This document shows positions 1 through 64,000 of a DNA stretch of 64,000 nucleotides, piece by piece. This stretch comes from Prochlorococcus sp. scB245a_519A13 (GTDB lineage: Bacteria > Cyanobacteriota > Cyanobacteriia > PCC-6307 > Cyanobiaceae): positions 62,001 through 126,000 of the forward strand of contig JFNH01000118.1 of assembly GCA_000634415.1 (NCBI GenBank). The letters are read 5' to 3'. The notes below the pieces were generated by a model. That model did not search any database, had not been told where the DNA came from, and saw nothing but the letters and a program-made list of their open reading frames with translations. The translations under genes and the position numbers were made by a program. The stretch's first letter is position 1, and every line of letters starts with the position of its first letter.

Positions 1-173
1 TCTTTGAAAATGATAATTGGAGAGATGAATATATAAACTTAATAAGGAAAAGCAAAAATTTACCAATATTTAATAAAAAATCAATATCTTATAAAAATAA
101 GAGAGAATCCATTATTAATAATCTTGCTAATGAATTCGATAAACATTTAAATCTCAAATCATTTTTAAGTTGA
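1..173 (+). CDS. C-terminal end of an unidentified protein (partial)
   Basis: The window opens inside a reading frame that stays open from base 3 to a TGA at 171-173, giving about 56 residues (begins FENDNWRDEY, ends HLNLKSFLS). It is rich in Lys, Asn and charged residues and has no visible membrane segment. Its stop overlaps the TTG start of the ferredoxin-like gene that follows, so the two are probably co-transcribed and translationally coupled. I do not recognise the family from this tail alone. Confidence 0.6.
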   Translation, partial: FENDNWRDEYINLIRKSKNLPIFNKKSISYKNKRESIINNLANEFDKHLNLKSFLS

Positions 174-421
174 AAGAAAGAAACATAAAAATTATATGGT
201 CAAATAATAATGAAACATTTGTTTCTGAAGGAGATGATTGGTTCTCTTCTGCTGAAAAAGCAGGTTTAGAGATACCGACTGGCTGTCTTACAGGAAGTTG
301 TGGAGCCTGTGAAATTGATGTAAATGGTGAAACAGTTAGGGCTTGTATCAGTGAAATTAAAAATAATAAAAAAAGTCTATTAAAAGTTTCTCTTACTACA
401 GATCCTTTTTGGGAGGAATGA
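170..421 (+). CDS. Small 2Fe-2S ferredoxin-like protein
   Basis: This 83-residue protein carries the plant-type 2Fe-2S cluster signature C39-x4-C44-x2-C47 (CLTGSCGAC) and a further Cys at position 59. Such proteins shuttle single electrons between a reductase and an oxygenase, desaturase or similar partner. The fourth Cys lies only 11 residues after C47, whereas photosynthetic ferredoxins have roughly 29, so this is a shortened relative and not petF. The start is TTG at 170, overlapping the stop of the upstream gene, which points to an operon. The partner enzyme is not visible here. Confidence 0.85.
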   Translation: MKERNIKIIWSNNNETFVSEGDDWFSSAEKAGLEIPTGCLTGSCGACEIDVNGETVRACISEIKNNKKSLLKVSLTTDPFWEE

Positions 422-548
422 TTTTTTTGTTTCTTTAACTTGAGTAATTAAAATCCAATTCTAAATTTCTTTTCTTGGGGGAGTTATCCAAAATTATATT
501 TACTCTAATATTAAAACTTTTCCCAGACAGAATCAAAGTTGGAAAGCT

Positions 549-2249
549 TTATTTTGGGGTACCAAAACGCCAAACAAGACTAACATCCAAGGTATTTGCG
601 TCAAGATTCCCTTCTTTAGAAATCACTTTTCCCATGCCAGTTTGAAGGCTGAAGTCGTCATTTAGATTGAACTCTATTCCAATACTAGGTTTGTATATTA
701 AGGCGCTACCGCTATCGACGCCTCCTCCCCCTCCAGCACCTATTAGCATTTCTCCATAAAGCTGCCAATTCTTCCATCTAGGTCCGAGAACGCCTACCCC
801 CCAGTGCCCCTCTGAATAGCCACCCGCTCCTCCTTCATACGCACTTAATCCTTGTCCAGTAAGGTACCACCAATCTCCGGCCATCCAGTCAAGTTTACCT
901 CCCAACAGTTGCATATCGCGTGGGGAGCTATTCTTACGTTGTGCATCAAAATACCATTGGTATGCGGGGCGAAAACGCCATTTATTAATTTGTATAAGGT
1001 CTGTTTCCGTTAAGGGTGCTCCTTTTTGATCCCGAGCATAATTTTGCATTACATATGCCAAATTAAACCCTACATATGGGGTGTCAAAATTGCCATCTGG
1101 GGCGGTGAGATAACCGCCGTCAACAATCATATTTAGATTAGGAAAGAGTTGGTATTCCAAACCTAGATTTGCTCGAGCAACAAATCCCCCGCCCGTTTTC
1201 ACGTCTCCGCCTCCGGCACCGCCAATGGTTAAAGCCGGGAGGATGGCCAGACGATCGTCTTTGGTTAGTGGCAAGCGATAGCCTATCCCTCCTAAAAGTT
1301 CGGCGTACCCGCCTACACCACCTGTCATAGCACCGGCAGTTTCAAAGGTGGCAAACCAGTTTCTATCAAGAAAATAAGAATAATCTACACCGACTATCTC
1401 AATTGAATCATTAAGAGATCTACCGGAGTTTGTTTTGCTGTGGCTGGAAGGATAATAAGCTCGAACACGAGCAGCTAGGTGCGATCGATGGAGGCTCACA
1501 TTGTTTAAGTCGGCTCCGAAGTAATCAGCATCAGTCAGTCCATCAATTTTCCAATTGAGTGACGGTGCGGTGAAAGGAATATCCAGTGAAAGAGCTATTG
1601 CATCGCTAAAAATATCTCCATTTGGGAAGTCTACGTAGGAATAATTTAGCCCCAGCGAGCTCCAGCTAAAGTCGTACTTGAGACCGATATGGGGCCGGAT
1701 CATTAATCCTCCTCCTTGCGCCGCGGCACCGCCACCCCCAGCGCCTACGTAGCCTCCGGCATCGAGAATCCAATTATCAAATAATCGATGTTCCATACCC
1801 AAGGTGTAGCCACCAGTAAAGAACCCCCCACGACGTCCAGTTGCAGCACCGTATAGATTTATACCGCCGTAAAGCCAGGAGTTAAGTCGTTCGTAAGCCC
1901 CTATACTGTACAAACCCATGAACTCGCCAGAATCTGGCATTTTGATTTCTTCAAATGAAAAACGCAACATTCGATTGCGCCAAAGTGAAGACTCAATCTT
2001 GGAGGATTTTGATTTTGACTCTGAAAATTCATCTAATGAAAAACTTTCTTTATTTACATTTTCAAAATAATTTTCATCCCCTTTGTAAGATTTCCAGATA
2101 ATCTTTTTCAACGTTTTAGATTTATTTTCCTCCACCTTTTTCCAATTTAAAGTATTTATCCCAGAAGAATTTTCTTTTATTTTTTCTGCAAAGACTCCAA
2201 GAAAATTTAAGAAATTACTAAATAAAAATATATAAAAAATCAACTTCAT
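549..2249 (-). CDS. Gly-rich triple-repeat putative outer-membrane beta-barrel protein
   Basis: The 566-residue product starts with a signal peptide (about residues 1-21, MKLIFYIFLFSNFLNFLGVFA). A Lys/Ser/Glu-rich linker follows (about 22-100), then alternating aromatic/polar beta strands typical of a barrel, ending in W-R-F near the C-terminus. Three related units of about 110 residues are visible (about 115-223, 287-399, 449-562). Each has a Gly run (GAGGGG, GGAGGG, GAGGGGG) followed by an IGLEY/LGLEY/IGIEF-type strand and a GN/GD-D turn. The barrel part is close to 50% GC in several lines, while the signal and linker are as AT-rich as the neighbours. I infer an outer-membrane protein acquired by transfer and joined to a local export signal. 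I do not recognise a named family. Confidence 0.75.
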   Translation of the reverse strand: MKLIFYIFLFSNFLNFLGVFAEKIKENSSGINTLNWKKVEENKSKTLKKIIWKSYKGDENYFENVNKESFSLDEFSESKSKSSKIESSLWRNRMLRFSFEEIKMPDSGEFMGLYSIGAYERLNSWLYGGINLYGAATGRRGGFFTGGYTLGMEHRLFDNWILDAGGYVGAGGGGAAAQGGGLMIRPHIGLKYDFSWSSLGLNYSYVDFPNGDIFSDAIALSLDIPFTAPSLNWKIDGLTDADYFGADLNNVSLHRSHLAARVRAYYPSSHSKTNSGRSLNDSIEIVGVDYSYFLDRNWFATFETAGAMTGGVGGYAELLGGIGYRLPLTKDDRLAILPALTIGGAGGGDVKTGGGFVARANLGLEYQLFPNLNMIVDGGYLTAPDGNFDTPYVGFNLAYVMQNYARDQKGAPLTETDLIQINKWRFRPAYQWYFDAQRKNSSPRDMQLLGGKLDWMAGDWWYLTGQGLSAYEGGAGGYSEGHWGVGVLGPRWKNWQLYGEMLIGAGGGGGVDSGSALIYKPSIGIEFNLNDDFSLQTGMGKVISKEGNLDANTLDVSLVWRFGTPK

Positions 2250-2430
2250 ATGAAGACTTCACTTATTAACTAGTCTATTTCAAAATACATTAAAATCATA
2301 TAAGTCTCCCTATAATAAATTAATATTTCAAATACTTTTATTTTTCCTCTTAATCTATAAAAAAAATTTTTCTAAAAACAAAAGTGGGGTAATTTTTCTA
2401 TTTATTTCATCCTGCTCAAGTTAAAATTAA

Positions 2431-2979
2431 CTATACATTCCAAATTATTAAATAAAGAAATACATAATAAAAAAATGATCCTATAAATGTATTTACTAAA
2501 ATGAACTTCTTGTTGATTTTTGAAGTGGCGATAAGATAACTTCCTAAAACATGAGGCAAAATTGGGAAAGACCTTATAATTAGTATATAAGAAGACTTAA
2601 AAGTAAGATTTTTAAATAATTTCAGAAAATAATTATTTTCTAGTTTTCTATAAAAGTATATACTTCTTGTAAATTTAAAATTAATTCTTCTCAAAAGGAA
2701 TACTTGAATTACACTTAAAATAGTTAACGCAGGAGAAAAAAATAAAATATAATTAAAACCAAAATGCTTAATAAGCATAAAGTCAAAAATAATTGACAAA
2801 GGCAACCCTAAAAATATAGAAATTAAGTTTAAAAATATCAAATATTTGTATTGAATATTATTTAGTAAGAATTCAAGATCATAGTTATACTTTAATATTA
2901 GTGCTAAAAGATAAATCACTAAATAGGAAAAAAAGACTTTAAAAACTATTGATTTAAAATTATGATCTTTTTTAAACAT
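2431..2979 (-). CDS. VTT/TVP38-like (DedA-superfamily-like) membrane protein
   Basis: This 182-residue protein has four or five hydrophobic segments and few charges outside short loops. The stretch RSFPILPHVLGSYLIATSKI followed by a GSFFYYVFLY helix resembles the conserved re-entrant region of VTT/TVP38/TMEM64 proteins (R-x-x-P-x-x-P, then a Gly before the last helix). Those proteins are linked to lipid scrambling or membrane homeostasis. The match is by motif only and the protein is divergent, so the family call is tentative while the integral-membrane nature is clear. Its ATG lies about 125 bases downstream of the rhomboid stop on the same strand. Confidence 0.55.
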   Translation of the reverse strand: MFKKDHNFKSIVFKVFFSYLVIYLLALILKYNYDLEFLLNNIQYKYLIFLNLISIFLGLPLSIIFDFMLIKHFGFNYILFFSPALTILSVIQVFLLRRINFKFTRSIYFYRKLENNYFLKLFKNLTFKSSYILIIRSFPILPHVLGSYLIATSKINKKFILVNTFIGSFFYYVFLYLIIWNV

Positions 2980-3104
2980 ATAAGTTCAACTATTCAAAAT
3001 AATTATCAAAAAAGTAATCTAAAAAATCACCTTTAATGTAACACTAGTCAAAATATACAGTATTAAAATAATATCTTTTTCTTAATAATATTAATTAAAA
3101 TTAA

Positions 3105-3707
3105 TTAGATTAAGAATAAAAGACATCCTGCAATAAATCCACTTAAATGCCCTAATAAACTTACACTTGGGAAAAAAGAGAAAATAAAACCTATCAGGCA
3201 TATTGTCTTCAACATTTTTTGAACTTCATAATTGGACTTAAGACCAATTTCTTTACCTAAAAAATATTTTTTTCCATAAAAAGAAGTTAATAGTAAGAAT
3301 CCAAATAAAGCATAAATTATTCCGCTAAATCCTAAAGCGGCATAATTCGGAAAGATATTAAAATACGATAAGATCTTTTCGTAAACCCAGATAATTAAAA
3401 AATTTAAAAAAGAACAAATTAAAATAAATTTCAAATAAAAAAATCTTCTTTTAATACCTAGTCTCTTCAAAAAATATCTAGTGATGATTATCCCACCGAG
3501 ATTACTTAATAAATGATTTAAATCTGCATGAGTTATGATTGAAGTGAAAATCCTATGTGGTTGATCACTAATTAATTTTGGTACAAAGTAAAAATATTCT
3601 TTATCAATAACTCCAATTAAATCTGTAAAAATAAAAACTGAAATTAAAAAAAATCCTGTTGCAAGAAACTGCCAGTCATATTTAGATATTGAATTATTAA
3701 TAGCCAT
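3105..3707 (-). CDS. Rhomboid-family intramembrane serine protease
   Basis: The 200-residue polytopic membrane protein has the rhomboid hallmarks: HADLNHLLSNLGG in the second helix region, the catalytic-serine motif GFSGIIYALFG, and a late-helix histidine in LLGHLSGFIAG. The Ser-His dyad is therefore intact and activity is plausible. Rhomboids cleave single-pass membrane substrates within the bilayer; the substrate here is unknown. Length matches the compact six-helix bacterial form. The gene follows a 52-aa ORF on the same strand. Confidence 0.82.
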   Translation of the reverse strand: MAINNSISKYDWQFLATGFFLISVFIFTDLIGVIDKEYFYFVPKLISDQPHRIFTSIITHADLNHLLSNLGGIIITRYFLKRLGIKRRFFYLKFILICSFLNFLIIWVYEKILSYFNIFPNYAALGFSGIIYALFGFLLLTSFYGKKYFLGKEIGLKSNYEVQKMLKTICLIGFIFSFFPSVSLLGHLSGFIAGCLLFLI

Positions 3708-3797
3708 ACTTTCTTTAGTTTTATACTAAAAGAATATCTGCTTACTTAGAAGAAAATAACCTCAAAAGTTTTTTAATGTCTTGAATTTATATTACCT

Positions 3798-3956
3798 TTA
3801 GTAAACTTTGCAATGAGAACTTGTTGGGTGATCTATACACTCTTTCTCCCAATAATCTTGTCTTGGATCTTTTGGCAGTTGATAATTAAAATCATGCATT
3901 CTCCAAATATCTGAAGTCGCATTTTTTAGGGCAGTGAATGGAGTGGTGAGTCTCAT
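3798..3956 (-). CDS. Small hypothetical protein, 52 aa (not in the ORF track)
   Basis: Reading the minus strand from ATG at 3956 gives MRLTTPFTALKNATSDIWRM..., ending HCKVY with TAA at 3798-3800. It contains two Cys (KEC and HCK), four Asp, and a Trp/Tyr-rich middle (DYWEKEC). It is preceded by AGGAGGTTTT-ATG, a nearly perfect Shine-Dalgarno with ideal spacing, which is uncommon in these AT-rich genomes and strongly supports translation. It stands 90 bases upstream of the rhomboid gene on the same strand. Function is unknown; the two Cys could bind metal or form a disulfide. Confidence 0.7.
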   Translation of the reverse strand: MRLTTPFTALKNATSDIWRMHDFNYQLPKDPRQDYWEKECIDHPTSSHCKVY

Positions 3957-4030
3957 AAAACCTCCTATATCTCTACTTCTTAATTATCCTCCTATTCAAT
4001 TGAAATTAATAGAGTATTAATACCCGAGTA

Positions 4031-4177
4031 ATAGTGCTTTGTGGTTGTCGCGACTATCTTTCCCCATTCAGTAGGAGTAGAAATAAATCAGGAGTCAAAA
4101 GCACTTCATCGACTTTGTGGACAACGAGGTGCAGAAGACTCGAAGAGGGCAAATATATGCCCTCTTATTTTATTTTT
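4031..4177 (+). ncRNA. Candidate short structured transcript ending at an intrinsic terminator
   Basis: A strong plus-strand terminator (4143-4177) must serve a plus-strand transcript, yet no convincing gene lies upstream. AGTGCTTT at 4033-4040 can pair with AAAGCACT at 4098-4105, closing a domain of about 57 bases, and GTTGTC/GACAAC offers another pairing. The only ORF here (GTG at 4041, 67 codons) reads straight through the terminator stem and into the tRNA-Ser-like fragment, so it looks non-coding. An sRNA, or a short mRNA remnant, fits better. No known RNA family was recognised and the 5' end is uncertain. Confidence 0.35.
4143..4177 (+). terminator. Rho-independent terminator
   Basis: AAGAGGGCA (4143-4151) pairs perfectly with TGCCCTCTT (4158-4166) around a 6-base AATATA loop, followed by ATTTTATTTTT. 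A nine-pair GC-containing stem with a T-rich tail is a classic intrinsic terminator on the plus strand. The minus-strand side lacks a T tract, so it is probably unidirectional. Confidence 0.8.
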
Positions 4178-4200
4178 GGGATTTCTAGAAACTATTTTTA

Positions 4201-4222
4201 ACGGAGAGGGTGGAATACGAAT
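4201..4222 (-). repeat. Decayed copy of the tRNA-Ser 3' end (possible att remnant)
   Basis: Read on the minus strand, TTCGTATTCCACCCTCTCCGT matches the T-loop and acceptor end of the tRNA-Ser at 5385-5469 (TTCGAATCCCACCCTCTCCGT) at 19 of 21 positions, including all of ACCCTCTCCG. It lies in the same orientation as the tRNA, 1.2 kb beyond its 3' end. There is no tRNA body attached. A duplicated tRNA 3' end at the far side of inserted DNA is the usual footprint of tRNA-targeted integration. Confidence 0.65.
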
Positions 4223-4279
4223 TCAACCTTATAGAACACTGTAGAACAAACCTGAACAGGTTTTTCATATCCTAAATTC

Positions 4280-4305
4280 AATTACCACCAACAAACCCGC
4301 CAACA
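4280..4305. repeat. Left copy of the CCGCCAAC-type direct repeat
   Basis: The 26 bases AATTACCACCAACAAACCCG... match the copy at 5227-5252 at 25 of 26 positions in direct orientation. The unit itself is built of two near-copies of ACC(A/C)(C/G)CCAACA. The two copies enclose the 2OG-Fe(II) oxygenase gene and sit just inside the tRNA-derived repeat pair. Confidence 0.8.
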
Positions 4306-4323
4306 AGAAAATAGTTAACAGAA

Positions 4324-4983
4324 TTATTTGACCTTGGGAAAAGTTCTATTTAATTTAAAATTAAAGGAAAGACTTATCCTTTCTTCATCAGATAAATTAA
4401 TCTCAACTGCGTGAGGTACCCAGGCAGGAAAAACAACTAGCATATTTTCTTTTGGTGAAATTGTATTTATGGGATAATCATACCCTTGCATTTTGTAGCC
4501 TTCTTTGAAATGCCCCATATATTCTGTGGAGATAAAGTCAGCTTCATTAAAATTCCTATAAAAAAGAAATCTCCCTCCTTTCATTTCTTTTGGCACCTTA
4601 ATAAAAAACACACCGGAATACGTTGCGCCTGAATGAGTGTGAGGTGTATTAGAAGAACCTTTCCCACTTATATTTATCCAAAAATTTGTTAGCTGAAGGT
4701 CACCTTGTCTACTGATTTGATGAATTGCATTAACGGCATTAATAATTTGCTTTAATAATTGATTAGTTCCTGGAAGATTATTTAAATTTCTTATATCTTT
4801 TGAATGATATCCCTGAAAACCAGAATTACTTTTAATAACACCATCTTTATCATTTTCTCTTATCAAATAAGCCTCTTTTTGTAATTGCTCAATATTTTCA
4901 TTTAGTTCAGCACTCCAAAACTGAGTTGGGAATAAAAAACCAGGTTTAATTTGAATTTTCATACAAAAAAAGTTATTAATCAT
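4324..4983 (-). CDS. Putative 2OG-Fe(II) oxygenase (TIGR02466/2OG-FeII_Oxy_5 type)
   Basis: The 219-residue protein opens with the PGFLFPTQFWSAEL pattern of this family. It has the iron-binding core: HTHSGATYSGVFFIKVP supplies the first histidines, PAWVPHAVEINLSDEERISLSFNF supplies the distal His, and a nearby Arg is positioned to hold 2-oxoglutarate. Such enzymes hydroxylate or otherwise oxidise an unidentified substrate using Fe(II), O2 and 2-oxoglutarate. The ORF starts at 4983, but the second Met (residue 8, MKIQIKPG) fits family starts better. The gene is the only cargo between the nested direct repeats and is probably a transferred accessory gene. Confidence 0.78.
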   Translation of the reverse strand: MINNFFCMKIQIKPGFLFPTQFWSAELNENIEQLQKEAYLIRENDKDGVIKSNSGFQGYHSKDIRNLNNLPGTNQLLKQIINAVNAIHQISRQGDLQLTNFWINISGKGSSNTPHTHSGATYSGVFFIKVPKEMKGGRFLFYRNFNEADFISTEYMGHFKEGYKMQGYDYPINTISPKENMLVVFPAWVPHAVEINLSDEERISLSFNFKLNRTFPKVK

Positions 4984-5207
4984 TTCATAACTTTAAAATA
5001 AAAAAATTTTTAAAAATTATCCACTTTAAAAGATTACTATCTTCTCTTTTTGAAATGTTCTAAGTACAAATTAGAGTAATAAACTAATAATAAAAAGCAA
5101 TAGTAAAAAAGTATTTAAATAGTTTAAATTATTTTTTAATATTTATTTCTCTCACATCTACCGTCAAAAATTAGAATTAAAAATTTCAGATTTAACTTTA
5201 ATAAGTA

Positions 5208-5254
5208 ACCCGCCAACAGCTTTTTAAATTACCGCCAACAAACCCGCCAACAGC
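5208..5254. repeat. Right cluster of CCGCCAAC-type direct repeats
   Basis: ACCCGCCAACAGC occurs at 5208-5220 and again within 5242-5254, and ACCGCCAACA occurs at 5231-5240. The block 5227-5252 is the direct partner of 4280-4305 (25 of 26 identical). These GC-containing units stand out in an otherwise nearly pure A/T spacer. Confidence 0.8.
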
Positions 5255-5349
5255 AAGTATTCTTTCAGGTTAAATTTAAGAACTAAATTTAAATTTGAAT
5301 AGAGGCGAAATTAATTTATAACTATAAATACAGGGGATTTTTAATAAAT

Positions 5350-5372
5350 TCATCGTCCGTGAAATGGGACGA
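5350..5372. terminator. Hairpin just beyond the tRNA-Ser 3' end
   Basis: ATCGTCC and GGACGAT form a perfect 7-bp stem with a 9-base loop. Read on the minus strand it lies 12 bases after the tRNA and could stop or process the tRNA transcript, but the following tract (GAATTTATT) is only weakly T-rich. It might equally be part of an integration site. Confidence 0.4.
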
Positions 5373-5384
5373 TTTGAAATCGTA

Positions 5385-5469
5385 CGGAGAGGGTGGGATT
5401 CGAACCCACGAATAGTTACCTATTAAACGATTTCGAGTCGTTCGCTTTCGACCACTCAGCCACCTCTCC
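5385..5469 (-). tRNA. tRNA-Ser (anticodon CGA)
   Basis: On the minus strand the 85-base sequence begins GGAGAGGTGGCTGAGTGG, has an anticodon loop CT-CGA-AA closed by AACGA/TCGTT, a long variable arm as in class II tRNAs, the T arm GTGGGTTCGAATCCCAC, and ends CCTCTCC plus discriminator G. The acceptor stem pairs fully. CCA is not encoded. It follows futA on the same strand and its 3' end is partly duplicated at 4201-4222. Confidence 0.95.
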
Positions 5470-5523
5470 CATATTTAAAATATAAATTAAAAAATTTATA
5501 CTAAAAATATATTTAGATTTTTG

Positions 5524-6552
5524 TTAATTCCAACCAGTTTCTTTCATTATTTCTATTGCCTTACTATTGAATTTGCCAATTTCTTTTATAGTCACATTAT
5601 CTGGAGTGAAATCTCCAAATTTACTAACAATTCTATTTTGACTTGATTCCTTTAAAGGGTGCTCATAAGTTTTATTAGCTAAACCTTGACTACCTTCACT
5701 AGAAGCTAAATATTCAAGAAGTTTAATAGCCTCAGTCTTGTTTTCTGCATATTTATATACGCCCCCAGCAGTTATATTTACATGCGCAGGATTGGGTATT
5801 ATTAATTTTATTTTTTCTGCTAAAGAAGCATCTCTTGGGCCTTTAACTCCATCAAGCATCCTTGCGACATAATAATGATTAACGATTCCAATACCGCACG
5901 TTCCCTGCCCTACAGCTCTTATTAATGAAGAATCTCCAGAAAAATAGGGAGTGGAAACATTTGATATCAAACCCTTAAGCCAAATTTTTGTTTGGTCAAC
6001 GCCTTTCTTTGCTATTTGATTAGAAACCAAAGATTGATTATAAGGACTTTTTCTATTTCTTAGACATACTTTTCCTTTAAAAGAAGGATTGGTTAGATCC
6101 TCAAAATTTTTGATTTTTGTAATATCCACAATATCCGGATTTGTGATGATTACCCTTAATCGCCTAGTAAGGCCAAACCATTTATTTCTAGGATCTCTTA
6201 AATTATTGGGAACACTATTTTCTAGAATATTTGAATTAATTTTTTGAAATAAATTTGCCTTTGATGCATTTTCAATTCTTGCTGCATCAACAAGAATTAC
6301 TAAATCAGCCTGAGAATTTTTACGCTCTCTTTTTAAGCGCTCAATTATAGCTTTTCCATCTGTTTCTATATATCTAACTTTGATGCCAGTTTGTTCTTGA
6401 AATTTTTGATAAACCTCTTTATCTGTATTGTAATGTCTACCAGAAAATAACCTAACCTCTTTCTCTGCAGAATTTACAGGTTGATTATTTAGAAGTAGCG
6501 ATAATGTCACTGAAGTAAAAAATAGCTTTTTTAAATAATTCTTTAATTTCAT
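5524..6552 (-). CDS. futA: Iron(III) ABC transporter substrate-binding protein FutA/IdiA
   Basis: The 342-residue protein has a Sec signal peptide (about 1-29, ending NSA). The mature part opens EVRLFSGRHYNTDKEVYQKF, characteristic of the FutA/IdiA/AfuA ferric-binding family. Tyr residues in GRHYNTD and in the IVNHYYVARML segment are the expected iron ligands. It should capture Fe(III) in the periplasm or protect photosystem II under iron stress, as known for cyanobacterial relatives. The permease and ATPase genes are not in the window. The flavodoxin gene 4 kb away is another iron-stress gene, though not adjacent. Confidence 0.9.
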   Translation of the reverse strand: MKLKNYLKKLFFTSVTLSLLLNNQPVNSAEKEVRLFSGRHYNTDKEVYQKFQEQTGIKVRYIETDGKAIIERLKRERKNSQADLVILVDAARIENASKANLFQKINSNILENSVPNNLRDPRNKWFGLTRRLRVIITNPDIVDITKIKNFEDLTNPSFKGKVCLRNRKSPYNQSLVSNQIAKKGVDQTKIWLKGLISNVSTPYFSGDSSLIRAVGQGTCGIGIVNHYYVARMLDGVKGPRDASLAEKIKLIIPNPAHVNITAGGVYKYAENKTEAIKLLEYLASSEGSQGLANKTYEHPLKESSQNRIVSKFGDFTPDNVTIKEIGKFNSKAIEIMKETGWN

Positions 6553-6684
6553 TTATTAAAATTGTTATTTTTGTTACCTTACAACAAAAATTTGGTAGAA
6601 ATAATACAAAAATAAAAAATCACTTTGTCATGTATATTTCTTTACCTTAGGAAATAACATTCTGATACTTTCGAGATATAAATC

Positions 6685-7554
6685 TTACTTTACTAAGGGA
6701 AAGCCCATGCGTTCCCTCTCTAGTATCCATGAAGACGCGACTTCTCTAGCTAACTTTCTGATTTTTTCTATATACTGGGCACGATCAGTTACTGATATTA
6801 CGCCTCTAGCATCAAGCAAATTAAAGCTATGACTACACTTTAAAACATAATCAAGCGCGGGGTAAGTTAGCTTCTTTTCAATTAATGAATTTGCTTCATC
6901 TTGATATATCTCAAATAATTTTCTGAGATTTTCAGGATTTGATTCAGAGAAATTATATGAACATTGACCTTTTTCAAATTCAAGCCAAATATCGCTGTAT
7001 TTCAGATCTTTATTCCAATTTAAGTCCCAGATACTTTCTTTATCCTGCAAAAACATTGCAATTCTCTCTAAACCGTATGTAATTTCAATTGGTATTGGTT
7101 GACAATCAACTCCCCCGCATTGTTGAAAATAAGTGAATTGAGTAACTTCCATTCCGTCTAGCCATACTTCCCAGCCTACGCCCCAAGCTCCAAGAGTTGG
7201 CGACTCCCAATTATCTTCAACAAATCTTATGTCATGATTTTTAGCCTCTATTCCAAGAGATTCCAGAGATTTCAAATATTTTTCTTGGATCCCATCTGGG
7301 GAAGGCTTAATTATTACTTGATATTGAAAATAATGTTGTGCACGATTAGGGTTATCACCAAATCTTCCGTCTGTGGGTCTTCTACATGGCTCAGCATATG
7401 CAACAGACCAAGGTTCGGGTCCAATTGCCCTCAAAAAAGTATGAGGACTCATTGTACCAGCACCCTTTTCAGTATCATATGGCTGCATAATTAAACAACC
7501 CTCTTTGGACCAAAAATTATTTAAATTTTGAATTATATCCTGAAAAAACATCAA
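6685..7554 (-). CDS. glyQ: Glycyl-tRNA synthetase alpha subunit
   Basis: The 289-residue product matches the alpha subunit of the heterotetrameric bacterial enzyme from its start ([20 protein letters not shown]) through [18 protein letters not shown] and the [13 protein letters not shown] class II motif 3. It activates glycine and transfers it to tRNA-Gly together with the beta subunit GlyS, which is not in this window. Length is normal. The second Met (MFFQDI) is an equally plausible start. Confidence 0.95.
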
Positions 7555-7706
7555 ATTTTAAGAAGTTTAGAATTTAGATCAATGCCATTAAACATAATAA
7601 CAAAACTTAAAACAAAAAATATTTTTAACTCTAATTTCTGAGAAGCATTATCTGGTATTTGGATAGCATAAAACTTAATCCAATATAAACATAAATTAGA
7701 AATTAA

Positions 7707-8093
7707 TCATGAAAAAAAATCTAATGGCAAAGGTCCAAAAGTATTAGATTCTTCTGCATCTTCATCATATTGGCAAGTTATTAAAATTCCTTCTCCCAGA
7801 CCATTCTCAGATCTAACAAAAACATTACCAGTTTTTTGGTTGCCTTTTAAAAAAACATATCCATCAGCATGAAGCGAATCTAAATTACCAAATTTTATTG
7901 AGGAATATTTATTAGAAATTGATTTCAGTGCTTCAATAGCTTTGGTATCAGAAGCTGCCATTATTCCTATTGTTATCCAATCGGCATTATAAATATTAGT
8001 TTCTAATTCTATTAATAGTTTTTTTTCTTGACTACTGCTTAAATGAGGAGCAGTTCTAAGACTGTTTAAATCAGCTAATTTATTTATTTCCAT
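7707..8093 (-). CDS. DUF1824 family protein
   Basis: This 128-residue soluble protein has the pattern of the cyanobacterial DUF1824 family: an N-terminal LRTAPHLSSSQEKKLL helix, a WITIGIMAAS strand, and the C-terminal motif EGILITCQYDEDAEESNTFGPLPLDFF. The biochemical role is unknown. It lies 27 bases after the MIF-like gene on the same strand, in a likely operon 56-aa ORF / MIF / DUF1824. Confidence 0.8.
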   Translation of the reverse strand: MEINKLADLNSLRTAPHLSSSQEKKLLIELETNIYNADWITIGIMAASDTKAIEALKSISNKYSSIKFGNLDSLHADGYVFLKGNQKTGNVFVRSENGLGEGILITCQYDEDAEESNTFGPLPLDFFS

Positions 8094-8120
8094 TAAATTA
8101 GTACCTAAAATAATAAATTA

Positions 8121-8453
8121 TTAACCAAAGGTTCTTCCATTCCAAGCCCATAATGAAGCGGGCACATCCTCGAAAGAAATATAAATTTTATCTATTGGAA
8201 TTCCAATTTTTTCATAAACAAAATTAGATATTTGCTTTGCCATCTCTGAAGGATTTAAAGAGCCTATCGACTTAATTTCTAAAAAACAACAAGGTCTTTC
8301 ATCATCAAAATACATTTCTAAATTATCATCTAACTTAGCCATAACAAATCTTTTTGATTTATTTGTTAAAGACGCGACTAATATTGAAATTTCTTCAAGT
8401 AATTTCTTCTTATCCTCTATTTTTGCTGAAGTAGAAACATTAATATAAGGCAT
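8121..8453 (-). CDS. Macrophage migration inhibitory factor/tautomerase family protein
   Basis: The 110-residue protein starts MPYINVSTSA, placing Pro at residue 2, the catalytic N-terminal proline of MIF-type tautomerases once Met is removed. It also has the ERPCCFLEIKSIG strand, the C-terminal SFEDVPASLWAWNGRTFG segment and the usual length. MIF-fold proteins tautomerise phenylpyruvate or dopachrome in vitro; the role in picocyanobacteria is unknown. It starts 2 bases after the stop of a 56-aa ORF, suggesting translational coupling. Confidence 0.85.
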   Translation of the reverse strand: MPYINVSTSAKIEDKKKLLEEISILVASLTNKSKRFVMAKLDDNLEMYFDDERPCCFLEIKSIGSLNPSEMAKQISNFVYEKIGIPIDKIYISFEDVPASLWAWNGRTFG

Positions 8454-8455
8454 AT

Positions 8456-8626
8456 TTATGCAGCTAAATTATCTTTTTGAAAATCATTTTGTAGATTAAA
8501 AGTTTTATTTTTTAAAACTTTTTTTGATGAAAGATATGCCATATCGTATTGACTTATTCCGTTTTTATAGGGATTGAAAAGGGCATTTTTAGATCTACTT
8601 TTTTTGCTCCTTTTGAATTCAATCAT
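8456..8626 (-). CDS. Small basic hypothetical protein, 56 aa (not in the ORF track)
   Basis: Minus-strand ATG at 8626 opens MIEFKRSKKSRSKNALFNPY and closes at TAA 8456-8458, two bases before the MIF gene's ATG. The first 14 residues are strongly basic (two KRS/KKS/RSK runs); the rest is polar with no membrane segment. Ribosome-binding signal is weak. The exact abutment to the MIF gene and frame-intact length support a real leader gene, possibly nucleic-acid binding. I do not recognise a family. Confidence 0.5.
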   Translation of the reverse strand: MIEFKRSKKSRSKNALFNPYKNGISQYDMAYLSSKKVLKNKTFNLQNDFQKDNLAA

Positions 8627-8778
8627 TTTTACAAAATTATTAATTATTAATTTAACTTTTTTTTAATAGATGTCTAGCTTTTTTAAAAATCTTTAATTAA
8701 TTAAATGCAAAATATATTTCTGAATCACAATATGAATAACTATTTATTAAATTTGAATTAGATCACTTAATAATCGTT

Positions 8779-9417
8779 TTGGAAGTTCTAAATAATTATC
8801 AAAGAAAAAAACTTGATGAGAGCAATGATGAAGAATTTTATTCTGACCCAAAATTTGTTTATCATTTAGATGCGAACTTCAGGCAATATCTATCAAATGT
8901 TTATAAAAAAGAAATTTCAGACAATTCAACTGTCCTAGATTTAATGTCCAGCTGGGATAGTTACTTACCTCAAGAGAAAAAATATAAAAAAGTTATTGGG
9001 CATGGATTAAACAAACAAGAACTTGAGAAAAATAAAATTTTTGATACTTATTGGATACAAAATTTCAATTTAAATCAAGAAATTCCTTTAGGTAATGAAA
9101 GTGTTGATTTCTGTTTAATGGTCGCAGCTTGGCAATATTTACAATACCCAGAAAATTTATCTAGAGAAATCGTAAGAATTTTGAGTAATGATGGCAAGTT
9201 TATAATATCTTTTTCAAATAGAGCATTTTGGCATAAGGCTCCCAACATTTGGACTTCATCCACTGAAGAAGAGAGAATTAAATATGTAAGAAAAGTCTTA
9301 ATATCAAACGGATTTAATGAGCCAAGAATAATTAAAAAGTTTAATGAACCAGTCCAAAATATCTTCAATTTTTTTAGTAAAGACCCATTTTATTGCTTGA
9401 TTGCAAGTAAAAAGTAA
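8779..9417 (+). CDS. SAM-dependent methyltransferase-like protein
   Basis: The 212-residue protein has a class I methyltransferase layout: motif I region STVLDLMSSWDSYLP (about 49-64), an acidic/Gly turn around IGHGLN, motif IV-like VDFCLMVAAWQYLQYPENLSREIVRIL, and a post-motif strand GKFIISFSNRAFW. The glycine-rich loop is degenerate (LMSSWDS instead of GxGxG), so SAM binding is likely but not certain. The start is TTG at 8779. The substrate is unknown. It is divergent from the MIF operon, so the shared spacer probably holds promoters for both. Confidence 0.7.
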   Translation: MEVLNNYQRKKLDESNDEEFYSDPKFVYHLDANFRQYLSNVYKKEISDNSTVLDLMSSWDSYLPQEKKYKKVIGHGLNKQELEKNKIFDTYWIQNFNLNQEIPLGNESVDFCLMVAAWQYLQYPENLSREIVRILSNDGKFIISFSNRAFWHKAPNIWTSSTEEERIKYVRKVLISNGFNEPRIIKKFNEPVQNIFNFFSKDPFYCLIASKK

Positions 9418-9513
9418 ATAATACCTTTACTGCATTTCAGATAAAGCTTTGAACAAAGATCTATAGCCATACTTTTAAAGTTTTACTAATATTGGATAGA
9501 TAATATTAAAAAT

Positions 9514-9759
9514 ATGGGCTCTAAAAGAGAAAAATATCCTGAAAAATGCCCTTGGGATCTAGGACCTAATCAACACTTAGCTAAAGAAGAAAACTGGACT
9601 TTAAGATTAGGTGAAGCAAACGTGTGTTTTAGCAAAAACAAATTAGACAATAATTATTTTCATGTAATTAGTAATGAAAATGAAGAACAAATTTTAGCCT
9701 TCAGAGCAAGACTGCTTTATCAAAAACTACTTGATAAAGGATTTAGATTGGTTGAATAA
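9514..9759 (+). CDS. Conserved-looking hypothetical protein, 81 aa
   Basis: A soluble small protein (MGSKREKYPEKCPWDLGPNQ) with two Cys, several Trp, and a C-terminal amphipathic helix (AFRARLLYQKLLDKGFRLVE). Base composition matches the surroundings and the ATG is well placed after the methyltransferase, so it is probably genuine. No family recognised. Its stop lies 5 bases from the stop of the convergent DUF3386 gene. Confidence 0.6.
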   Translation: MGSKREKYPEKCPWDLGPNQHLAKEENWTLRLGEANVCFSKNKLDNNYFHVISNENEEQILAFRARLLYQKLLDKGFRLVE

Positions 9760-9764
9760 AAAAC

Positions 9765-10418
9765 TTATTTCAATAAACTTAAATCCTCGAAAACAAACTT
9801 TTGTATTTCTTCTTCTTGATTTTGGTTTAAATATTTTATTGATCTCGAATTTAAAATCCAATAATCTTTTTTACCTATATTTATAAATTCATCTTTGTAT
9901 TCAATTTTTTGAGAATTTGATTCTAGGGTTTTTGGATTAATTTGTTGACTAGTATATTTCTTACTAAGAAAACCAACTCCAGTATCAAAAAATTCCTCAA
10001 CAAAAATCTCAATAATTGTTCCATGAATTTTTCTATAAACCATATTAATACAATCATCTTTAACCCTATATTTATCTCCTTCATTTCTCCCAGAAACATT
10101 CATTTCAATCCCATTTTCAGAACTTTTAAGTAAATTAAAATTATTTTCTGAATGAACTGAATTAAATTCTCTTTTTACCCTGTGAATACACACTTCAAAC
10201 AATTGAGAAGCAATACTTTTCTTTATGTTTTCTTCATCTATATTTTTAATCTCAGGTTTAAAGTCTTCACCTAATAAGAACTCACCCTCATAAGAATTAT
10301 CTTCAAATAAATAAGTACACTTGCCTTTATAGCCTTTGAAATCAGTATTCCATGTATATCTTTTTTCATAAGCATTTTTAAAAATATCTTTGCAACTCTG
10401 TTCTTTTAAATTTTTCAT
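9765..10418 (-). CDS. DUF3386 family protein
   Basis: The 217-residue product has the family's opening AYEKRYTWNTDFKGYKGKCTY, then beta-rich segments (SYEGEFLLGEDFKPEI), IASQLFEVCIHRVKREF, and a C-terminal DYWILNSRSIKYL strand. DUF3386 proteins occur in cyanobacteria and plastid-bearing eukaryotes and have no assigned function. No signal peptide is visible. It reads toward the 81-aa gene and away from isiB's terminator side. Confidence 0.72.
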   Translation of the reverse strand: MKNLKEQSCKDIFKNAYEKRYTWNTDFKGYKGKCTYLFEDNSYEGEFLLGEDFKPEIKNIDEENIKKSIASQLFEVCIHRVKREFNSVHSENNFNLLKSSENGIEMNVSGRNEGDKYRVKDDCINMVYRKIHGTIIEIFVEEFFDTGVGFLSKKYTSQQINPKTLESNSQKIEYKDEFINIGKKDYWILNSRSIKYLNQNQEEEIQKFVFEDLSLLK

Positions 10419-10522
10419 TATTTTTAAGATTTACAAGCAATCATACAAAAAGGCATCTCTAATTGGGATAGAAAGTTTTAATTTATTAAATTGACTATTT
10501 TTTTAGGTTTTTTGTCAAAAAT

Positions 10523-11047
10523 TTAAGCCAAAGAGGGGATTTCACCTTTAAGCTGAGAAGCCCATGCCTCAAGACGCGAATCGGTCAAATCAGATTCACT
10601 ATCCTCATCAAGAGGTAATCCACAAAAGCTTTCTCCAATAACACTTTTAGACTCATCGAATGTATAAGAGGATTTATCTACGTAACCAACCATTTCGGCA
10701 CCTGCCTTTGTGAAGTAGCTATGAAGTTCTTCCATTGCATCACAATAGTTTTCTGTATATGTGGAAGAGTCTCCTAAACCAAAAATTGCGACTTTTTTTC
10801 CTGATAAACTTAGTTCACCAATATCCTCTAAGATTGAATCCCATGCAGTTCCAGATCTTTCTTCATCGGCACCAGTATTCCAAGTAGGTATCCCGCAGAT
10901 AATTCCATCAAGGCCTTCAAATTCTGAAAGATCATCCACATCGGATACATCTTTAGGTGCTTCTGCTGAAGAGATAAAGTTGTGAAGACGATCTGCTACG
11001 TCTTCGGTTTTTCCAGTTGTAGTTGCGTAATAAATTCCTACAGTCAT
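10523..11047 (-). CDS. isiB: Flavodoxin (long-chain)
   Basis: The 174-residue protein has all FMN sites of a cyanobacterial long-chain flavodoxin: the phosphate loop TTTGKTEDVAD near the N-terminus, the Trp loop IPTWNTGADEE, and the Tyr loop GLGDSSTYTENYCDAM. It replaces ferredoxin as the soluble electron carrier of photosystem I when iron is scarce. The 140-base spacer to the divergent peroxiredoxin-like gene should contain its promoter; I could not identify a convincing Fur box there. Confidence 0.95.
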   Translation of the reverse strand: MTVGIYYATTTGKTEDVADRLHNFISSAEAPKDVSDVDDLSEFEGLDGIICGIPTWNTGADEERSGTAWDSILEDIGELSLSGKKVAIFGLGDSSTYTENYCDAMEELHSYFTKAGAEMVGYVDKSSYTFDESKSVIGESFCGLPLDEDSESDLTDSRLEAWASQLKGEIPSLA

Positions 11048-11187
11048 AACTTCAAAATGTTTACATTAAAATAATAAAATCTAAAAACGTTAAATTAATT
11101 TCTTTAAAAACTTTTTCATGTAAAATTTTATACTAATTAAGGTAAGAAAATTTTTTTGAGAATAATTTATTAAAAATTTAAAAGATC

Positions 11188-11922
11188 GTGACTGACAAAT
11201 TTCAAAATGATATTAAAAATCTTATTGAAGAATTCAACTTTAATGGGTATAAAAAGTTCAAATTAATTATTTTATTTGGTTTATTAGGAGATTTTGATAG
11301 CTTTGAATATGCAATAAATTTAAAAAGTTTTGTCGATAAAAATCAAGATCAAAATTTAGATATTTTTGCAATTGCTATTGGGAACGAAAATGGGAAAGAA
11401 AAATTCTGCAAATTTACTGGCTTTCACAAAGAAAATTTAATAGTTGTTTCTGATAATCAAATCCATAATAATCTAAAAGTCTCAAAAGGATTAGATATTG
11501 GTTTAGGAGGTTGGATTAATATGCTTTTGATGTTATCAGGGATAAATTCTTTTAAAACAATTAAAGAAGTTATTAGAGGTTATACCGGCGACCGAAAAGC
11601 AGAACAAATCTATTCAGAATTTGACAAAATTGATGTTTTAAAATTTTTAAAATTTTCGGGTAATTCTTTTAAAAAGGTTTTCGGGGATGGTTACTTGAGA
11701 CCATTTGAATTAGCAACATTTAGATTAAATAATATGAATGAAATAATTCAAAATTGGAGTGATTATATACTTAATGAAGAATACCTTCCTCAAAGAGGGG
11801 CTTCTTTTCTATTGAATAATAAAAACCAAATTATTTATAAATTTTGCTCAAACGATGTGCTTGGATATTCATCAAACATGAGGGATCCCTTAGGATTTTT
11901 GACTGATTTAATTAAAGAATAG
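11188..11922 (+). CDS. AhpC/TSA-like (peroxiredoxin-like) family protein
   Basis: The 244-residue protein looks like a thioredoxin-fold AhpC/TSA-type relative: an early strand KLIILFGLLGDFDSFEYAINL, a second DIFAIAIGNENGKEKFCKFTG, and a late RGASFLLNNKNQIIYKF strand followed by GYSSNMRDPLGFL. The usual peroxidatic Cys motif (TxxC near the N-terminus) is absent, so peroxidase activity is doubtful. Start is GTG at 11188. It reads away from isiB and is followed 16 bases later by the SemiSWEET gene, likely one transcript. Confidence 0.55.
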   Translation: MTDKFQNDIKNLIEEFNFNGYKKFKLIILFGLLGDFDSFEYAINLKSFVDKNQDQNLDIFAIAIGNENGKEKFCKFTGFHKENLIVVSDNQIHNNLKVSKGLDIGLGGWINMLLMLSGINSFKTIKEVIRGYTGDRKAEQIYSEFDKIDVLKFLKFSGNSFKKVFGDGYLRPFELATFRLNNMNEIIQNWSDYILNEEYLPQRGASFLLNNKNQIIYKFCSNDVLGYSSNMRDPLGFLTDLIKE

Positions 11923-11938
11923 TTTTTAAAATATTTTT

Positions 11939-12196
11939 ATGAATGTAGATATATTTGGATATTTTGCAGCGATTTTAACAACAGCAGCATTTCTACCTCA
12001 ATTAATAAAAACATTAAAAACAAAAAAGGCAGATGATGTTTCTTTGACAACATTAATAATGTTTATTATCGGTGTTCTGTCTTGGATTATTTACGGTTAT
12101 AAAATTTCTTCTACACCAATATTGATAGCAAATTTAATTACCCTGATCTTAAATTTATTGATATTAATCTCTAAAGTATATTTTTCAAAAAACTAA
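11939..12196 (+). CDS. SemiSWEET/MtN3-like PQ-loop sugar transporter
   Basis: This 85-residue protein has three membrane helices with the PQ motif in the first (AAFLPQLIKTLKTKKADDVS), then LTTLIMFIIGVLSWIIYG and a third helix, the exact plan of bacterial SemiSWEETs. These form homodimers that move small sugars or related solutes down a gradient. Length is typical. Substrate cannot be read from sequence. Confidence 0.88.
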   Translation: MNVDIFGYFAAILTTAAFLPQLIKTLKTKKADDVSLTTLIMFIIGVLSWIIYGYKISSTPILIANLITLILNLLILISKVYFSKN

Positions 12197-12279
12197 AATG
12201 TATAAAAATTTTTTTAAATTAATAAACTTTAGATTTATTACTTAAATCTTGATTAAAATAAACAAAAAATTTACTGATC

Positions 12280-12504
12280 TTGAAAACTTCAAAATGCTGG
12301 GTTTGGTTTAAAGGAAGTCTTAACAATGGTGGATATTGGAAAGAAGGCTTTACATGTACCTTTGATGAGAACCCAGGAGTTTTAATAGAAAGTCCTGCTT
12401 ACGTAACTTGTCGGGTTCCTACATGGAGAGTTTTGACTAAAGAACCAGAAAATTTATATAAATCTCCCCTAATTCCTGATAAAGCAATCTGGAAAATAAT
12501 TTAA
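12280..12504 (+). CDS. Hypothetical protein, 74 aa
   Basis: A TTG-start ORF encoding MKTSKCWVWFKGSLNNGGYW..., with three Cys and six Trp, ending IPDKAIWKII. Composition is not that of a shadow frame and its Trp/Pro-rich, compact look suggests a small folded domain. It ends about 50 bases before the AEC permease frame opens. No family recognised. Confidence 0.6.
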   Translation: MKTSKCWVWFKGSLNNGGYWKEGFTCTFDENPGVLIESPAYVTCRVPTWRVLTKEPENLYKSPLIPDKAIWKII

Positions 12505-12574
12505 ATTCTCAATTAATAATAAAAAACTTTTTGACTGCACTACGGCGAGTTAATATTGCTTTAATAAATATTTA

Positions 12575-13504
12575 ATTAATACCATTTACTCTCTTTTTAT
12601 AAATATTATCCCCTTTTTAATCTTTGGTTTTCTTCTTGGGAAAAAGAATCCAAAGATTTCAAAATATATAGCAAGACCTCTAATAAGATTTGGCATCCCA
12701 CTAAGTGTAATGGGTCTCCTATTAAAAGAAGGTATAGATATAAACCTTATTAAAAGTGCATTTTTAGCATTCTCCGTAATTGGATTTTTAATAACTTTAA
12801 TAAATATAATCCCAATATTTAAAAAAAGACTTCCAAATTACACATTGCAGCTTTCAGGCCTAATAGGTAACACATCATTTCTTGGAATACCAATTGCGCT
12901 AGCTCTTCTACCTTCAACAACTATAAATTTCACTATTGGATTTGATTTAGGAACAACACTTTTCGCTTGGATATTTGGACCTTTTTTTCTTCAAGAAAAA
13001 TCAAACAGCATTAACATCCCAAACATCAAAGGACTATTTAATGCATTGATAAATAGCCCTGCATCAAGAGGGATCATCGGTGTACTTCTTGCATATCTTT
13101 TTCAAATAGATGGAATTTTAGGCAATTATCTTTGGATTCCTGCAAGAATAGTTATTGCTTTGGCAATAATAATTGTGGGAACAAGACTTGGAATAATCAC
13201 AAATCAAAATGAGAGGATTTTGGATCTCAATGAAGAAATTAGATTTTCAATTTTATTAAAGTTATTTATTCTTCCTTTTATTATTTTTTTAGTATGTAAA
13301 TTCTTGAGTTTTAACTTCTATCAATCATCTGCAGTAATTCTTCAGGGAGCAACCCCAACAGCAATATCCACAATATTAATGGCAGAGGCTTATGGTGTGA
13401 AACAAAAAATAGCGTCAAAAATTCTTTTTACTACAACCTTAATTTCAATAATTACAATTCCAATATTAAAAATGTTTATGAATTTATTTATTCAAACAAT
13501 TTAA
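12575..13504 (+). CDS. AEC-family permease (auxin efflux carrier type), start codon unusual
   Basis: The ORF track begins at the ATG at 12710 (264 aa), but the same frame is open back to a TAA at 12551 and encodes INTIYSLFINIIPFLIFGFLLGKKNP..., the expected first helix of an AEC permease. With it the protein is about 310 residues and has the usual ten helices; without it one helix is missing. No ATG, GTG or TTG lies in that upstream part, so either ATT (12575 or 12584) is used or the true start was lost by mutation. AEC proteins are secondary carriers, often for carboxylates. Conserved LIGNTSFLGIPIALALLP and GATPTAISTILMAEAYG segments are present. Confidence 0.72.
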   Translation: MNTIYSLFINIIPFLIFGFLLGKKNPKISKYIARPLIRFGIPLSVMGLLLKEGIDINLIKSAFLAFSVIGFLITLINIIPIFKKRLPNYTLQLSGLIGNTSFLGIPIALALLPSTTINFTIGFDLGTTLFAWIFGPFFLQEKSNSINIPNIKGLFNALINSPASRGIIGVLLAYLFQIDGILGNYLWIPARIVIALAIIIVGTRLGIITNQNERILDLNEEIRFSILLKLFILPFIIFLVCKFLSFNFYQSSAVILQGATPTAISTILMAEAYGVKQKIASKILFTTTLISIITIPILKMFMNLFIQTI

Positions 13505-13589
13505 ATAAAAGCCTTTTACAGGCTGCATGATTAATGAATATTGTAAAGATTATATCCTGATAACTAAATAATGTCTTAAGATTTAGTGT

Positions 13590-13841
13590 ATGAAGTCAGC
13601 AAACCCTGAAAATGAATATATCCCTTTAGATCTTAGGATTTCTGTGAGAAGGGATACTTTAAGACTTATCTCAGAGATGGCTCAAGATATGGGAATAAGC
13701 ATTAATGAAGTTTTTAGTTTTTTAGCAGAAGACTCTGTCATCGATCTCGAATTAATGGATGATTTAAATAAAATTGATATCCCAAGCAAGTGCAGCATTG
13801 ATGATTTAAAAAATGCTCTTCTTAAAAAAAGACTTTGTTAA
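13590..13841 (+). CDS. Possible ribbon-helix-helix (CopG-like) small regulator
   Basis: An 83-residue protein with an N-terminal strand-helix-helix pattern: PLDLRISVRRDTLRLISEMA, then QDMGISINEVFSFLAEDSVI. This resembles the DNA-binding beta strand and two helices of RHH/Arc/CopG proteins, with an Arg-rich strand and a Gly turn between helices. The C-terminal part (IPSKCSIDDLKNALLKKR) could be a dimer or partner-binding helix. The DNA target is unknown. The assignment rests on pattern only. Its stop overlaps the stop of the convergent GT39 gene by 4 bases. Confidence 0.55.
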   Translation: MKSANPENEYIPLDLRISVRRDTLRLISEMAQDMGISINEVFSFLAEDSVIDLELMDDLNKIDIPSKCSIDDLKNALLKKRLC

Positions 13842-15643
13842 AATTTTTCAACTTTTCTATTTTTCCAGTCAGGTTTATAACCACTTTTAACTAAAAATCT
13901 CGAATACTTATTTAAATCACTTTTTTGAATTCGCCACAGATTATAAATCCCAAATTTGCCCAATTTTTGATGATTAATATTTGACCATTGCTCTTGGCGG
14001 GTAGAGTATTCATCTATCACGATCAATAGAGATTTGTATTCATAATCGGGTTGATCCTCATAATTCTCTCTCCTATCATTATTAAGCCTTTCTGACAGAT
14101 TAATTAACCCCTCTTCAGTGTTTGGTTCATAAAAAACTATTTGTCTCGCATAATAATGTAATGAAGGTTTTCTTATCCCGATCATTGCTAAAGTTTCCCT
14201 CCCCTCGCGAATATCTAAAATTAATTTTGAAATACTCCTTAAAGGTAATTGCCTTGAAGTATCTGCTAATTTTCTGATTGGCGACATCAAATAAGATTGT
14301 CCAATTAAAAGTAAAATTTGGAGATAAAGAAGAATATTTCTAGATTTTAAAGAAAATAAGATTATTGCAAGAAGGGTAAATGAAGAGAAGAACAATTTAG
14401 CTTTAAAAATAATCCCAGAGCTTATAAGTTCCGATGCAAGACTAGGCATTTCGGGATCATTAATTGAGCTCAACCAAATATTCGAGAAAAAGAATGCTAT
14501 TGATAAGCCAAACAAAATTAAAATATTAAAAATCCAGATAAATAAATAACTTTTATTTATATTTTTTAAACTTATAAAGCTATTACTTGTTAATATTGCC
14601 GCCGCTGGAATTGCTGGCAACCAATAGCTAGGTAGTTTCGTTGCAGAAAGACTAAAGAAGATTAAAACTGAAGTGAACCAACATAGAGAATATGTATAAA
14701 GGGTTTCAGTGACATTGCAACTGTCTTTTGAACTCTTAAAGAAATCCTTAAAACTTTTAAATATCCCATAATACAAAAAAGGAGTAAATGGCAATGAACC
14801 CAATATCATTATGTAAAAAAAGAACCAGAATGGTTCTGCATGATTATTTACGACTGAGGTATATCTTTGAAAATTATGGTAACCAAAAAAATTATCCCAA
14901 AAAGGTTTTCCCTCTTTTAAAAGTTCTAATACGTACCATGGAACACTTATTAGTGTTGTTATTAAAAAACCTTTCTTAGGGTTTATCTTACTGAGCAACG
15001 TTTTCCAATTCTTTTGACAAAACAAGAAAGACGTAATTGTCAATAATGCCAAAACAAACGCGACAGGTCCCTTAACTAAAATTGCAAAACCTAAAAATAA
15101 CCAAGCTGAAATGCATTTATCATTATTTTCACTTGCCATTCTTCTCCAAAACAAAAGTAGGCTAATCCCTAAGGTTCCAGTTAAAAGGGCATCACTCACG
15201 GCAGTTCTACTCCAAATAATTATTAATGGAGAAAGTGCAAAGCCTAATGATGCAACTATTGAAGTAAGGTATTGCCTATCACTCTTCTGTGGCCAACAAA
15301 TCAGCGTATCACCAATCATCAACATTAAAAATAATGAAGCCAAAGCTGAAGGGAGTCTTGCTGAGAGAGTCCCGAAACTATCCCAAATTTCGTTCTTCGG
15401 TAATGAGTAAAAAAAACCCATTAGCCAATATATCAGTGGAGGCTTATCAAAACGGAATATTCCATTGACTTTTGGAGTTAACCAATCACCTGATTCACTC
15501 ATTGCCCGTGCTGCAGCGGCAAATAAAGGGGGTGTTTCATCCACCAATCCTGTAGTGCCTAAACCTAAGATAAATATAATGATCCCACAAACTAAAACTA
15601 TCAATAAGGTTATGAGCCTTTTTTTTGAGTTAAGAAGAATCAT
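13838..15643 (-). CDS. GT39-type membrane glycosyltransferase (ArnT/PMT-like)
   Basis: The 601-residue polytopic protein has the catalytic N-terminal region of ArnT/dolichyl-phosphate-mannose-type transferases: LGTTGLVDETPPLFAAAARAM with the acidic DE pair, then SGDWLTPKVNGIFRFDKPPLIYW. About twelve helices are followed by a C-terminal extramembrane domain. Such enzymes move a sugar from a polyprenyl-phosphate donor to lipid or protein on the outer face of the membrane. It is followed 6 bases on by a GT4 gene stop on the same strand, so the two glycosyltransferases likely share a transcript. Confidence 0.85.
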   Translation of the reverse strand: MILLNSKKRLITLLIVLVCGIIIFILGLGTTGLVDETPPLFAAAARAMSESGDWLTPKVNGIFRFDKPPLIYWLMGFFYSLPKNEIWDSFGTLSARLPSALASLFLMLMIGDTLICWPQKSDRQYLTSIVASLGFALSPLIIIWSRTAVSDALLTGTLGISLLLFWRRMASENNDKCISAWLFLGFAILVKGPVAFVLALLTITSFLFCQKNWKTLLSKINPKKGFLITTLISVPWYVLELLKEGKPFWDNFFGYHNFQRYTSVVNNHAEPFWFFFYIMILGSLPFTPFLYYGIFKSFKDFFKSSKDSCNVTETLYTYSLCWFTSVLIFFSLSATKLPSYWLPAIPAAAILTSNSFISLKNINKSYLFIWIFNILILFGLSIAFFFSNIWLSSINDPEMPSLASELISSGIIFKAKLFFSSFTLLAIILFSLKSRNILLYLQILLLIGQSYLMSPIRKLADTSRQLPLRSISKLILDIREGRETLAMIGIRKPSLHYYARQIVFYEPNTEEGLINLSERLNNDRRENYEDQPDYEYKSLLIVIDEYSTRQEQWSNINHQKLGKFGIYNLWRIQKSDLNKYSRFLVKSGYKPDWKNRKVEKF

Positions 15644-15649
15644 TTAATA

Positions 15650-16726
15650 TTATTTATATTCATGCATTACCTTATTAAGCCAGTTCACAACCTTGTTAGC
15701 AAATATATCTGCGGAGGCATTTTTTTCTACCCATTCTCTACATTTCTGACGCTTTATATTTTCAATAATCTCTACATAAAAAAGCATATTTTTTTTATCA
15801 TCAGGATCAACAAGGTAACCTGTTTGGCCATGCTGAATAATTTCACTAGGTCCTCCCCTTTTATAGGCTACAACAGGCACCCCACAGGCTAAAGCTTCAA
15901 CAATAACGTTCCCATATGCCTCATTCCATTTCGGAGTATTTAGCAACCCTCTGCATTTACCAAGTTCTTTTTGTAATTCGTCGGTTGATAAAAACCCCAT
16001 CCAATCTATAGCTCCTTGAGGGAATGATTTTTCTATCTTTGAGGCATACATCTCATCTTCTATAAATCCCCAAACTTTTAATTTTTCGCCAAGTTGATTT
16101 GCCACATAAACTGCATCCTCCAAACCTTTCTCCGGAGCCACTCTTCCAACCCATGCCAAGGGGCCCTTAACTGAATCTTGAAAAATATAATTATTTAAAT
16201 TAAACCCATTCCCAATAATTGTTGGTTTTTTTATGAATGGATAATCATTTGCTTGCATTTTTGTATGAAAAGCAAAATTATTTGGATATTTAGCATATAC
16301 CTTAGAGATTAAATTACTAATTACTGAACTTTCAGAACCCATACTAATAATATGTGCAATGGGTATCTCTAAATTTAAAGTCATCCAGATTGGCAACCAA
16401 TCATAGGACATGTTCAACAATACGTCTCCATGTTTAGCGATATCTAATCCCTTTTCAAGCATTCCTGCCAAAAGAGAATTGTCTGGAATACTCACGGGAG
16501 AATTATAATTTTGATGCTGCCAACTAATTTGCTCTTCACCTTCCACAAAATGTAATTTTGCTTTTACATTACTTTCATTTAACTTAGAATTTTTTGGAGC
16601 TACAACCTCAACAGTATGACCTAAAGAAATTAAACCTGAAACTAAAGAATTTAAAGTTAATTCAACTCCACCACCTTTACCACTCCCTAAGAACCCTATT
16701 GGAGTACTAATCAAAACTATTCGCAT
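15650..16726 (-). CDS. GT4-family glycosyltransferase
   Basis: The 358-residue GT-B enzyme has the N-terminal donor/acceptor loop GFLGSGKGGGVELTLNSLV, a middle strand LAWVGRVAPEKGLEDAVYVA (standard GRxxxEKG motif), and the C-terminal NEAYGNVIVEALACGVPVVAYKRGGPSE nucleotide-sugar binding motif with the E-x7-E pattern. It is a retaining sugar transferase acting at the cytoplasmic face. The pairing with a GT39 gene suggests lipid-linked sugar assembly. Acceptor is unknown. Confidence 0.87.
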   Translation of the reverse strand: MRIVLISTPIGFLGSGKGGGVELTLNSLVSGLISLGHTVEVVAPKNSKLNESNVKAKLHFVEGEEQISWQHQNYNSPVSIPDNSLLAGMLEKGLDIAKHGDVLLNMSYDWLPIWMTLNLEIPIAHIISMGSESSVISNLISKVYAKYPNNFAFHTKMQANDYPFIKKPTIIGNGFNLNNYIFQDSVKGPLAWVGRVAPEKGLEDAVYVANQLGEKLKVWGFIEDEMYASKIEKSFPQGAIDWMGFLSTDELQKELGKCRGLLNTPKWNEAYGNVIVEALACGVPVVAYKRGGPSEIIQHGQTGYLVDPDDKKNMLFYVEIIENIKRQKCREWVEKNASADIFANKVVNWLNKVMHEYK

Positions 16727-16753
16727 TATTATACTTTTTCAAAAAGAAACTAA

Positions 16754-17695
16754 TTAAATAGTAGTATCAGGAAATTTATTTTCCCATAAACTCTTTCTCT
16801 GGCTAACAAAAAATACTGAGATAAGAACAAAAACCACTCCTATCCACTGCACAATAGTGAGTCTTTCATCTAACCAAACACCTCCACTGAGAAGAGCGAA
16901 TACTGGTGTTAAAAATGCAAGAGTACTAAATCCAGTTATTTCTTTATTATTAGCAAAATAGAAAAACAATCCATACGCTATTGCTCCCCCAAAAATACTT
17001 GCAAATGACATAAGTCCCCAATCAAATATTGACCAATCTGGAATTATTGTGAAATTTGATTGTAAGCAGTGCTTAATAATTAATGGCAAACTACCTAAAA
17101 CCATATGCCAACCTGTAACTGCAACTGGATCACTTTTAGTACAAGTAAATCTGATTAAAATAGTTCCTAATGCCATAGCTAGAGAAGCTGCAAGCATCCA
17201 AAGTTCTCCAAAGTTAAAAGCAACATTATTTATAGACTTATCTGACATCAACCACCAATTCCCTAAAAATTCTTGTGGAACACCTAAAAATACTATTCCT
17301 CCTAAGCCAAAAAGCAAGCCCAACCATCCTATTGGATTTATTAGATTCCCAAAAATTGCCCTCGCTAAAATAGCTACCAAAAGTGGTTGAGAATCAATTA
17401 AAACAGAACCTAAACCTGCTCCAGTTTTTTCAATACCATAAGTTAAAAACAACTGAAAAAAAGTGGCATCAACAATCGTAAAAACAAAAAACCACTTCAA
17501 ATCGCACCTATAAATTTTTAAATCTCTTTTAAACAAATATGTTGTTATTAGAACAAGAATCCCTGCAGGAAGCAATCTTAAAGAAGCCACAAACTCTGGC
17601 CCAGCACTAGATACCAAAGGAGTCATTGCCGCCATTGAAGTACCCCAAAGTGCAAAAGGGAGTATCATTAAAAACCAATTTAGGATTGAATTCAT
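16754..17695 (-). CDS. EamA/DMT-superfamily transporter
   Basis: The 313-residue membrane protein has two EamA repeats of about five helices each (roughly residues 5-135 and 160-300). The first has LLPAGILVLITTYLFKR and the GSVLIDSQPLLVAILA helix, the second has LGSLPLIIKH and STLAFLTPVFALLSGGVWLDERLT, where the FLTPVFALL..E pattern is diagnostic. DMT carriers export metabolites such as amino acids or nucleotide precursors; substrate is unknown. It is divergent from sppA. Confidence 0.88.
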   Translation of the reverse strand: MNSILNWFLMILPFALWGTSMAAMTPLVSSAGPEFVASLRLLPAGILVLITTYLFKRDLKIYRCDLKWFFVFTIVDATFFQLFLTYGIEKTGAGLGSVLIDSQPLLVAILARAIFGNLINPIGWLGLLFGLGGIVFLGVPQEFLGNWWLMSDKSINNVAFNFGELWMLAASLAMALGTILIRFTCTKSDPVAVTGWHMVLGSLPLIIKHCLQSNFTIIPDWSIFDWGLMSFASIFGGAIAYGLFFYFANNKEITGFSTLAFLTPVFALLSGGVWLDERLTIVQWIGVVFVLISVFFVSQRKSLWENKFPDTTI

Positions 17696-17747
17696 TAGGT
17701 CTGCTGATAATCTTTTTAAAGTAGTTTTATGAATTTACCTTAAAAGA

Positions 17748-18557
17748 ATGATTTGGCCTTTTAGACGAAAGTCAAAAAAAAGAATAGCTCGTATAGTAAT
17801 TGATGAGCCTATTACAAGTTCAACAAGAGTTTCAGTCCTTAAAGCTCTTAAACAAATTGAGGATAGAGAATTTCCTGCTTTAATCGTGAGAATTGATTCT
17901 CCAGGGGGTACTGTTGGGGATAGCCAAGAAATATACTCTGCTATTAAAAGACTAAAAGACAAAGGATGTAAAGTCATTGCAAGTTTTGGGAACATCTCAG
18001 CATCAGGAGGCGTTTACATTGGTGTTGCATCAGACAAAATAGTTGCTAATCCAGGCACAATTACAGGATCTATTGGTGTGATTATAAGAGGAAATAATTT
18101 ATCTGAATTATTAGATAAAATCGGCATTAAATTTGAGACTGTTAAAAGCGGTGTATTTAAAGACATACTTTCTCCAGATAAACCTCTAAGTGAGGAAGGT
18201 AGAGGTCTACTCCAAGGACTTATAGATGAAAGTTATAAACAATTTACTGAAGCTGTTGCTGAAGGAAGGAATTTACCTGTTGAAGAAGTAAGAAAATTTG
18301 CTGATGGTAGAATTTTCACTGGAACACAAGCACTCGAACTTGGACTTGTTGATAAAGTTGGGGATGAATTTGTTGCAAGGGAGCTAGCTTCAGAAATGGT
18401 TAATATTGATCCTAAAATTCAACCCTTAACATTCGGGAAAAAGAAGAAAAAAATACTTGGACTAATTCCTGGAAGTAGAATGATTGAGAAAATTATCAAT
18501 AATATCTTTTTTGAGTTTGACTCATCTAATAAAGTACTTTGGTTATACAAGCCTTAA
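17748..18557 (+). CDS. sppA: Signal peptide peptidase SppA, short form (protease IV family)
   Basis: The 269-residue protein has the S49 peptidase core: IDSPGGTVGDSQEIYSAI, the catalytic serine in ISASGGVYIG (Ser86), and a Lys in KSGVFKDILSPDKPLS (probably Lys138) completing the Ser-Lys dyad. It removes or degrades leftover signal peptides at the membrane. It lacks the N-terminal half-repeat of E. coli SppA, as is usual for short cyanobacterial or Gram-positive forms. The following aroH starts 6 bases after its stop. Confidence 0.92.
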   Translation: MIWPFRRKSKKRIARIVIDEPITSSTRVSVLKALKQIEDREFPALIVRIDSPGGTVGDSQEIYSAIKRLKDKGCKVIASFGNISASGGVYIGVASDKIVANPGTITGSIGVIIRGNNLSELLDKIGIKFETVKSGVFKDILSPDKPLSEEGRGLLQGLIDESYKQFTEAVAEGRNLPVEEVRKFADGRIFTGTQALELGLVDKVGDEFVARELASEMVNIDPKIQPLTFGKKKKKILGLIPGSRMIEKIINNIFFEFDSSNKVLWLYKP

Positions 18558-18563
18558 TTTTTT

Positions 18564-18947
18564 ATGTATGAAAAAATGAAAGATGATTATAAAATTACAT
18601 TTATTCGTGGAGCTACAACAGCATCTGGGAATTCTGTTAGAGAAATAGAAGTTGCAGTAGTGGAATTAATTGACGAATTAATTTCACGAAACAATCTAAT
18701 TAAAACGAACATACTATCCATTACATTCACAGCGACAAAAGATTTAAATGCATGTTTCCCCGCTTCAATTGCAAGAAAATTTAATGGCCTTGATTCAGTT
18801 GCTTTTTTAGACTGCCAACAAATGCACGTATCCAATGATGTTGATTTTTGTATAAGAATAATGGCTCAAGTTTTATTGCCACAAAATTATGAAATAAAGC
18901 ACCCTTATTTAAAAGGCGCTGCAAAATTAAGGACAGATAGATGTTAA
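18564..18947 (+). CDS. aroH: Chorismate mutase, AroH class
   Basis: The 127-residue protein shows the AroH trimeric fold signatures: ITFIRGATTASGNS at the start (active-site Arg), ILSITFTATKDLNACFPASIAR in the middle, and CQQMHVSNDVDFCIRIMAQV near the end. It rearranges chorismate to prephenate for phenylalanine and tyrosine synthesis. Residue 5 (MKDDYKITF) is an alternative start. It probably shares a transcript with sppA. Confidence 0.9.
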   Translation: MYEKMKDDYKITFIRGATTASGNSVREIEVAVVELIDELISRNNLIKTNILSITFTATKDLNACFPASIARKFNGLDSVAFLDCQQMHVSNDVDFCIRIMAQVLLPQNYEIKHPYLKGAAKLRTDRC

Positions 18948-19015
18948 CCTAAGTGAGACAATATCTCTACATTTAAAATTAGTTTAAAATTAATCCCTCA
19001 ATAGTTAAATTAACA

Positions 19016-19594
19016 ATGTTAAAAAAAACAAAGAAAATTGCTTTAAATTTGAAAATTTTAAGATGTTTACTTATACCTACACTTTTAGTTTCAACTCCTA
19101 TCTTCAATAAAATTCAAGAAGCTAAAGCAGGTTTAGAATTTCAATGGGATCAAGACTCTGGCCACAGAAGATTAAAATGGTTTCAAAAAGAAAATAAAAA
19201 GAGATTTAGAAATACAATCTATTTTTTCTTGAGGCCATCTGATAGAAGAACTGATCTCTTAAAAGTAAATCTAGCTTTTCCTAAGACCTTTAAATCCACT
19301 TTAAAAAACGAAAAAATTAGTTTTTGCAAAGTAAAAATAGGTGGTTTTGATTCTAGAACTAAATGTTTAGAAAATATTCCAGCGGATTTCGAAATCAAAA
19401 CTGATGAATCAGGCCTACGATCACTAGATATTTACCCCTATAGTCCAATTCCCTCTAACAAAGATAGTTATGCAATTGTCTTTAAAATCTTTAATCCCAA
19501 AAAATCAGGCTTATATCAATTTCATTCATTTGGGCAATCTAAAGGGAAATCATCTTCAAGTTATTTAGGAAGCTGGACTATAGTGATCGATTAA
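19016..19594 (+). CDS. DUF2808 family secreted protein
   Basis: The 192-residue protein has a signal peptide (about 1-40, ending EAKA-GLEF). The mature part carries the DUF2808 pattern of cyanobacteria, with FLRPSDRRTDLLKVNLAFPKTF early and DIYPYSPIPSNKDSYAIVFKIFNPKKSGLYQFHSFG late. It is a predicted periplasmic beta-rich protein of unknown role. It precedes rpmH by 30 bases. Confidence 0.8.
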   Translation: MLKKTKKIALNLKILRCLLIPTLLVSTPIFNKIQEAKAGLEFQWDQDSGHRRLKWFQKENKKRFRNTIYFFLRPSDRRTDLLKVNLAFPKTFKSTLKNEKISFCKVKIGGFDSRTKCLENIPADFEIKTDESGLRSLDIYPYSPIPSNKDSYAIVFKIFNPKKSGLYQFHSFGQSKGKSSSSYLGSWTIVID

Positions 19595-19624
19595 ATGATA
19601 AATTAAATAAGGATAATTAATCAA

Positions 19625-19762
19625 ATGACTAAAAGAACTTTTGGCGGGACCTCAAGAAAAAGAAAACGTGTATCTGGTTTTAGAGTAAGAATGCGTTCTC
19701 ATACAGGTAGAAGAGTTATTAAAAGCAGAAGACAAAAAGGTAGGGAAAGAATAGCTGTATAA
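19625..19762 (+). CDS. rpmH: 50S ribosomal protein L34 (not in the ORF track)
   Basis: ATG at 19625 encodes the 45-residue [20 protein letters not shown]..., ending [11 protein letters not shown]. The very basic composition and the [19 protein letters not shown] block are unmistakable L34. It begins the conserved bacterial rpmH-rnpA-yidC cluster, with rnpA 12 bases downstream. Confidence 0.97.
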
Positions 19763-19774
19763 CTTCAATTTTAA

Positions 19775-20161
19775 ATGGCCTTACCTAAGGATATGCGTTT
19801 AAAAGGTCATAGGACTTTTAACTACATACATAAAAATGCCAAAACATATCATGGCAAATTAATGACATTTAAAGTTGCAAAATCAAATCCAGATATTCTC
19901 TTAACACATAAATTCACAAATCCCTCAAACAAATTTCGAGTTGCAATTGCAATTAGTAAAAAAGTTTCAAAAAAAGCTGTAGAAAGAAATAAATTAAGAA
20001 GAATCTTGCAAGAGTGGTTATTAACAAACATTCAAAAAATTAATAACCACAAACCTTATTGGTTACTTGTTAACCTTAAATTTGGGGATTTCTGCAATGA
20101 TAAAAGTAAACTTTTGGAGGAATTTCAAAACTTAATGTTCAAATCTCATCTAATCAAATGA
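19775..20161 (+). CDS. rnpA: Ribonuclease P protein component
   Basis: The 128-residue basic protein has the RnpA core: MRLKGHRTFNYIHKNAKTYH, then FRVAIAISKKVSKKAVERNK followed by LRRILQEWL, the RNR-type motif helix that contacts the P RNA. It aids 5' maturation of pre-tRNA. Its last bases overlap the start of the PH-domain gene by 4 bases (ATGA), indicating coupling. Confidence 0.95.
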   Translation: MALPKDMRLKGHRTFNYIHKNAKTYHGKLMTFKVAKSNPDILLTHKFTNPSNKFRVAIAISKKVSKKAVERNKLRRILQEWLLTNIQKINNHKPYWLLVNLKFGDFCNDKSKLLEEFQNLMFKSHLIK

Positions 20162-20571
20162 TTAATATTAATGAAGAAACCTTTTATGAAGGTGGTCCTG
20201 CTAAAAGTGATTTAATAATAAATCTACTAGCAGGGATAACTATACTTGGTTTGCCATTTACCTTTGCCGCAATAGTTAGAGCATTGTGGTTGAGATATAA
20301 AATTACAAACAAAAGAATTACAATAGATGGTGGATGGTTTGGTAAAAACAAAACACAAGTCTCATTAAGTAACATCGAAGAAATAAGATCTATTCCAAGA
20401 GGATTTGGTTCATATGGTGATATGGTTCTTATTCTTAACGATGGTTCAAAGGTTGAAATGAAATCATTACCTTTATTCAGAGAAAAGCAAAAATTTATTG
20501 AAGAAAATATAAATAAAAGATCACAAATCCCAAATCTCAACGAAGTAGAAGGATTTGCTACTAAATCCTAA
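20158..20571 (+). CDS. PH-domain (bPH2/DUF304-like) membrane protein
   Basis: The 137-residue protein has a hydrophobic helical hairpin near the N-terminus (LIINLLAGITILGLPFTFAA), then a bacterial PH-like beta domain: RYKITNKRITIDGGWFGKNKTQVSLSNIEEIRSIPRGFGSYGDMVLILNDGS. In cyanobacteria this gene commonly sits between rnpA and yidC, as here, and its role is not established. The 4-base overlap with rnpA and the short gap to yidC support one operon. Confidence 0.82.
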   Translation: MININEETFYEGGPAKSDLIINLLAGITILGLPFTFAAIVRALWLRYKITNKRITIDGGWFGKNKTQVSLSNIEEIRSIPRGFGSYGDMVLILNDGSKVEMKSLPLFREKQKFIEENINKRSQIPNLNEVEGFATKS

Positions 20572-20643
20572 ATAAATTAATTACAAAAATCTTTTTTTCC
20601 TGTAAAATAAAATGTCTATTCAAATTACACTCTCTTTAATATC

Positions 20644-21786
20644 GTGATAGGGTTCATTTCTGAAAAACTACTTATCCCGATTCTAGATTTTTTCTACGGT
20701 TTAGTCCCTAGTTATGGTTTAGCGATTGTTGCATTGACAGTCGTAATTAGAATTGCTCTTTTCCCTTTAAGCGCTGGTTCCATTAGGAGCGCAAGGCGGA
20801 TGAAGATTGCCCAACCAGTAATGCAAAAAAGACAAGCAGAAATAAAATCTAAGTTTTCAGGTGATCCAAAGAAACAGCAAGAAGAGCTTGGAAAATTAAT
20901 GAATGAGTTTGGTAGCCCTCTCGCAGGTTGCCTCCCTTTGATTGTACAAATGCCTGTGCTATTTGCACTTTTCGCAACCCTAAGAGGCTCTCCATTCGCT
21001 GATGTCCCCTACAACATAAATCTCAAGGTCGTCCCACAGGATCAAGTAGCAGCCATTGATCCAAAACCTTACAAATCCCCTCGACACTCTATTTTTATTA
21101 CAGAAAAATCACATTTTCCTGTAGTTGCCACCATTCCTAGTGGAACAAAATTGGGGACAGAAGAATCCATAAAAGTAAATTTACAAACAACAAATGGCAA
21201 TAGCTATTCTGAGGTTTTATCAAAATATGACAACGGATCTAAATTTCTCCCAACTTGGAGTGTTTCTAAAGGGTCAGAAAATCTTAAAGTTTCCCAAGAT
21301 GGTACAGTAACAGCAATTAAACCGGGCGATGCAACAATAGAAGCGAAAATACCTGGTTTAGCTGCTAAAAGTGGTTTTTTATTTATTAAAGCTCTTGGTC
21401 AAGTTGGTTTTTATGTAGATGGAGCAATTAATTGGGATATTGCTGCATTAGTCGGTGCCTTTGGATTAACCTTACTTCTCTCTCAAGTTTTATCAAGTCA
21501 GGGCATGCCTGCGAATCCACAGCAATCAACAGCAAATAAAATTACACCAGTTATGATAACTGGAATGTTTCTTTTTTTCCCACTACCAGCTGGAGTCTTA
21601 CTTTATATGGTTGTGGCTAATATTTTCCAGGCATTTCAAACTTTTCTGCTCAATAAAGAAGCTCTTCCTGAGAATCTACAGAAAATTTTGGATCAACAAT
21701 TATTAGCAAAAAATGAAGTGATAACAACTTCTGCTACAACTATCTCAGATAAAAGATTACCTTTCGAACCTAACAGTAAAAAATAA
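20644..21786 (+). CDS. yidC: Membrane protein insertase YidC/Oxa1 with an Ig-like insertion
   Basis: The 380-residue protein has the Oxa1 core: [19 protein letters not shown] with the hydrophilic-groove Arg, [20 protein letters not shown] coiled region, [20 protein letters not shown], and two late helices. It inserts thylakoid and plasma-membrane proteins. Between the second and third core helices (about 140-250) lies an extra luminal domain whose end, [21 protein letters not shown] then [14 protein letters not shown], matches the Big_2/Ig-like pattern (W-S-V..G.V.A..G.A.I.A). The start is GTG. The C-terminus ends soon after the last helix. Confidence 0.93.
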
Positions 21787-21801
21787 TCATAATCTTAAAT
21801 A

Positions 21802-23268
21802 ATGAATTCTTGGTGTAGAAATTTAGAATTACTCATAAAATCAAGGACCTCATTAATTTGGATCAAGACTAAAGAAGAGGAAAGATTAGAAAAATTAGTT
21901 AATTTTTCTTGTGAAAGACTTAATATAAAAAGATTCGTTTCTTGGGATTGTGTTAACGGTATAAAAGGATTAATAAATGAAGAAGGTAAATTTTCTAACA
22001 ATCCGTTAGGAGTACTTAATTGGCTTAAAGAACTAAATTCTGAAGTTTCAACAGTTTTATTAGTTAAAGATTTTCATAAATTTTATGATGATCCATCTAT
22101 CAATAGAACAATTAAAGAACTATCCTCAGCGCTTAAAAAAACTAGTCATAATTTAATTATTAGTTCTCATTTATTTCCTTCATCAGAAGAGTTGGATGAA
22201 TTAATAGCAATTGTAAATTTACCTTTACCTGATCAAAGAGAATTGAAAAATCTAATAAAACAAATTGCTAACAACACCAATTCAAATCTAGAAGAACAAG
22301 ACTTAAACGAACTTTCTATAGCTTCAAGTGGTCTTACCGAAATAAAAGTAAAGCAAGTCACTGCAAAGGCTCTTGCTCAAAGAGGAAAAATAAGTAAAGA
22401 GGATATTAAAGATATTCTTGAAGAGAAAAAACAAGTAATCGCAAGAAGTGAAATTTTAGAATTTTTCGAAGCTAAATCCAGTCAAGATGATATTGGAGGT
22501 TTAAATGTTTTAAAAGTTTGGCTTAATCAAAGATACAGGGCCTTTTCTAAAGAAGCTAGAGACTATGGATTACCTATTCCCAAGGGAGTCTTACTCGTTG
22601 GAGCTCAAGGAACAGGGAAATCGCTAACCGCAAAATCAATTTCTAAGAGTTGGTCGATGCCATTGCTTAGGCTAGATGTTGGAAGACTATTTTCCAGCCT
22701 TGTTGGTTCAAGCGAGGCAAGAACAAGAGAAGCAATATTAAGAGCTGAGGCCATGTCTCCTTGTATCCTTTGGATCGATGAAATTGACAAGGGCTTTGGT
22801 GGCGATGCTAGAAGTGATGGAGGAACAAGTCAAAGGGTTTTGGCAAGTTTGCTAACTTGGATGTCTGAAAAAGAATCCCCAGTATTTGTCATAGCTACCG
22901 CTAATGCTATAGATAAGCTTCCTGCTGAATTATTAAGAAAAGGTAGATTTGATGAGATATTTTTTCTTGATTTACCAAATTCTGAAGAAAGATTAAGTAT
23001 TCTGGACTTGCATTTAAAAAAAAGAAGACCAAGTTACAGGTTTCCTCTTTCCACTATCATCGACAGAACAGATGGATTCTCAGGTGCAGAGCTTGAACAA
23101 GCAGTGATAGAGGGGATGCATATTTCATTTTCTGAAAATAGAGAACTTATGGAGAAAGATTTAATAAAAGCAGTTTCTGAATTAGTTCCCTTATCTAGAA
23201 CAGCTAAGGAGCAAATTAATTTACTTAAAGAATGGTCAACTACAGGGCGGGCTCGATCTGCTTCATAG
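21802..23268 (+). CDS. ycf46: Ycf46-type AAA+ ATPase
   Basis: The 488-residue protein has an N-terminal alpha/beta domain (about 1-200) and a C-terminal AAA module: Walker A GAQGTGKS at 267-274, Walker B CILWIDEIDKGFGG, sensor 1 FVIATANAI and an arginine-finger region LLRKGRFDEIFFLD. This layout is that of plastid-encoded Ycf46 and its cyanobacterial homologues, which have been linked to CO2 use and photosynthetic control. It follows yidC by 15 bases and may be co-transcribed. Confidence 0.9.
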   Translation: MNSWCRNLELLIKSRTSLIWIKTKEEERLEKLVNFSCERLNIKRFVSWDCVNGIKGLINEEGKFSNNPLGVLNWLKELNSEVSTVLLVKDFHKFYDDPSINRTIKELSSALKKTSHNLIISSHLFPSSEELDELIAIVNLPLPDQRELKNLIKQIANNTNSNLEEQDLNELSIASSGLTEIKVKQVTAKALAQRGKISKEDIKDILEEKKQVIARSEILEFFEAKSSQDDIGGLNVLKVWLNQRYRAFSKEARDYGLPIPKGVLLVGAQGTGKSLTAKSISKSWSMPLLRLDVGRLFSSLVGSSEARTREAILRAEAMSPCILWIDEIDKGFGGDARSDGGTSQRVLASLLTWMSEKESPVFVIATANAIDKLPAELLRKGRFDEIFFLDLPNSEERLSILDLHLKKRRPSYRFPLSTIIDRTDGFSGAELEQAVIEGMHISFSENRELMEKDLIKAVSELVPLSRTAKEQINLLKEWSTTGRARSAS

Positions 23269-23388
23269 CTAAAAATTTTATCTACAAACACTCCGTAAGT
23301 TAGGAATCATTAATTTAGTTAATTTTTAGTCAAAAATCTCTAATATTGAATTTAGATTAACTATTTTAAAAAGGTATAAAAAAAAATA

Positions 23389-24666
23389 GTGTTAGATCAA
23401 AAATTAATAAGAGAAAATCCAACTTCAGTTGAAGAAAGTTTATCCCTTAGAGGAAAAGTTTTTAATATTTCCCAAATACAAAAATTAACTCTTCAAAAAA
23501 AAGAAATTGATATAGAAATATCTAGTCTCCAATCTGAGAGTAAAAAGTTAAGTAAATTGATCGCTCAAGAAATCAGCAAATCTAAAAACAATGATTCTCC
23601 AGAGGTAAATAATTTAAAGAAAAAAGGCAATGAATACAGAATCAAAATTTCAGAATTTGAAGAAAAGAAAAGAAACTTAGATAAAAATATACATAATGAA
23701 ATTTGTAATTTGCCAAATTTACCTAGCAATGATGCTCCTATTGGAAAAGATGAAAGTGATAATGTCCAATTAAAAACTTGGGGCGATCCGTTAGTAACAG
23801 AAAATCTTAAATCTCACTGGGAAATAGGCGAAAGTCTTAATCTTTTCGACTCTGTCAAATCAACTAAAATATCAAAAAGTCGTTTTATCACACTTATTGG
23901 TAATGGAGCCAGATTAGAGAGAGCATTAATAAATTTTATGCTCGACATGCATACTAGCAATGGTTATTTAGAGTTAATGCCTCCAGCTTTAGTAAACTCA
24001 GAAAGTCTCACCGGCTCTGGTCAATTACCTAAATTTTCAAATGAAAGTTTTAAATGTTCTAACGACGACCTATGGCTTTCGCCCACTGCTGAAGTTCCAC
24101 TAACCGCTTTTCATAGAAATGATATTATTGATTCAAAGCAATTACCGCTTAAGTACGTTGCCTATAGCCCATGTTTTAGAAGAGAAGCTGGAAGTTATGG
24201 AAGGGATACAAAGGGTTTAATAAGACTTCATCAATTTAATAAAGTTGAACTATATTGGTTTTGTGAACCAAGTAAATCTATTGAAGCTCATAAAAAGATT
24301 ACTTTAGATGCAGAAAGCATTTTAAAAAAGCTCAATCTACCTTACAGATTAGTTGATATTTGCACTGGAGACTTAGGTTTTTCTTCAAGCAGAACTTATG
24401 ATCTTGAAGTCTGGCTACCAAGTAGTAAATGTTATAGGGAAATATCAAGTTGTAGTAACTGTTTAGACTTTCAAGCTCGCAGATCATCAATAAGAGCAAA
24501 AATTGATAAAAAAAATACATATCTGCATACCTTAAATGGCAGTGGGCTTGCGATTGGAAGAACTATGGCTGCTATTCTTGAGAATGGCCAGCAAACAGAT
24601 GGAAGCGTAAAAATTCCAGATGCTCTTGTTCCATATTTTGGATCAAATTTTTTAAAAACTGCTTAA
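23389..24666 (+). CDS. serS: Seryl-tRNA synthetase
   Basis: The 425-residue class II enzyme has the N-terminal antiparallel coiled-coil arm (about 25-110) that grips the long variable arm of tRNA-Ser. The catalytic domain shows motif 2 [20 protein letters not shown] and motif 3 [18 protein letters not shown]. The start is GTG at 23389. Length is normal. It is followed 9 bases on by rseP. Confidence 0.96.
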
Positions 24667-24675
24667 AATAATTAA

Positions 24676-25755
24676 ATGAACGTTTTAACCTCAATAACAG
24701 TTCTGGGATTTCTTATTTTTTTTCATGAGATGGGGCATTTCCTTGCAGCAATTTTGCAAGGTATCTATGTTGATGGATTTTCAATTGGTTTTGGACCATC
24801 GATAATTCAGAAAAGATATAAAGATATAACCTATTCGCTTAGAGCCTTTCCCTTAGGGGGCTTTGTTTCGTTCCCTGATGTAGAAATCAATAATATTGAC
24901 CCTAAAGATCCAAACCTTTTAAACAATAGGCCAGTTATTCAAAGAGTAATTGTTATATCCGCTGGGGTATTTGCCAACTTAATTCTTGCTTATTCTATCT
25001 TAATTTTAAACGTAACTACTGTTGGGCTTCCATTTGATCCCGAGCCTGGAATTTTAGTTTTAGCTACTCAGCCTGAGAAAGCTGCTTCTCTTGCTGGATT
25101 ACAAACAGGGGATAAAATCTTAAAAATTGAATCCAGTACTTTAGGAGTTGGCGACAAAGCAGTTTCTTCTTTAGTAAAGGAGATTCAAAATTCCTCCGAA
25201 AACCCAATTTCGATAACAATTGAGAGAGAAGGAGTTCTGAAAGATTTAACTTTGGTACCAAAAAACATAAATGGGAAAGGTACAATAGGTGCTCAACTAC
25301 AACCGAATATAAGGAAGGAAGTTAAAAAGACAAAAAACGTTTTCGAACTTTTTAATTATACTAACAAAGAGTTTTCATCACTTTTGGTAAAAACAATTCA
25401 AGGCTATAAAGGATTAATAACAAATTTTTCCTCAACTGCTCAACAATTAAGTGGGCCGGTCAAAATCGTTGAAATCGGCGCTCAATTATCTCAACAAGGT
25501 GGAACAGGCATATTATTATTTGCGGCTTTAATTTCTATTAATTTAGCAGTACTTAATTCATTACCTTTACCATTATTAGATGGAGGACAACTTGTTTTCA
25601 CTTTAATTGAAGGATTTAGGGGGAAACCAGTTCCAGTCAAGGTACAAATGGTTGTCACTCAATCCAGTTTTTTTCTTTTAGTTGGACTAAGTGTTCTGCT
25701 CATTATCAGAGATACTAGTCAACTATTAGTAGTACAAAGATTATTAAACCAATAA
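24676..25755 (+). CDS. rseP: Site-2 zinc metalloprotease RseP
   Basis: The 359-residue membrane protein has the zinc-binding HEMGHF motif in the first helix (His17, Glu18, His21) and the second metal motif NSLPLPLLDGGQL near residue 300. A single PDZ domain lies between (about 115-195), with GLQTGDKILKIES as its binding loop. It performs intramembrane cleavage of regulators such as anti-sigma factors. It is shorter than E. coli RseP, which has two PDZ domains, as usual for cyanobacteria. Confidence 0.93.
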   Translation: MNVLTSITVLGFLIFFHEMGHFLAAILQGIYVDGFSIGFGPSIIQKRYKDITYSLRAFPLGGFVSFPDVEINNIDPKDPNLLNNRPVIQRVIVISAGVFANLILAYSILILNVTTVGLPFDPEPGILVLATQPEKAASLAGLQTGDKILKIESSTLGVGDKAVSSLVKEIQNSSENPISITIEREGVLKDLTLVPKNINGKGTIGAQLQPNIRKEVKKTKNVFELFNYTNKEFSSLLVKTIQGYKGLITNFSSTAQQLSGPVKIVEIGAQLSQQGGTGILLFAALISINLAVLNSLPLPLLDGGQLVFTLIEGFRGKPVPVKVQMVVTQSSFFLLVGLSVLLIIRDTSQLLVVQRLLNQ

Positions 25756-25817
25756 ATAAATTTTAAAAACTGTTCTCCAAGCTGTTAATATATTATTTAG
25801 TTTAAAAATCATATTAA

Positions 25818-26120
25818 ATGGCAAAAAAGTCCATGATTGCGAGAGAAGTTAAACGCAAAAAGCTTGTGCAGAAATATGCTGCAAAAAGGAAGTCATTATT
25901 GGATGAATTCAATGCCGCAAAAGATCCAATGGAAAGGTTAGAAATTCATAGAAAGATTCAAGGACTACCAAGAAACTCTGCTCCAAATAGAGTAAGAAAT
26001 AGATGTTGGGCAACTGGTAAACCTAGAGGAGTTTATAGAGATTTTGGCCTTTGCAGGAACCAGTTAAGGCAAAGAGCTCATAACGGAGAACTTCCCGGGG
26101 TAGTTAAATCAAGTTGGTAG
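25818..26120 (+). CDS. rpsN: 30S ribosomal protein S14
   Basis: The 100-residue protein is the zinc-independent long form of S14: [20 protein letters not shown] at the start, [23 protein letters not shown] and [23 protein letters not shown] at the end. It lacks the CxxC pairs of the short zinc form. As in other cyanobacteria it stands apart from the large ribosomal operon. A large hairpin follows immediately. Confidence 0.96.
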
Positions 26121-26121
26121 T

Positions 26122-26185
26122 ATGAATTTTTAACTTAAGTATTTTTCTTATTAAATAAAATACTTAAAGAGAAAAATTCATTTTT
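26122..26185 (+). terminator. Large inverted repeat between rpsN and pnp
   Basis: ATGAATTTTT...TTAAGTATTTT (26122-26145) is mirrored by AAAATACTTAA...AAAAATTCAT (26157-26181), giving two perfect arms of 10 and 11 bp separated by a small internal loop, with an apical loop of about 11 bases and a TTTTT run at the end. It starts 2 bases after the rpsN stop. It is probably the rpsN terminator or an mRNA end stabiliser; the AT-rich stem makes strength uncertain. Confidence 0.65.
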
Positions 26186-26285
26186 AGGTAAATTTTAAAA
26201 TTTTTTATAGTTTATCTAAATAATTTACTCAATATGTCCCTATAAAATGTAAGAATAAATTATGTATAGATTTATAATTTAAAAA

Positions 26286-28451
26286 GTGGAAGGACAAAAT
26301 AAGTCGATCACGTTTGACGGACGAGAGATACGACTAACTACAGGACTATATGCTCCTCAAGCAAGCGGATCAGTAATGATTGAGTGTGGTGACACTTCTC
26401 TATTAGTTACAGCAACAAAAACTTTAAAAAAAGAAACATCTGACTTTCTACCTCTGATATGTGACTATGAGGAAAAACTTTATGCTGCGGGGAGAATTCC
26501 AGGCGGGTTCATGAGGAGAGAAGGCCGCCCACCAGAAAGAGCTACTTTAATTGCAAGATTGATTGATAGGCCAATGAGGCCACTTTTCCCCGTATGGATG
26601 AGAGACGAGATTCAAATAGTCGCATCATGCCTTTCTCTAGATGAAAGAGTTCCAGCAGATGTTTTGGCTGTCACTGGTGCTTCAATAGCAACTTTACTTG
26701 GAGAAATTCCATTTTATGGACCTATGGCTGCGGTTAGAGTTGGGCTTATAGGAGATGATTTCATCTTAAATCCAAGCTACAGAGAGATAGAGAAAGGAGA
26801 TTTAGACATTGTTGTTGCAGGGTCCCCAGACGGCATTGTCATGATTGAAGCAGGTGCTAACCAACTATCAGAACAAGATACTATCGAAGCTATAGATTTT
26901 GGATATGAGGCAGTTACTGAACTTATTAAATCACAAGAAGATTTACTAAAAGATTTAGGAATAAAACAAAATAAACCAACAGATCCTGAAGAGGATAAAA
27001 CATTACCTTCTTATTTGGAAAAAAATTGTAGTAAAGCTATTGATTTAGTTCTTAAGAAATTTGATCAGTCAAAAGAGGAAAGGGATCTTGAACTCGAAAA
27101 AATCAAAACAGAAGCTCAAAGCAAAATTGATTCTCTTAAAGATGACAATCAAGTAAAAGTTTTAACCTCAGAAAATGAAAAATTAATTCATTCTGATTTT
27201 AAAAAACTAACAAAAAAATTAATGCGATCACAAATCATTAATGATGGTAAAAGAGTTGATGGACGAGATCTTGACGAAGTAAGAAAGATAACAGCCTCCG
27301 CTAGCATTCTTCCAAAAAGAGTTCACGGCTCTGCACTTTTTCAAAGAGGTTTAACACAAGTTTTATCTACAACTACATTAGGCACGCCAAGTGATGCCCA
27401 GGAAATGGATGATCTTAATCCAAGTACTGAAAAAACTTATTTGCATCACTATAATTTCCCGCCTTATTCAGTTGGAGAATCAAGACCAATGAGAACTCCT
27501 GGTAGGAGAGAAATTGGCCATGGAGCATTAGCCGAAAGAGCAATAATCCCTGTGCTTCCTGGCAAAGAAACATTTCCTTATGTTTTAAGGGTAGTTAGCG
27601 AAGTTTTAAGTTCTAACGGATCAACTTCAATGGGTTCAGTATGTGGAAGCACGCTTTCATTATTAGATGCAGGGGTTCCTTTAAAAGCGCCTGTAAGTGG
27701 CACTGCTATGGGCTTAATCAAAGAAGGTAATGAAGTTCGAATTCTTACGGATATCCAAGGAATTGAAGACTTTCTTGGAGACATGGATTTCAAAGTTGCT
27801 GGTACTGATAAGGGAATAACTGCATTACAAATGGATATGAAAATTACTGGTTTACCAGTCTCTATTATTTCTGATGCAATTAAAAAGGCTCGGCCTGCAA
27901 GATTACATATCTTAGAAAAGATGCAAGAGGCAATAGATAAACCTCAAGAATCTCTATCTCCGCACGCTCCTAGACTTTTAAGCTTTAGAATTGACCCAGA
28001 GCTTATAGGAACAGTAATTGGCCCTGGTGGCAGAACTATCAAAGGAATTACTGAGAGAACTAATACAAAAATAGATATAGAAGATGGAGGGATTGTAACT
28101 ATTGCTTCTCATGATGGAGCTGCAGCTGAAGAAGCTCAGAAGATAATTGAGGGATTAACACGCAAGGTTCATGAAGGTGAGATCTTTTCCGGAGTTGTAA
28201 CAAGAATAATACCAATAGGTGCTTTCGTAGAAATACTGCCTGGTAAAGAAGGTATGGTTCATATTTCTCAATTGTCCGAAGCAAGGGTTGAGAGAGTCGA
28301 AGATGTCGTAAGACAGGGAGATGAAGTAACCGTTCGAGTTAGAGAGATAGATAGCAGAGGAAGAATAAATCTTACTTTGAGAGGTGTAGGACAAAACAAT
28401 GGCATGTCTTATCCCCAACCAACTCCTACTCCAGTAGCTCCACTTAATTAA
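26286..28451 (+). CDS. pnp: Polyribonucleotide nucleotidyltransferase (PNPase)
   Basis: The 721-residue protein has two RNase PH domains (about 10-230 and 315-545; catalytic region [20 protein letters not shown] and [18 protein letters not shown]), an alpha linker between them, a KH domain with [20 protein letters not shown], and a C-terminal S1 domain ([20 protein letters not shown]). It degrades RNA 3' to 5' phosphorolytically. The start is GTG. The last 20 residues are Pro/Gln-rich, shorter than some cyanobacterial tails. Confidence 0.97.
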
Positions 28452-28454
28452 AAA

Positions 28455-29357
28455 CTAAAGTGGATAAATTTTATTATTCTCAATAATTTTCTTTATTTCA
28501 AGGCAAATACTACCGTGAGTATTCCTATTATTTGTGGCTACTATGATTCCTTTTTGCTCAAAATTATTTTTTCCATAGGATAATTCTTGATTATCCAAAT
28601 TTGTGATTGCTCCACCAGCTGCTTTCAGAATAGAATCAGGAGCTGCAAAATCCCAATCTTTTGGTGAACTTTTATTCGGCAAACTAAGACATATATAAAT
28701 ATCACTGTCCCCTTTAACTATGGATGCAATTTTGCAACCAATACTTCCCATTGTTTCGACTTTGCAAAAATTAATTTTATGAATTAACTTTCTCAAAATT
28801 TCATTTCCATGATTTTTACTCGTTACTAAAGTCATATCCTGAAGATTTTTATTTTTTAAAAAAATAGGTGTATATTTTGATCTATCTCTTTTTTCACACC
28901 ATGTTTTTTTTCCATCTGCAATCCATAATTGATTTTTATCTGGAATCAAAACAAACCCAATATAAGGTTTATGTTTATAGTTCAACGCTAAATGCATAGC
29001 ATAGTTACCTGTCCCTTGGATAAAATCCTTCGTTCCATCAAGAGGATCAAGAACCCAGATCCAATCTTTTTCACTATCAAAAACGTTTGAAGAAATTTTG
29101 ACATTTTCTTCACTCAAAATATCCCAATTAATATTTTGATATTTTTCATTAATTCTTTTAATAATTATTTCATTAACTTTTAAATCTGCCAAAGTAACAG
29201 GATCATCTTCATTATTATTTTTGAGTATATTTTTTTTATAATCTGAATTTTCTAACAATTTTGAGTAATAAAGCAAAATATCTCCTGCTTCCCAGCTGAA
29301 AATTCTTATATCATCGATAAGATTATTAATATCTACTCCAGAAGGTAATTTAATCAT
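28455..29357 (-). CDS. cysQ: 3'(2'),5'-bisphosphate nucleotidase, CysQ/inositol monophosphatase family
   Basis: The 300-residue protein has the two metal motifs of the family: WIWVLDPLDGTKDFIQGTGN (D-P-L-D-G-T) and SPKDWDFAAPDSILKAAGG (W-D-x-A-A-P). The Glu of the first metal site lies in WDILSEEN. It most likely dephosphorylates 3'-phosphoadenosine 5'-phosphate in sulfur assimilation, though other IMPase substrates are possible. Convergent with pnp (3 bases between stops) and divergent from rsmI (3 bases between starts). Confidence 0.88.
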   Translation of the reverse strand: MIKLPSGVDINNLIDDIRIFSWEAGDILLYYSKLLENSDYKKNILKNNNEDDPVTLADLKVNEIIIKRINEKYQNINWDILSEENVKISSNVFDSEKDWIWVLDPLDGTKDFIQGTGNYAMHLALNYKHKPYIGFVLIPDKNQLWIADGKKTWCEKRDRSKYTPIFLKNKNLQDMTLVTSKNHGNEILRKLIHKINFCKVETMGSIGCKIASIVKGDSDIYICLSLPNKSSPKDWDFAAPDSILKAAGGAITNLDNQELSYGKNNFEQKGIIVATNNRNTHGSICLEIKKIIENNKIYPL

Positions 29358-29360
29358 TCA

Positions 29361-30221
29361 ATGAATAATAATTCCTTATTATCCCATAGAAGCGAGGAAC
29401 CGGAAAACGGTATTTTGTATATGGTTGGAACTCCAATTGGGAATTTAAATGATATTTCCCAAAGAGCATTAAATATTCTACAAAATGTTTCTTTAGTTGC
29501 TTGTGAGGACACAAGGCAAACAAAAAAAATAATGAGCAAGTTCAATATTTCAAATAAACTCATAAGTTTTAATCAACATAATTCTTCAATAAAAATTCCA
29601 AAAATAGTTAAAGGCCTTAAAGAAGGAAAATCAATCGCTATTGTAAGTGATGCTGGCATGCCTGGGATTTGCGATCCAGGTGAAGACATTACGAAAAGAG
29701 TAAAATCAGAAGGGATTGATATAATTTGCATTCCAGGAGCATGTGCTGCAATCACGGCAATTCTCTCAAGTGGGATGTCCTCCTCAAGTTTTGTATTTGA
29801 AGGCTTTCTTCCTAAAAAGAAAATTGATAGAGAAAAAATTCTTTTAGAAATTAGTAAAAATGAAAAAACAACAATAATTTATGAATCACCTAAGAGACTT
29901 AAGAAATTACTAAATGAGTTACTTGAATTTTGTGGAGAAGATCGGGAAATTATGGTAGCCAGAGAATTAACAAAGAAATTTGAAGAACATGTCGGTAATA
30001 ATATTAATAAAGTTATAGAATTTTTCACAGATAAGGATATTATCGGTGAAATAACAATCGTTATAAAAGGTATAAGAAAAAGAGATTTCAATCCTAATAA
30101 ATCAATTATTAAAAAAGATCTTAATGATTTAATAAATGCAGGCCTAAGTTTGTCAGCAGCATCAAAATACTTGGCGAAGAAAAATGGTCTAAAGAAAAGC
30201 GAAGTTTATAATTTGATTTAA
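29361..30221 (+). CDS. rsmI: 16S rRNA (cytidine(1402)-2'-O)-methyltransferase
   Basis: The 286-residue protein has the tetrapyrrole-methylase-type SAM fold typical of RsmI: GILYMVGTPIGNLNDISQRA, LVACEDTRQTKKIMSKF, SDAGMPGICDPGEDI, and FEGFLPKKKIDREKIL. It methylates the 2'-hydroxyl of C1402 in the ribosomal decoding centre. Length is standard. Its start faces cysQ with almost no spacer, so the two promoters overlap the opposite coding regions. Confidence 0.94.
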   Translation: MNNNSLLSHRSEEPENGILYMVGTPIGNLNDISQRALNILQNVSLVACEDTRQTKKIMSKFNISNKLISFNQHNSSIKIPKIVKGLKEGKSIAIVSDAGMPGICDPGEDITKRVKSEGIDIICIPGACAAITAILSSGMSSSSFVFEGFLPKKKIDREKILLEISKNEKTTIIYESPKRLKKLLNELLEFCGEDREIMVARELTKKFEEHVGNNINKVIEFFTDKDIIGEITIVIKGIRKRDFNPNKSIIKKDLNDLINAGLSLSAASKYLAKKNGLKKSEVYNLI

Positions 30222-30244
30222 AATTAAAAAAACTAACGACTAAT

Positions 30245-30463
30245 ATGAGCTTGTTTATTAAAAAACTATTTTACTCAGCAATTTTCAATTCTTGTTTATT
30301 TGCGGTTTTATTTATTGGGATACAAAATAGTTCAAACAAAAGCAAAGTAGACTTTTTAATTAACGAAACCATTGAACTCCCAATAAGTTTTATAGTAGGT
30401 TCTAGTTTTATATTAGGTTCTATTTTAGGGAGCTTTGTTAATTTTAATATGAATAATGAATAA
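30245..30463 (+). CDS. Small two-helix membrane protein (LapA/DUF1049-like)
   Basis: The 72-residue protein has two hydrophobic helices around a short polar loop: YSAIFNSCLFAVLFIGIQNS and ELPISFIVGSSFILGSILGS. The QN at the end of helix 1, a central I-E-L-P, and a small-residue-rich helix 2 are the LapA-domain pattern. These are inner-membrane proteins of unclear function. It follows rsmI by 23 bases. Confidence 0.65.
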   Translation: MSLFIKKLFYSAIFNSCLFAVLFIGIQNSSNKSKVDFLINETIELPISFIVGSSFILGSILGSFVNFNMNNE

Positions 30464-30470
30464 AAATAGC

Positions 30471-31154
30471 CTAAATAGCTATAAGATTTTCGGCGCAAAC
30501 TATCCGTGTAATGCCTTTAGAAATAAGAACAGGTGATGCGATTCTGAAAACATCAGTATTTGGGACTTTAAGTACTTTTTGCTCTTTATTACAAGATTTT
30601 TTTGCAAGATTCAAATCAAAAAATATTTCTATCGTTTTTCTACTTAAATCATCCAGGGGTAAAAATTGCCATTCTGGAAAATCTTTTAATAGTTTTATCT
30701 CTAACTCAATTTTTTTATCTACAACCATATATACAATTTTAGGGAAATCTACCTCTGATAAAGGGATTGAAGATAATTCTTTTCGTGATGAATTATCTAG
30801 CTCATAATCTACAGGGGCAATTTCAAAAAAAGAATCAATTGGTTCAAAATTTGAAGAAGATATATTTTCATTTAAAAATTTATGATCATTAGGATCAGTT
30901 TTAAAATTTACATTATCAAAATTTATCTTTTCAAGATCATTAGTTTCATTCTTATTGGTTTCAGTTTTTTCTTTTAAGGATTTACTTTTATTGATAAGAT
31001 CCTTATATTTAAGTTCTCCAAGATTTTTTTTAAGATTTCTTATAATTGTTATTTTAGTGCACCTATATTTTTGTGACAAAGCATCAATATCCCTGCCTAA
31101 TTTAAAACTTATAACTATTTCTTCTTTTTGTTTTGCAGTAAGTCTTTTAGTCAA
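30471..31154 (-). CDS. Hypothetical protein with N-terminal helix-turn-helix-like region
   Basis: The ORF track runs from 31316, but its first residues (MLYPAELRKHPFII) are antisense to tRNA-Arg, so a later start is needed. TTG at 31154 (MTKRLTAKQKEEI) or TTG at 31178 are the candidates; I use 31154. The N-terminus RLTAKQKEEIVISFKLGRDI followed by DALSQKYRCTKITIIRNLKK looks like a helix-turn-helix of the transposase/Sigma-like kind, suggesting DNA binding. A low-complexity acidic middle and a C-terminal domain (KVPNTDVFRIASPVLISKGI) follow. Function is unknown. Confidence 0.7.
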   Translation of the reverse strand: MTKRLTAKQKEEIVISFKLGRDIDALSQKYRCTKITIIRNLKKNLGELKYKDLINKSKSLKEKTETNKNETNDLEKINFDNVNFKTDPNDHKFLNENISSSNFEPIDSFFEIAPVDYELDNSSRKELSSIPLSEVDFPKIVYMVVDKKIELEIKLLKDFPEWQFLPLDDLSRKTIEIFFDLNLAKKSCNKEQKVLKVPNTDVFRIASPVLISKGITRIVCAENLIAI

Positions 31155-31251
31155 GATTAATAGTTCAACTTTTCCCAATTTTAAGTGATTTCTATCAAAA
31201 AAAAATAAAAGAAAAAAATTTTTACTAAAATCAAAAAAGAATTTACTTAGA

Positions 31252-31280
31252 TTGTTTAGGCTTATAGCTTCGGATATAAT
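31252..31280 (+). promoter_or_regulatory. Sigma70-type promoter of tRNA-Arg
   Basis: TTGTTT at 31252-31257 and a perfect TATAAT at 31275-31280 are separated by 17 bases, the ideal spacing. Transcription would begin a few bases before the tRNA at 31289. It is the clearest promoter in the window. Confidence 0.8.
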
Positions 31281-31288
31281 AAAAGGAT

Positions 31289-31362
<74 letters not shown>

Positions 31363-31424
31363 TGAAATAATTTCTTTAATTTCTCAAAAGATATTTTTTT
31401 TTATATCTACATATTTATTTAAAA

Positions 31425-32759
31425 ATGAAGCTGTTGAGTAAAAAGTTGAATTATTTTGATATTTCAAGAAAATTGCATCGCATAAATCTATCATCTTTAG
31501 GACAGATCTTTTTTTTAATAGGGATAATTTTTTTAGCCTCAGCTCTTCCAATAAGTCTGATTTTTTTATTAATGTCTATTATTATTTCATTTAAAGAGAA
31601 CAAAAAGAATTTCTTATGGAATAAGTGGAACATTGCTCTTTTGGTTACTTCAATTTTTATGATACTAAGCTCTTTTCTTAGGCTTATATTTCCAATTCAA
31701 AGTGAACTTTCTTACTTAGCAAAAAATTCTTGGATAGATATTATGAATTGGATCCCTTTGTTTGTATCTTTTCATAGTTTCCAGTTTTATTTAAAAACAT
31801 CTTCACAGAGAATACTATGCTGTAAGGCACTTATAATTAGCACCATACCGGTAATTTTTAGTTGTATTACACAATATTGGTTTAAAGTGTATGGACCTTT
31901 TAGCACTTTTTTGGGGTTGATAACTTGGTATCAGAAACCCTTTGAGAATGCACAATCTGGAGTAGAGGGTTTATTTAGCAACCCAAATTATACAGGTTAT
32001 TGGCTATCAACTATTTTGCCCTTATCTTTATATTTTTTATTAAAGAATAAGTCAAAAAAATATAACTCTTTCTTTATCTTAATAGTTACTGTACTTATTT
32101 TGTATTTTTTAATAAACACAAGTTCGAGAAATGCTCTAATTAGTATTTCTTTTTCTACATTGTTAGTATTTTGTTCAAAAGTCTTATTTATAAAATTATT
32201 ATTTTTAATTACTTTTTTATTGTTGATTGTTACGCTAAATCCTACTATTGCTGCAAAAAGTTATGAGTTTCTAAAAGTATTTTTGCCGATAAAATTATTA
32301 GATAAATTTATCTTATTTTCAAAATTAGATATTCTTTCCTTACATAGATTAGATATTTATAAAAATGCTCTTTATTTTATTTTTAGAAACCCACTTTTTG
32401 GCTGGGGGGCATCTACTTTTGGAGCTTTATATCTTTTAAAAAGTGGAATATCTCCGGCAGTTCATACTCATAATTTAATTCTTGAAATTGCATATAATTA
32501 TGGAATTGTTTCTTCACTTATTATAACTTTATTTATATTTAATTTATTTTTTATAACTTTGACATATTTGAAAAAAGATAAATTCAATAAAATTTTATTT
32601 ATAGATAAAATCTGGCTTACATCAGCAATATCATCAATTATTTTTCATATGAGTGATTTTCCATATTATGATGGCAAGGTAAGTATTCTTTTTTGGCTTT
32701 TATTAGCTGGAATAAATTCTATAAATAATGAATATAAAAAAATAATTTTCTCTAAATAG
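31425..32759 (+). CDS. O-antigen ligase/polymerase (WaaL/Wzy-like) membrane protein
   Basis: The 444-residue protein has about eleven membrane helices and the family's periplasmic-loop pattern: EGLFSNPNYTGYWLSTILPL, NTSSRNALISISFSTLL with the conserved Arg after Ser-Ser, and RNPLFGWGASTFGALYLLKS leading to AVHTHNLILEIAYNYGI. The HTHN-x-x-L-E motif is diagnostic. It either joins polysaccharide to a lipid anchor or polymerises repeat units. It opens the island directly after tRNA-Arg. Confidence 0.88.
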   Translation: MKLLSKKLNYFDISRKLHRINLSSLGQIFFLIGIIFLASALPISLIFLLMSIIISFKENKKNFLWNKWNIALLVTSIFMILSSFLRLIFPIQSELSYLAKNSWIDIMNWIPLFVSFHSFQFYLKTSSQRILCCKALIISTIPVIFSCITQYWFKVYGPFSTFLGLITWYQKPFENAQSGVEGLFSNPNYTGYWLSTILPLSLYFLLKNKSKKYNSFFILIVTVLILYFLINTSSRNALISISFSTLLVFCSKVLFIKLLFLITFLLLIVTLNPTIAAKSYEFLKVFLPIKLLDKFILFSKLDILSLHRLDIYKNALYFIFRNPLFGWGASTFGALYLLKSGISPAVHTHNLILEIAYNYGIVSSLIITLFIFNLFFITLTYLKKDKFNKILFIDKIWLTSAISSIIFHMSDFPYYDGKVSILFWLLLAGINSINNEYKKIIFSK

Positions 32760-32823
32760 ATTAATAATTTATTTGTCATTTTTTTAATAATGAATTAAAT
32801 TAACATTTTAAATAATTTTCATT

Positions 32824-33744
32824 TTGATTCATTTAGTCAGTGGGGGAGCAGGTTTAATTGGGTCTCACATTATTGATGATCTTCTAAGAAAAAATAATAA
32901 AGTAATTTGTATAGATAATTTTTCTACTGGCAACAAAAAAAATATTATCAAATGGTTAAAAGATGATCGTTTCAAATTAATAGAACAAGATATCACGAAG
33001 ACGATAGATTTAGAAGTTAATAGAATTTGGCATTTTGCATGTCCTGCCTCTCCAACCAAATATAAAATTGATCCAATCAATACTTCCCGAACATCGTTCA
33101 TTGGGACTTATAACATGCTGGAATTAGCAAAAAAAAATAATGCAAGAATTTTAATTGCTAGTTCCAGTGAAATTTACGGTAATCCTAAAGTACATCCTCA
33201 ACCAGAGTCATACTTTGGTTATGTTAATCCAATCAGCAAAAGAAGTTGCTACGTTGAAGGGAAAAGATTTTGTGAATCTTTAGCATTAGACTATTTAAGA
33301 ATTCATAAAACTGATATAAGAATTGCCAGAATATTTAATACATACGGACCAAGAATGGCCCAAAAAGATGGGCGAGTGATTAGTAATTTTATATCACAGG
33401 CTATTTGTGGTAAACCTATATATATCTACGGAAGCGGGGATCAAACAAGAAGCTTTTGCTATGTAGATGATTTAATTCAAGGATTAAAAAAAATTATGGA
33501 TTCGAATTATAATCTCCCAATAAACTTAGGAAGTCAAGAAGAATTGAGCATTCTGAACCTAGCGAAATTAATAAAAAAGAAAATAAACGATAACGTTAAA
33601 ATTATTCACATGAAAGAACTTGAAGATGATCCTTTAAGAAGGCAACCAGATACAGATCTTGCTGTAAAATTATTAAAATGGAAAGCAAAAACACTAATTG
33701 AAGATGGTTTAGAACTTACTATTAAAAACTTCCTAAATAATTAA
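32824..33744 (+). CDS. uxs: UDP-glucuronate decarboxylase (UDP-xylose synthase)
   Basis: The 306-residue SDR enzyme has the Rossmann loop GGAGLIGSHI, the UXS-specific HFACPASPTKYKIDPINT stretch, the active-site SSSEIYG, and SCYVEGKRFCE containing the Tyr-x3-Lys pair. GDQTRSFCYVDDLIQG follows as in all UXS proteins. It turns UDP-glucuronate into UDP-xylose. The gene immediately downstream makes its substrate. TTG is the start. Confidence 0.88.
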   Translation: MIHLVSGGAGLIGSHIIDDLLRKNNKVICIDNFSTGNKKNIIKWLKDDRFKLIEQDITKTIDLEVNRIWHFACPASPTKYKIDPINTSRTSFIGTYNMLELAKKNNARILIASSSEIYGNPKVHPQPESYFGYVNPISKRSCYVEGKRFCESLALDYLRIHKTDIRIARIFNTYGPRMAQKDGRVISNFISQAICGKPIYIYGSGDQTRSFCYVDDLIQGLKKIMDSNYNLPINLGSQEELSILNLAKLIKKKINDNVKIIHMKELEDDPLRRQPDTDLAVKLLKWKAKTLIEDGLELTIKNFLNN

Positions 33745-33747
33745 AGA

Positions 33748-35169
33748 ATGATTAATAAAGTTAGAAATATTTGCTGTATTGGTGCCGGGTATGTTGGAGG
33801 TCCTACAATGGCAGTTTTTGCTGATAAATGTCCCAATTTAAATATTTTTGTGGTGGATAAAAATAAACAAAGAGTGGATGCCTGGAATAGCGAAGACTTA
33901 ACAAAACTTCCTATTTTCGAGAGAGGACTTGATAAACTTATCTCCAAAAGAAGGGGTAAGAATTTACATTTTTCAGATAACTTCAAAAAATATATTTCTG
34001 AAGCTGATATGATTTTCATCTCTGTAAATACTCCAACCAAAACCAAAGGGTTAGGGGCGGGTAAAGCAAGTGACCTTAAATGGGTTGAAGCCTCCTCCAG
34101 AGAAATAGCAGAGTATGCGCAAGGCGAAACGATTGTTGTGGAAAAAAGTACTTTACCAGTCAAAACAGCACAAACTATTAAATCAATCCTAGACGAATCA
34201 CAATCTATCAATAAAGATAAAAAATTTACTGTTTTATCAAATCCAGAATTCTTAGCAGAAGGATCAGCAATTGCTGATCTTGAGTTTCCAGATAGAGTCT
34301 TAATTGGAGGAGACAACTTAGATTCTATTAATGCATTAGTTAATATTTATTTAAACTGGATACCAAAAGATAAAATAATTACCACTGACTTATGGAGTTC
34401 GGAACTCTCAAAATTAACTGCCAATGCCTTCTTAGCCCAAAGAATAAGCTCAATAAATTCGATATCAGCTCTTTGCGAGAGAACCGGAGCTAACATAAAA
34501 GATGTTTCACTAGCTATTGGTACTGACAAGAGGATTGGCAAAGAATTTCTTAATGCTGGGCCAGGATTTGGAGGTAGCTGCTTTAAAAAAGATATTTTAA
34601 ATCTTGTTTATATATACGACTACTATGGATTACATCATGAAGCGAAATATTGGGAAAAAGTTGTTGAAATAAATGATTGGCAGAAAAAGAGAATCTCTAA
34701 TTTAATAATTGAAAAATTATTTGGAACAGTTTCTGGAAAAAAAATAGCAATTTTAGGTTTTTCATTTAAAGCCAATACAAACGATACTAGAGAGTCCCCA
34801 GCTATAAGTATTTGCAAAGAATTAATAAATGAAGGAGGAAATCTCTTTGTTTATGATCCAAAAGTTAGTCATGAGCAAATCAGAATAGATTTAAACTTAC
34901 CCGAAGCCAGGCAAGAACAAGACCTTAACGAAGGTAGTTGGTCTTATGCAACTTCTATTTCTGAAGCTATTAAGTCATCTGATGCCATAGTAATTATTAC
35001 TGAATGGGAAGAATTTAAATATTTAAATTGGAAAGAAATTAAATCAAAAATGCGCAATCCCTCTTGGATATTTGACACTAGATCAATAATAAATATTTGT
35101 GAAGCAGAGAAATATGGACTAAAAGTATGGAGTGTCGGGAAAGGTTCCCAAAATATTTCTAATTTTTAA
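33748..35169 (+). CDS. ugd: UDP-glucose 6-dehydrogenase (long, eukaryote-like form)
   Basis: The 473-residue protein begins with the NAD site IGAGYVGGPTMAVFADKCPN and carries the catalytic Cys in GPGFGGSCFKKDIL. It has the longer architecture of animal/plant-type UGDH, with VNTPTKTKGLGAGKASDLKW near residue 95. It oxidises UDP-glucose twice to UDP-glucuronate, feeding the UXS gene 3 bases upstream. The next gene starts 2 bases after its stop. Confidence 0.93.
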   Translation: MINKVRNICCIGAGYVGGPTMAVFADKCPNLNIFVVDKNKQRVDAWNSEDLTKLPIFERGLDKLISKRRGKNLHFSDNFKKYISEADMIFISVNTPTKTKGLGAGKASDLKWVEASSREIAEYAQGETIVVEKSTLPVKTAQTIKSILDESQSINKDKKFTVLSNPEFLAEGSAIADLEFPDRVLIGGDNLDSINALVNIYLNWIPKDKIITTDLWSSELSKLTANAFLAQRISSINSISALCERTGANIKDVSLAIGTDKRIGKEFLNAGPGFGGSCFKKDILNLVYIYDYYGLHHEAKYWEKVVEINDWQKKRISNLIIEKLFGTVSGKKIAILGFSFKANTNDTRESPAISICKELINEGGNLFVYDPKVSHEQIRIDLNLPEARQEQDLNEGSWSYATSISEAIKSSDAIVIITEWEEFKYLNWKEIKSKMRNPSWIFDTRSIINICEAEKYGLKVWSVGKGSQNISNF

Positions 35170-35171
35170 TT

Positions 35172-36188
35172 ATGAAAAAGTTAATTTCTCCCGATGATCA
35201 TATTTTTATTGCGGGTGCCTCAGGAATGGTGGGGAGTTCTATACTTAGGATTTTCAAAAAGGCTGGATATGGGCAAAAAGCTAATGGTGGCTTTATTTCT
35301 GCTCCTTCTAGACAAGATTTGGATTTATCAGACTATTCATCTGTAAGAAATTGGTTTCAGAAATTCAAGCCTAAAGTTGTAATTATCGCGGCAGGCAAGG
35401 TTGGAGGTATAAATGCAAACTCAAATTATCCTGCAGACTTTATTTTAGAGAACTTAAAAATCCAAACAAACATTATTGAGCTTGCGTGGAAACATAATGC
35501 AAAAAGATTGTTATTTCTAGGGAGTAGCTGCATTTACCCCAAATATGCTAATCAACCTATAAAGGAAGAATATTTACTAAATAATTCATTAGAGCCAACA
35601 AACGAGTGGTATGCTATCGCAAAAATTGCAGGTATAAAGCTATGTCAAGCATTAAGGATACAGTATGGATTCGATGCTATTTCGCTTATGCCAACAAATT
35701 TATATGGACCAGGAGATAATTACAAGGTGTCGCAAAGTCATGTACTACCTGCCCTTATAAGAAAATTTGATGAAGCTTCAAGAAATAATTTCGATTCAGT
35801 AGAGTGTTGGGGTACAGGTAACCCGAAAAGAGAGTTTTTACATGTAGATGATCTTAGTAGGGCTTGTCTCTACGTTCTAGAAAACTGGGATCCATCAGAT
35901 AGTAATTCCCCTCTTGATGAAAATAATTATCCATTAGCATTTTTAAATGTTGGGAGTGGTGAAGAAGTTTCAATAAAAAAACTAGCTGAATTAATTTCGA
36001 GCGAATTTGGATTTAAAGGATCTATTTTATGGGATCATACTAAACCAGACGGGACACCAAGAAAACTTTTAGATGTCGAAAAAATAAAAAGTATTGGCTG
36101 GAGACCTTCAATTACTTTACGTTTCGGAATAAAAGAGACAGTTAAGTCTTACAGATCAGAGATAATAAATAAAACTTTAAGGCACTAA
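35172..36188 (+). CDS. fcl: GDP-L-fucose synthase
   Basis: The 338-residue SDR epimerase/reductase has IAGASGMVGSSILR, the AAGKVGGINANSNYPADFI segment unique to GDP-fucose synthases, LGSSCIYPKYANQPIKEE, and the catalytic NEWYAIAKIAGIKLC. It converts GDP-4-keto-6-deoxymannose to GDP-L-fucose. The substrate comes from gmd about 1.6 kb downstream on the other strand. It is longer than E. coli Fcl by a short insertion after the Rossmann loop. Confidence 0.92.
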   Translation: MKKLISPDDHIFIAGASGMVGSSILRIFKKAGYGQKANGGFISAPSRQDLDLSDYSSVRNWFQKFKPKVVIIAAGKVGGINANSNYPADFILENLKIQTNIIELAWKHNAKRLLFLGSSCIYPKYANQPIKEEYLLNNSLEPTNEWYAIAKIAGIKLCQALRIQYGFDAISLMPTNLYGPGDNYKVSQSHVLPALIRKFDEASRNNFDSVECWGTGNPKREFLHVDDLSRACLYVLENWDPSDSNSPLDENNYPLAFLNVGSGEEVSIKKLAELISSEFGFKGSILWDHTKPDGTPRKLLDVEKIKSIGWRPSITLRFGIKETVKSYRSEIINKTLRH

Positions 36189-36246
36189 TTACTGATAAGA
36201 TTTTGAAAGTGAAAAACCAGATCAAGCAAAATTAAAATCTAAAATT

Positions 36247-37680
36247 TCAGAATTCATCTAATAATTTTTTTATTGAAGAACATATATAAAAAATATCATC
36301 TCTACTAAGATTTACTGAAGAGGGTAAGGAAATGCCATTATTTGAGATGTTTTGACTATTGGAGGTGTTTTTTGAACATTTATAGTTTTTGTATGGAGGC
36401 ATCAGATTCAATGGATAAAAAACTTCTCTACTTTCAATACCTTTTTTTAGAAGACTTTTCATAACAGTTTTTTTATCTAAATATTCCTCTAGCAATAAGG
36501 TAAACAACCAGTTTGAATGCCGTGATAATTCCAATTCTTGAGGCAACTTTGCAATACCACTAACATCTTTTAGAAATAACTTATACCAACTATAAATGGT
36601 AATTTTTCTTTCAATAATTTCTTGAAATCGTTCTAATTGAGCAAAACCAATTGCTGCTTGTATATTAGTTAATCTATAATTATAGCCAACAAATTCATGC
36701 CAATATTTTTTCTCAGGATGCATTCCATGATCTCTTAAAATTTTTGATTTTTCAGCTTTTTCTCTTTCTTTAAATAAAATCATCCCTCCCTCACCAGTAG
36801 ATATAGTTTTGTTCCCAAAAAAACTAAAAGTTGCAACATCTCCGAATGTTCCAACTGGTTTTCCTTTATATTCGCTTCCGATAGCCTCAGCACAGTCTTC
36901 AATAATTAAAATTTTATATTTTTTTGCTAGGTTTCTAAACGCATCTAAATCAGCTACTTGACCATAAAGATGAACAATCATTATTGCTTTTGTTTTATCA
37001 GTAATTAATTTCTCTGCTTCAATGGGACTTATACACCAAGTATCTATATCAATTTCACAAAATACAGGTTCTGCTCCTGAATGAATTACTGCATTAGAAC
37101 AAGCAGCAAAGGTAATATTTGGAACTATAACTTCATCACCTTCTCCAATCTCAAAAGTTTTTAATGATAGATGCAAAGCATTTGTACCATTTGAAACTGA
37201 AACTGCCGGAAGATTACAATGTAATTTACTAAAAAGGTTTTCAAAGTCTTTAACGAATCTTCCTTGGGAGGAAATCCAATTAGTTTCTATACATTCCTGC
37301 ATATATCTCATTTCGTTACCTTCCAAGACAGGTTCTAAAATAGGGATTCTATGAGTTTTTTGTAAATTTGCTATGTCAACGATTTTAAAATCATCATCTA
37401 CTAATGGAATAAATTTTATTTTCCCTTTTAAAGATTGCCTTATTTTTGAAGCTTCAGTTTCCACATGAAAGTAAATAAAATTTTTATTCATAATTTCTGA
37501 AACTTTTGGTCCGAATTTTGTTGCCTTCAGTAAATATCTTCTAATATCGCCATCAGTTATTATTCCTAATAATTTAAAATTTTCAACTACAAAACATAAT
37601 CCCTGGCCATTGTTATTAATAACACGTAGTGCATCTTTAAGAGATTTATCCTTATCTATCAAAAATTCAGATATTTTCAT
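36247..37680 (-). CDS. CBS-domain pair fused to a DegT/DnrJ/EryC1/StrS aminotransferase
   Basis: The 477-residue protein has two CBS motifs at the N-terminus (about 5-58, ending LLGIITDGDIRRYL, and 60-112), then a full sugar aminotransferase (about 113-477). The PLP lysine is Lys291 in FSFFGNKTISTGEGGM and the PLP-ring Asp is D262 in EDCAEAIGSEYKG. The FGNKT(I/V)STGEGG form is typical of GDP-perosamine synthases. Since gmd is next to it, GDP-4-keto-6-deoxymannose is a likely substrate (inference). The CBS pair may sense a nucleotide or cofactor; DegT enzymes normally lack it. Confidence 0.88.
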   Translation of the reverse strand: MKISEFLIDKDKSLKDALRVINNNGQGLCFVVENFKLLGIITDGDIRRYLLKATKFGPKVSEIMNKNFIYFHVETEASKIRQSLKGKIKFIPLVDDDFKIVDIANLQKTHRIPILEPVLEGNEMRYMQECIETNWISSQGRFVKDFENLFSKLHCNLPAVSVSNGTNALHLSLKTFEIGEGDEVIVPNITFAACSNAVIHSGAEPVFCEIDIDTWCISPIEAEKLITDKTKAIMIVHLYGQVADLDAFRNLAKKYKILIIEDCAEAIGSEYKGKPVGTFGDVATFSFFGNKTISTGEGGMILFKEREKAEKSKILRDHGMHPEKKYWHEFVGYNYRLTNIQAAIGFAQLERFQEIIERKITIYSWYKLFLKDVSGIAKLPQELELSRHSNWLFTLLLEEYLDKKTVMKSLLKKGIESREVFYPLNLMPPYKNYKCSKNTSNSQNISNNGISLPSSVNLSRDDIFYICSSIKKLLDEF

Positions 37681-37779
37681 CTATTTAAAAAAGTATTTGA
37701 AAACTTGTAATGCATAATTTTAGAACATTTAAAAAAAAATAAAGTTTTTAAATTAATGAATATTATGCATTTTATCAAA

Positions 37780-38862
37780 TTAATTTTTCATTAAAATTGA
37801 TTCTCTTTTTGCTAATAGCAAATCTGTCTTAATCATATCTGCAACTAATTCTTCTAAAGTAGTTTTAGCTTCCCACCCTAATTTGTTTTTTGCTTTAGTG
37901 GGGTCGCCTAGTAAAGTTTCTACTTCAGCAGGTCTAAAATATGCAGGATCAATTTTTACCACAATTTCGCCATTATCTTTTCTTCTTCCAATCTCATTAC
38001 TCTTAGAACCTTCCCAATTTATTCCTCCCCAACCGATTTCCTTCGCTGATAATTCTAAGAATTTCCTAACGCTTACCTGTCTACCTGTAGCGATAACAAA
38101 ATCTTCTGGTTTATCTTGTTGAAGCATTTTCCATTGCATTTCAACATAGTCTTTTGCATGTCCCCAATCTCTAAGAGAATCAATATTACCTAGGTATATA
38201 AATTTTTCTAAACCCTCATTTATTCGGGCAAAACCTCTTGTTATTTTCCTTGTGACAAAGGTTTCACCTCTCCTAGGAGATTCATGATTAAAAAGAATTC
38301 CATTACAAGCAAACATTCCATATGCTTCTCTATAGTTAATAACAATCCAATATCCGTATAATTTAGAAACAGCATAAGGACTTCTGGGATGAAATGGAGT
38401 ATTTTCATTCTGAGGAGTCTCCTGAACTAATCCATACAATTCACTAGTACTTGCCTGATAAATCTTAGTTTTTTTTATTAAGCCAAGCATCTTGACTGCT
38501 TCTAAAATTCTTAAAGTACCAATAGCATCACTATTTGCGGTGTATTCTGGAGACTCAAAACTAACCGCAACATGACTTTGTGCGCCTAAGTTATAAATCT
38601 CATCTGGTTTAACTAATTCAATAATTCTATAAATGCTAGAACTATCAGTCAGATCACCAAAATGAAGAAAAAAACGTGTATCAACTTTATGAGGGTCCTG
38701 ATAAAGATGATCAATCCTAGAAGTGTTAAAAGTGCTTGCCCGCCTTTTTATACCATGAACCTCATATCCTTTTTCTAATAAAAATTCTGCTAAGTAACTG
38801 CCATCTTGACCTGTTATTCCAGATATAAGTGCAACTGGACGATTCTTTAATGCAAGATTCAT
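37780..38862 (-). CDS. gmd: GDP-mannose 4,6-dehydratase
   Basis: The 360-residue SDR enzyme has [20 protein letters not shown], then [20 protein letters not shown], the active-site [21 protein letters not shown] with Tyr-x3-Lys, and [19 protein letters not shown]. It makes GDP-4-keto-6-deoxymannose, the branch point to GDP-fucose (fcl, upstream) and GDP-aminosugars (the DegT fusion, downstream on the same strand). Length is standard. Confidence 0.96.
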
Positions 38863-39073
38863 TAATATTAAAATTTATTAATTCTTTTCGTTCTTAATTA
38901 TAGAGCAATAACTAGATTCTAAATTTAATAAATCAATCGAAATATAAAACTCAATGTATTATTACATTTTTCATAATTGAAATTTTACTTTCAAGCTTAT
39001 TAGCGTTAATTTTTATTTTAAACCAATGTTATTATAATAGAAGTATTTAAAGGGTTAATTTATATCAAATTAA

Positions 39074-39583
39074 ATGAATTTATCTATTACTGATGCAAGC
39101 ATTAAAGGTGTTAAAATTATTAATTATGATAACTTTGTTGATTTAAGAGGTTCAATATGGACCACTTATTTAGATAATAAAATTAATATTCAAGATAATA
39201 TAAAATTTAATCATGATAAATTTTCTGTTTCATATAAAAATGTCATAAGAGGTATTCATTATGATAATAAAACTTTCAAAATAGTAACAGCTGTTTACGG
39301 AGCCATAGACCAAGTAGTAGTAGATATGCGAAAAGATTCTAAAACTTATAAAGAATCTTTAATATTTAATATTGATGATTCTAATAGATTTTCTATACTA
39401 ATTCCTCCAATGGTAGGTAATGGCTTTAGGGTAAAAAGTGATGTAGCTGTTTATCACTACAAACTTTCTTATTTAGGAGAATATTTAGATGCGGAAAACC
39501 AATATACCTTAAAATGGAATGATTCATCAGTTGACATAGATTGGAATTGCGAAAATCCAATTTTATCTAGTAGGGATTCTTAA
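39074..39583 (+). CDS. RmlC-like sugar 3,5-epimerase (cupin)
   Basis: The 169-residue cupin has the RmlC core: NVIRGIHYDNKTFKIVTAVY with catalytic-type His62, GAIDQVVVDMRKDSKTYK, and a PPMVGNGF loop. In standard RmlC the last loop reads AHGF, so the His is replaced by Asn here. It probably epimerises a nucleotide-linked 4-keto sugar, but not necessarily dTDP-rhamnose precursor, as no rmlABD genes are visible. The gene stands alone between two oppositely oriented neighbours. Confidence 0.75.
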   Translation: MNLSITDASIKGVKIINYDNFVDLRGSIWTTYLDNKINIQDNIKFNHDKFSVSYKNVIRGIHYDNKTFKIVTAVYGAIDQVVVDMRKDSKTYKESLIFNIDDSNRFSILIPPMVGNGFRVKSDVAVYHYKLSYLGEYLDAENQYTLKWNDSSVDIDWNCENPILSSRDS

Positions 39584-40726
39584 TCATAATTCATCTAAAA
39601 TCATTAATTTAGCTCTTTCACCACATTTACTTAAAGCATTAAAATAAATATGCCTTGATTTTTCGATATATTTTATAATTTTTTTCTTTTGAAGAAATAT
39701 ATCAATAATTTCTTCTAAATTATCATAATCCCAATTTAATTTCAGATAACAACCATCAGCATAAATGTTGGGCCAAGTAATAAGATGGCTCATATCTGGT
39801 TTTACTAAAATATTGCCACACATAATAGCTTCATAATCTCTATAACAAATCTCACCCCAACCAAATGGTGAGAGCAATCCTAAGAAGTCTGAACACTCAT
39901 TTAAATAGTCTTTGTGACATAATCTACCAGTCATAAAAAGTTCATTATCTTTAATTTTTTCTAACAAAAGTTGCCTATGAAAAGAGATACTATTGTAATA
40001 TCCTTTCGAGGAAAATCTAGAACTAATAAATGGCTTCTTCTTAGATAAATCAATAGATTTAGATAAACAATTCATCATTTCCTCTTTATATTTCTCAATA
40101 ATCAAGGCAACAAGTTTAATGGATTGAATCGAGGAAAGAATGCAAGAAATTTTTTTAATTTTGTTATAGTTGGAGTTCCAAAAAGAGTTTTTAGGACTAG
40201 GGTACATGCCGATCCCAATATTCCAAGCAATTTTTATATTCCGAGGGAAATCGCCTTTTATAAATGGGCTTAAATATTTCTCTTGATCGCATATTCCATA
40301 TCTATCATGATAAAACTGACTATAAGTTCTGCCACCATAGTAAGGTTTTGAATATTCATTCAAATTAGAAAATAAACCCCTAACCCAATAGGCATCAACA
40401 TAAGGAACGATAAAGAATAAGATATGAGATATAGCAGCAGAATCATCAAAATATATTACTTTTGAAAAATGCTTTTTAAATTGTTTTAATTCATTTTGCA
40501 TTAAAACAATATTATGATCATTTCTTATATCTAATTTATGAAACCTTCTTACTAAGATTAAGACATCGCCCCTTAAACTTTTTAAAGATCTTAATTGATA
40601 ATCTACAAATTCAAATTCAAATTCATTTGATTCGCCAGATAAAAGAATTAGTGGGCTTAAAGAATGGAAAACCTCAATCGAAGAATGTCCATGAGCAACT
40701 ATGATTTTTAACTTTTCTTTCTTCAT
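39584..40726 (-). CDS. Glycosyltransferase-like protein (GT-B C-terminal domain)
   Basis: The 380-residue protein has an N-terminal half without clear motifs and a C-terminal half with SPFGWGEICYRDYEAIMCGN followed by ILVKPDMSHLITWPNIY. That resembles the sugar-nucleotide site of GT1/GT4-type and exostosin-like transferases (Glu, then a Gly-containing turn). A glycosyltransferase of the island is the best reading; donor and acceptor are unknown. Convergent with the cupin gene, with no base between the stops. Confidence 0.65.
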   Translation of the reverse strand: MKKEKLKIIVAHGHSSIEVFHSLSPLILLSGESNEFEFEFVDYQLRSLKSLRGDVLILVRRFHKLDIRNDHNIVLMQNELKQFKKHFSKVIYFDDSAAISHILFFIVPYVDAYWVRGLFSNLNEYSKPYYGGRTYSQFYHDRYGICDQEKYLSPFIKGDFPRNIKIAWNIGIGMYPSPKNSFWNSNYNKIKKISCILSSIQSIKLVALIIEKYKEEMMNCLSKSIDLSKKKPFISSRFSSKGYYNSISFHRQLLLEKIKDNELFMTGRLCHKDYLNECSDFLGLLSPFGWGEICYRDYEAIMCGNILVKPDMSHLITWPNIYADGCYLKLNWDYDNLEEIIDIFLQKKKIIKYIEKSRHIYFNALSKCGERAKLMILDEL

Positions 40727-40827
40727 ATAAATTGAGAACTAGAAAAATATTATTAATCAATAAAGTTTATTAGAAATATCAAAGTTTTTGGCTATGTTAC
40801 TATTTAACATAGTCTAACTTGAGATAA

Positions 40828-41760
40828 TTGAAAAGGGAAATACTTGAAAAGCTTTTACCAGTATCACCATCTGATAATTTTTGGCAAAGGATAGATCAAT
40901 ATCCATTAAATTTGATAACACTTTCTAGAGAACAAAGAGATAAATGTATCTTAGAAATTCATAAAAAGTTATTTGACGAAAATATAGTAAAATCAGGTCC
41001 CTCAAGACAAAAAGACTGGCTTACAGGTTGGGGTGAGAATTTGAGAAATTACAAAAAATCAAAAGATCCAAAGGATTTAATTCCCAAATATTACAATAAA
41101 TATAAATTCATTCGATTTGATTCCGATTTATATACATTTCAAAATGATGAGACAGAGTTAAATACAGTAAGAATCCTAATTAATTACATTGCAGATATTT
41201 ACTTAAGAAAATCGAACACAATAATTGAACTGGGTGCAGGGACTTGTCATCATCTTTATGAACTATCAAAAATATTAAACCCTTCAACCAACTTTTATGC
41301 TCTGGACTGGAGTGAATCAACAACAAAAATTGCTGAAAGACTTAAAGATAATAATCATATGAAGAATATAAAATCTTTTAAATTTGATTTTTTTAACCCA
41401 GATTGGGATAATATTCATAAAATTCCTGAAGCAAATCAATCTATAGTTTTTTCTTTCGCTGCTTTAGAACAAATAGGAAGTGACTTTAAAAAACTTTATA
41501 ATTTTATAAATGTAAAAATAAAACCTCTTTATGTTGTTCATCTTGAACCAATAGGAGAGCTTTTGCCTGATAATGATCTACTTTCTTTACTTTCTAAAAA
41601 GTATTTTCTTAAAAGGAATTATCTTAATGGATACCTTGATTTTTTAAGAAATAAAGCTAATAACAAAGAGATCATAATTGAGACTCAATCTAGAATGCCA
41701 TTTGGGAGCTTATTTATTGAGGGATATTCCCTGGTTGTGTGGCGACCTTTACAAAAATGA
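40828..41760 (+). CDS. Class I SAM-dependent methyltransferase
   Basis: The 310-residue protein shows motif I IIELGAGTCHHLYELSKIL, motif II FYALDWSES with the ribose-binding Asp, and a motif IV region SIVFSFAALEQIG, which together support SAM binding. A long N-terminal extension (about 1-125) precedes it. In this island it may O- or C-methylate a sugar. The start is TTG, and the next gene's ATG overlaps its stop (ATGA). Confidence 0.78.
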   Translation: MKREILEKLLPVSPSDNFWQRIDQYPLNLITLSREQRDKCILEIHKKLFDENIVKSGPSRQKDWLTGWGENLRNYKKSKDPKDLIPKYYNKYKFIRFDSDLYTFQNDETELNTVRILINYIADIYLRKSNTIIELGAGTCHHLYELSKILNPSTNFYALDWSESTTKIAERLKDNNHMKNIKSFKFDFFNPDWDNIHKIPEANQSIVFSFAALEQIGSDFKKLYNFINVKIKPLYVVHLEPIGELLPDNDLLSLLSKKYFLKRNYLNGYLDFLRNKANNKEIIIETQSRMPFGSLFIEGYSLVVWRPLQK

Positions 41761-42710
41761 AATTTCTGATTACAGGCTCTAGTGGAGTAATTGGGAAACA
41801 TCTCATCAATAATTTAAAGAAAGAATTCCCAGAAGCAGAAATAATTGGAACTTTCTACCAAACAAACTCAGAAAGAAATCAAATATTAACCGAAGACATT
41901 GTTACTAAAAATATACGATATATCCCATACCAAGATATTTTTAAAATTAATTTTAAATTTGATCAAATTTGGCATTTTGCTACTTATGGACAGCCTGCTA
42001 AATTTATTGAAAATTGGAATGAAGTTATAAAATTAAATACATCTGACATATTATTTTTATCTAAATTATTAAAACCAAAAGGAAAGTTCCTTTTTGCCAG
42101 CTCCTCAGAATTATATGGCCCTCAAGGAACAGCTAATGAAGATGATGCACCTGCATCCTTAACGTGTTCACCTAGATCAATTTACATTGACTCAAAAAGA
42201 CTTGGTGAATCAATTATCAATTCAGCTATTAATAGAGAGAATTATAGAATATTTAGAATTTGCCTAGCTTATTCACCTTTCTTTAAAAAAGATGATCGCA
42301 GAGTAATGTATGAATTAATACTGAAAGCAATTAGAAATAAACAAATAGATTTGATGGACGATGGATCTGCTATTAGACAATACCTTTACATAGAAGACGC
42401 CTGTAGGATGATGATAAATTTAACAAATTTGAATTATCATGATTTAAAGATTGACACTGCCGCACCAATCTTCAATATATCGAATCCTAATGAACCTATA
42501 ACAATATTCGAATTAGCAAAATTAATTGCCCAAAATTTTAATGTCCCTGTATATAAAGGTTCAAAGAATTTAAATTTTCATTCTGCACCCAAAATAGTTA
42601 AAGTTTTACCTAAAAGATATCTAAACTTATACAAAGATTTTAAATTCACTAACCTTAGCCATGGTTTAAAAATTGTTTGTAATATTGCAGAAAAAAATTT
42701 TTCTAATTAA
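41757..42710 (+). CDS. NAD-dependent epimerase/dehydratase
   Basis: The ORF track begins at 41739, but the ATG at 41757 (MKFLITGSSGVIGKHL) is a better start, overlapping the upstream stop. The protein has the Rossmann loop GSSGVIGKH, the active-site SSSELYGPQG, and YIDSKRLGESI with Tyr-x3-Lys. The QIWHFATYGQPAKF segment resembles the UXS-like branch. It likely modifies a nucleotide-sugar; the exact reaction is not readable. Confidence 0.8.
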   Translation: MKFLITGSSGVIGKHLINNLKKEFPEAEIIGTFYQTNSERNQILTEDIVTKNIRYIPYQDIFKINFKFDQIWHFATYGQPAKFIENWNEVIKLNTSDILFLSKLLKPKGKFLFASSSELYGPQGTANEDDAPASLTCSPRSIYIDSKRLGESIINSAINRENYRIFRICLAYSPFFKKDDRRVMYELILKAIRNKQIDLMDDGSAIRQYLYIEDACRMMINLTNLNYHDLKIDTAAPIFNISNPNEPITIFELAKLIAQNFNVPVYKGSKNLNFHSAPKIVKVLPKRYLNLYKDFKFTNLSHGLKIVCNIAEKNFSN

Positions 42711-42759
42711 TTGTGTATTCAATAGAAGGTAGAATTGAATAGTTCAAAAATAATTTTTC

Positions 42760-43554
42760 ATGAAAGAACTTGGTCTAAATATTTCCAAGAAAAGAATGAA
42801 GGAACTTTTATATGAAAATACTATTAATATTTTAAAAAAAGCAACCGAAGTAAAAGCTGGACATATTGGAGGTTCATTATCAATGTCTCAATTCTTGTTA
42901 CCTATTATTTATAGTCTTGAGATTGAAAACAAATTTAATTATAGAATCCTCTTAAGTAAGGGGCACGCATCCTTAGGCTTTTATTCAATATTAAATTTAT
43001 TAAAAATCAATGAAAAGCCATTTGAAAATTATTGCACAAAAAAAAGTTCCTCCTTTCATGGACATACATGTAAAAAAAGTTTTAACAAATTAATAGCATC
43101 TAGTGGATCTCTAGGGCATGGATTACCTATAGCTATGGGATTTGCATATACTGAAAAAATTAGAAATAGGAACATTCCAATAATTTGTATATTAGGGGAT
43201 GGAGAATTACAAGAAGGTACTTTATGGGAATCACTTCTTCATATTTTCAACATGAACTTAAATATTAAAATTTTGATAGATTTTAATAATTCAATTGAAA
43301 CTAATACAAGTAAAATTGATGAAGGAATAAAAAATCTTGTAAAAACATCTGATTACTCTGCACATTCTTACAAAGATATTAAAAAAGCCATAAATTTAAT
43401 TACTAGTCAAGGTCCTGAAATTATTATTTTTAGGACTACTAAGCTTGCAAACGTAAATTCCTATGAATCTAAACCTCAATGGCATGCTGGAATTCCAAAT
43501 TTAGATGAGTTAAATGATATGTTAAAAAAGGTACATATAAGATTAGAAGATTGA
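42760..43554 (+). CDS. Transketolase, N-terminal (thiamine diphosphate) subunit
   Basis: The 264-residue half-enzyme has AGHIGGSLSMSQFLLPIIYS, LLSKGHASLGFYS, SSGSLGHGLPIAMGFAY, and the ThDP motif ILGDGELQEG...IDFNNS (GDG to NN). It binds thiamine diphosphate and magnesium. Its partner is encoded next, overlapping by 4 bases, so the two form one split transketolase. Such pairs in polysaccharide loci supply unusual ketose or deoxy-sugar precursors. Confidence 0.9.
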   Translation: MKELGLNISKKRMKELLYENTINILKKATEVKAGHIGGSLSMSQFLLPIIYSLEIENKFNYRILLSKGHASLGFYSILNLLKINEKPFENYCTKKSSSFHGHTCKKSFNKLIASSGSLGHGLPIAMGFAYTEKIRNRNIPIICILGDGELQEGTLWESLLHIFNMNLNIKILIDFNNSIETNTSKIDEGIKNLVKTSDYSAHSYKDIKKAINLITSQGPEIIIFRTTKLANVNSYESKPQWHAGIPNLDELNDMLKKVHIRLED

Positions 43555-44468
43555 GGAACACATTACTAAAATCTATTTCAGAAAAAATTAATCTAGATAA
43601 TAAATTGATTGTGCTTCTAGGCGATTTAGGCGTATTTCAAATGAAAGATGCTATGAAAAAATATCCATCTAGGGTTTTAAATTTTGGGGTAATGGAGCAA
43701 ACAATGATTGGGTTTTCTGCAGGGTTGGCCAGTGGTAATTATTATCCAATAATTTACTCAATAACACCTTTTTTAGTTGATAGAGCCTATGAGCAAATTA
43801 AACTTGATTTAATTTACAACAAAAATAATGCTCTTATACTCTCTGCAGGAGCATCATATGATTACTCAACATTAGGGCCAACCCATCACTGTCCTCATGA
43901 CATAACAAATCTACTCTCAATTAACCATCCTTTAATAAGTCATCCATTTACAAAAATAGAATCAGTAAATATATTAAATCTAATCCTCCAAAACAAAGAG
44001 CAAGCCTATATTAGAATCTCTTCCTCAGAACTAGATATTTCTAAATATTCAAAGTTAGAAAAAGTTGAATTAAAATCTCAAAAAGCAAATTTAATCAATT
44101 TAGAAAAATTTATTTCTAAGAATTCATTATCCAATGATAAATTAGTTATTCTTTTTGGCCCAGATTCAATCTTATTAAAAGATTGCGTTGAGCACATAAA
44201 GGATTCGGATGCTGTAATCACTGTCTCGGTAATTAATAAAAAAATGTTTAAAGATCTTAGTGAAGAAATAAACAAATTTAAAAGAGTATTAATAATAATT
44301 CCATACGAACCCTCCCAGATTATTTTTAAATTAGTTTCAAGAATAAATACCTTTAAAAACAAACCAAATAGTATTTTAGTGCTACATCCAAAACCTGATT
44401 TTTATGACAGTTCATACGAGAAAATAGACATTTTTAGAAAATATACAGAAGAAACAAAAATTATTTAA
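43551..44468 (+). CDS. Transketolase, C-terminal subunit
   Basis: The 305-residue protein has the pyrimidine-binding domain with the catalytic Glu in LNFGVMEQTMIGFSAGLASG and the ITPFLVDRAYEQIKLDL segment, plus a Rossmann-like C-terminal domain. It starts at TTG, overlapping the stop of the N-terminal subunit (TTGA). Together they should transfer a two-carbon ketol unit. The C-terminal domain is less conserved (NKKMFKDLSEEINKFKRVLI). Confidence 0.88.
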   Translation: MRNTLLKSISEKINLDNKLIVLLGDLGVFQMKDAMKKYPSRVLNFGVMEQTMIGFSAGLASGNYYPIIYSITPFLVDRAYEQIKLDLIYNKNNALILSAGASYDYSTLGPTHHCPHDITNLLSINHPLISHPFTKIESVNILNLILQNKEQAYIRISSSELDISKYSKLEKVELKSQKANLINLEKFISKNSLSNDKLVILFGPDSILLKDCVEHIKDSDAVITVSVINKKMFKDLSEEINKFKRVLIIIPYEPSQIIFKLVSRINTFKNKPNSILVLHPKPDFYDSSYEKIDIFRKYTEETKII

Positions 44469-44472
44469 TAAA

Positions 44473-45639
44473 TTATTTCTTATTTATTTTTTTTAAAAAA
44501 TTGCTAATTTTTTTTCCTAAATATAAGTATGAATAATTATTTTTAGAGTATTGAAGACCTTTATTGCCTATAAACTTACGTAAAGATTGATTATTGAATA
44601 ATTCAATAAAAGCATTTGCCAAATCTTTTGGGCTATTTTTAATAGATATAAAATAAACCTCCTTTTTATGTTCATAAAAGGAAGAAAAAGGTTCAACTTT
44701 AGTAATAATTACAGGTTTTCCAGTATGGAAATATTCAGGTAGCCTTGTAGGAAATAAATGATATGTTTCTTCGCAGGGCGGTCTTAATAAAACAAGACAA
44801 TCTGCTGAATTAAGCCAGGAATCTCTTTCTTCTGAAGAAACAAAATTTGTAAAAATAATATTATTATTTTTTGCAACTTTTTTATTTAATTTTCTCCAAG
44901 TTATCTTCTGTAAAAAATTAAATCCCTGTCTGCCTATGATAACTAATTCAAATTTATAGCCTAACTTTTGACATTCAAGAAAACCATTGATAAGAGTTTT
45001 TGGCATTTCTCTTGGACATAAAGATCCCATAAATACTATTCTAAATTTAGTCTTCTTTTGAATATTATTTTTACTTATCTCTTTCAGAGGTGGCATAAAA
45101 GAGGGGAAAAAGAGATTTTTTTTATTAATAGAATCAGCATATACTTTCCACCTTGGAGAACACACCAACATTCCATCAAGTTTTCTAAAACTAAAAAAAA
45201 TAGATCTATATTGCATATAATTAACACCATTTAATAGATTATGAAGAGTTATAGAATACTTTTCACCTCCATCATTTACAACAAAAATTCCTTCTTCCTT
45301 ACAAACATTTGATATGGGCTCAATCATAGTGGAGAACATAGAATATATTATTACTCCATCAATATTTAATAAGTTAATAATCTCCTTAAGATGTCTTTTA
45401 TAAAAAAAAGCAGCATTAATATTATATAGAAAAGCCTTTGGCAAAAATAGAAACTTTTCAGGTTCAGAATAATAAACTTTATTTCCCTTAAATAAATATT
45501 TTTTTAATTTTGCTTTGACTGATCCACATGTAAATAATTTTATGCCATGAGGTTCTAAAGCATTACATAAACTTTTTATCCTATTTAAAGCTGCACATGG
45601 AGTATTAAGATCAAGCGAAGTACAAACAAGAATATTCAA
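44473..45639 (-). CDS. GT4-type glycosyltransferase
   Basis: The 388-residue GT-B protein begins MNILVCTSLDLNTPCAALNR, has the central strand FRIVFMGSLCPREMPKTLIN and a C-terminal donor region SADCLVLLRPPCEETYHLFP followed by TRLPEYFHTGKPVIITK (Leu-Pro-Glu in place of the usual Gly/Glu). A typical family 4 transferase, antisense to its neighbours within the island. Donor sugar unknown. Confidence 0.78.
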   Translation of the reverse strand: MNILVCTSLDLNTPCAALNRIKSLCNALEPHGIKLFTCGSVKAKLKKYLFKGNKVYYSEPEKFLFLPKAFLYNINAAFFYKRHLKEIINLLNIDGVIIYSMFSTMIEPISNVCKEEGIFVVNDGGEKYSITLHNLLNGVNYMQYRSIFFSFRKLDGMLVCSPRWKVYADSINKKNLFFPSFMPPLKEISKNNIQKKTKFRIVFMGSLCPREMPKTLINGFLECQKLGYKFELVIIGRQGFNFLQKITWRKLNKKVAKNNNIIFTNFVSSEERDSWLNSADCLVLLRPPCEETYHLFPTRLPEYFHTGKPVIITKVEPFSSFYEHKKEVYFISIKNSPKDLANAFIELFNNQSLRKFIGNKGLQYSKNNYSYLYLGKKISNFLKKINKK

Positions 45640-45799
45640 ATTTCAAAAAGTTTTATCCCATATCTAAATTAAACCATATATCAGTTAAGAAAAACCAAAT
45701 CCTAAATTACTACAAAAATTCGATTCAAACCAAAGTGAAAGATTTTCCATTACTAATAAACATTAATAAACTATAATTAAGATAAAATTATTTTAAATT

Positions 45800-47599
45800 T
45801 TGGTTCAAATCTTAAGAGATTTTTATAAATATTTAAAAGCTTTTGAAAGTGATGTGGGGCGAGGTATATATTTATCATTTTTTTTTACAATACTTGCAGG
45901 ATTAGCAGAAGGATTGGGAATATCTCTCTTATTACCATTATTTCAACTTTTTAATACTCAGGACTCAAAATCACAATTTGGTTTAACTAATTTTTTATTG
46001 AACTTATTAAACAAATTTAATATTGCGGACTCATATGGAATTATTTTTTTGTTAATAATTACAGCTTTTTTAATAAAAGGATTTTTAATTTTTCTTGCCT
46101 TTTCATATAATTCATCATTAAAGGGAAAACTTATGAAAAGTCTTAAAAGAAGACTTTTCAATAATTACTCAAAAATGTCATATGAATATTATTTGCAAAA
46201 TAATATAGGCAACTTAACGAACATAATAAATGAACAGGTAAATCTTTCAGTTAGAGCTTTTAATAATCTATATACCGTAGGACTAAGAACTATTAATTGC
46301 ATTATATATTTGATATTTGCATACACAATTGCAGGAATATCGAGCTCTATAGCTATTTTAGGCTCATTAATTATACTTTTTATTTTTAGATGGTTGAATA
46401 CAACAACCAAAAAATTATCTCTAAAATCGGCAAAAGAAAATAGTAATTTAGCAAATATTACTATTGAATCTCTTACTTCTTTTAAATATTTAAAAGCTAC
46501 AAATAAATTTAAGATTAAGTTAAAGCAGATTGAAGATAATATTAAAAAACTTTCAGATTATCAAATAAAAACTGGCATACTTGAAAGCTTTACAGCTGCT
46601 TCAAGAGAACCTATTTCTGTTACTGTAATTTTTTTAATTATTTCTTTGCAATTATTCTTACTAAATAAGCCAATAGATTCTCTTCTTGTTTCAATAATAC
46701 TATTTTATAGAGCATTAATATCTACTTTAGGAGTTCAAGGAAGTTGGCAAAAAACTCAAGAATACATAGGGAGTTTTGAAGTTGTTTTAGAAAAATTGAA
46801 ATCTTGTTCAAATAATTTAGAACAAAATGGCAATAAATATATTATTGAATTTAAAAAAAATATAAAATTCAAAAATATTTATTTTAAATTTGATAAGTCA
46901 AAAGAATTCATAATTAAAAATTTAAATTTTGAATTGCCTGCTTTCAAATCAATTGCTTTTGTAGGACAATCAGGAGCCGGCAAAACAACTATCGCTAATC
47001 TTATTTGTTTATTATTAAAGCCAACAAAAGGTAATATATTCATTGATGATCATGATGCATCAGAAATTGAACTTGGTTCTTGGAGAGACCAGATAGGCTA
47101 TGTTTCACAAGAAACTACAATTTTTGATGACTCAATAGCAAACAATATTGCTTTATCTTTTGGTCCAGAAGAAAATAACAAAAACTTAATTTCAAGAATT
47201 AAAGAGTCTGCCAGACTAGCTAATATTGATAAATTTATAGAGAAATTACCACATGGTTATCAAACTCTTGTAGGTGGGAATGGCCTTAAGCTTTCTGGGG
47301 GGCAAAGGCAGAGAATTTTTATTGCAAGAGAATTATTTAGAAAACCAAAAATACTTATTCTTGATGAAGCGACTAGTGCTCTAGATAATATTTCTGAGAA
47401 AGCAATTCAAAGAAGCATCGATTTACTAAGAGGCAAAATTACTGTAATTTTAATTGCGCATCGAATCTCAACTCTTAAAAATACCGACTATTTATATGTT
47501 GTAAATGATGGAAAAATTCAAGAATATGGAAAATTTAATGATTTAATTAGTAATCCTAAATCCTTTTTCAGTAAATTAGTATCAAGCCAAATGCTTTAA
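45800..47599 (+). CDS. ABC transporter, fused membrane and ATPase domains (flippase/exporter type)
   Basis: The 599-residue half-transporter has six membrane helices (about 20-310) and a nucleotide-binding domain with Walker A GQSGAGKT, Q-loop YVSQETTIFD, signature LSGGQRQR and Walker B ILILDEATSALD. It resembles MsbA/PglK-type exporters that flip lipid-linked sugars. Its position at the head of the sialic-acid-type operon suggests it exports the island's glycan or precursor. The start is TTG. Confidence 0.9.
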   Translation: MVQILRDFYKYLKAFESDVGRGIYLSFFFTILAGLAEGLGISLLLPLFQLFNTQDSKSQFGLTNFLLNLLNKFNIADSYGIIFLLIITAFLIKGFLIFLAFSYNSSLKGKLMKSLKRRLFNNYSKMSYEYYLQNNIGNLTNIINEQVNLSVRAFNNLYTVGLRTINCIIYLIFAYTIAGISSSIAILGSLIILFIFRWLNTTTKKLSLKSAKENSNLANITIESLTSFKYLKATNKFKIKLKQIEDNIKKLSDYQIKTGILESFTAASREPISVTVIFLIISLQLFLLNKPIDSLLVSIILFYRALISTLGVQGSWQKTQEYIGSFEVVLEKLKSCSNNLEQNGNKYIIEFKKNIKFKNIYFKFDKSKEFIIKNLNFELPAFKSIAFVGQSGAGKTTIANLICLLLKPTKGNIFIDDHDASEIELGSWRDQIGYVSQETTIFDDSIANNIALSFGPEENNKNLISRIKESARLANIDKFIEKLPHGYQTLVGGNGLKLSGGQRQRIFIARELFRKPKILILDEATSALDNISEKAIQRSIDLLRGKITVILIAHRISTLKNTDYLYVVNDGKIQEYGKFNDLISNPKSFFSKLVSSQML

Positions 47600-47607
47600 T
47601 TATTGAA

Positions 47608-48582
47608 ATGAGAATTAAGAAAATATTAATTATAAGTTTAGGAAGTATAGGTAAAAGGCACATAAGAGTAATCAAAAAATTAAGGCCTGAAATTAAAATT
47701 AATTTATTGAGAAGAAAAATACCTTTGAATAAATCTAAAGAAGAGGAATTAATTTATAAAACATTTACCTGCCTAAAAGAAGCTATTAAAGATGGAATAG
47801 ATGCAGCAATTATTGCAAGCCCTGCAAAATTTCATATTGAACAATCTCTTGAAATTCTCAAAGAAAATATTCCTATATTTATTGAAAAGCCCATTTCTGA
47901 CAATCTAGAGAGCTGCTTTGAATTAAAAAAATTAGCAACAAAAAAAAATATTCCAATAACTGTTGGTTATGTACTAAGGCATTCAAAAATTCTCAATGAA
48001 TTTAACAAATTGATAAAAGAAAACCACATTGGTAAAAATATATACGCGGAAATAAAATGCGGCTCTTACTTACCTTTATGGAGAAATAATATAGATTATC
48101 GAGAAAGTGTCTCATCCAAATCTTCACTAGGTGGTGGAGTATTATTAGAATTAAGCCATGAAATTAACTATGCGAATTGGCTTTTTGGTCCTTTAAAAAA
48201 CTTAAAATCAATTACAATAAATACAAATCTACTAGAAATAAATGTTGAAGATATTGCAAAAATAATAGCTACAAATAATAAGAATTTTTTAGTCCAATTA
48301 CATTTGGACTTTTGTAGTAATAGCGAAGAAAGATTTTGCAAATTATATGGAACTAGAGGTTTTATTAATTTAGATTTTAAAGATAAATTAATAACTTTAA
48401 AGAAATATGATTCAGAAAAAATTAAATCAATTAAAGTTAACGAAAGTTATGATGATATGTATGTTAATCAAATGCGACATTTCTTAACTTGCATTGAAAA
48501 GAAAATCAATCCTATTGTGACAATAGATGATGCAATTGAGACAATGAAATTGATTAGTGAATGTAATAGTTCTAAATTATAA
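47608..48582 (+). CDS. Gfo/Idh/MocA-family sugar oxidoreductase
   Basis: The 324-residue protein has an N-terminal Rossmann domain (ILIISLGSIGKRHIRVIKKL), the IEKPISDNLESCFEL motif with the catalytic-type Lys (EKP), and a C-terminal alpha/beta domain containing GGGVLLELSHEINYANWLFG. It uses NAD(P) on a nucleotide-sugar or free sugar. It begins 8 bases after the ABC gene and heads the nonulosonate-like block. Confidence 0.88.
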   Translation: MRIKKILIISLGSIGKRHIRVIKKLRPEIKINLLRRKIPLNKSKEEELIYKTFTCLKEAIKDGIDAAIIASPAKFHIEQSLEILKENIPIFIEKPISDNLESCFELKKLATKKNIPITVGYVLRHSKILNEFNKLIKENHIGKNIYAEIKCGSYLPLWRNNIDYRESVSSKSSLGGGVLLELSHEINYANWLFGPLKNLKSITINTNLLEINVEDIAKIIATNNKNFLVQLHLDFCSNSEERFCKLYGTRGFINLDFKDKLITLKKYDSEKIKSIKVNESYDDMYVNQMRHFLTCIEKKINPIVTIDDAIETMKLISECNSSKL

Positions 48583-48601
48583 AAAATATTAATAAAAATA
48601 A

Positions 48602-49291
48602 TTGAAAACTTTCTGTTTTATTTTTGCAAGAGGAGGGTCCAAAGGATTACCTAAAAAAAATATTAAATCCTTATTTAATAAGCCTTTGATTAAATATTCT
48701 ATTGATATCGCAAAAGAAATTAATGAAATAGATAAGTGTTTTGTATCAACTGATTGTGAAGAGATAGCAAAAGTATCTAAATCTAATGGTGCGGAAATAA
48801 TTCATAGACCAAAAGAGATTTCTCATGATAAAAGCCCTGAGTGGCTTGCTTGGAAACATGCAATAAATTGGACATATGATAATTACGGTAAATTTACAAA
48901 GTTTATAAGTTTACCTGCTACAGCACCTCTTAGATCAAAGGATGATGTTATTAAATGTTTAAATGCTTTTCAATCTAGAGAAGATGTAATAATTACTATG
49001 ACAGAAGCCTCAAGAAACCCATGGTTTAATATGGTAATAAAAAATGAAAAAGAAGGTATTGATTTGATTTTAAAAAGCAAAAAAAAAATATCAAGAAGAC
49101 AAGATGCTCCAGAAGTATTTGATCTTACTACTGTTGCATATGTTCTTAATCCCGAATTTATTTTAAAAAATAATTCAATATGGGATGGAAATGTAAAAGG
49201 TATTCTTATACCGAAAGAAAGAGCTTTAGATATTGATAATGAATTTGATTTTAAAATCGCTGAAATGATTTTGGGAATGAATAAAAAATGA
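48602..49291 (+). CDS. neuA: Acylneuraminate cytidylyltransferase (NeuA-like)
   Basis: The 229-residue protein has the CMP-sialate synthetase signature FARGGSKGLPKKNIKSLFNK with the CTP-binding Arg and Lys, then STDCEEIAKVSKSNGAEIIH and SLPATAPLRSKDD. It activates a nine-carbon 2-keto acid with CTP. It lacks a C-terminal phosphatase-like domain. Exact acid (neuraminic, legionaminic or other) cannot be told. Start TTG; the next gene overlaps by 4 bases. Confidence 0.88.
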   Translation: MKTFCFIFARGGSKGLPKKNIKSLFNKPLIKYSIDIAKEINEIDKCFVSTDCEEIAKVSKSNGAEIIHRPKEISHDKSPEWLAWKHAINWTYDNYGKFTKFISLPATAPLRSKDDVIKCLNAFQSREDVIITMTEASRNPWFNMVIKNEKEGIDLILKSKKKISRRQDAPEVFDLTTVAYVLNPEFILKNNSIWDGNVKGILIPKERALDIDNEFDFKIAEMILGMNKK

Positions 49292-50043
49292 AGGAAGAAG
49301 TTATTTTAATCACTGGTGCCTGCGGTCTTATTGGAGAATCTATAGTTTTTGGTTTAAAAAATGAAAACTACAAATTAGTTTGTATTGATAATAATAAGAA
49401 GAATATGGAGAAATTAAAGTTAAAATATAACGATAAAAATAGTTTATTTTTAACTTCTAATATACTAATAAAAGAATCATTAGATTTATGTATTGAAAAA
49501 GCACATAATAAGTTTGGCCGAATAGATTGTGCCATTCATGCTGCCTATCCTAAGTCAATAGGTTGGGGTTCAAAATTTGAAGATTTAAAGGAAAATTTCT
49601 TGATGGAAGATCTTCAAAACCAATTAGGCTTGGCAATAATATTCTCACAAAAAATAATTAAATATTTTTTGCATCAAGGATATGGCAATCTTATTCATTT
49701 CTCTTCTATTCAAGGAATAGCTGCGCCAAAATTTGATCACTATGAAAAGACATCAATGAATAGTCCTATTGAATATTCAGCAATCAAAGCTGGGATAATT
49801 TCAGTTACAAAATATTTATCAAAATATTATAAAAATAAAAATCTGAGAATAAACTGCATTAGTCCTGGAGGAATTTATAATAATCAACCCAAATCATTTT
49901 TAAATAACTACAAAAAATCATGCAATTCAAAAGGCATGTTAAATTCTGAAGATATTCTTGGCACAATTTTATTTCTTATTTCAAGAAATTCGCTTTATAT
50001 AAATGGACAAAATATAATAGTTGATGATGGATGGAGTCTTTAA
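49288..50043 (+). CDS. SDR-family oxidoreductase
   Basis: The 251-residue classical SDR has TGACGLIGESIVFGL for cofactor binding, IHAAYPKSIGWG, the catalytic HFSSIQGIA and EYSAIKAGIISVTKYL (Tyr-x3-Lys). It ends with the usual FLISRNSLYINGQNIIVDDG. SDRs of this kind stand next to neuA in several sialic/legionaminic acid loci; here it overlaps neuA by 4 bases. Substrate unknown. Confidence 0.87.
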   Translation: MKEEVILITGACGLIGESIVFGLKNENYKLVCIDNNKKNMEKLKLKYNDKNSLFLTSNILIKESLDLCIEKAHNKFGRIDCAIHAAYPKSIGWGSKFEDLKENFLMEDLQNQLGLAIIFSQKIIKYFLHQGYGNLIHFSSIQGIAAPKFDHYEKTSMNSPIEYSAIKAGIISVTKYLSKYYKNKNLRINCISPGGIYNNQPKSFLNNYKKSCNSKGMLNSEDILGTILFLISRNSLYINGQNIIVDDGWSL

Positions 50044-50074
50044 TCAAAAATTATTATTAAATCTATAATTTAAA

Positions 50075-51100
50075 ATGCAAGAAAATAATCTTAACTTCAA
50101 AAATGTCTTCATAATTGCTGAAATTGGGGTCAACCATAATGGAGACTTATCACTAGCAAAAGAAATGATATTGAAAGCAAAGAATGCTGGTGCAGATGCT
50201 GTAAAATTCCAAACCTTTTCAGCTGATAAATTGGCAAGTCTAAACACTCCAAAAGTTAAATATCAAATTGATAAAAATAATAAAGAAGAAAGTCATCATC
50301 AAATGCTTAAAAATCTTGAATTATCATTTGATGATCACTTTTCACTTAATGGTTTTTGTAAAGAAAACAAAATTATTTTTTTATCTACCCCCTATGACAT
50401 AGAAAGTGCAAAATTTTTACATAAAGATTTAAATGTACCCTTCTTTAAAACAGCTTCAGCAGACATCGTTGATATTCCACTTCAGAAGTATATTGCTTCT
50501 ACATTAAAACCCTGCATTGTATCAACAGGAATGTCTACACTTTCTGAGATTGAAAAGGTTTACCAAATATACCGCGGGGAAAGGATAGCTTTTTTACATT
50601 GCATCTCAAGTTATCCTTGCAGCGATACAAGCTTAAATTTAAATGTTATAAAAACTTTAATAAATCTTTTTAAAGTTCCGATAGGTTTTTCTGATCATAG
50701 TTTAGGTTCTGAAGCTGCTCTATCATCTGTTGCATTAGGCGCTAAAATTATTGAAAAACATTTCACTACTGATAAGTTACTAAGCGGTCCTGATCAAAAG
50801 ACCTCTTGTAATCCAGATGAGTTTAAAATACTAGTAAAACAAATAAGAAGAGTTGAAAAGATGTTAGGAAGCCCTCTTAAAAAATTGCAAAAAGAAGAAA
50901 TAGATATGTTAAATACCTCTAGGAAAACTCTTCATACTATTAAAGATATCAAAAAAAATCAAATAATTTCTGAGGATGATTTAGAACTTAAAAGGCCAGG
51001 AACAGGTCTAAGTTATGACTTTATAGATTTTTTTATAGGAAAGAGAGCTAACAAAGAATTGAAAACTGGTCATAAGATATTTTTAGGTGATGTGTGTTGA
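50075..51100 (+). CDS. neuB: N-acetylneuraminate/nonulosonate synthase (NeuB)
   Basis: The 341-residue protein has the TIM-barrel start IIAEIGVNHNGDLSLAKEMI and KNAGADAVKFQTFSADKLAS, the metal/PEP region PFFKTASADIVDIP, and IGFSDHSLGSEAALSSVALG, then KIIEKHFTTDKLLSGPDQKT. A C-terminal antifreeze-like SAF domain (about 280-341) is present. It condenses phosphoenolpyruvate with an N-acyl hexosamine to a nine-carbon sugar acid. No NeuC-type hydrolysing epimerase is seen in the window. Confidence 0.93.
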   Translation: MQENNLNFKNVFIIAEIGVNHNGDLSLAKEMILKAKNAGADAVKFQTFSADKLASLNTPKVKYQIDKNNKEESHHQMLKNLELSFDDHFSLNGFCKENKIIFLSTPYDIESAKFLHKDLNVPFFKTASADIVDIPLQKYIASTLKPCIVSTGMSTLSEIEKVYQIYRGERIAFLHCISSYPCSDTSLNLNVIKTLINLFKVPIGFSDHSLGSEAALSSVALGAKIIEKHFTTDKLLSGPDQKTSCNPDEFKILVKQIRRVEKMLGSPLKKLQKEEIDMLNTSRKTLHTIKDIKKNQIISEDDLELKRPGTGLSYDFIDFFIGKRANKELKTGHKIFLGDVC

Positions 51101-51720
51101 ATAAGCTCATAATTATTGGTGCTGGAGGACATTGTAGATCGGTTCTATCTGCTGCGAAATTAATGCAAACATGGGAGGATTATAAAGTTATTGACTTCAA
51201 CTCCTCAAAACAAAATGAGCAAATTATGGGTTGTAAAGTTTTACCTTTTAATAAGATTTCTGAACTCAATGGAAAAAATATTGATTTCTTTATAGCAGTT
51301 GGAGATAACATTTTAAGAAAGTCTATTTTTAAAAAAATCTCTAATCTTAAATGTAATTTCGTAAATATCCATCATCCAAATGCTTTAATAGATTCGCATT
51401 CGAAAATTGGAATTGGTAATTATTTTGGTCAATTTTCTAATATAGGAGCTTGTGCAAATATGGGAAATTTTAATATTATTAACAGTTTTGGCAATATTGA
51501 ACATGAAGTAAAAATTGGGAATTTCAATCATCTAGCTCCATCTTCAACTATTTGCGGCAGATCAGAGTTAAAGAATGGCGTATTTATTGGTTCTAAAGCA
51601 GTTGTAATTGAAAAAATAAAGATCGCTGAAAACACCATTATTGGAGCAGGATCTGTAGTTTTAAAATCTGTCAATGAAGCTAATAAAAAACTAGTTGGAA
51701 TACCCGCAAGAATACTATGA
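51094..51720 (+). CDS. neuD: Sialic-acid O-acetyltransferase-like protein NeuD
   Basis: The 208-residue protein has the NeuD N-terminal dinucleotide-like fold IIIGAGGHCRSVLSAAKLM and a C-terminal left-handed beta-helix of hexapeptide repeats (IGIGNYFGQFSNIGACANMG to IIGAGSVVLKSVNEANK). These enzymes acetylate nonulosonic acids or their precursors. It overlaps neuB by a few bases; TTG at 51097 is an alternative start to GTG at 51094. Confidence 0.88.
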   Translation: MLNKLIIIGAGGHCRSVLSAAKLMQTWEDYKVIDFNSSKQNEQIMGCKVLPFNKISELNGKNIDFFIAVGDNILRKSIFKKISNLKCNFVNIHHPNALIDSHSKIGIGNYFGQFSNIGACANMGNFNIINSFGNIEHEVKIGNFNHLAPSSTICGRSELKNGVFIGSKAVVIEKIKIAENTIIGAGSVVLKSVNEANKKLVGIPARIL

Positions 51721-52583
51721 TATACGTTTCTACTGGAGGTTTTAAATCATTTAATTGTATTCAATCAATTAATGAATTAATTAAACATGATATTCATAAT
51801 ATTGAACTATCTGGAGGAAAATATAAAATCAACCAAATAGATCAATTAAAATCCGAGAAAAGTTTAATTACTTCCCTGAATTTACAAGTTCACAATTATT
51901 TCCCGCCACCTGAATATCCTTTTGTATTTAATTTAGCTTCATTAAATAAAGATATTGCTACAAAAAGTATTAACCATGCTTTGCAATCAATTCAACTTGC
52001 CTCATCATTAAAAAGTAAATACTACAGCTTTCATGCAGGTTTTCTTTTAGATCCTTGTGTTAATGAATTAGGAAAAAAAATTAAGAAAAGATCTTTGTAT
52101 GATAGAAATCAGGCAAAATTAAAATTTATAGAAAGAGTAAATAAATTAGCTTTTGAGGCAGAAAAAGCCAATATTACAATTTTAATAGAAAATAATGTTT
52201 TATCTCATAATAATTTTAATCAATTTGAAGAGAACATCCTGCTTATGGTTGATGAACCAGAATGTAATGAGATAATGAATCAACTTAGAAATAATGTGAA
52301 AATGTTAATAGATGTAGCCCACCTTAAAGTTTCCGCAAATTCTTTAAATTTCGATCCAATTTCTTTTCTTAATAAATTAAATAAATGGATATACGCTTAT
52401 CATCTGAGTGAAAATAACGGTAAAAAAGACTCTAATGAAAAAATCAGATTAGATTCTTGGTTTTGGCCTCATTTAAAAAAAGATTTAGATTATTACAGCA
52501 TTGAAGTTTACGGAGAGAAACCAGAAGAACTTGCCAAGCAAAGAGATTTAGCACAGCATATGATTTACAATTCAAAATATTAA
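51717..52583 (+). CDS. Xylose-isomerase-like TIM-barrel epimerase/isomerase
   Basis: The 288-residue protein has the AP-endonuclease-2/sugar-phosphate isomerase fold with metal ligands visible in order: YYSFHAGFLL, ITILIENNVLS (Glu), MLIDVAHLKVS (Asp and His), and YAYHLSENNGKKD (His), plus IEVYGEK (Glu). It likely epimerises or isomerises a keto sugar. Overlapping neuD by 4 bases, it may make the six-carbon precursor used by NeuB in place of the missing NeuC (inference). Confidence 0.82.
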   Translation: MIYVSTGGFKSFNCIQSINELIKHDIHNIELSGGKYKINQIDQLKSEKSLITSLNLQVHNYFPPPEYPFVFNLASLNKDIATKSINHALQSIQLASSLKSKYYSFHAGFLLDPCVNELGKKIKKRSLYDRNQAKLKFIERVNKLAFEAEKANITILIENNVLSHNNFNQFEENILLMVDEPECNEIMNQLRNNVKMLIDVAHLKVSANSLNFDPISFLNKLNKWIYAYHLSENNGKKDSNEKIRLDSWFWPHLKKDLDYYSIEVYGEKPEELAKQRDLAQHMIYNSKY

Positions 52584-52596
52584 CATAAAAGATGAA

Positions 52597-54219
52597 ATGA
52601 AAAATAATTACAAAGAAGGACCAATGTTAATAGATTGTACCCTGAGAGATGGTGGTTATTATAATAAGTGGGATTTTGAATCTTCATTAATAAAAAAGTA
52701 TTTATACGCAGTCGCATCCGCAGGGATAAATTTTGTTGAGATTGGTTTCAGAACTCTGAAAAATGATAACTATTTGGGGCCTTTAGCTTATTGTACAGAA
52801 ACTTTTCTTTCTGAATTTGAATTTCCTAACTTACTCCAGCTTGGAGTAATGATAAATGCATCAGAAATAAGGGAAAATGAAGATTTTTTGTCAACAATGA
52901 AAAAGCTTTTCCCAGTTTCTGCTTCATCATCAAAAATTTCATTGATAAGAATAGCAACTACTTTAAAAGACTTGGAATATGCAATCAAAGCCGGAAAATG
53001 GCTAAAGAATAATCAATACAAAGTTGGGATTAATCTTATGCAAATTGCCACTTTGGACATTAAAGAGATACAAGATTTTTCATCGCAAATAAAAGATTTT
53101 CATCCAGATGTTATTTTTTTTGCAGACAGTACTGGTACTTTGAAAATCAACAATATATCTTCAATTATTAAGGGTTTAAGATCAAATTGGCAAGGTGAAA
53201 TTGGCATACATGCACACGATAATATGCATAGAGCATTAACTAATACACTTGAGGCTTATAAAAATGGGGCTAAGTGGCTTGATAGTACTGTAAATGGATT
53301 AGGGAGAGGTCCAGGTAATACAAAAACTGAGGAACTTGTATTTGAACTTAAAGGAGTTAATGATGAAAATATTGACTTTTTACCATTAATTGACCTTATT
53401 CAGAATGAATTTTCTGTTTTGAAAGAAAAATATAAGTGGGGTTCAAGTCCTTTTTATTATTTATCTGGAAAGAATAAAATCCACCCAACATATATACAAA
53501 ACATGTTGAATGATAATTCATATAGAAATGAAGATATTTATGCTTCAATTAAAGAGTTATCAAAACAAAAAAGTAATCTTTTCAGTAATAATAAGTTGCA
53601 AAAAAGTAGAAATTATTTCTCAGAATCTATTTGTGGTGACTGGGCTCCAAAAAAAGTTTTTTCAAATAAAGAAGTTCTATTAATTGCTCCAGGAGAATCA
53701 ATAAGGGTGCATAAAAAAAGTATTGAGAAATTTATCTTAAAAAAGACTCCATTAGTAGTAGTACTTAATAATTTAAAAATAATTAGAGAAGAACTTATTA
53801 ACTATAGAATTGCTTGTCATCCAATAAGAATTCTTTCTGATTTGGATAAATACAAAGAATTTTCACAACCTTTGATTGTCCCAACGTCTTCGCTAAAAAA
53901 ATGGTCTGAAATCAAAATAGAAATTGATACTCTTAATTTTGGTTTACAGGTAAAAGAAAATATTTTTGAGTACAGTGAAAAATCATGCAAAATACCTTAT
54001 CCTCTTGTGATGGCTTATGCTTTAGCAATGCTAAATTCTGGAAATTCAAAATTTATATATTTAGCAGGTTTTGATGGTTATCAAAATGGAGATAAAAGAT
54101 CAAATCAAGTAGAGCATATATGGGATTTATACAATAAAGACAAAAAAAATATTAAAATAATTTCTCTTACAGATACTACTTATAATATTAATAAAGGCAG
54201 TTTACATAGTTATTTATAA
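52597..54219 (+). CDS. DRE-TIM aldolase fused to a GT42/DUF115-like C-terminal domain
   Basis: The 540-residue protein has an aldolase domain (about 8-300): DCTLRDGGYYNKWDF supplies the Asp and Arg of the HMGL/hydroxyoxovalerate-aldolase family, GEIGIHAHDNMHRALTNTLE supplies the His-x-His metal pair, and GLGRGPGNTKTEEL follows. The C-terminal part (about 350-540) is separate: VLLIAPGESIRVHKKSIEKF and KFIYLAGFDGYQNGD resemble the N-terminal and YLSGxDxYxNG elements of GT42 sialyltransferases and DUF115/MAF proteins. The fusion is unusual. Location beside neuB suggests action on a 2-keto sugar acid. Second-domain assignment is tentative. Confidence 0.72.
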   Translation: MKNNYKEGPMLIDCTLRDGGYYNKWDFESSLIKKYLYAVASAGINFVEIGFRTLKNDNYLGPLAYCTETFLSEFEFPNLLQLGVMINASEIRENEDFLSTMKKLFPVSASSSKISLIRIATTLKDLEYAIKAGKWLKNNQYKVGINLMQIATLDIKEIQDFSSQIKDFHPDVIFFADSTGTLKINNISSIIKGLRSNWQGEIGIHAHDNMHRALTNTLEAYKNGAKWLDSTVNGLGRGPGNTKTEELVFELKGVNDENIDFLPLIDLIQNEFSVLKEKYKWGSSPFYYLSGKNKIHPTYIQNMLNDNSYRNEDIYASIKELSKQKSNLFSNNKLQKSRNYFSESICGDWAPKKVFSNKEVLLIAPGESIRVHKKSIEKFILKKTPLVVVLNNLKIIREELINYRIACHPIRILSDLDKYKEFSQPLIVPTSSLKKWSEIKIEIDTLNFGLQVKENIFEYSEKSCKIPYPLVMAYALAMLNSGNSKFIYLAGFDGYQNGDKRSNQVEHIWDLYNKDKKNIKIISLTDTTYNINKGSLHSYL

Positions 54220-54231
54220 TCAAAATTTATT

Positions 54232-54975
54232 ATGCAAACATGTATCATAATTCCCGCAAGATATGATTCCAAAAGATTTCCTGGCAAACCATTAGTTAAG
54301 TTATTAGGAAAATCAATGATTATTTGGGTAGCCGAATTAGCCAATAAAGTTTTACCAAAAGAAGATATATATATTGCGACAGACAGTAAACTTATTGAGC
54401 AAGAAATAATTCAACACGAATTCAACTGTATTAGAACTGGTAACGCCCTTACAGGCACAGATAGAGTTGCTTTGGCATCAAAAGAATTAAATTATGATTT
54501 CTTTATAAATATTCAAGGGGACGAACCATTATTAGATCCCCAAGATATTGAAAAATGCATAAAATTAAAATATAAATTCCCACAATATATAATTAATGGC
54601 TTTAATATTATCGGTAATAATGAAAATCCAAATTCCAGAAATATTCCTAAATTAGTTACCAATGATAATAATGAATTGATTTATATCTCGCGTGCTTTAA
54701 TACCATCTCAAAAAGATGTATCAAATAATATAAAAATTGAATACAAAAAGCAAGTTTGCATATATGGATTCTCCAAAAAAGAATTAAACTTATTCTACGA
54801 CTATGGAAGAAAATCAGATTTAGAAAAATTCGAAGATATTGAGATTTTAAGATTTTTTGAACTTCGTACTAAAATTAAAATGTTTAAATGTAGAAAAGGC
54901 TCAATCGCAGTTGATATACCTTCAGATGTTTTAAAAGTAGAAAAACTATTAAAAAATCAACAAATTAATAAATGA
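54232..54975 (+). CDS. kdsB: 3-deoxy-manno-octulosonate cytidylyltransferase (CMP-Kdo synthetase)
   Basis: The 247-residue protein has PARYDSKRFPGKPLVKLLGK, IYIATDSKLIEQEI, TGTDRVALASKEL and FINIQGDEPLLDPQDIE, all standard KdsB sites for CTP and Kdo. It activates Kdo or a similar eight-carbon acid. High-light Prochlorococcus are not generally thought to carry Kdo in lipopolysaccharide, so this may be an island-specific activating enzyme. The HAD gene that follows overlaps by 4 bases. Confidence 0.9.
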   Translation: MQTCIIIPARYDSKRFPGKPLVKLLGKSMIIWVAELANKVLPKEDIYIATDSKLIEQEIIQHEFNCIRTGNALTGTDRVALASKELNYDFFINIQGDEPLLDPQDIEKCIKLKYKFPQYIINGFNIIGNNENPNSRNIPKLVTNDNNELIYISRALIPSQKDVSNNIKIEYKKQVCIYGFSKKELNLFYDYGRKSDLEKFEDIEILRFFELRTKIKMFKCRKGSIAVDIPSDVLKVEKLLKNQQINK

Positions 54976-55622
54976 AAATATACACTCATCTTTTTTTCGA
55001 TTGTGATGGTGTAATTTTAAATTCCAACACTATAAAAACCAAAACTTTTTATGATATTGCTCTTAAGTATGGGCATAAAAAAGCAGAAGAATTAGTAAGA
55101 TATCACATTGCTAATGGAGGAGTATCAAGATACAAAAAGTTTAAATTTTTCTTAGAAAATATTATCAAAAATTATAATGAGGATGAATTTAATAATTTAA
55201 TAAAAGAATATGGAAGTTTGTCTAAAAAGAAACTTCTAAAAGCAGAAATAACAAGAGGTATATTTCAGATAAAAAAGTTTTTTCCTAATTCATTAAACGC
55301 AATAATTTCAGGATCTGATGAAAAAGAATTGAAATGGATATTTGAGAAAAAAAAATTATCTAATTATTTTAATTATGGAATTTATGGCAGCCCAAAAAGT
55401 AAATTTGATATCTTCGATCAAATTTATTCAACCTTCAGAGGTGGAGAAAAAACTTTATTTTTTGGTGATAGTGAATATGATTATTTGGTATCTAAAAAAT
55501 ATAAAATGGATTTCATCTTTATTTCAGAATGGACTGAATTGAATCAATGGGAAAATTTTACAGCGGCAAATAATATAAAAACTTATAAAAATATATTAGA
55601 ATTTTTTAATTCTTATAATTAA
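54972..55622 (+). CDS. HAD-family phosphatase
   Basis: The 216-residue hydrolase has the nucleophile motif FFDCDGVILNSNTIK (Asp-x-Asp), a cap domain, motif II IISGSDEKEL and motif IV TLFFGDSEYDYLVS with the metal-binding Asp. It dephosphorylates a small metabolite, here probably a sugar-acid phosphate made by the neighbouring synthase or aldolase (inference). It overlaps kdsB by 4 bases. Confidence 0.86.
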   Translation: MKIYTHLFFDCDGVILNSNTIKTKTFYDIALKYGHKKAEELVRYHIANGGVSRYKKFKFFLENIIKNYNEDEFNNLIKEYGSLSKKKLLKAEITRGIFQIKKFFPNSLNAIISGSDEKELKWIFEKKKLSNYFNYGIYGSPKSKFDIFDQIYSTFRGGEKTLFFGDSEYDYLVSKKYKMDFIFISEWTELNQWENFTAANNIKTYKNILEFFNSYN

Positions 55623-55658
55623 ATTTATAGTAGATTATTTTAAGTTTTGAATTTTGTT

Positions 55659-56771
55659 ATGATGAAAAGAAATATTCACATAATACCTAGCTTGGGATAT
55701 GGAGGAGCAGAAACGTTTTTATTAAGATTATTGCCCAAATTTGAAAATAAAAATGTTGTACTGACTTTCTATAAAACTGAATATGATATGAGCAGAATTA
55801 AAAACAAAAAAATTAGTTACATTACATTAGATCCTAGAAGAACATCTATTAAAGATATTTATTTACTCATTAAATTATTAGCTTCTCTAAATGAAGAAGA
55901 TATTATTTTTTCTTGGTTATATATATCTGACCTATTAGCATGTTTTCTAAAATGTATTTTTTTCTGGAAAAAATTTAAAATAATTTGGAATGTCAGGAAC
56001 TCTATTATTACTGAAGAATATTCCTTTTTTTCAAATATTTCTTTTGAATTATTAAGGAAAGTGTTTATGTTTATTCCAAACAAAATAATTTTTAATTCTC
56101 ATAATTCAATGCTTGAACACATAAAGAAAGGCTATTCAAAAGAAAAGTGTATTACAATTCATAATGGTTATGAAAGATTATCAAAATTTCAAAAGCCTAA
56201 AGTTGAAAAAAAATTTTTCAAAATAGCCTATGTTGCAAGATATCACCCACAAAAGAATCATAAACTATTACTTGAATCAATCTCTCTATATAAGAAAAAT
56301 TTCAACCAAAATTTTAAACTATTTTTAGCTGGTAAAAATATAGATGATAAAAATAGTTTTCTTAAAGAACAAATAAGCAAACTTGATTTAAAATATAATG
56401 TTATTTTATGCGGAATACTTGATCAAAAAAAAATTCATGAACTTTTCTCAAAATGCGATATAACTCTTCTTCTTTCAAATTATGGAGAGGGCTTTCCTAA
56501 TGTAATTGCTGAAGCAATGTTATATGGAACATTCCCGATTGCTACAGATATTGGCGAAAGTAAATACATAGTAAATAAATATGGGAAGATAATTCCCCCA
56601 AATTCAGATCCTTTATTAATCTCATCATTAATAAATGATTTTGAAAATATGAAACGAAATTCCTTTTGTAAATGGCAAGCAAAAGTATGTGATTGTCAGG
56701 AGTTTTCTAAAGAAAGATTTTCACTCGAATCAATAAGCAAAAGTTTTAATTACATAACCGAAAATTTATAG
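55659..56771 (+). CDS. GT4-family glycosyltransferase
   Basis: The ORF track begins at TTG 55647; the tandem ATGs at 55659/55662 (MMKRNIHIIPSLGYGGAETF) are better starts. The GT-B enzyme has GYGGAETFLLRLL, FKIAYVARYHPQKNHKLLLE (conserved R..QKN) and YGEGFPNVIAEAMLYGTFPI with the E-x7-E type motif. It adds one sugar to the island's glycan. Donor unknown. Confidence 0.87.
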   Translation: MMKRNIHIIPSLGYGGAETFLLRLLPKFENKNVVLTFYKTEYDMSRIKNKKISYITLDPRRTSIKDIYLLIKLLASLNEEDIIFSWLYISDLLACFLKCIFFWKKFKIIWNVRNSIITEEYSFFSNISFELLRKVFMFIPNKIIFNSHNSMLEHIKKGYSKEKCITIHNGYERLSKFQKPKVEKKFFKIAYVARYHPQKNHKLLLESISLYKKNFNQNFKLFLAGKNIDDKNSFLKEQISKLDLKYNVILCGILDQKKIHELFSKCDITLLLSNYGEGFPNVIAEAMLYGTFPIATDIGESKYIVNKYGKIIPPNSDPLLISSLINDFENMKRNSFCKWQAKVCDCQEFSKERFSLESISKSFNYITENL

Positions 56772-56782
56772 GTCTTTAAAAA

Positions 56783-57595
56783 ATGAAAAATATTATTTTA
56801 CTTGGCTATAAAGGAACTATTGGTAGAAAATTATATGAACAAATCAAAAATGTACATAAAGTATTTACTGATGAAAAATTTAATATTAAGAAACTCACAA
56901 ATAAAAATTTTTTAATTAAAAATAATATTAATTTTATAATTAATTGCATTGGAGTTAAAGATAAAGAGGAATTATTTTTTAGTTCTAATTACGTCTTGCC
57001 TTCATATATATCTAAAAATTTATCTGAAATTGATCCTCTAGTAAAAAAGAAAATACTATATATTCATATATCATCAATAGGAGTAAATAACCCCTTCGAA
57101 AAATATAATCTTGATGATATAAAACTTGAAATCGGTAAAAAACAGAAATTAAATTATAATCTTTATGAATTTTCAAAGGCTGCTGGAGACCATGCCATTA
57201 TTAATAATATGAAAAATCTTAAAAATATTAAGTTTATTTTAATAAGGCCCTCAAATATAATTACAAATAATTCAAAATTTATCTTTAAATTAAGGATATT
57301 TCTTCTAATATTGCCATTCAGAATACCAAAATATAGAACAATACCAATAACAAAGATTTCAGATATCTCAGATTATATAAATTATTTATTAAATAATAAA
57401 ATCATGAAATCATACAAATCAAAAAATCTATACAAGAGATATGAGATAAGCAAAATAACAAAAGATTTTAATTTTATAATTCAAATCAAGCCAGCTTTAT
57501 CAATAAATATCATTAAATATATAATCAAAATTATCCCTAATTTCTTATTTTTTAGATCCCTAAAAAGAATTTTTATACTACTGTATTTTCTATAA
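56783..57595 (+). CDS. NAD-dependent sugar epimerase/dehydratase-like protein
   Basis: The 270-residue protein opens IILLGYKGTIGRKLYEQIKN, a Rossmann loop, then INFIINCIGVKDKEELFFSSN and the catalytic region ISSIGVNN followed by YNLYEFSKAAGDHAI (Tyr-x3-Lys-like). It is divergent and somewhat short, with a very basic, AT-driven C-terminus. A sugar-modifying SDR is likely. The next gene begins directly after its stop. Confidence 0.7.
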   Translation: MKNIILLGYKGTIGRKLYEQIKNVHKVFTDEKFNIKKLTNKNFLIKNNINFIINCIGVKDKEELFFSSNYVLPSYISKNLSEIDPLVKKKILYIHISSIGVNNPFEKYNLDDIKLEIGKKQKLNYNLYEFSKAAGDHAIINNMKNLKNIKFILIRPSNIITNNSKFIFKLRIFLLILPFRIPKYRTIPITKISDISDYINYLLNNKIMKSYKSKNLYKRYEISKITKDFNFIIQIKPALSINIIKYIIKIIPNFLFFRSLKRIFILLYFL

Positions 57596-58756
57596 ATGCA
57601 ATCATTAATCAAAAAAAAGATATTTATTATTGTTAATAGTCCACTATTTATACAACAACATTTACTGCCAATTATTAATAAACTTAAGAAAGATAATGAA
57701 CTATATCTTTTATACAAATATGATAAAGAATTTAAAATAAATATTAAAAATATAAAAAAAATATCGATACCTTTAACAAGAAATCCATCTTTATTGGATT
57801 TCTTATCTTTAATAAAATTAGCATTCATTAAAAATCTAATAAAGCCAGATATTTGTATTTCTTTTACTCCAAAAGCAGGGCTTGTTAATACACTGACAAG
57901 TTCTTTTTCCAGAAAAACTTACCATTATTTCACTGGGCAAAGGTGGGCTAATTTCAGTGGTTTAAAATTAAATTTTTACAAATTTATTGATAGATATATA
58001 ATTAAAACATGCGATAGAACTTTTTGTGATAGTTATTCACAAGCCTTATTTATTCAAAAATCTTTAAAAACTTATAAACCATTTGTTATTGGTAAAGGTT
58101 CTGTTTCTGGAGTTAATTTTAAGAAATATGATGTTCCAAATGCTATCGCGAGAAAAAGATTAGAAAAAAAAGAGAACTTAATAAATAAGAAAATTAAAAA
58201 TTTATTACTTGAAGAAAATTCTTCTAAAAAAACAGTTTTTGGTTTTGTTGGAAGATTAAATTCAGACAAAGGAATAAATGAATTACTAGAAGCCTTTAAA
58301 ATGCATAATAAAAACTTTAGCAATTCAATTTTATTGCTTATTGGCCCAAATGAACTTTCACAAAAATCCTATAAAAAAATCACCTCTACAAAGAATTGTT
58401 TTCACATAAAATTTTTAAAAGAGATCCACCTTATAATTCCATGCCTCTCTTGTTTGATTTTACCAAGTCATAGAGAAGGATTTGGCTCTGTTTTAATAGA
58501 AGCTGCGGCAAGTAAAGTTCCAATAATAACTACAGATATTCCAGGTCCAAGAGATTTTATAAAACATTTATATAATGGTTATTTGGTAAAACCAAAAGAT
58601 ATAAATTCTTTAAAAGTGGGTTTAGATTACTTTGCAAATAATTCAAATAATTGCTCTATTTTTGCCAAAAGGGCTTTTGATCTTTGTAAAAAATATTACA
58701 ATGAGGATTATGTAAGCAATCTATTTGTGAAAGAATTAACTAAAAAATTATTTTAA
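57596..58756 (+). CDS. GT4-family glycosyltransferase
   Basis: The 386-residue GT-B protein has KTYHYFTGQRWANFSGLKLN, a pattern seen in capsule and N-acetylaminosugar transferases, then VFGFVGRLNSDKGINELLEA (GR..DKG) and SHREGFGSVLIEAAASKVPI with the E-x7-E motif. Its N-terminal half resembles EpsD/PglA-like enzymes. It abuts the upstream epimerase gene. Confidence 0.87.
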   Translation: MQSLIKKKIFIIVNSPLFIQQHLLPIINKLKKDNELYLLYKYDKEFKINIKNIKKISIPLTRNPSLLDFLSLIKLAFIKNLIKPDICISFTPKAGLVNTLTSSFSRKTYHYFTGQRWANFSGLKLNFYKFIDRYIIKTCDRTFCDSYSQALFIQKSLKTYKPFVIGKGSVSGVNFKKYDVPNAIARKRLEKKENLINKKIKNLLLEENSSKKTVFGFVGRLNSDKGINELLEAFKMHNKNFSNSILLLIGPNELSQKSYKKITSTKNCFHIKFLKEIHLIIPCLSCLILPSHREGFGSVLIEAAASKVPIITTDIPGPRDFIKHLYNGYLVKPKDINSLKVGLDYFANNSNNCSIFAKRAFDLCKKYYNEDYVSNLFVKELTKKLF

Positions 58757-58794
58757 GTTTTATTATTAATATAGTATTGTAATTTAACTGATTT

Positions 58795-59820
58795 TTGACA
58801 AAAATATTTTTTTCTAAAAATAGTATTTATAATTCCAAATTAGTACTAATTGATGGATTTTCAGGTAGTGGGAAAATCCTTGTAGCAGAACTTCTTAAAG
58901 CAATTAAAAATACAGAGATTGTTAAATTAGAAACTTCTTTTGATCATTTGCCCATTATTTATAATCGCGGAAAAATAGAAAAGTCAGCAGCAATTTCTCT
59001 TCTAAAAACGATTTTTGATAAACATGTTTACTACACAAATATTGGGCGGGAAATAAACTTAAGAAGAAAAGATCTTACTTTTGCACTGGACCATCCAAAT
59101 AAATTTAAATATCTTAGTTCTATGTTTGGTAATCCTTTAAATGATGATTTAATTACCGATCAATTAAGTCCGAAACAAATATTTCCTTTTATGGTTCATA
59201 TGTCAACATTTTCAAATACACTCTTTGAAGATGGTTTTCACAATATCAATATTTTATATATATTAAGAGATCCTCTTTTTATTTTAGAAACTTACAGTTC
59301 ATACTTAAACCGAATAAGCTATGATCCAAGGGAATTTACTCCTAAAGTTAACTATAATGGAAAAGATATACCTTGGTATGCTGAAGAATGGGCAGAGGAA
59401 TACTTAAGAATAAATAATACAGAAAAAAGTATTATTCTTATCGATAAATGTCTTGATATATTTTTAAAAAAATTAGAAAATAATAAAATGTCTAAAAATA
59501 TATATAAAATTTTATTTTTTGAAGATTTAGTTTCAAAAATTGATAAAAGATTTTTTGAAATTGAATCAATATTTAATCAAGGATATGATAGAAGATGCTT
59601 TAACTATATAAAAAGAAAAAATAAAGTCCCAAGAACTTCTAATCAAATAGAGGAAGGATTCTGGAAAAGATATACTATCAAAAATATAAGTAGGCAAGGA
59701 GATAATGAAGAAATAATTTTAAAAAGAACTAAAGCAATGATTTCTAAATATTATTTTAACAAGTTGTTAAATCTAAGAGATAAATATAATAATATTAAAA
59801 AAACATGTCTTAAAGATTAA
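58795..59820 (+). CDS. P-loop sulfotransferase-like protein
   Basis: The 341-residue protein has a P-loop LIDGFSGSGKILVAELLKA, resembling the PAPS-binding loop of sulfotransferases, and a later INILYILRDPLFILETYSSY, matching the 3'-phosphate-binding strand (the RDP motif with nearby Tyr/Ser). It also has FEDLVSKIDKRFFEIESIF near the end. Sulfation of the surface glycan is a reasonable role, but a kinase-like P-loop enzyme cannot be excluded. Start is TTG. Confidence 0.6.
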   Translation: MTKIFFSKNSIYNSKLVLIDGFSGSGKILVAELLKAIKNTEIVKLETSFDHLPIIYNRGKIEKSAAISLLKTIFDKHVYYTNIGREINLRRKDLTFALDHPNKFKYLSSMFGNPLNDDLITDQLSPKQIFPFMVHMSTFSNTLFEDGFHNINILYILRDPLFILETYSSYLNRISYDPREFTPKVNYNGKDIPWYAEEWAEEYLRINNTEKSIILIDKCLDIFLKKLENNKMSKNIYKILFFEDLVSKIDKRFFEIESIFNQGYDRRCFNYIKRKNKVPRTSNQIEEGFWKRYTIKNISRQGDNEEIILKRTKAMISKYYFNKLLNLRDKYNNIKKTCLKD

Positions 59821-59891
59821 GCATATGAAGCGTTTAAAATTAGAATTAAATATTTTAATTAAAAAATAATTTTGCAAATACTTTTATAAAA

Positions 59892-60953
59892 ATGTCCAAA
59901 AATTTAAATATTTTTTTTGCAGCGTCCCCACTACATTTAATTTGCCTAAATGAGTATCGAGTAAAATATAAAATCAAAGAATTTAAATTAATTTTGCTTT
60001 TACATAGAGTAAATGAACATGCCTTAAAACAAATTTTCCTGACTTTAGAGATTTTAGAATTTAAAGATTACTTTATCTTTTGGATACCTAGAAATAAAGT
60101 TCTTAGATATTTTTATGAAATGATCTTAATTTATTACTTAAAAATATCCAATCCAAAAACTTTCTTTAAATTTCTAATAATAGATTTTAGAAATAATTTC
60201 ATGCATTCCTTAAGAAGATTTTTCAAAAATTCTGAATTTATATTGATAGATGATGGATTCTATACATTTGTTGCACAAAACAACTTTATGTCAAAAAATT
60301 ATTTTTTACCAGTTTCCAGTTATAGAAAACTTAAAGGATTAATTGTTAAAAAGCTATATTTTGGGAATTCTTACAAAAGGATTCTTAGTACTCCAATAAA
60401 ACTATATACAATTTACTTTGATGAAATAAAGAGTAGTTATCTCATTAAAAATGATTTAAGTGAACTTAGAAAAAAAATAAATTTTAAAAATATAAAATTC
60501 AATGAAAATGAGGTTTTTTTTACAGGAACTAGAATGGTAGAAAAAGGTGCCTTAAAAATTGAAGAAGAACTTGATTTAATTTTGGCGGCAAATAATTATT
60601 GGAAAAAAAAAGGAAAAATAATGAAGTATGTTGGAAAAAGATCTACCTCTAATGAAAAATTAGAATTTTTCAATAAACATGGCATTAAAACCTTACAATT
60701 CGAACTTCCATTAGAAATAGTTTTTACGCAAATTCAAATTATTCCTTCGCATATTTGCGGTTTGGGTTCAACGTTACAGAAATCTTTAAAAATACTATTC
60801 AAAGATAAGATTAATTGTTACTATATTGACTTATATGACTTCTTTCAAAAAGAGAATAAAAGTTATTCGATTCCTCATAAGAATGAAGTAGAAGAAACTG
60901 CGAGATATTATTCTAAGAATTCAGATAATATTACAACTATTTCAATTAATTAA
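59892..60953 (+). CDS. Polysialyltransferase/GT52-like glycosyltransferase
   Basis: The 353-residue protein begins NIFFAASPLHLICLNEYRVK, the opening pattern of bacterial sialyltransferases of the GT52/GT38-like group. It carries the D/E-D/E-G motif in ILIDDGFYTFVA, a MKYVGKRSTSNEKLEFFN segment, and IPSHICGLGSTLQKSLKILF, which resembles the conserved GxxSS donor region. Together with neuA and neuB in the same operon this is the best candidate for the enzyme that adds the nonulosonic acid. The call is motif-based. Confidence 0.6.
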   Translation: MSKNLNIFFAASPLHLICLNEYRVKYKIKEFKLILLLHRVNEHALKQIFLTLEILEFKDYFIFWIPRNKVLRYFYEMILIYYLKISNPKTFFKFLIIDFRNNFMHSLRRFFKNSEFILIDDGFYTFVAQNNFMSKNYFLPVSSYRKLKGLIVKKLYFGNSYKRILSTPIKLYTIYFDEIKSSYLIKNDLSELRKKINFKNIKFNENEVFFTGTRMVEKGALKIEEELDLILAANNYWKKKGKIMKYVGKRSTSNEKLEFFNKHGIKTLQFELPLEIVFTQIQIIPSHICGLGSTLQKSLKILFKDKINCYYIDLYDFFQKENKSYSIPHKNEVEETARYYSKNSDNITTISIN

Positions 60954-60977
60954 ATTAAGAATAGAATAATATCAAGA

Positions 60978-61730
60978 TTGATAAAAATTTTGATTAAAAG
61001 AAGAAAAATTAGAAAGTTTTTAGAAAAGGTACTTCCTACTAAGATACTTAGATTATTATTTACAATCTATGGAATAATTCAACCACCAAAAAAATCTTTT
61101 TCTCAAAAAGGGGAAGATATATTAATACATGCTTTTTTTGGCAGAAGAAAATATGGTTTTTATTTAGACATAGGGTCATTCCATCCTATTTGGATATCTA
61201 ATACCTGTTTATTACATAATATGGGTTGGCAAGGAGTTGCCGTAGATCTAGATGATTACAAATTAAATATTTTTAAATTACTTAGAGGTAATAGGGTTAA
61301 AACCATAAAATCAGCAATCGTTCCTTATAAAAATAAGGATAATTTTATCAATGTTTACAAATTTTTTTCAAAAAGGGGGTGGTCAGATGTAGATACAATT
61401 GATTTAGATACAGCAGAATTCTTGAAAGATAATGGTAGAGGAGATTATATAGTTGATAAAGTCAATTCAACTGATATTAATTCTCTTCTTGATACATTAC
61501 CCAAAGTGGATTTCTTGAACATTGATATTGAAGGTTTAGATACTCAAGTTGTTGATGCAATTGATTTGGATAAATTCAAAATCGATGCAATTTTATTCGA
61601 GGATAATAAAAATTATGGTGGGAATCCATTACTTGTAAAAAAGCTTGAAAAAAAAGGCTACTTTCATTTATTTACAAGTGGAGGCAGTGTTTGTTTTGCT
61701 TTAAAAAGTAGCATAAAATTAAAAAAATAA
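60978..61730 (+). CDS. FkbM-family methyltransferase
   Basis: The 250-residue protein has the FkbM pattern FSQKGEDILIHAFFGRRKYG, FYLDIGSFHPIWISNT (motif I), WQGVAVDLDDYKLN, and VDFLNIDIEGLDTQVVDAID followed by ILFEDN. These enzymes O-methylate sugars or other hydroxyl groups using SAM. It is the last plus-strand gene of the island. The start (TTG at 60978) is the likely one. Confidence 0.88.
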   Translation: MIKILIKRRKIRKFLEKVLPTKILRLLFTIYGIIQPPKKSFSQKGEDILIHAFFGRRKYGFYLDIGSFHPIWISNTCLLHNMGWQGVAVDLDDYKLNIFKLLRGNRVKTIKSAIVPYKNKDNFINVYKFFSKRGWSDVDTIDLDTAEFLKDNGRGDYIVDKVNSTDINSLLDTLPKVDFLNIDIEGLDTQVVDAIDLDKFKIDAILFEDNKNYGGNPLLVKKLEKKGYFHLFTSGGSVCFALKSSIKLKK

Positions 61731-61770
61731 TTCTATATTGTAAAACCTCAAAATCTATTATATTTATTTC

Positions 61771-62874
61771 TTAGGAAAATATTTTTTTTAAAAATCTCTT
61801 TATTCTTACATCAAAAAAGATATACAAAATGAAAGAATAGAATATAAAAATTGGATCAAAGATACCTTTAAGAACCAAAGCAAAAATCGACAATATAATA
61901 GCCAAACCCCAAATTATTTTTACAGTTTCTTTTTGATTTAATCCACTTTTTAAAAGCCTATGATGCAGATGAGTTTTATCAGGAATAAAAGGACTCTTAC
62001 CTTTTTTAATTCTATTAAAAATCACAAAAGCCATATCTATTATTGGGATAAACATTATTAACAAAACAACTACAAAATTAAGTCCTAAATTTGCATCAGT
62101 CGATGATATAAAACTTGCAATGGATAAATTAAATCCTAAAAAATAAGAACCTGAATCACCCATAAGAATTTTCGCAGGATTATAGTTAAATATAAAAAAT
62201 GCGATAACCGGACCAATTACTGAGGCTAATATACAGGTTAAATATTGCACACCACTTGTATATTCAATAATCAAAAAAGAGAACGCAGCGATTATAAATA
62301 TTCCAGCAGCTAATCCATCTGCACCGTCAATCCAATTAAACGCATTAATTATGCCTACAATCCAAAAAACTGTAATTAAATAACTTATAGTCGCGGGTAA
62401 TTCAACATTAGATAAATTAGGATTAATGTAAGAAAAATCTAATGTATCTATACTTAAATTATTTACCCATGTAATGGAAGCTATAATAAATTGATAAAAT
62501 AATCTAAACCTTGGAGATAAATTAAATAGATCATCAAATAATCCAAGAAAAAAAATTCCAGTAGCCATAAATAAGAAAATTCTTCCATATGCACTTATAT
62601 TTTCTAGAGAATAAGATTCTAAAACCCCAGTAAAAAGAACAGATAAAAGCCCGATAACAAAACCTATAAATAAAGCAATTCCACCTAATCTAACTATTGA
62701 ATTTGTATGTAATTTCCTTTTATTTGGTGTGTCAATAATATTAAACTTTTCCCCAAACTTTTTAACTAAAGGTATTAAAAATAAAGTACCTAAGAAACTT
62801 GTAGATAAGTTTATTAAAATTACATATTCCATCCTTGAGAAATCGATATTTTGCAAGCTGAAATTTTGAAACAT
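61771..62874 (-). CDS. wecA: Undecaprenyl-phosphate sugar-1-phosphate transferase (WecA/MraY family)
   Basis: The ORF track starts at 62943 inside galE; the ATG at 62874 (MFQNFSLQNIDF) is better. The polytopic protein has all family sites: DTPNKRKLHTNSIVRLGGIA, GLFDDLFNLSPRFRLFYQF, AFNWIDGADGLAAGIF, LMGDSGSYFLGFNLS and the cytosolic KTHLHHRLLKSGLNQ. It starts glycan synthesis by loading a sugar-1-phosphate, probably from UDP-HexNAc, onto undecaprenyl phosphate. It sits right after galE on the same strand. Confidence 0.92.
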   Translation of the reverse strand: MFQNFSLQNIDFSRMEYVILINLSTSFLGTLFLIPLVKKFGEKFNIIDTPNKRKLHTNSIVRLGGIALFIGFVIGLLSVLFTGVLESYSLENISAYGRIFLFMATGIFFLGLFDDLFNLSPRFRLFYQFIIASITWVNNLSIDTLDFSYINPNLSNVELPATISYLITVFWIVGIINAFNWIDGADGLAAGIFIIAAFSFLIIEYTSGVQYLTCILASVIGPVIAFFIFNYNPAKILMGDSGSYFLGFNLSIASFISSTDANLGLNFVVVLLIMFIPIIDMAFVIFNRIKKGKSPFIPDKTHLHHRLLKSGLNQKETVKIIWGLAIILSIFALVLKGIFDPIFIFYSFILYIFFDVRIKRFLKKIFS

Positions 62875-62887
62875 AATTAATAATAAA

Positions 62888-63943
62888 CTATAAAGTTGAT
62901 TTATTTTTAATAAACCAATTCCAGCTATGTCTGCACATATCACTAAGGGATATGCAAGGGGACCAATTAAAAAGTTTTTTTAAATTACTATTATCAGCGA
63001 CTAATGAGGTAACATCTCCTATCCTTCTCTCTTTAAATACATATTTTATTTCACAATTATTAACTTTCTGAAAAGTCTTTAAGACCTCAAGGACCGTATT
63101 GCCATTACCTGTTCCTAAATTAAGATTTAAAATTTGACTTTTATTAGAAGACAAATAATTCATAGCTAAAATATGCCCAAAGGCAAGATCATTAATATGA
63201 ACATAATCTCTAATGGCAGTACCGTCTCTGGTAGGCCAATCATTCCCATATATTTTTAAAAATTTCTTCTTACCCCCTGCAACAAGATTTAAATAAGGAA
63301 AAAGGTTATTTGGATTTAAACAAAATTTTTCACCAATCAAACCTGAAGGATCTGCTCCAGCAGGATTAAAGTATCTTAAATTACAAATCCGCCATTTTCC
63401 TAAATCACTAAAAAAAAGATTTGACAATATCTTTTCAATGGTTGCTTTGGTTTCCCCATAAGTATTACATGGCTTAATAGGTAAATCTTCACTTAAAAAC
63501 TTTTTTTTAGATTTACCATAAATTGTTGCACTACTACTAAAAATTATTGTTTTACAATCAAATTTGCTCATAACATCTAATAAATTTATAGTTCCATTTA
63601 CATTTACATCCCAATAAGATAGAGGATTAAAAGTAGATTCAGTTACTGACTTTAATCCTGCCATATGAATTACCGAATAGAATCTCTTATTTTTTTTTGC
63701 AATTCCTATAAATAATTTTTCTAAAAAAGACTTATCCCTTATATCTCCTTGAATAATATGAATTTTATTATTGAAATTCTTTTTCTTCTGAGTATTTATT
63801 AATTTTAAGTTCGCAATATTTAAATGAGAACTATTTATAAATGAATCAATTATGTAAACGTCAAATCCAAGTTCAAATAGTTTCAAGCATATATGGCTCC
63901 CTATATATCCAGTTCCTCCTGTTACTAAAACTTTTTTATTCAT
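62888..63943 (-). CDS. galE: UDP-glucose 4-epimerase
   Basis: The 351-residue SDR enzyme has VTGGTGYIGSHICLKLFELG, IHMAGLKSVTESTFNPLSYW, the active-site SSSATIYGKSKKK, TYGETKATIEKIL (Tyr-x3-Lys), and LRYFNPAGADPSGLIGE. It interconverts UDP-glucose and UDP-galactose, or the N-acetyl forms. It would supply galactose-type donors to the island. The wecA-like gene follows closely. Confidence 0.94.
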   Translation of the reverse strand: MNKKVLVTGGTGYIGSHICLKLFELGFDVYIIDSFINSSHLNIANLKLINTQKKKNFNNKIHIIQGDIRDKSFLEKLFIGIAKKNKRFYSVIHMAGLKSVTESTFNPLSYWDVNVNGTINLLDVMSKFDCKTIIFSSSATIYGKSKKKFLSEDLPIKPCNTYGETKATIEKILSNLFFSDLGKWRICNLRYFNPAGADPSGLIGEKFCLNPNNLFPYLNLVAGGKKKFLKIYGNDWPTRDGTAIRDYVHINDLAFGHILAMNYLSSNKSQILNLNLGTGNGNTVLEVLKTFQKVNNCEIKYVFKERRIGDVTSLVADNSNLKKLFNWSPCISLSDMCRHSWNWFIKNKSTL

Positions 63944-64000
63944 CCTTTACATTTAAGATTTTATGCCCATTATATTTCAGGGAATTAAATGAATTAAATT

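Follow-up and report, generated by a model that had tools for sequence, protein, structure and literature searches.

In Prochlorococcus, small gene packages that lack an integrase stand in single file at the end of a tRNA-Ser gene. The 1,183-bp insert at positions 4202-5384 of our window, at the 3' end of tRNA-Ser(CGA), is very probably a non-autonomous cassette of the CIME or microCIME kind, with ends that would provide a core site and arm-type sites for an integrase that comes from another element. The window is the whole 64-kb stretch of DNA that was analysed (G000:C118:62001-126000); it comes from a Prochlorococcus-type genome that is 67% complete. An initial annotation made from the sequence had described the locus as a tiny cargo element without an integrase, and this description is supported by the single gene, the conserved ends and the empty sites that we find in relatives. 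The features of the element are collected in Table 1.

Table 1. Features of the window element and its target tRNA (positions in the window)
Feature	Position	Strand	Remarks
Partial duplicate of the tRNA-Ser(CGA) 3' end	4201-4221		19/21 bases
Left core site CGGAGAGGGTG (attL, predicted)	4202-4212		11 bp common to all modules and the tRNA 3' end
Three direct repeats AGAACA, AGAACA, TGAACA, 10-bp spacing	4233-4258		present in left ends of family A irrespective of cargo
Left iteron pair: CCACCAACA (4285-4293), CCGCCAACA (4297-4305)	4280-4305		proposed arm-type integrase sites, ~83 bp from the core
2OG-Fe(II) oxygenase, 219 aa	4324-4983	-	PF13759 (E 4e-20), TIGR02466
Conserved family A right end	5200-5384		terminal palindrome ACGATTTGAAATCGT (5369-5383) adjoins the core
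Right iterons: CCGCCAAC at 5210-5217, 5232-5239 and 5244-5251	5207-5252		proposed arm-type sites, 130-180 bp from the core
Right core site (attR, predicted)	5385-5395		within the intact tRNA
Intact tRNA-Ser(CGA)	5385-5469	minus	integration target, restored at the right junction

The 3' end of the tRNA gene (ACGGAGAGGGTGGGATTCGAA, 5384-5404) recurs at the left border of the insert in the same orientation and with two mismatches, as the initial annotation had noticed; the order that it gave, tRNA fragment, repeat, oxygenase, repeat, tRNA, agrees with the coordinates. There is no third match to ACGGAGAGGGTGGGATTCGAA in the 64-kb window at up to three mismatches, and none in 100 dinucleotide shuffles. 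In one relative (G037), the stretch that precedes the tRNA agrees with 80 of the 81 bases at window positions 4121-4201 and abuts the intact tRNA directly, while futA, beyond the tRNA, is 99.6% identical to that of the window. The left flank is joined straight to the tRNA in 16 of the 50 distinct tRNA-Ser loci tested. From the G037 junction and these empty loci it follows that the 1,183 bp of the window are absent from relatives. The initial annotation had read the locus as an integration that restores the tRNA on one side and leaves a copy on the other, and had suggested a search for strains that lack 4223-5384 and keep a single tRNA 3' end: such strains do exist, and their empty sites support its reading. 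Empty and filled sites are both present among close relatives, and two genomes (G248 and G106) carry partial derivatives from which the left end and the oxygenase are gone.

The part of the tRNA copy that the window element has in common with other modules is the 11-bp CGGAGAGGGTG. This 11-mer occurs just 31 times in 22 near-complete genomes, nearly always at tRNA-Ser or a few kb away on its 3' side and in the same orientation; among the modules of the fetched loci it was never found in the opposite orientation. An Rfam search of the region brought no family other than tRNA above threshold, and a weak match to PsrR1 (E 0.86) at 5238-5320 was treated as chance.

Two further observations concern the flanks of the target. 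The intergenic stretch at 4015-4185 (+) is kept at 93-97% in empty-site relatives, folds better than its shuffles (z -2.4) and ends in a terminator-like hairpin and a T run; it is a candidate small RNA that is absent from Rfam. In G107 (L135 202-3085), two complete copies of tRNA-Ser(CGA) enclose a truncated futA, as if a stretch with the whole target had been duplicated.

The window element has company. Scanning the fetched loci, we obtained 51 stretches between successive cores at tRNA-Ser(CGA), from 203 bp to 7.3 kb in length, some of them mis-bounded (for example G042_5990 and also G107_962, which starts at a complete copy of the tRNA); 29 of 74 genomes examined have one or more additional exact cores upstream of the tRNA. 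These counts describe our sample only, because it was partly chosen for similarity to the window. The locus forms an accretion array of some 50 modules, whose ends sort into five or more paired families. A given type of left end goes together with a given type of right end, and within one family the ends are alike and the cargo is different. Family A modules carry the oxygenase (window, G094), a 214-aa secreted protein (G022) or a 283-aa porin-like protein (G153, G209, G109), and the family A right end recurs in other genomes next to different cargo at 74-88% identity. Family B modules hold no cargo, small membrane proteins or an HNH and HSDR_N-like pair; family C modules hold none, a C5 DNA methylase with a type II restriction enzyme, or a DnaB-like helicase with TPR proteins; family F modules hold none or a polysaccharide lyase; and D-like modules carry TPR proteins, a type I restriction-modification system or a type III system. 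In ten modules, 203-281 bp long, there is nothing but the two ends, and no ORF exceeds 41 aa. One B-family element with a DUF805-like gene is found at tRNA-Ser(CGA) in G031 (830 bp) and at tRNA-Ser(TGA), with core ACGGAGGGGGTG, in G060 (834 bp). Short matches to the right end elsewhere in many genomes belong to no common RNA family and were taken as AT-rich chance matches.

Restriction-modification systems of types I, II and III occur, complete or nearly so, as the cargo of single modules at L200, L201, L124, L151 and L127. A second set of small modules with the same iteron types stands at tRNA-Ser(TGA), with core ACGGAGGGGGTG (L302-L306).

Just inside the core lies a second repeat. The 26-mer AATTACCGCCAACAAACCCGCCAACA at 5227-5252 has a second copy at 4280-4305 with one mismatch, exactly the pair reported by the initial annotation; the 64-kb window contains no further match, 100 shuffles contain none, and the CCGCCAAC-type pair is found nowhere else in the source genome. 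The "26-base repeat" resolves into two 12-bp units in tandem (CCRCCAACA, spaced 12 bp); a third such unit lies at 5210-5217. In the other families the same place is taken by a tandem pair that differs in sequence: CCCCCAACATTT in B, CCACCAACACAT in C, CCCTGACACAT in D and TTTTACATGTGT in E. A tandem match of at least 10/11 is seen at lag 12 in 9 of 32 de-duplicated left ends, versus 0.16% in shuffles, and at lag 11 in 3 of 32, versus 0.23%. Whatever the sequence of the iteron, the left pair mostly starts 79-84 bp from the start of the core (~70 bp in family E).

The general iteron form CCNCCAACA-N3-CCNCCAACA was found at 106 sites, which are spread over 58 of 266 genomes; the reversed control pattern was found at none. 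Eighteen of the 106 are unplaced, with no tRNA-Ser located on their contig. All of the other 88 lie on the 3' side of tRNA-Ser and in one orientation, at distances of 105 bp to 12.6 kb (37 of them at 105-180 bp), and those that are away from tRNA-Ser(CGA) lie at tRNA-Ser(TGA), where the core is ACGGAGGGGGTG. A repeat scattered with no link to tRNA, which the initial annotation had named as evidence against its own reading, is thus not what we observe. This geometry strongly suggests that the iterons are recognition signals, and the three 10-bp-spaced repeats of the left end may function as an excisionase or accessory site. Attachment sites of the lambda type (attP) similarly combine a core site with tandem arm-type sites that lie some tens of base pairs to either side of it. 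Unlike these, the proposed arm sites here are direct repeats of 11-12 bp that come in several sequence classes for one core.

The oxygenase is the single clear gene inside the insert. It has homologues in 36 of 266 genomes and at most 36% identity to cyanophage proteins, and it is found on either side of a rhomboid module, the stack order varying between genomes. Elsewhere in the window, a predicted surface protein gene at 549-2249 (-) has a chimeric look: G+C content is 47% in 549-2000 and 24% in the 5' part, with a window mean of 29%. The N-terminal sequence of its product resembles ORFs adjoining tRNA-Ser in G042 and G202, whose remainders look different, a pattern that suggests domain swapping.

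Neither a PF00589 match nor a BLAST match to any of four integrase types was found in the window element, in keeping with the earlier statement that it lacks an integrase of its own, and none of the integrase-less modules matches these four types. Near tRNA-Ser, PF00589 matches are confined to three genomes. The elements in G202 (5,016 bp) and G104 (5,476 bp) have E-type ends and encode a serine resolvase as well as an integrase of 409 aa with an Arm-DNA-bind_3 domain; an AlpA-like protein (regulator) was identified in the G104 element, which directly adjoins a family B right end. The left ends of E type share 70-75% identity over 93-95 nt and have short identical iterons. In a scan of GTDB genomes, the 409-aa integrase had only the two Prochlorococcus copies and a remote clostridial match. 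The third element, in G081 (9,331 bp), encodes a 444-aa integrase, an excisionase-like protein and a resolvase. Its ends are of D type, with 75% (left, 106 nt) and 81% (right, 144 nt) identity to those of an integrase-less D module in G148. Integrase-bearing members that use the same core site are therefore present in two families (D and E). No element that combines an integrase with ends of family A, B or C turned up, which counts against our reading. The initial annotation had suggested looking for its repeat at the ends of islands beside integrase genes; the D- and E-type integrase elements share end types with modules, and none has the ends of family A.

In the mechanism that we propose, a tyrosine integrase would recombine the 11-bp core in the tRNA-Ser(CGA) 3' end with the same core on a circular cassette, and the insertion would rebuild the tRNA on the right and leave a tRNA fragment on the left. 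Such rebuilding at each insertion would explain why modules stack in one orientation. The cassette ends would make up a complete recombination site, in which the core is followed by the 10-bp-spaced repeats and then by two 12-bp iterons in tandem, at ~80 bp from the core in the left end and at 105-180 bp in the right end. The catalytic part of the integrase would read the core common to all families, while its N-terminal domain would read the family-specific iterons as arm sites; the difference in iteron sequence between families suggests that several integrases are involved. The enzyme would be supplied by another element, and D- and E-type integrase elements do occur at the site. Present-day excision of cassettes, supply of the integrase in trans and an effect of the oxygenase are inferred, and supply in cis or a complete loss of mobility would fit these data as well. 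An excised family A circle would carry the junction AAATCGTA-CGGAGAGGGTG-GAATACGA; scans of viral contigs for four end families and a right junction revealed no circular form or excision junction. The window copy itself may be decaying, because the left tRNA copy and one left iteron carry mismatches.

How else could this arrangement have come about? The direct repeats could belong to regulation, to replication or to an RNA within the intergenic region, and their resemblance to the tRNA could be incidental. The region is non-coding, and iterated 12-bp direct repeats can be replication iterons; however, exact empty sites contradict this explanation, as do the fixed distance between iteron and core in families with unrelated iterons, the strict linkage to tRNA-Ser 3' ends and the Rfam result, and we hold it to be next to impossible. 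It is unlikely that the element is a dead remnant, that is, an integrase-bearing element that lost its integrase and core genes by deletion and whose ends and one gene are now vertically inherited and immobile. The uniform lack of integrases in A, B and C modules would fit such a history, and so would the mismatches in the left core extension and one iteron and the partial derivatives in G248 and G106. Yet the ends are more constant than the cargo and are paired with several cargoes, one element type occurs at two different tRNA genes, the oxygenase changes sides relative to the rhomboid module, and empty and filled sites coexist in close relatives.

Another account is that the cassette moves only in cis, as a passenger when the composite with an adjacent integrase-bearing element excises (classical CIME accretion-mobilization). 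In streptococci, both CIMEs and microCIMEs without genes are known to stack with active elements (PMC5704250, PMC7563491), and the integrase element of G104 adjoins a family B right end. We nevertheless find this account rather doubtful: three integrase-bearing elements at the site stand against about 50 integrase-less modules, and most stacks have no integrase and yet keep the full left and right arm geometry. It is also conceivable, as a speculation that we rate as improbable, that families A-C have a resident helper in a ~389-aa tyrosine recombinase that is encoded between hemH and a CobO-like gene, far from tRNA (L322 2021-3190 (-) and equivalents). A related protein was matched in all 25 of 25 near-complete iteron-bearing genomes, and a distant 398-aa relative adjoins tRNA-Ser(TGA) in G150. 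However, a gene that is near-universal in Prochlorococcus cannot discriminate, the family-specific iterons suggest several integrases rather than this single helper, and we found no direct link between the recombinase and families A-C. The 398-aa protein (L302, reverse strand, 10002-11198) is encoded on the 5' side of tRNA-Ser(TGA), an unusual placement relative to the target, and has close copies in G180 and G160.

We return to the reading as a non-autonomous cassette and its relation to known systems. The term CIME covers elements without an integrase that are stacked at the end of a gene; classical CIMEs are 1.2-13 kb long and carry cargo, while the microCIMEs of Streptococcus salivarius are gene-free and 130-220 bp long (PMC5704250, PMC7563491). 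Like these, the window element has attL and attR as direct repeats at a gene 3' end, confirmed by empty sites, lacks recombination and transfer genes (the oxygenase is the sole ORF of note) and stacks in tandem with the target gene at one end; the gene-free modules of 203-281 bp are much like microCIMEs. By analogy, it would work like a CIME at a tRNA. CIMEs originate by deletion from an ICE or IME, and here the D and E integrase elements share ends with D and E modules; no family A parent was found. Unlike in CIMEs, the integrase-bearing partners (5-9 kb) show no recognised conjugation gene in the ORFs read and are far outnumbered by integrase-less modules, and many cargoes share a single end family, which is used at two tRNA-Ser genes.

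The initial annotation had linked the locus to tycheposons and had considered a satellite remnant. Tycheposons of Prochlorococcus, reportedly described by Hackl et al. in Cell in 2023, are said to target tRNA genes, to carry cargo genes and to remodel islands. The window element shares with them the genus, the tRNA target, cargo and island remodelling, but at 1,183 bp (~1.2 kb) it falls below the 4-200 kb given in the accessible part of the source (PMC10872708) and has neither a tyrosine recombinase nor hallmark genes, so the link does not hold by published criteria; the integrase-bearing elements at tRNA-Ser may themselves be tycheposons or related to them. Besides tycheposons, another integrase element, at tRNA-Phe or tRNA-Cys, is known in Prochlorococcus. 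Nor is there a sign of a viral satellite: the single ORF is the oxygenase, no packaging or capsid-interference gene is present, and the ends are absent from the scanned viral contigs. Integron gene cassettes have IntI in cis and attC, whereas the window locus has no integrase and the target is a tRNA 3' end.

Closer in appearance are the additive flexible genomic islands of marine bacteria, for which the accessible parts of the sources describe arrays of tRNA-end repeats (PMC7771536, PMC5217437, PMC10872708). As in these islands, cassettes are added at a tRNA and separated by recurring copies of its 3' end (the extra cores in 29 of 74 genomes), while end families, iterons, empty modules and integrase-bearing partners are not described in those parts. 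The ssrA arrays of Dehalococcoides, so far as the accessible text of PMC2764846 goes, likewise alternate cargo with copies of a 20-bp gene end, as many as 11 of them; traces of similarity are seen within the 150 bp that surround each copy, and some members carry recombinases. The arrays differ in their tmRNA target and reductive dehalogenase cargo, and their end architecture is not resolved in that text. Within the same partial scope, the literature on CIMEs, additive islands and Dehalococcoides contains no paired end families with fixed iteron geometry, no end family reused with many cargoes and no D/E-type integrase link at tRNA-Ser; an earlier description of such small elements is possible.

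Tentatively, we entertain the idea that the modules are a maintained non-autonomous cassette system of Prochlorococcus rather than leftovers. Bare ends of 203-281 bp would gain and exchange cargo, complete restriction-modification systems included, and integrases acting in trans would insert them at tRNA-Ser(CGA) or tRNA-Ser(TGA), the family iteron serving as the address for one integrase class and the core being common to all classes. If true, Prochlorococcus would have an equivalent of integron cassettes that is anchored at tRNA genes and lacks a resident platform.

The genomes of Prochlorococcus are very small, yet its pool of flexible genes is very large, and the movement of single genes has been hard to see. 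The end rules (an 11-bp core, tandem iterons of 11-12 bp at a fixed distance, paired families) delimit cassettes of less than 2 kb, gene-free ones among them, that gene-based integrase searches miss, and they yield testable predictions that pair each cassette with the integrase that moves it. By the same rules, tRNA-Ser(CGA) stands out as a site at which surface proteins, an oxygenase and restriction-modification systems are swapped. The arrangement illustrates in a well-defined way how Prochlorococcus exchanges single genes and defence systems.
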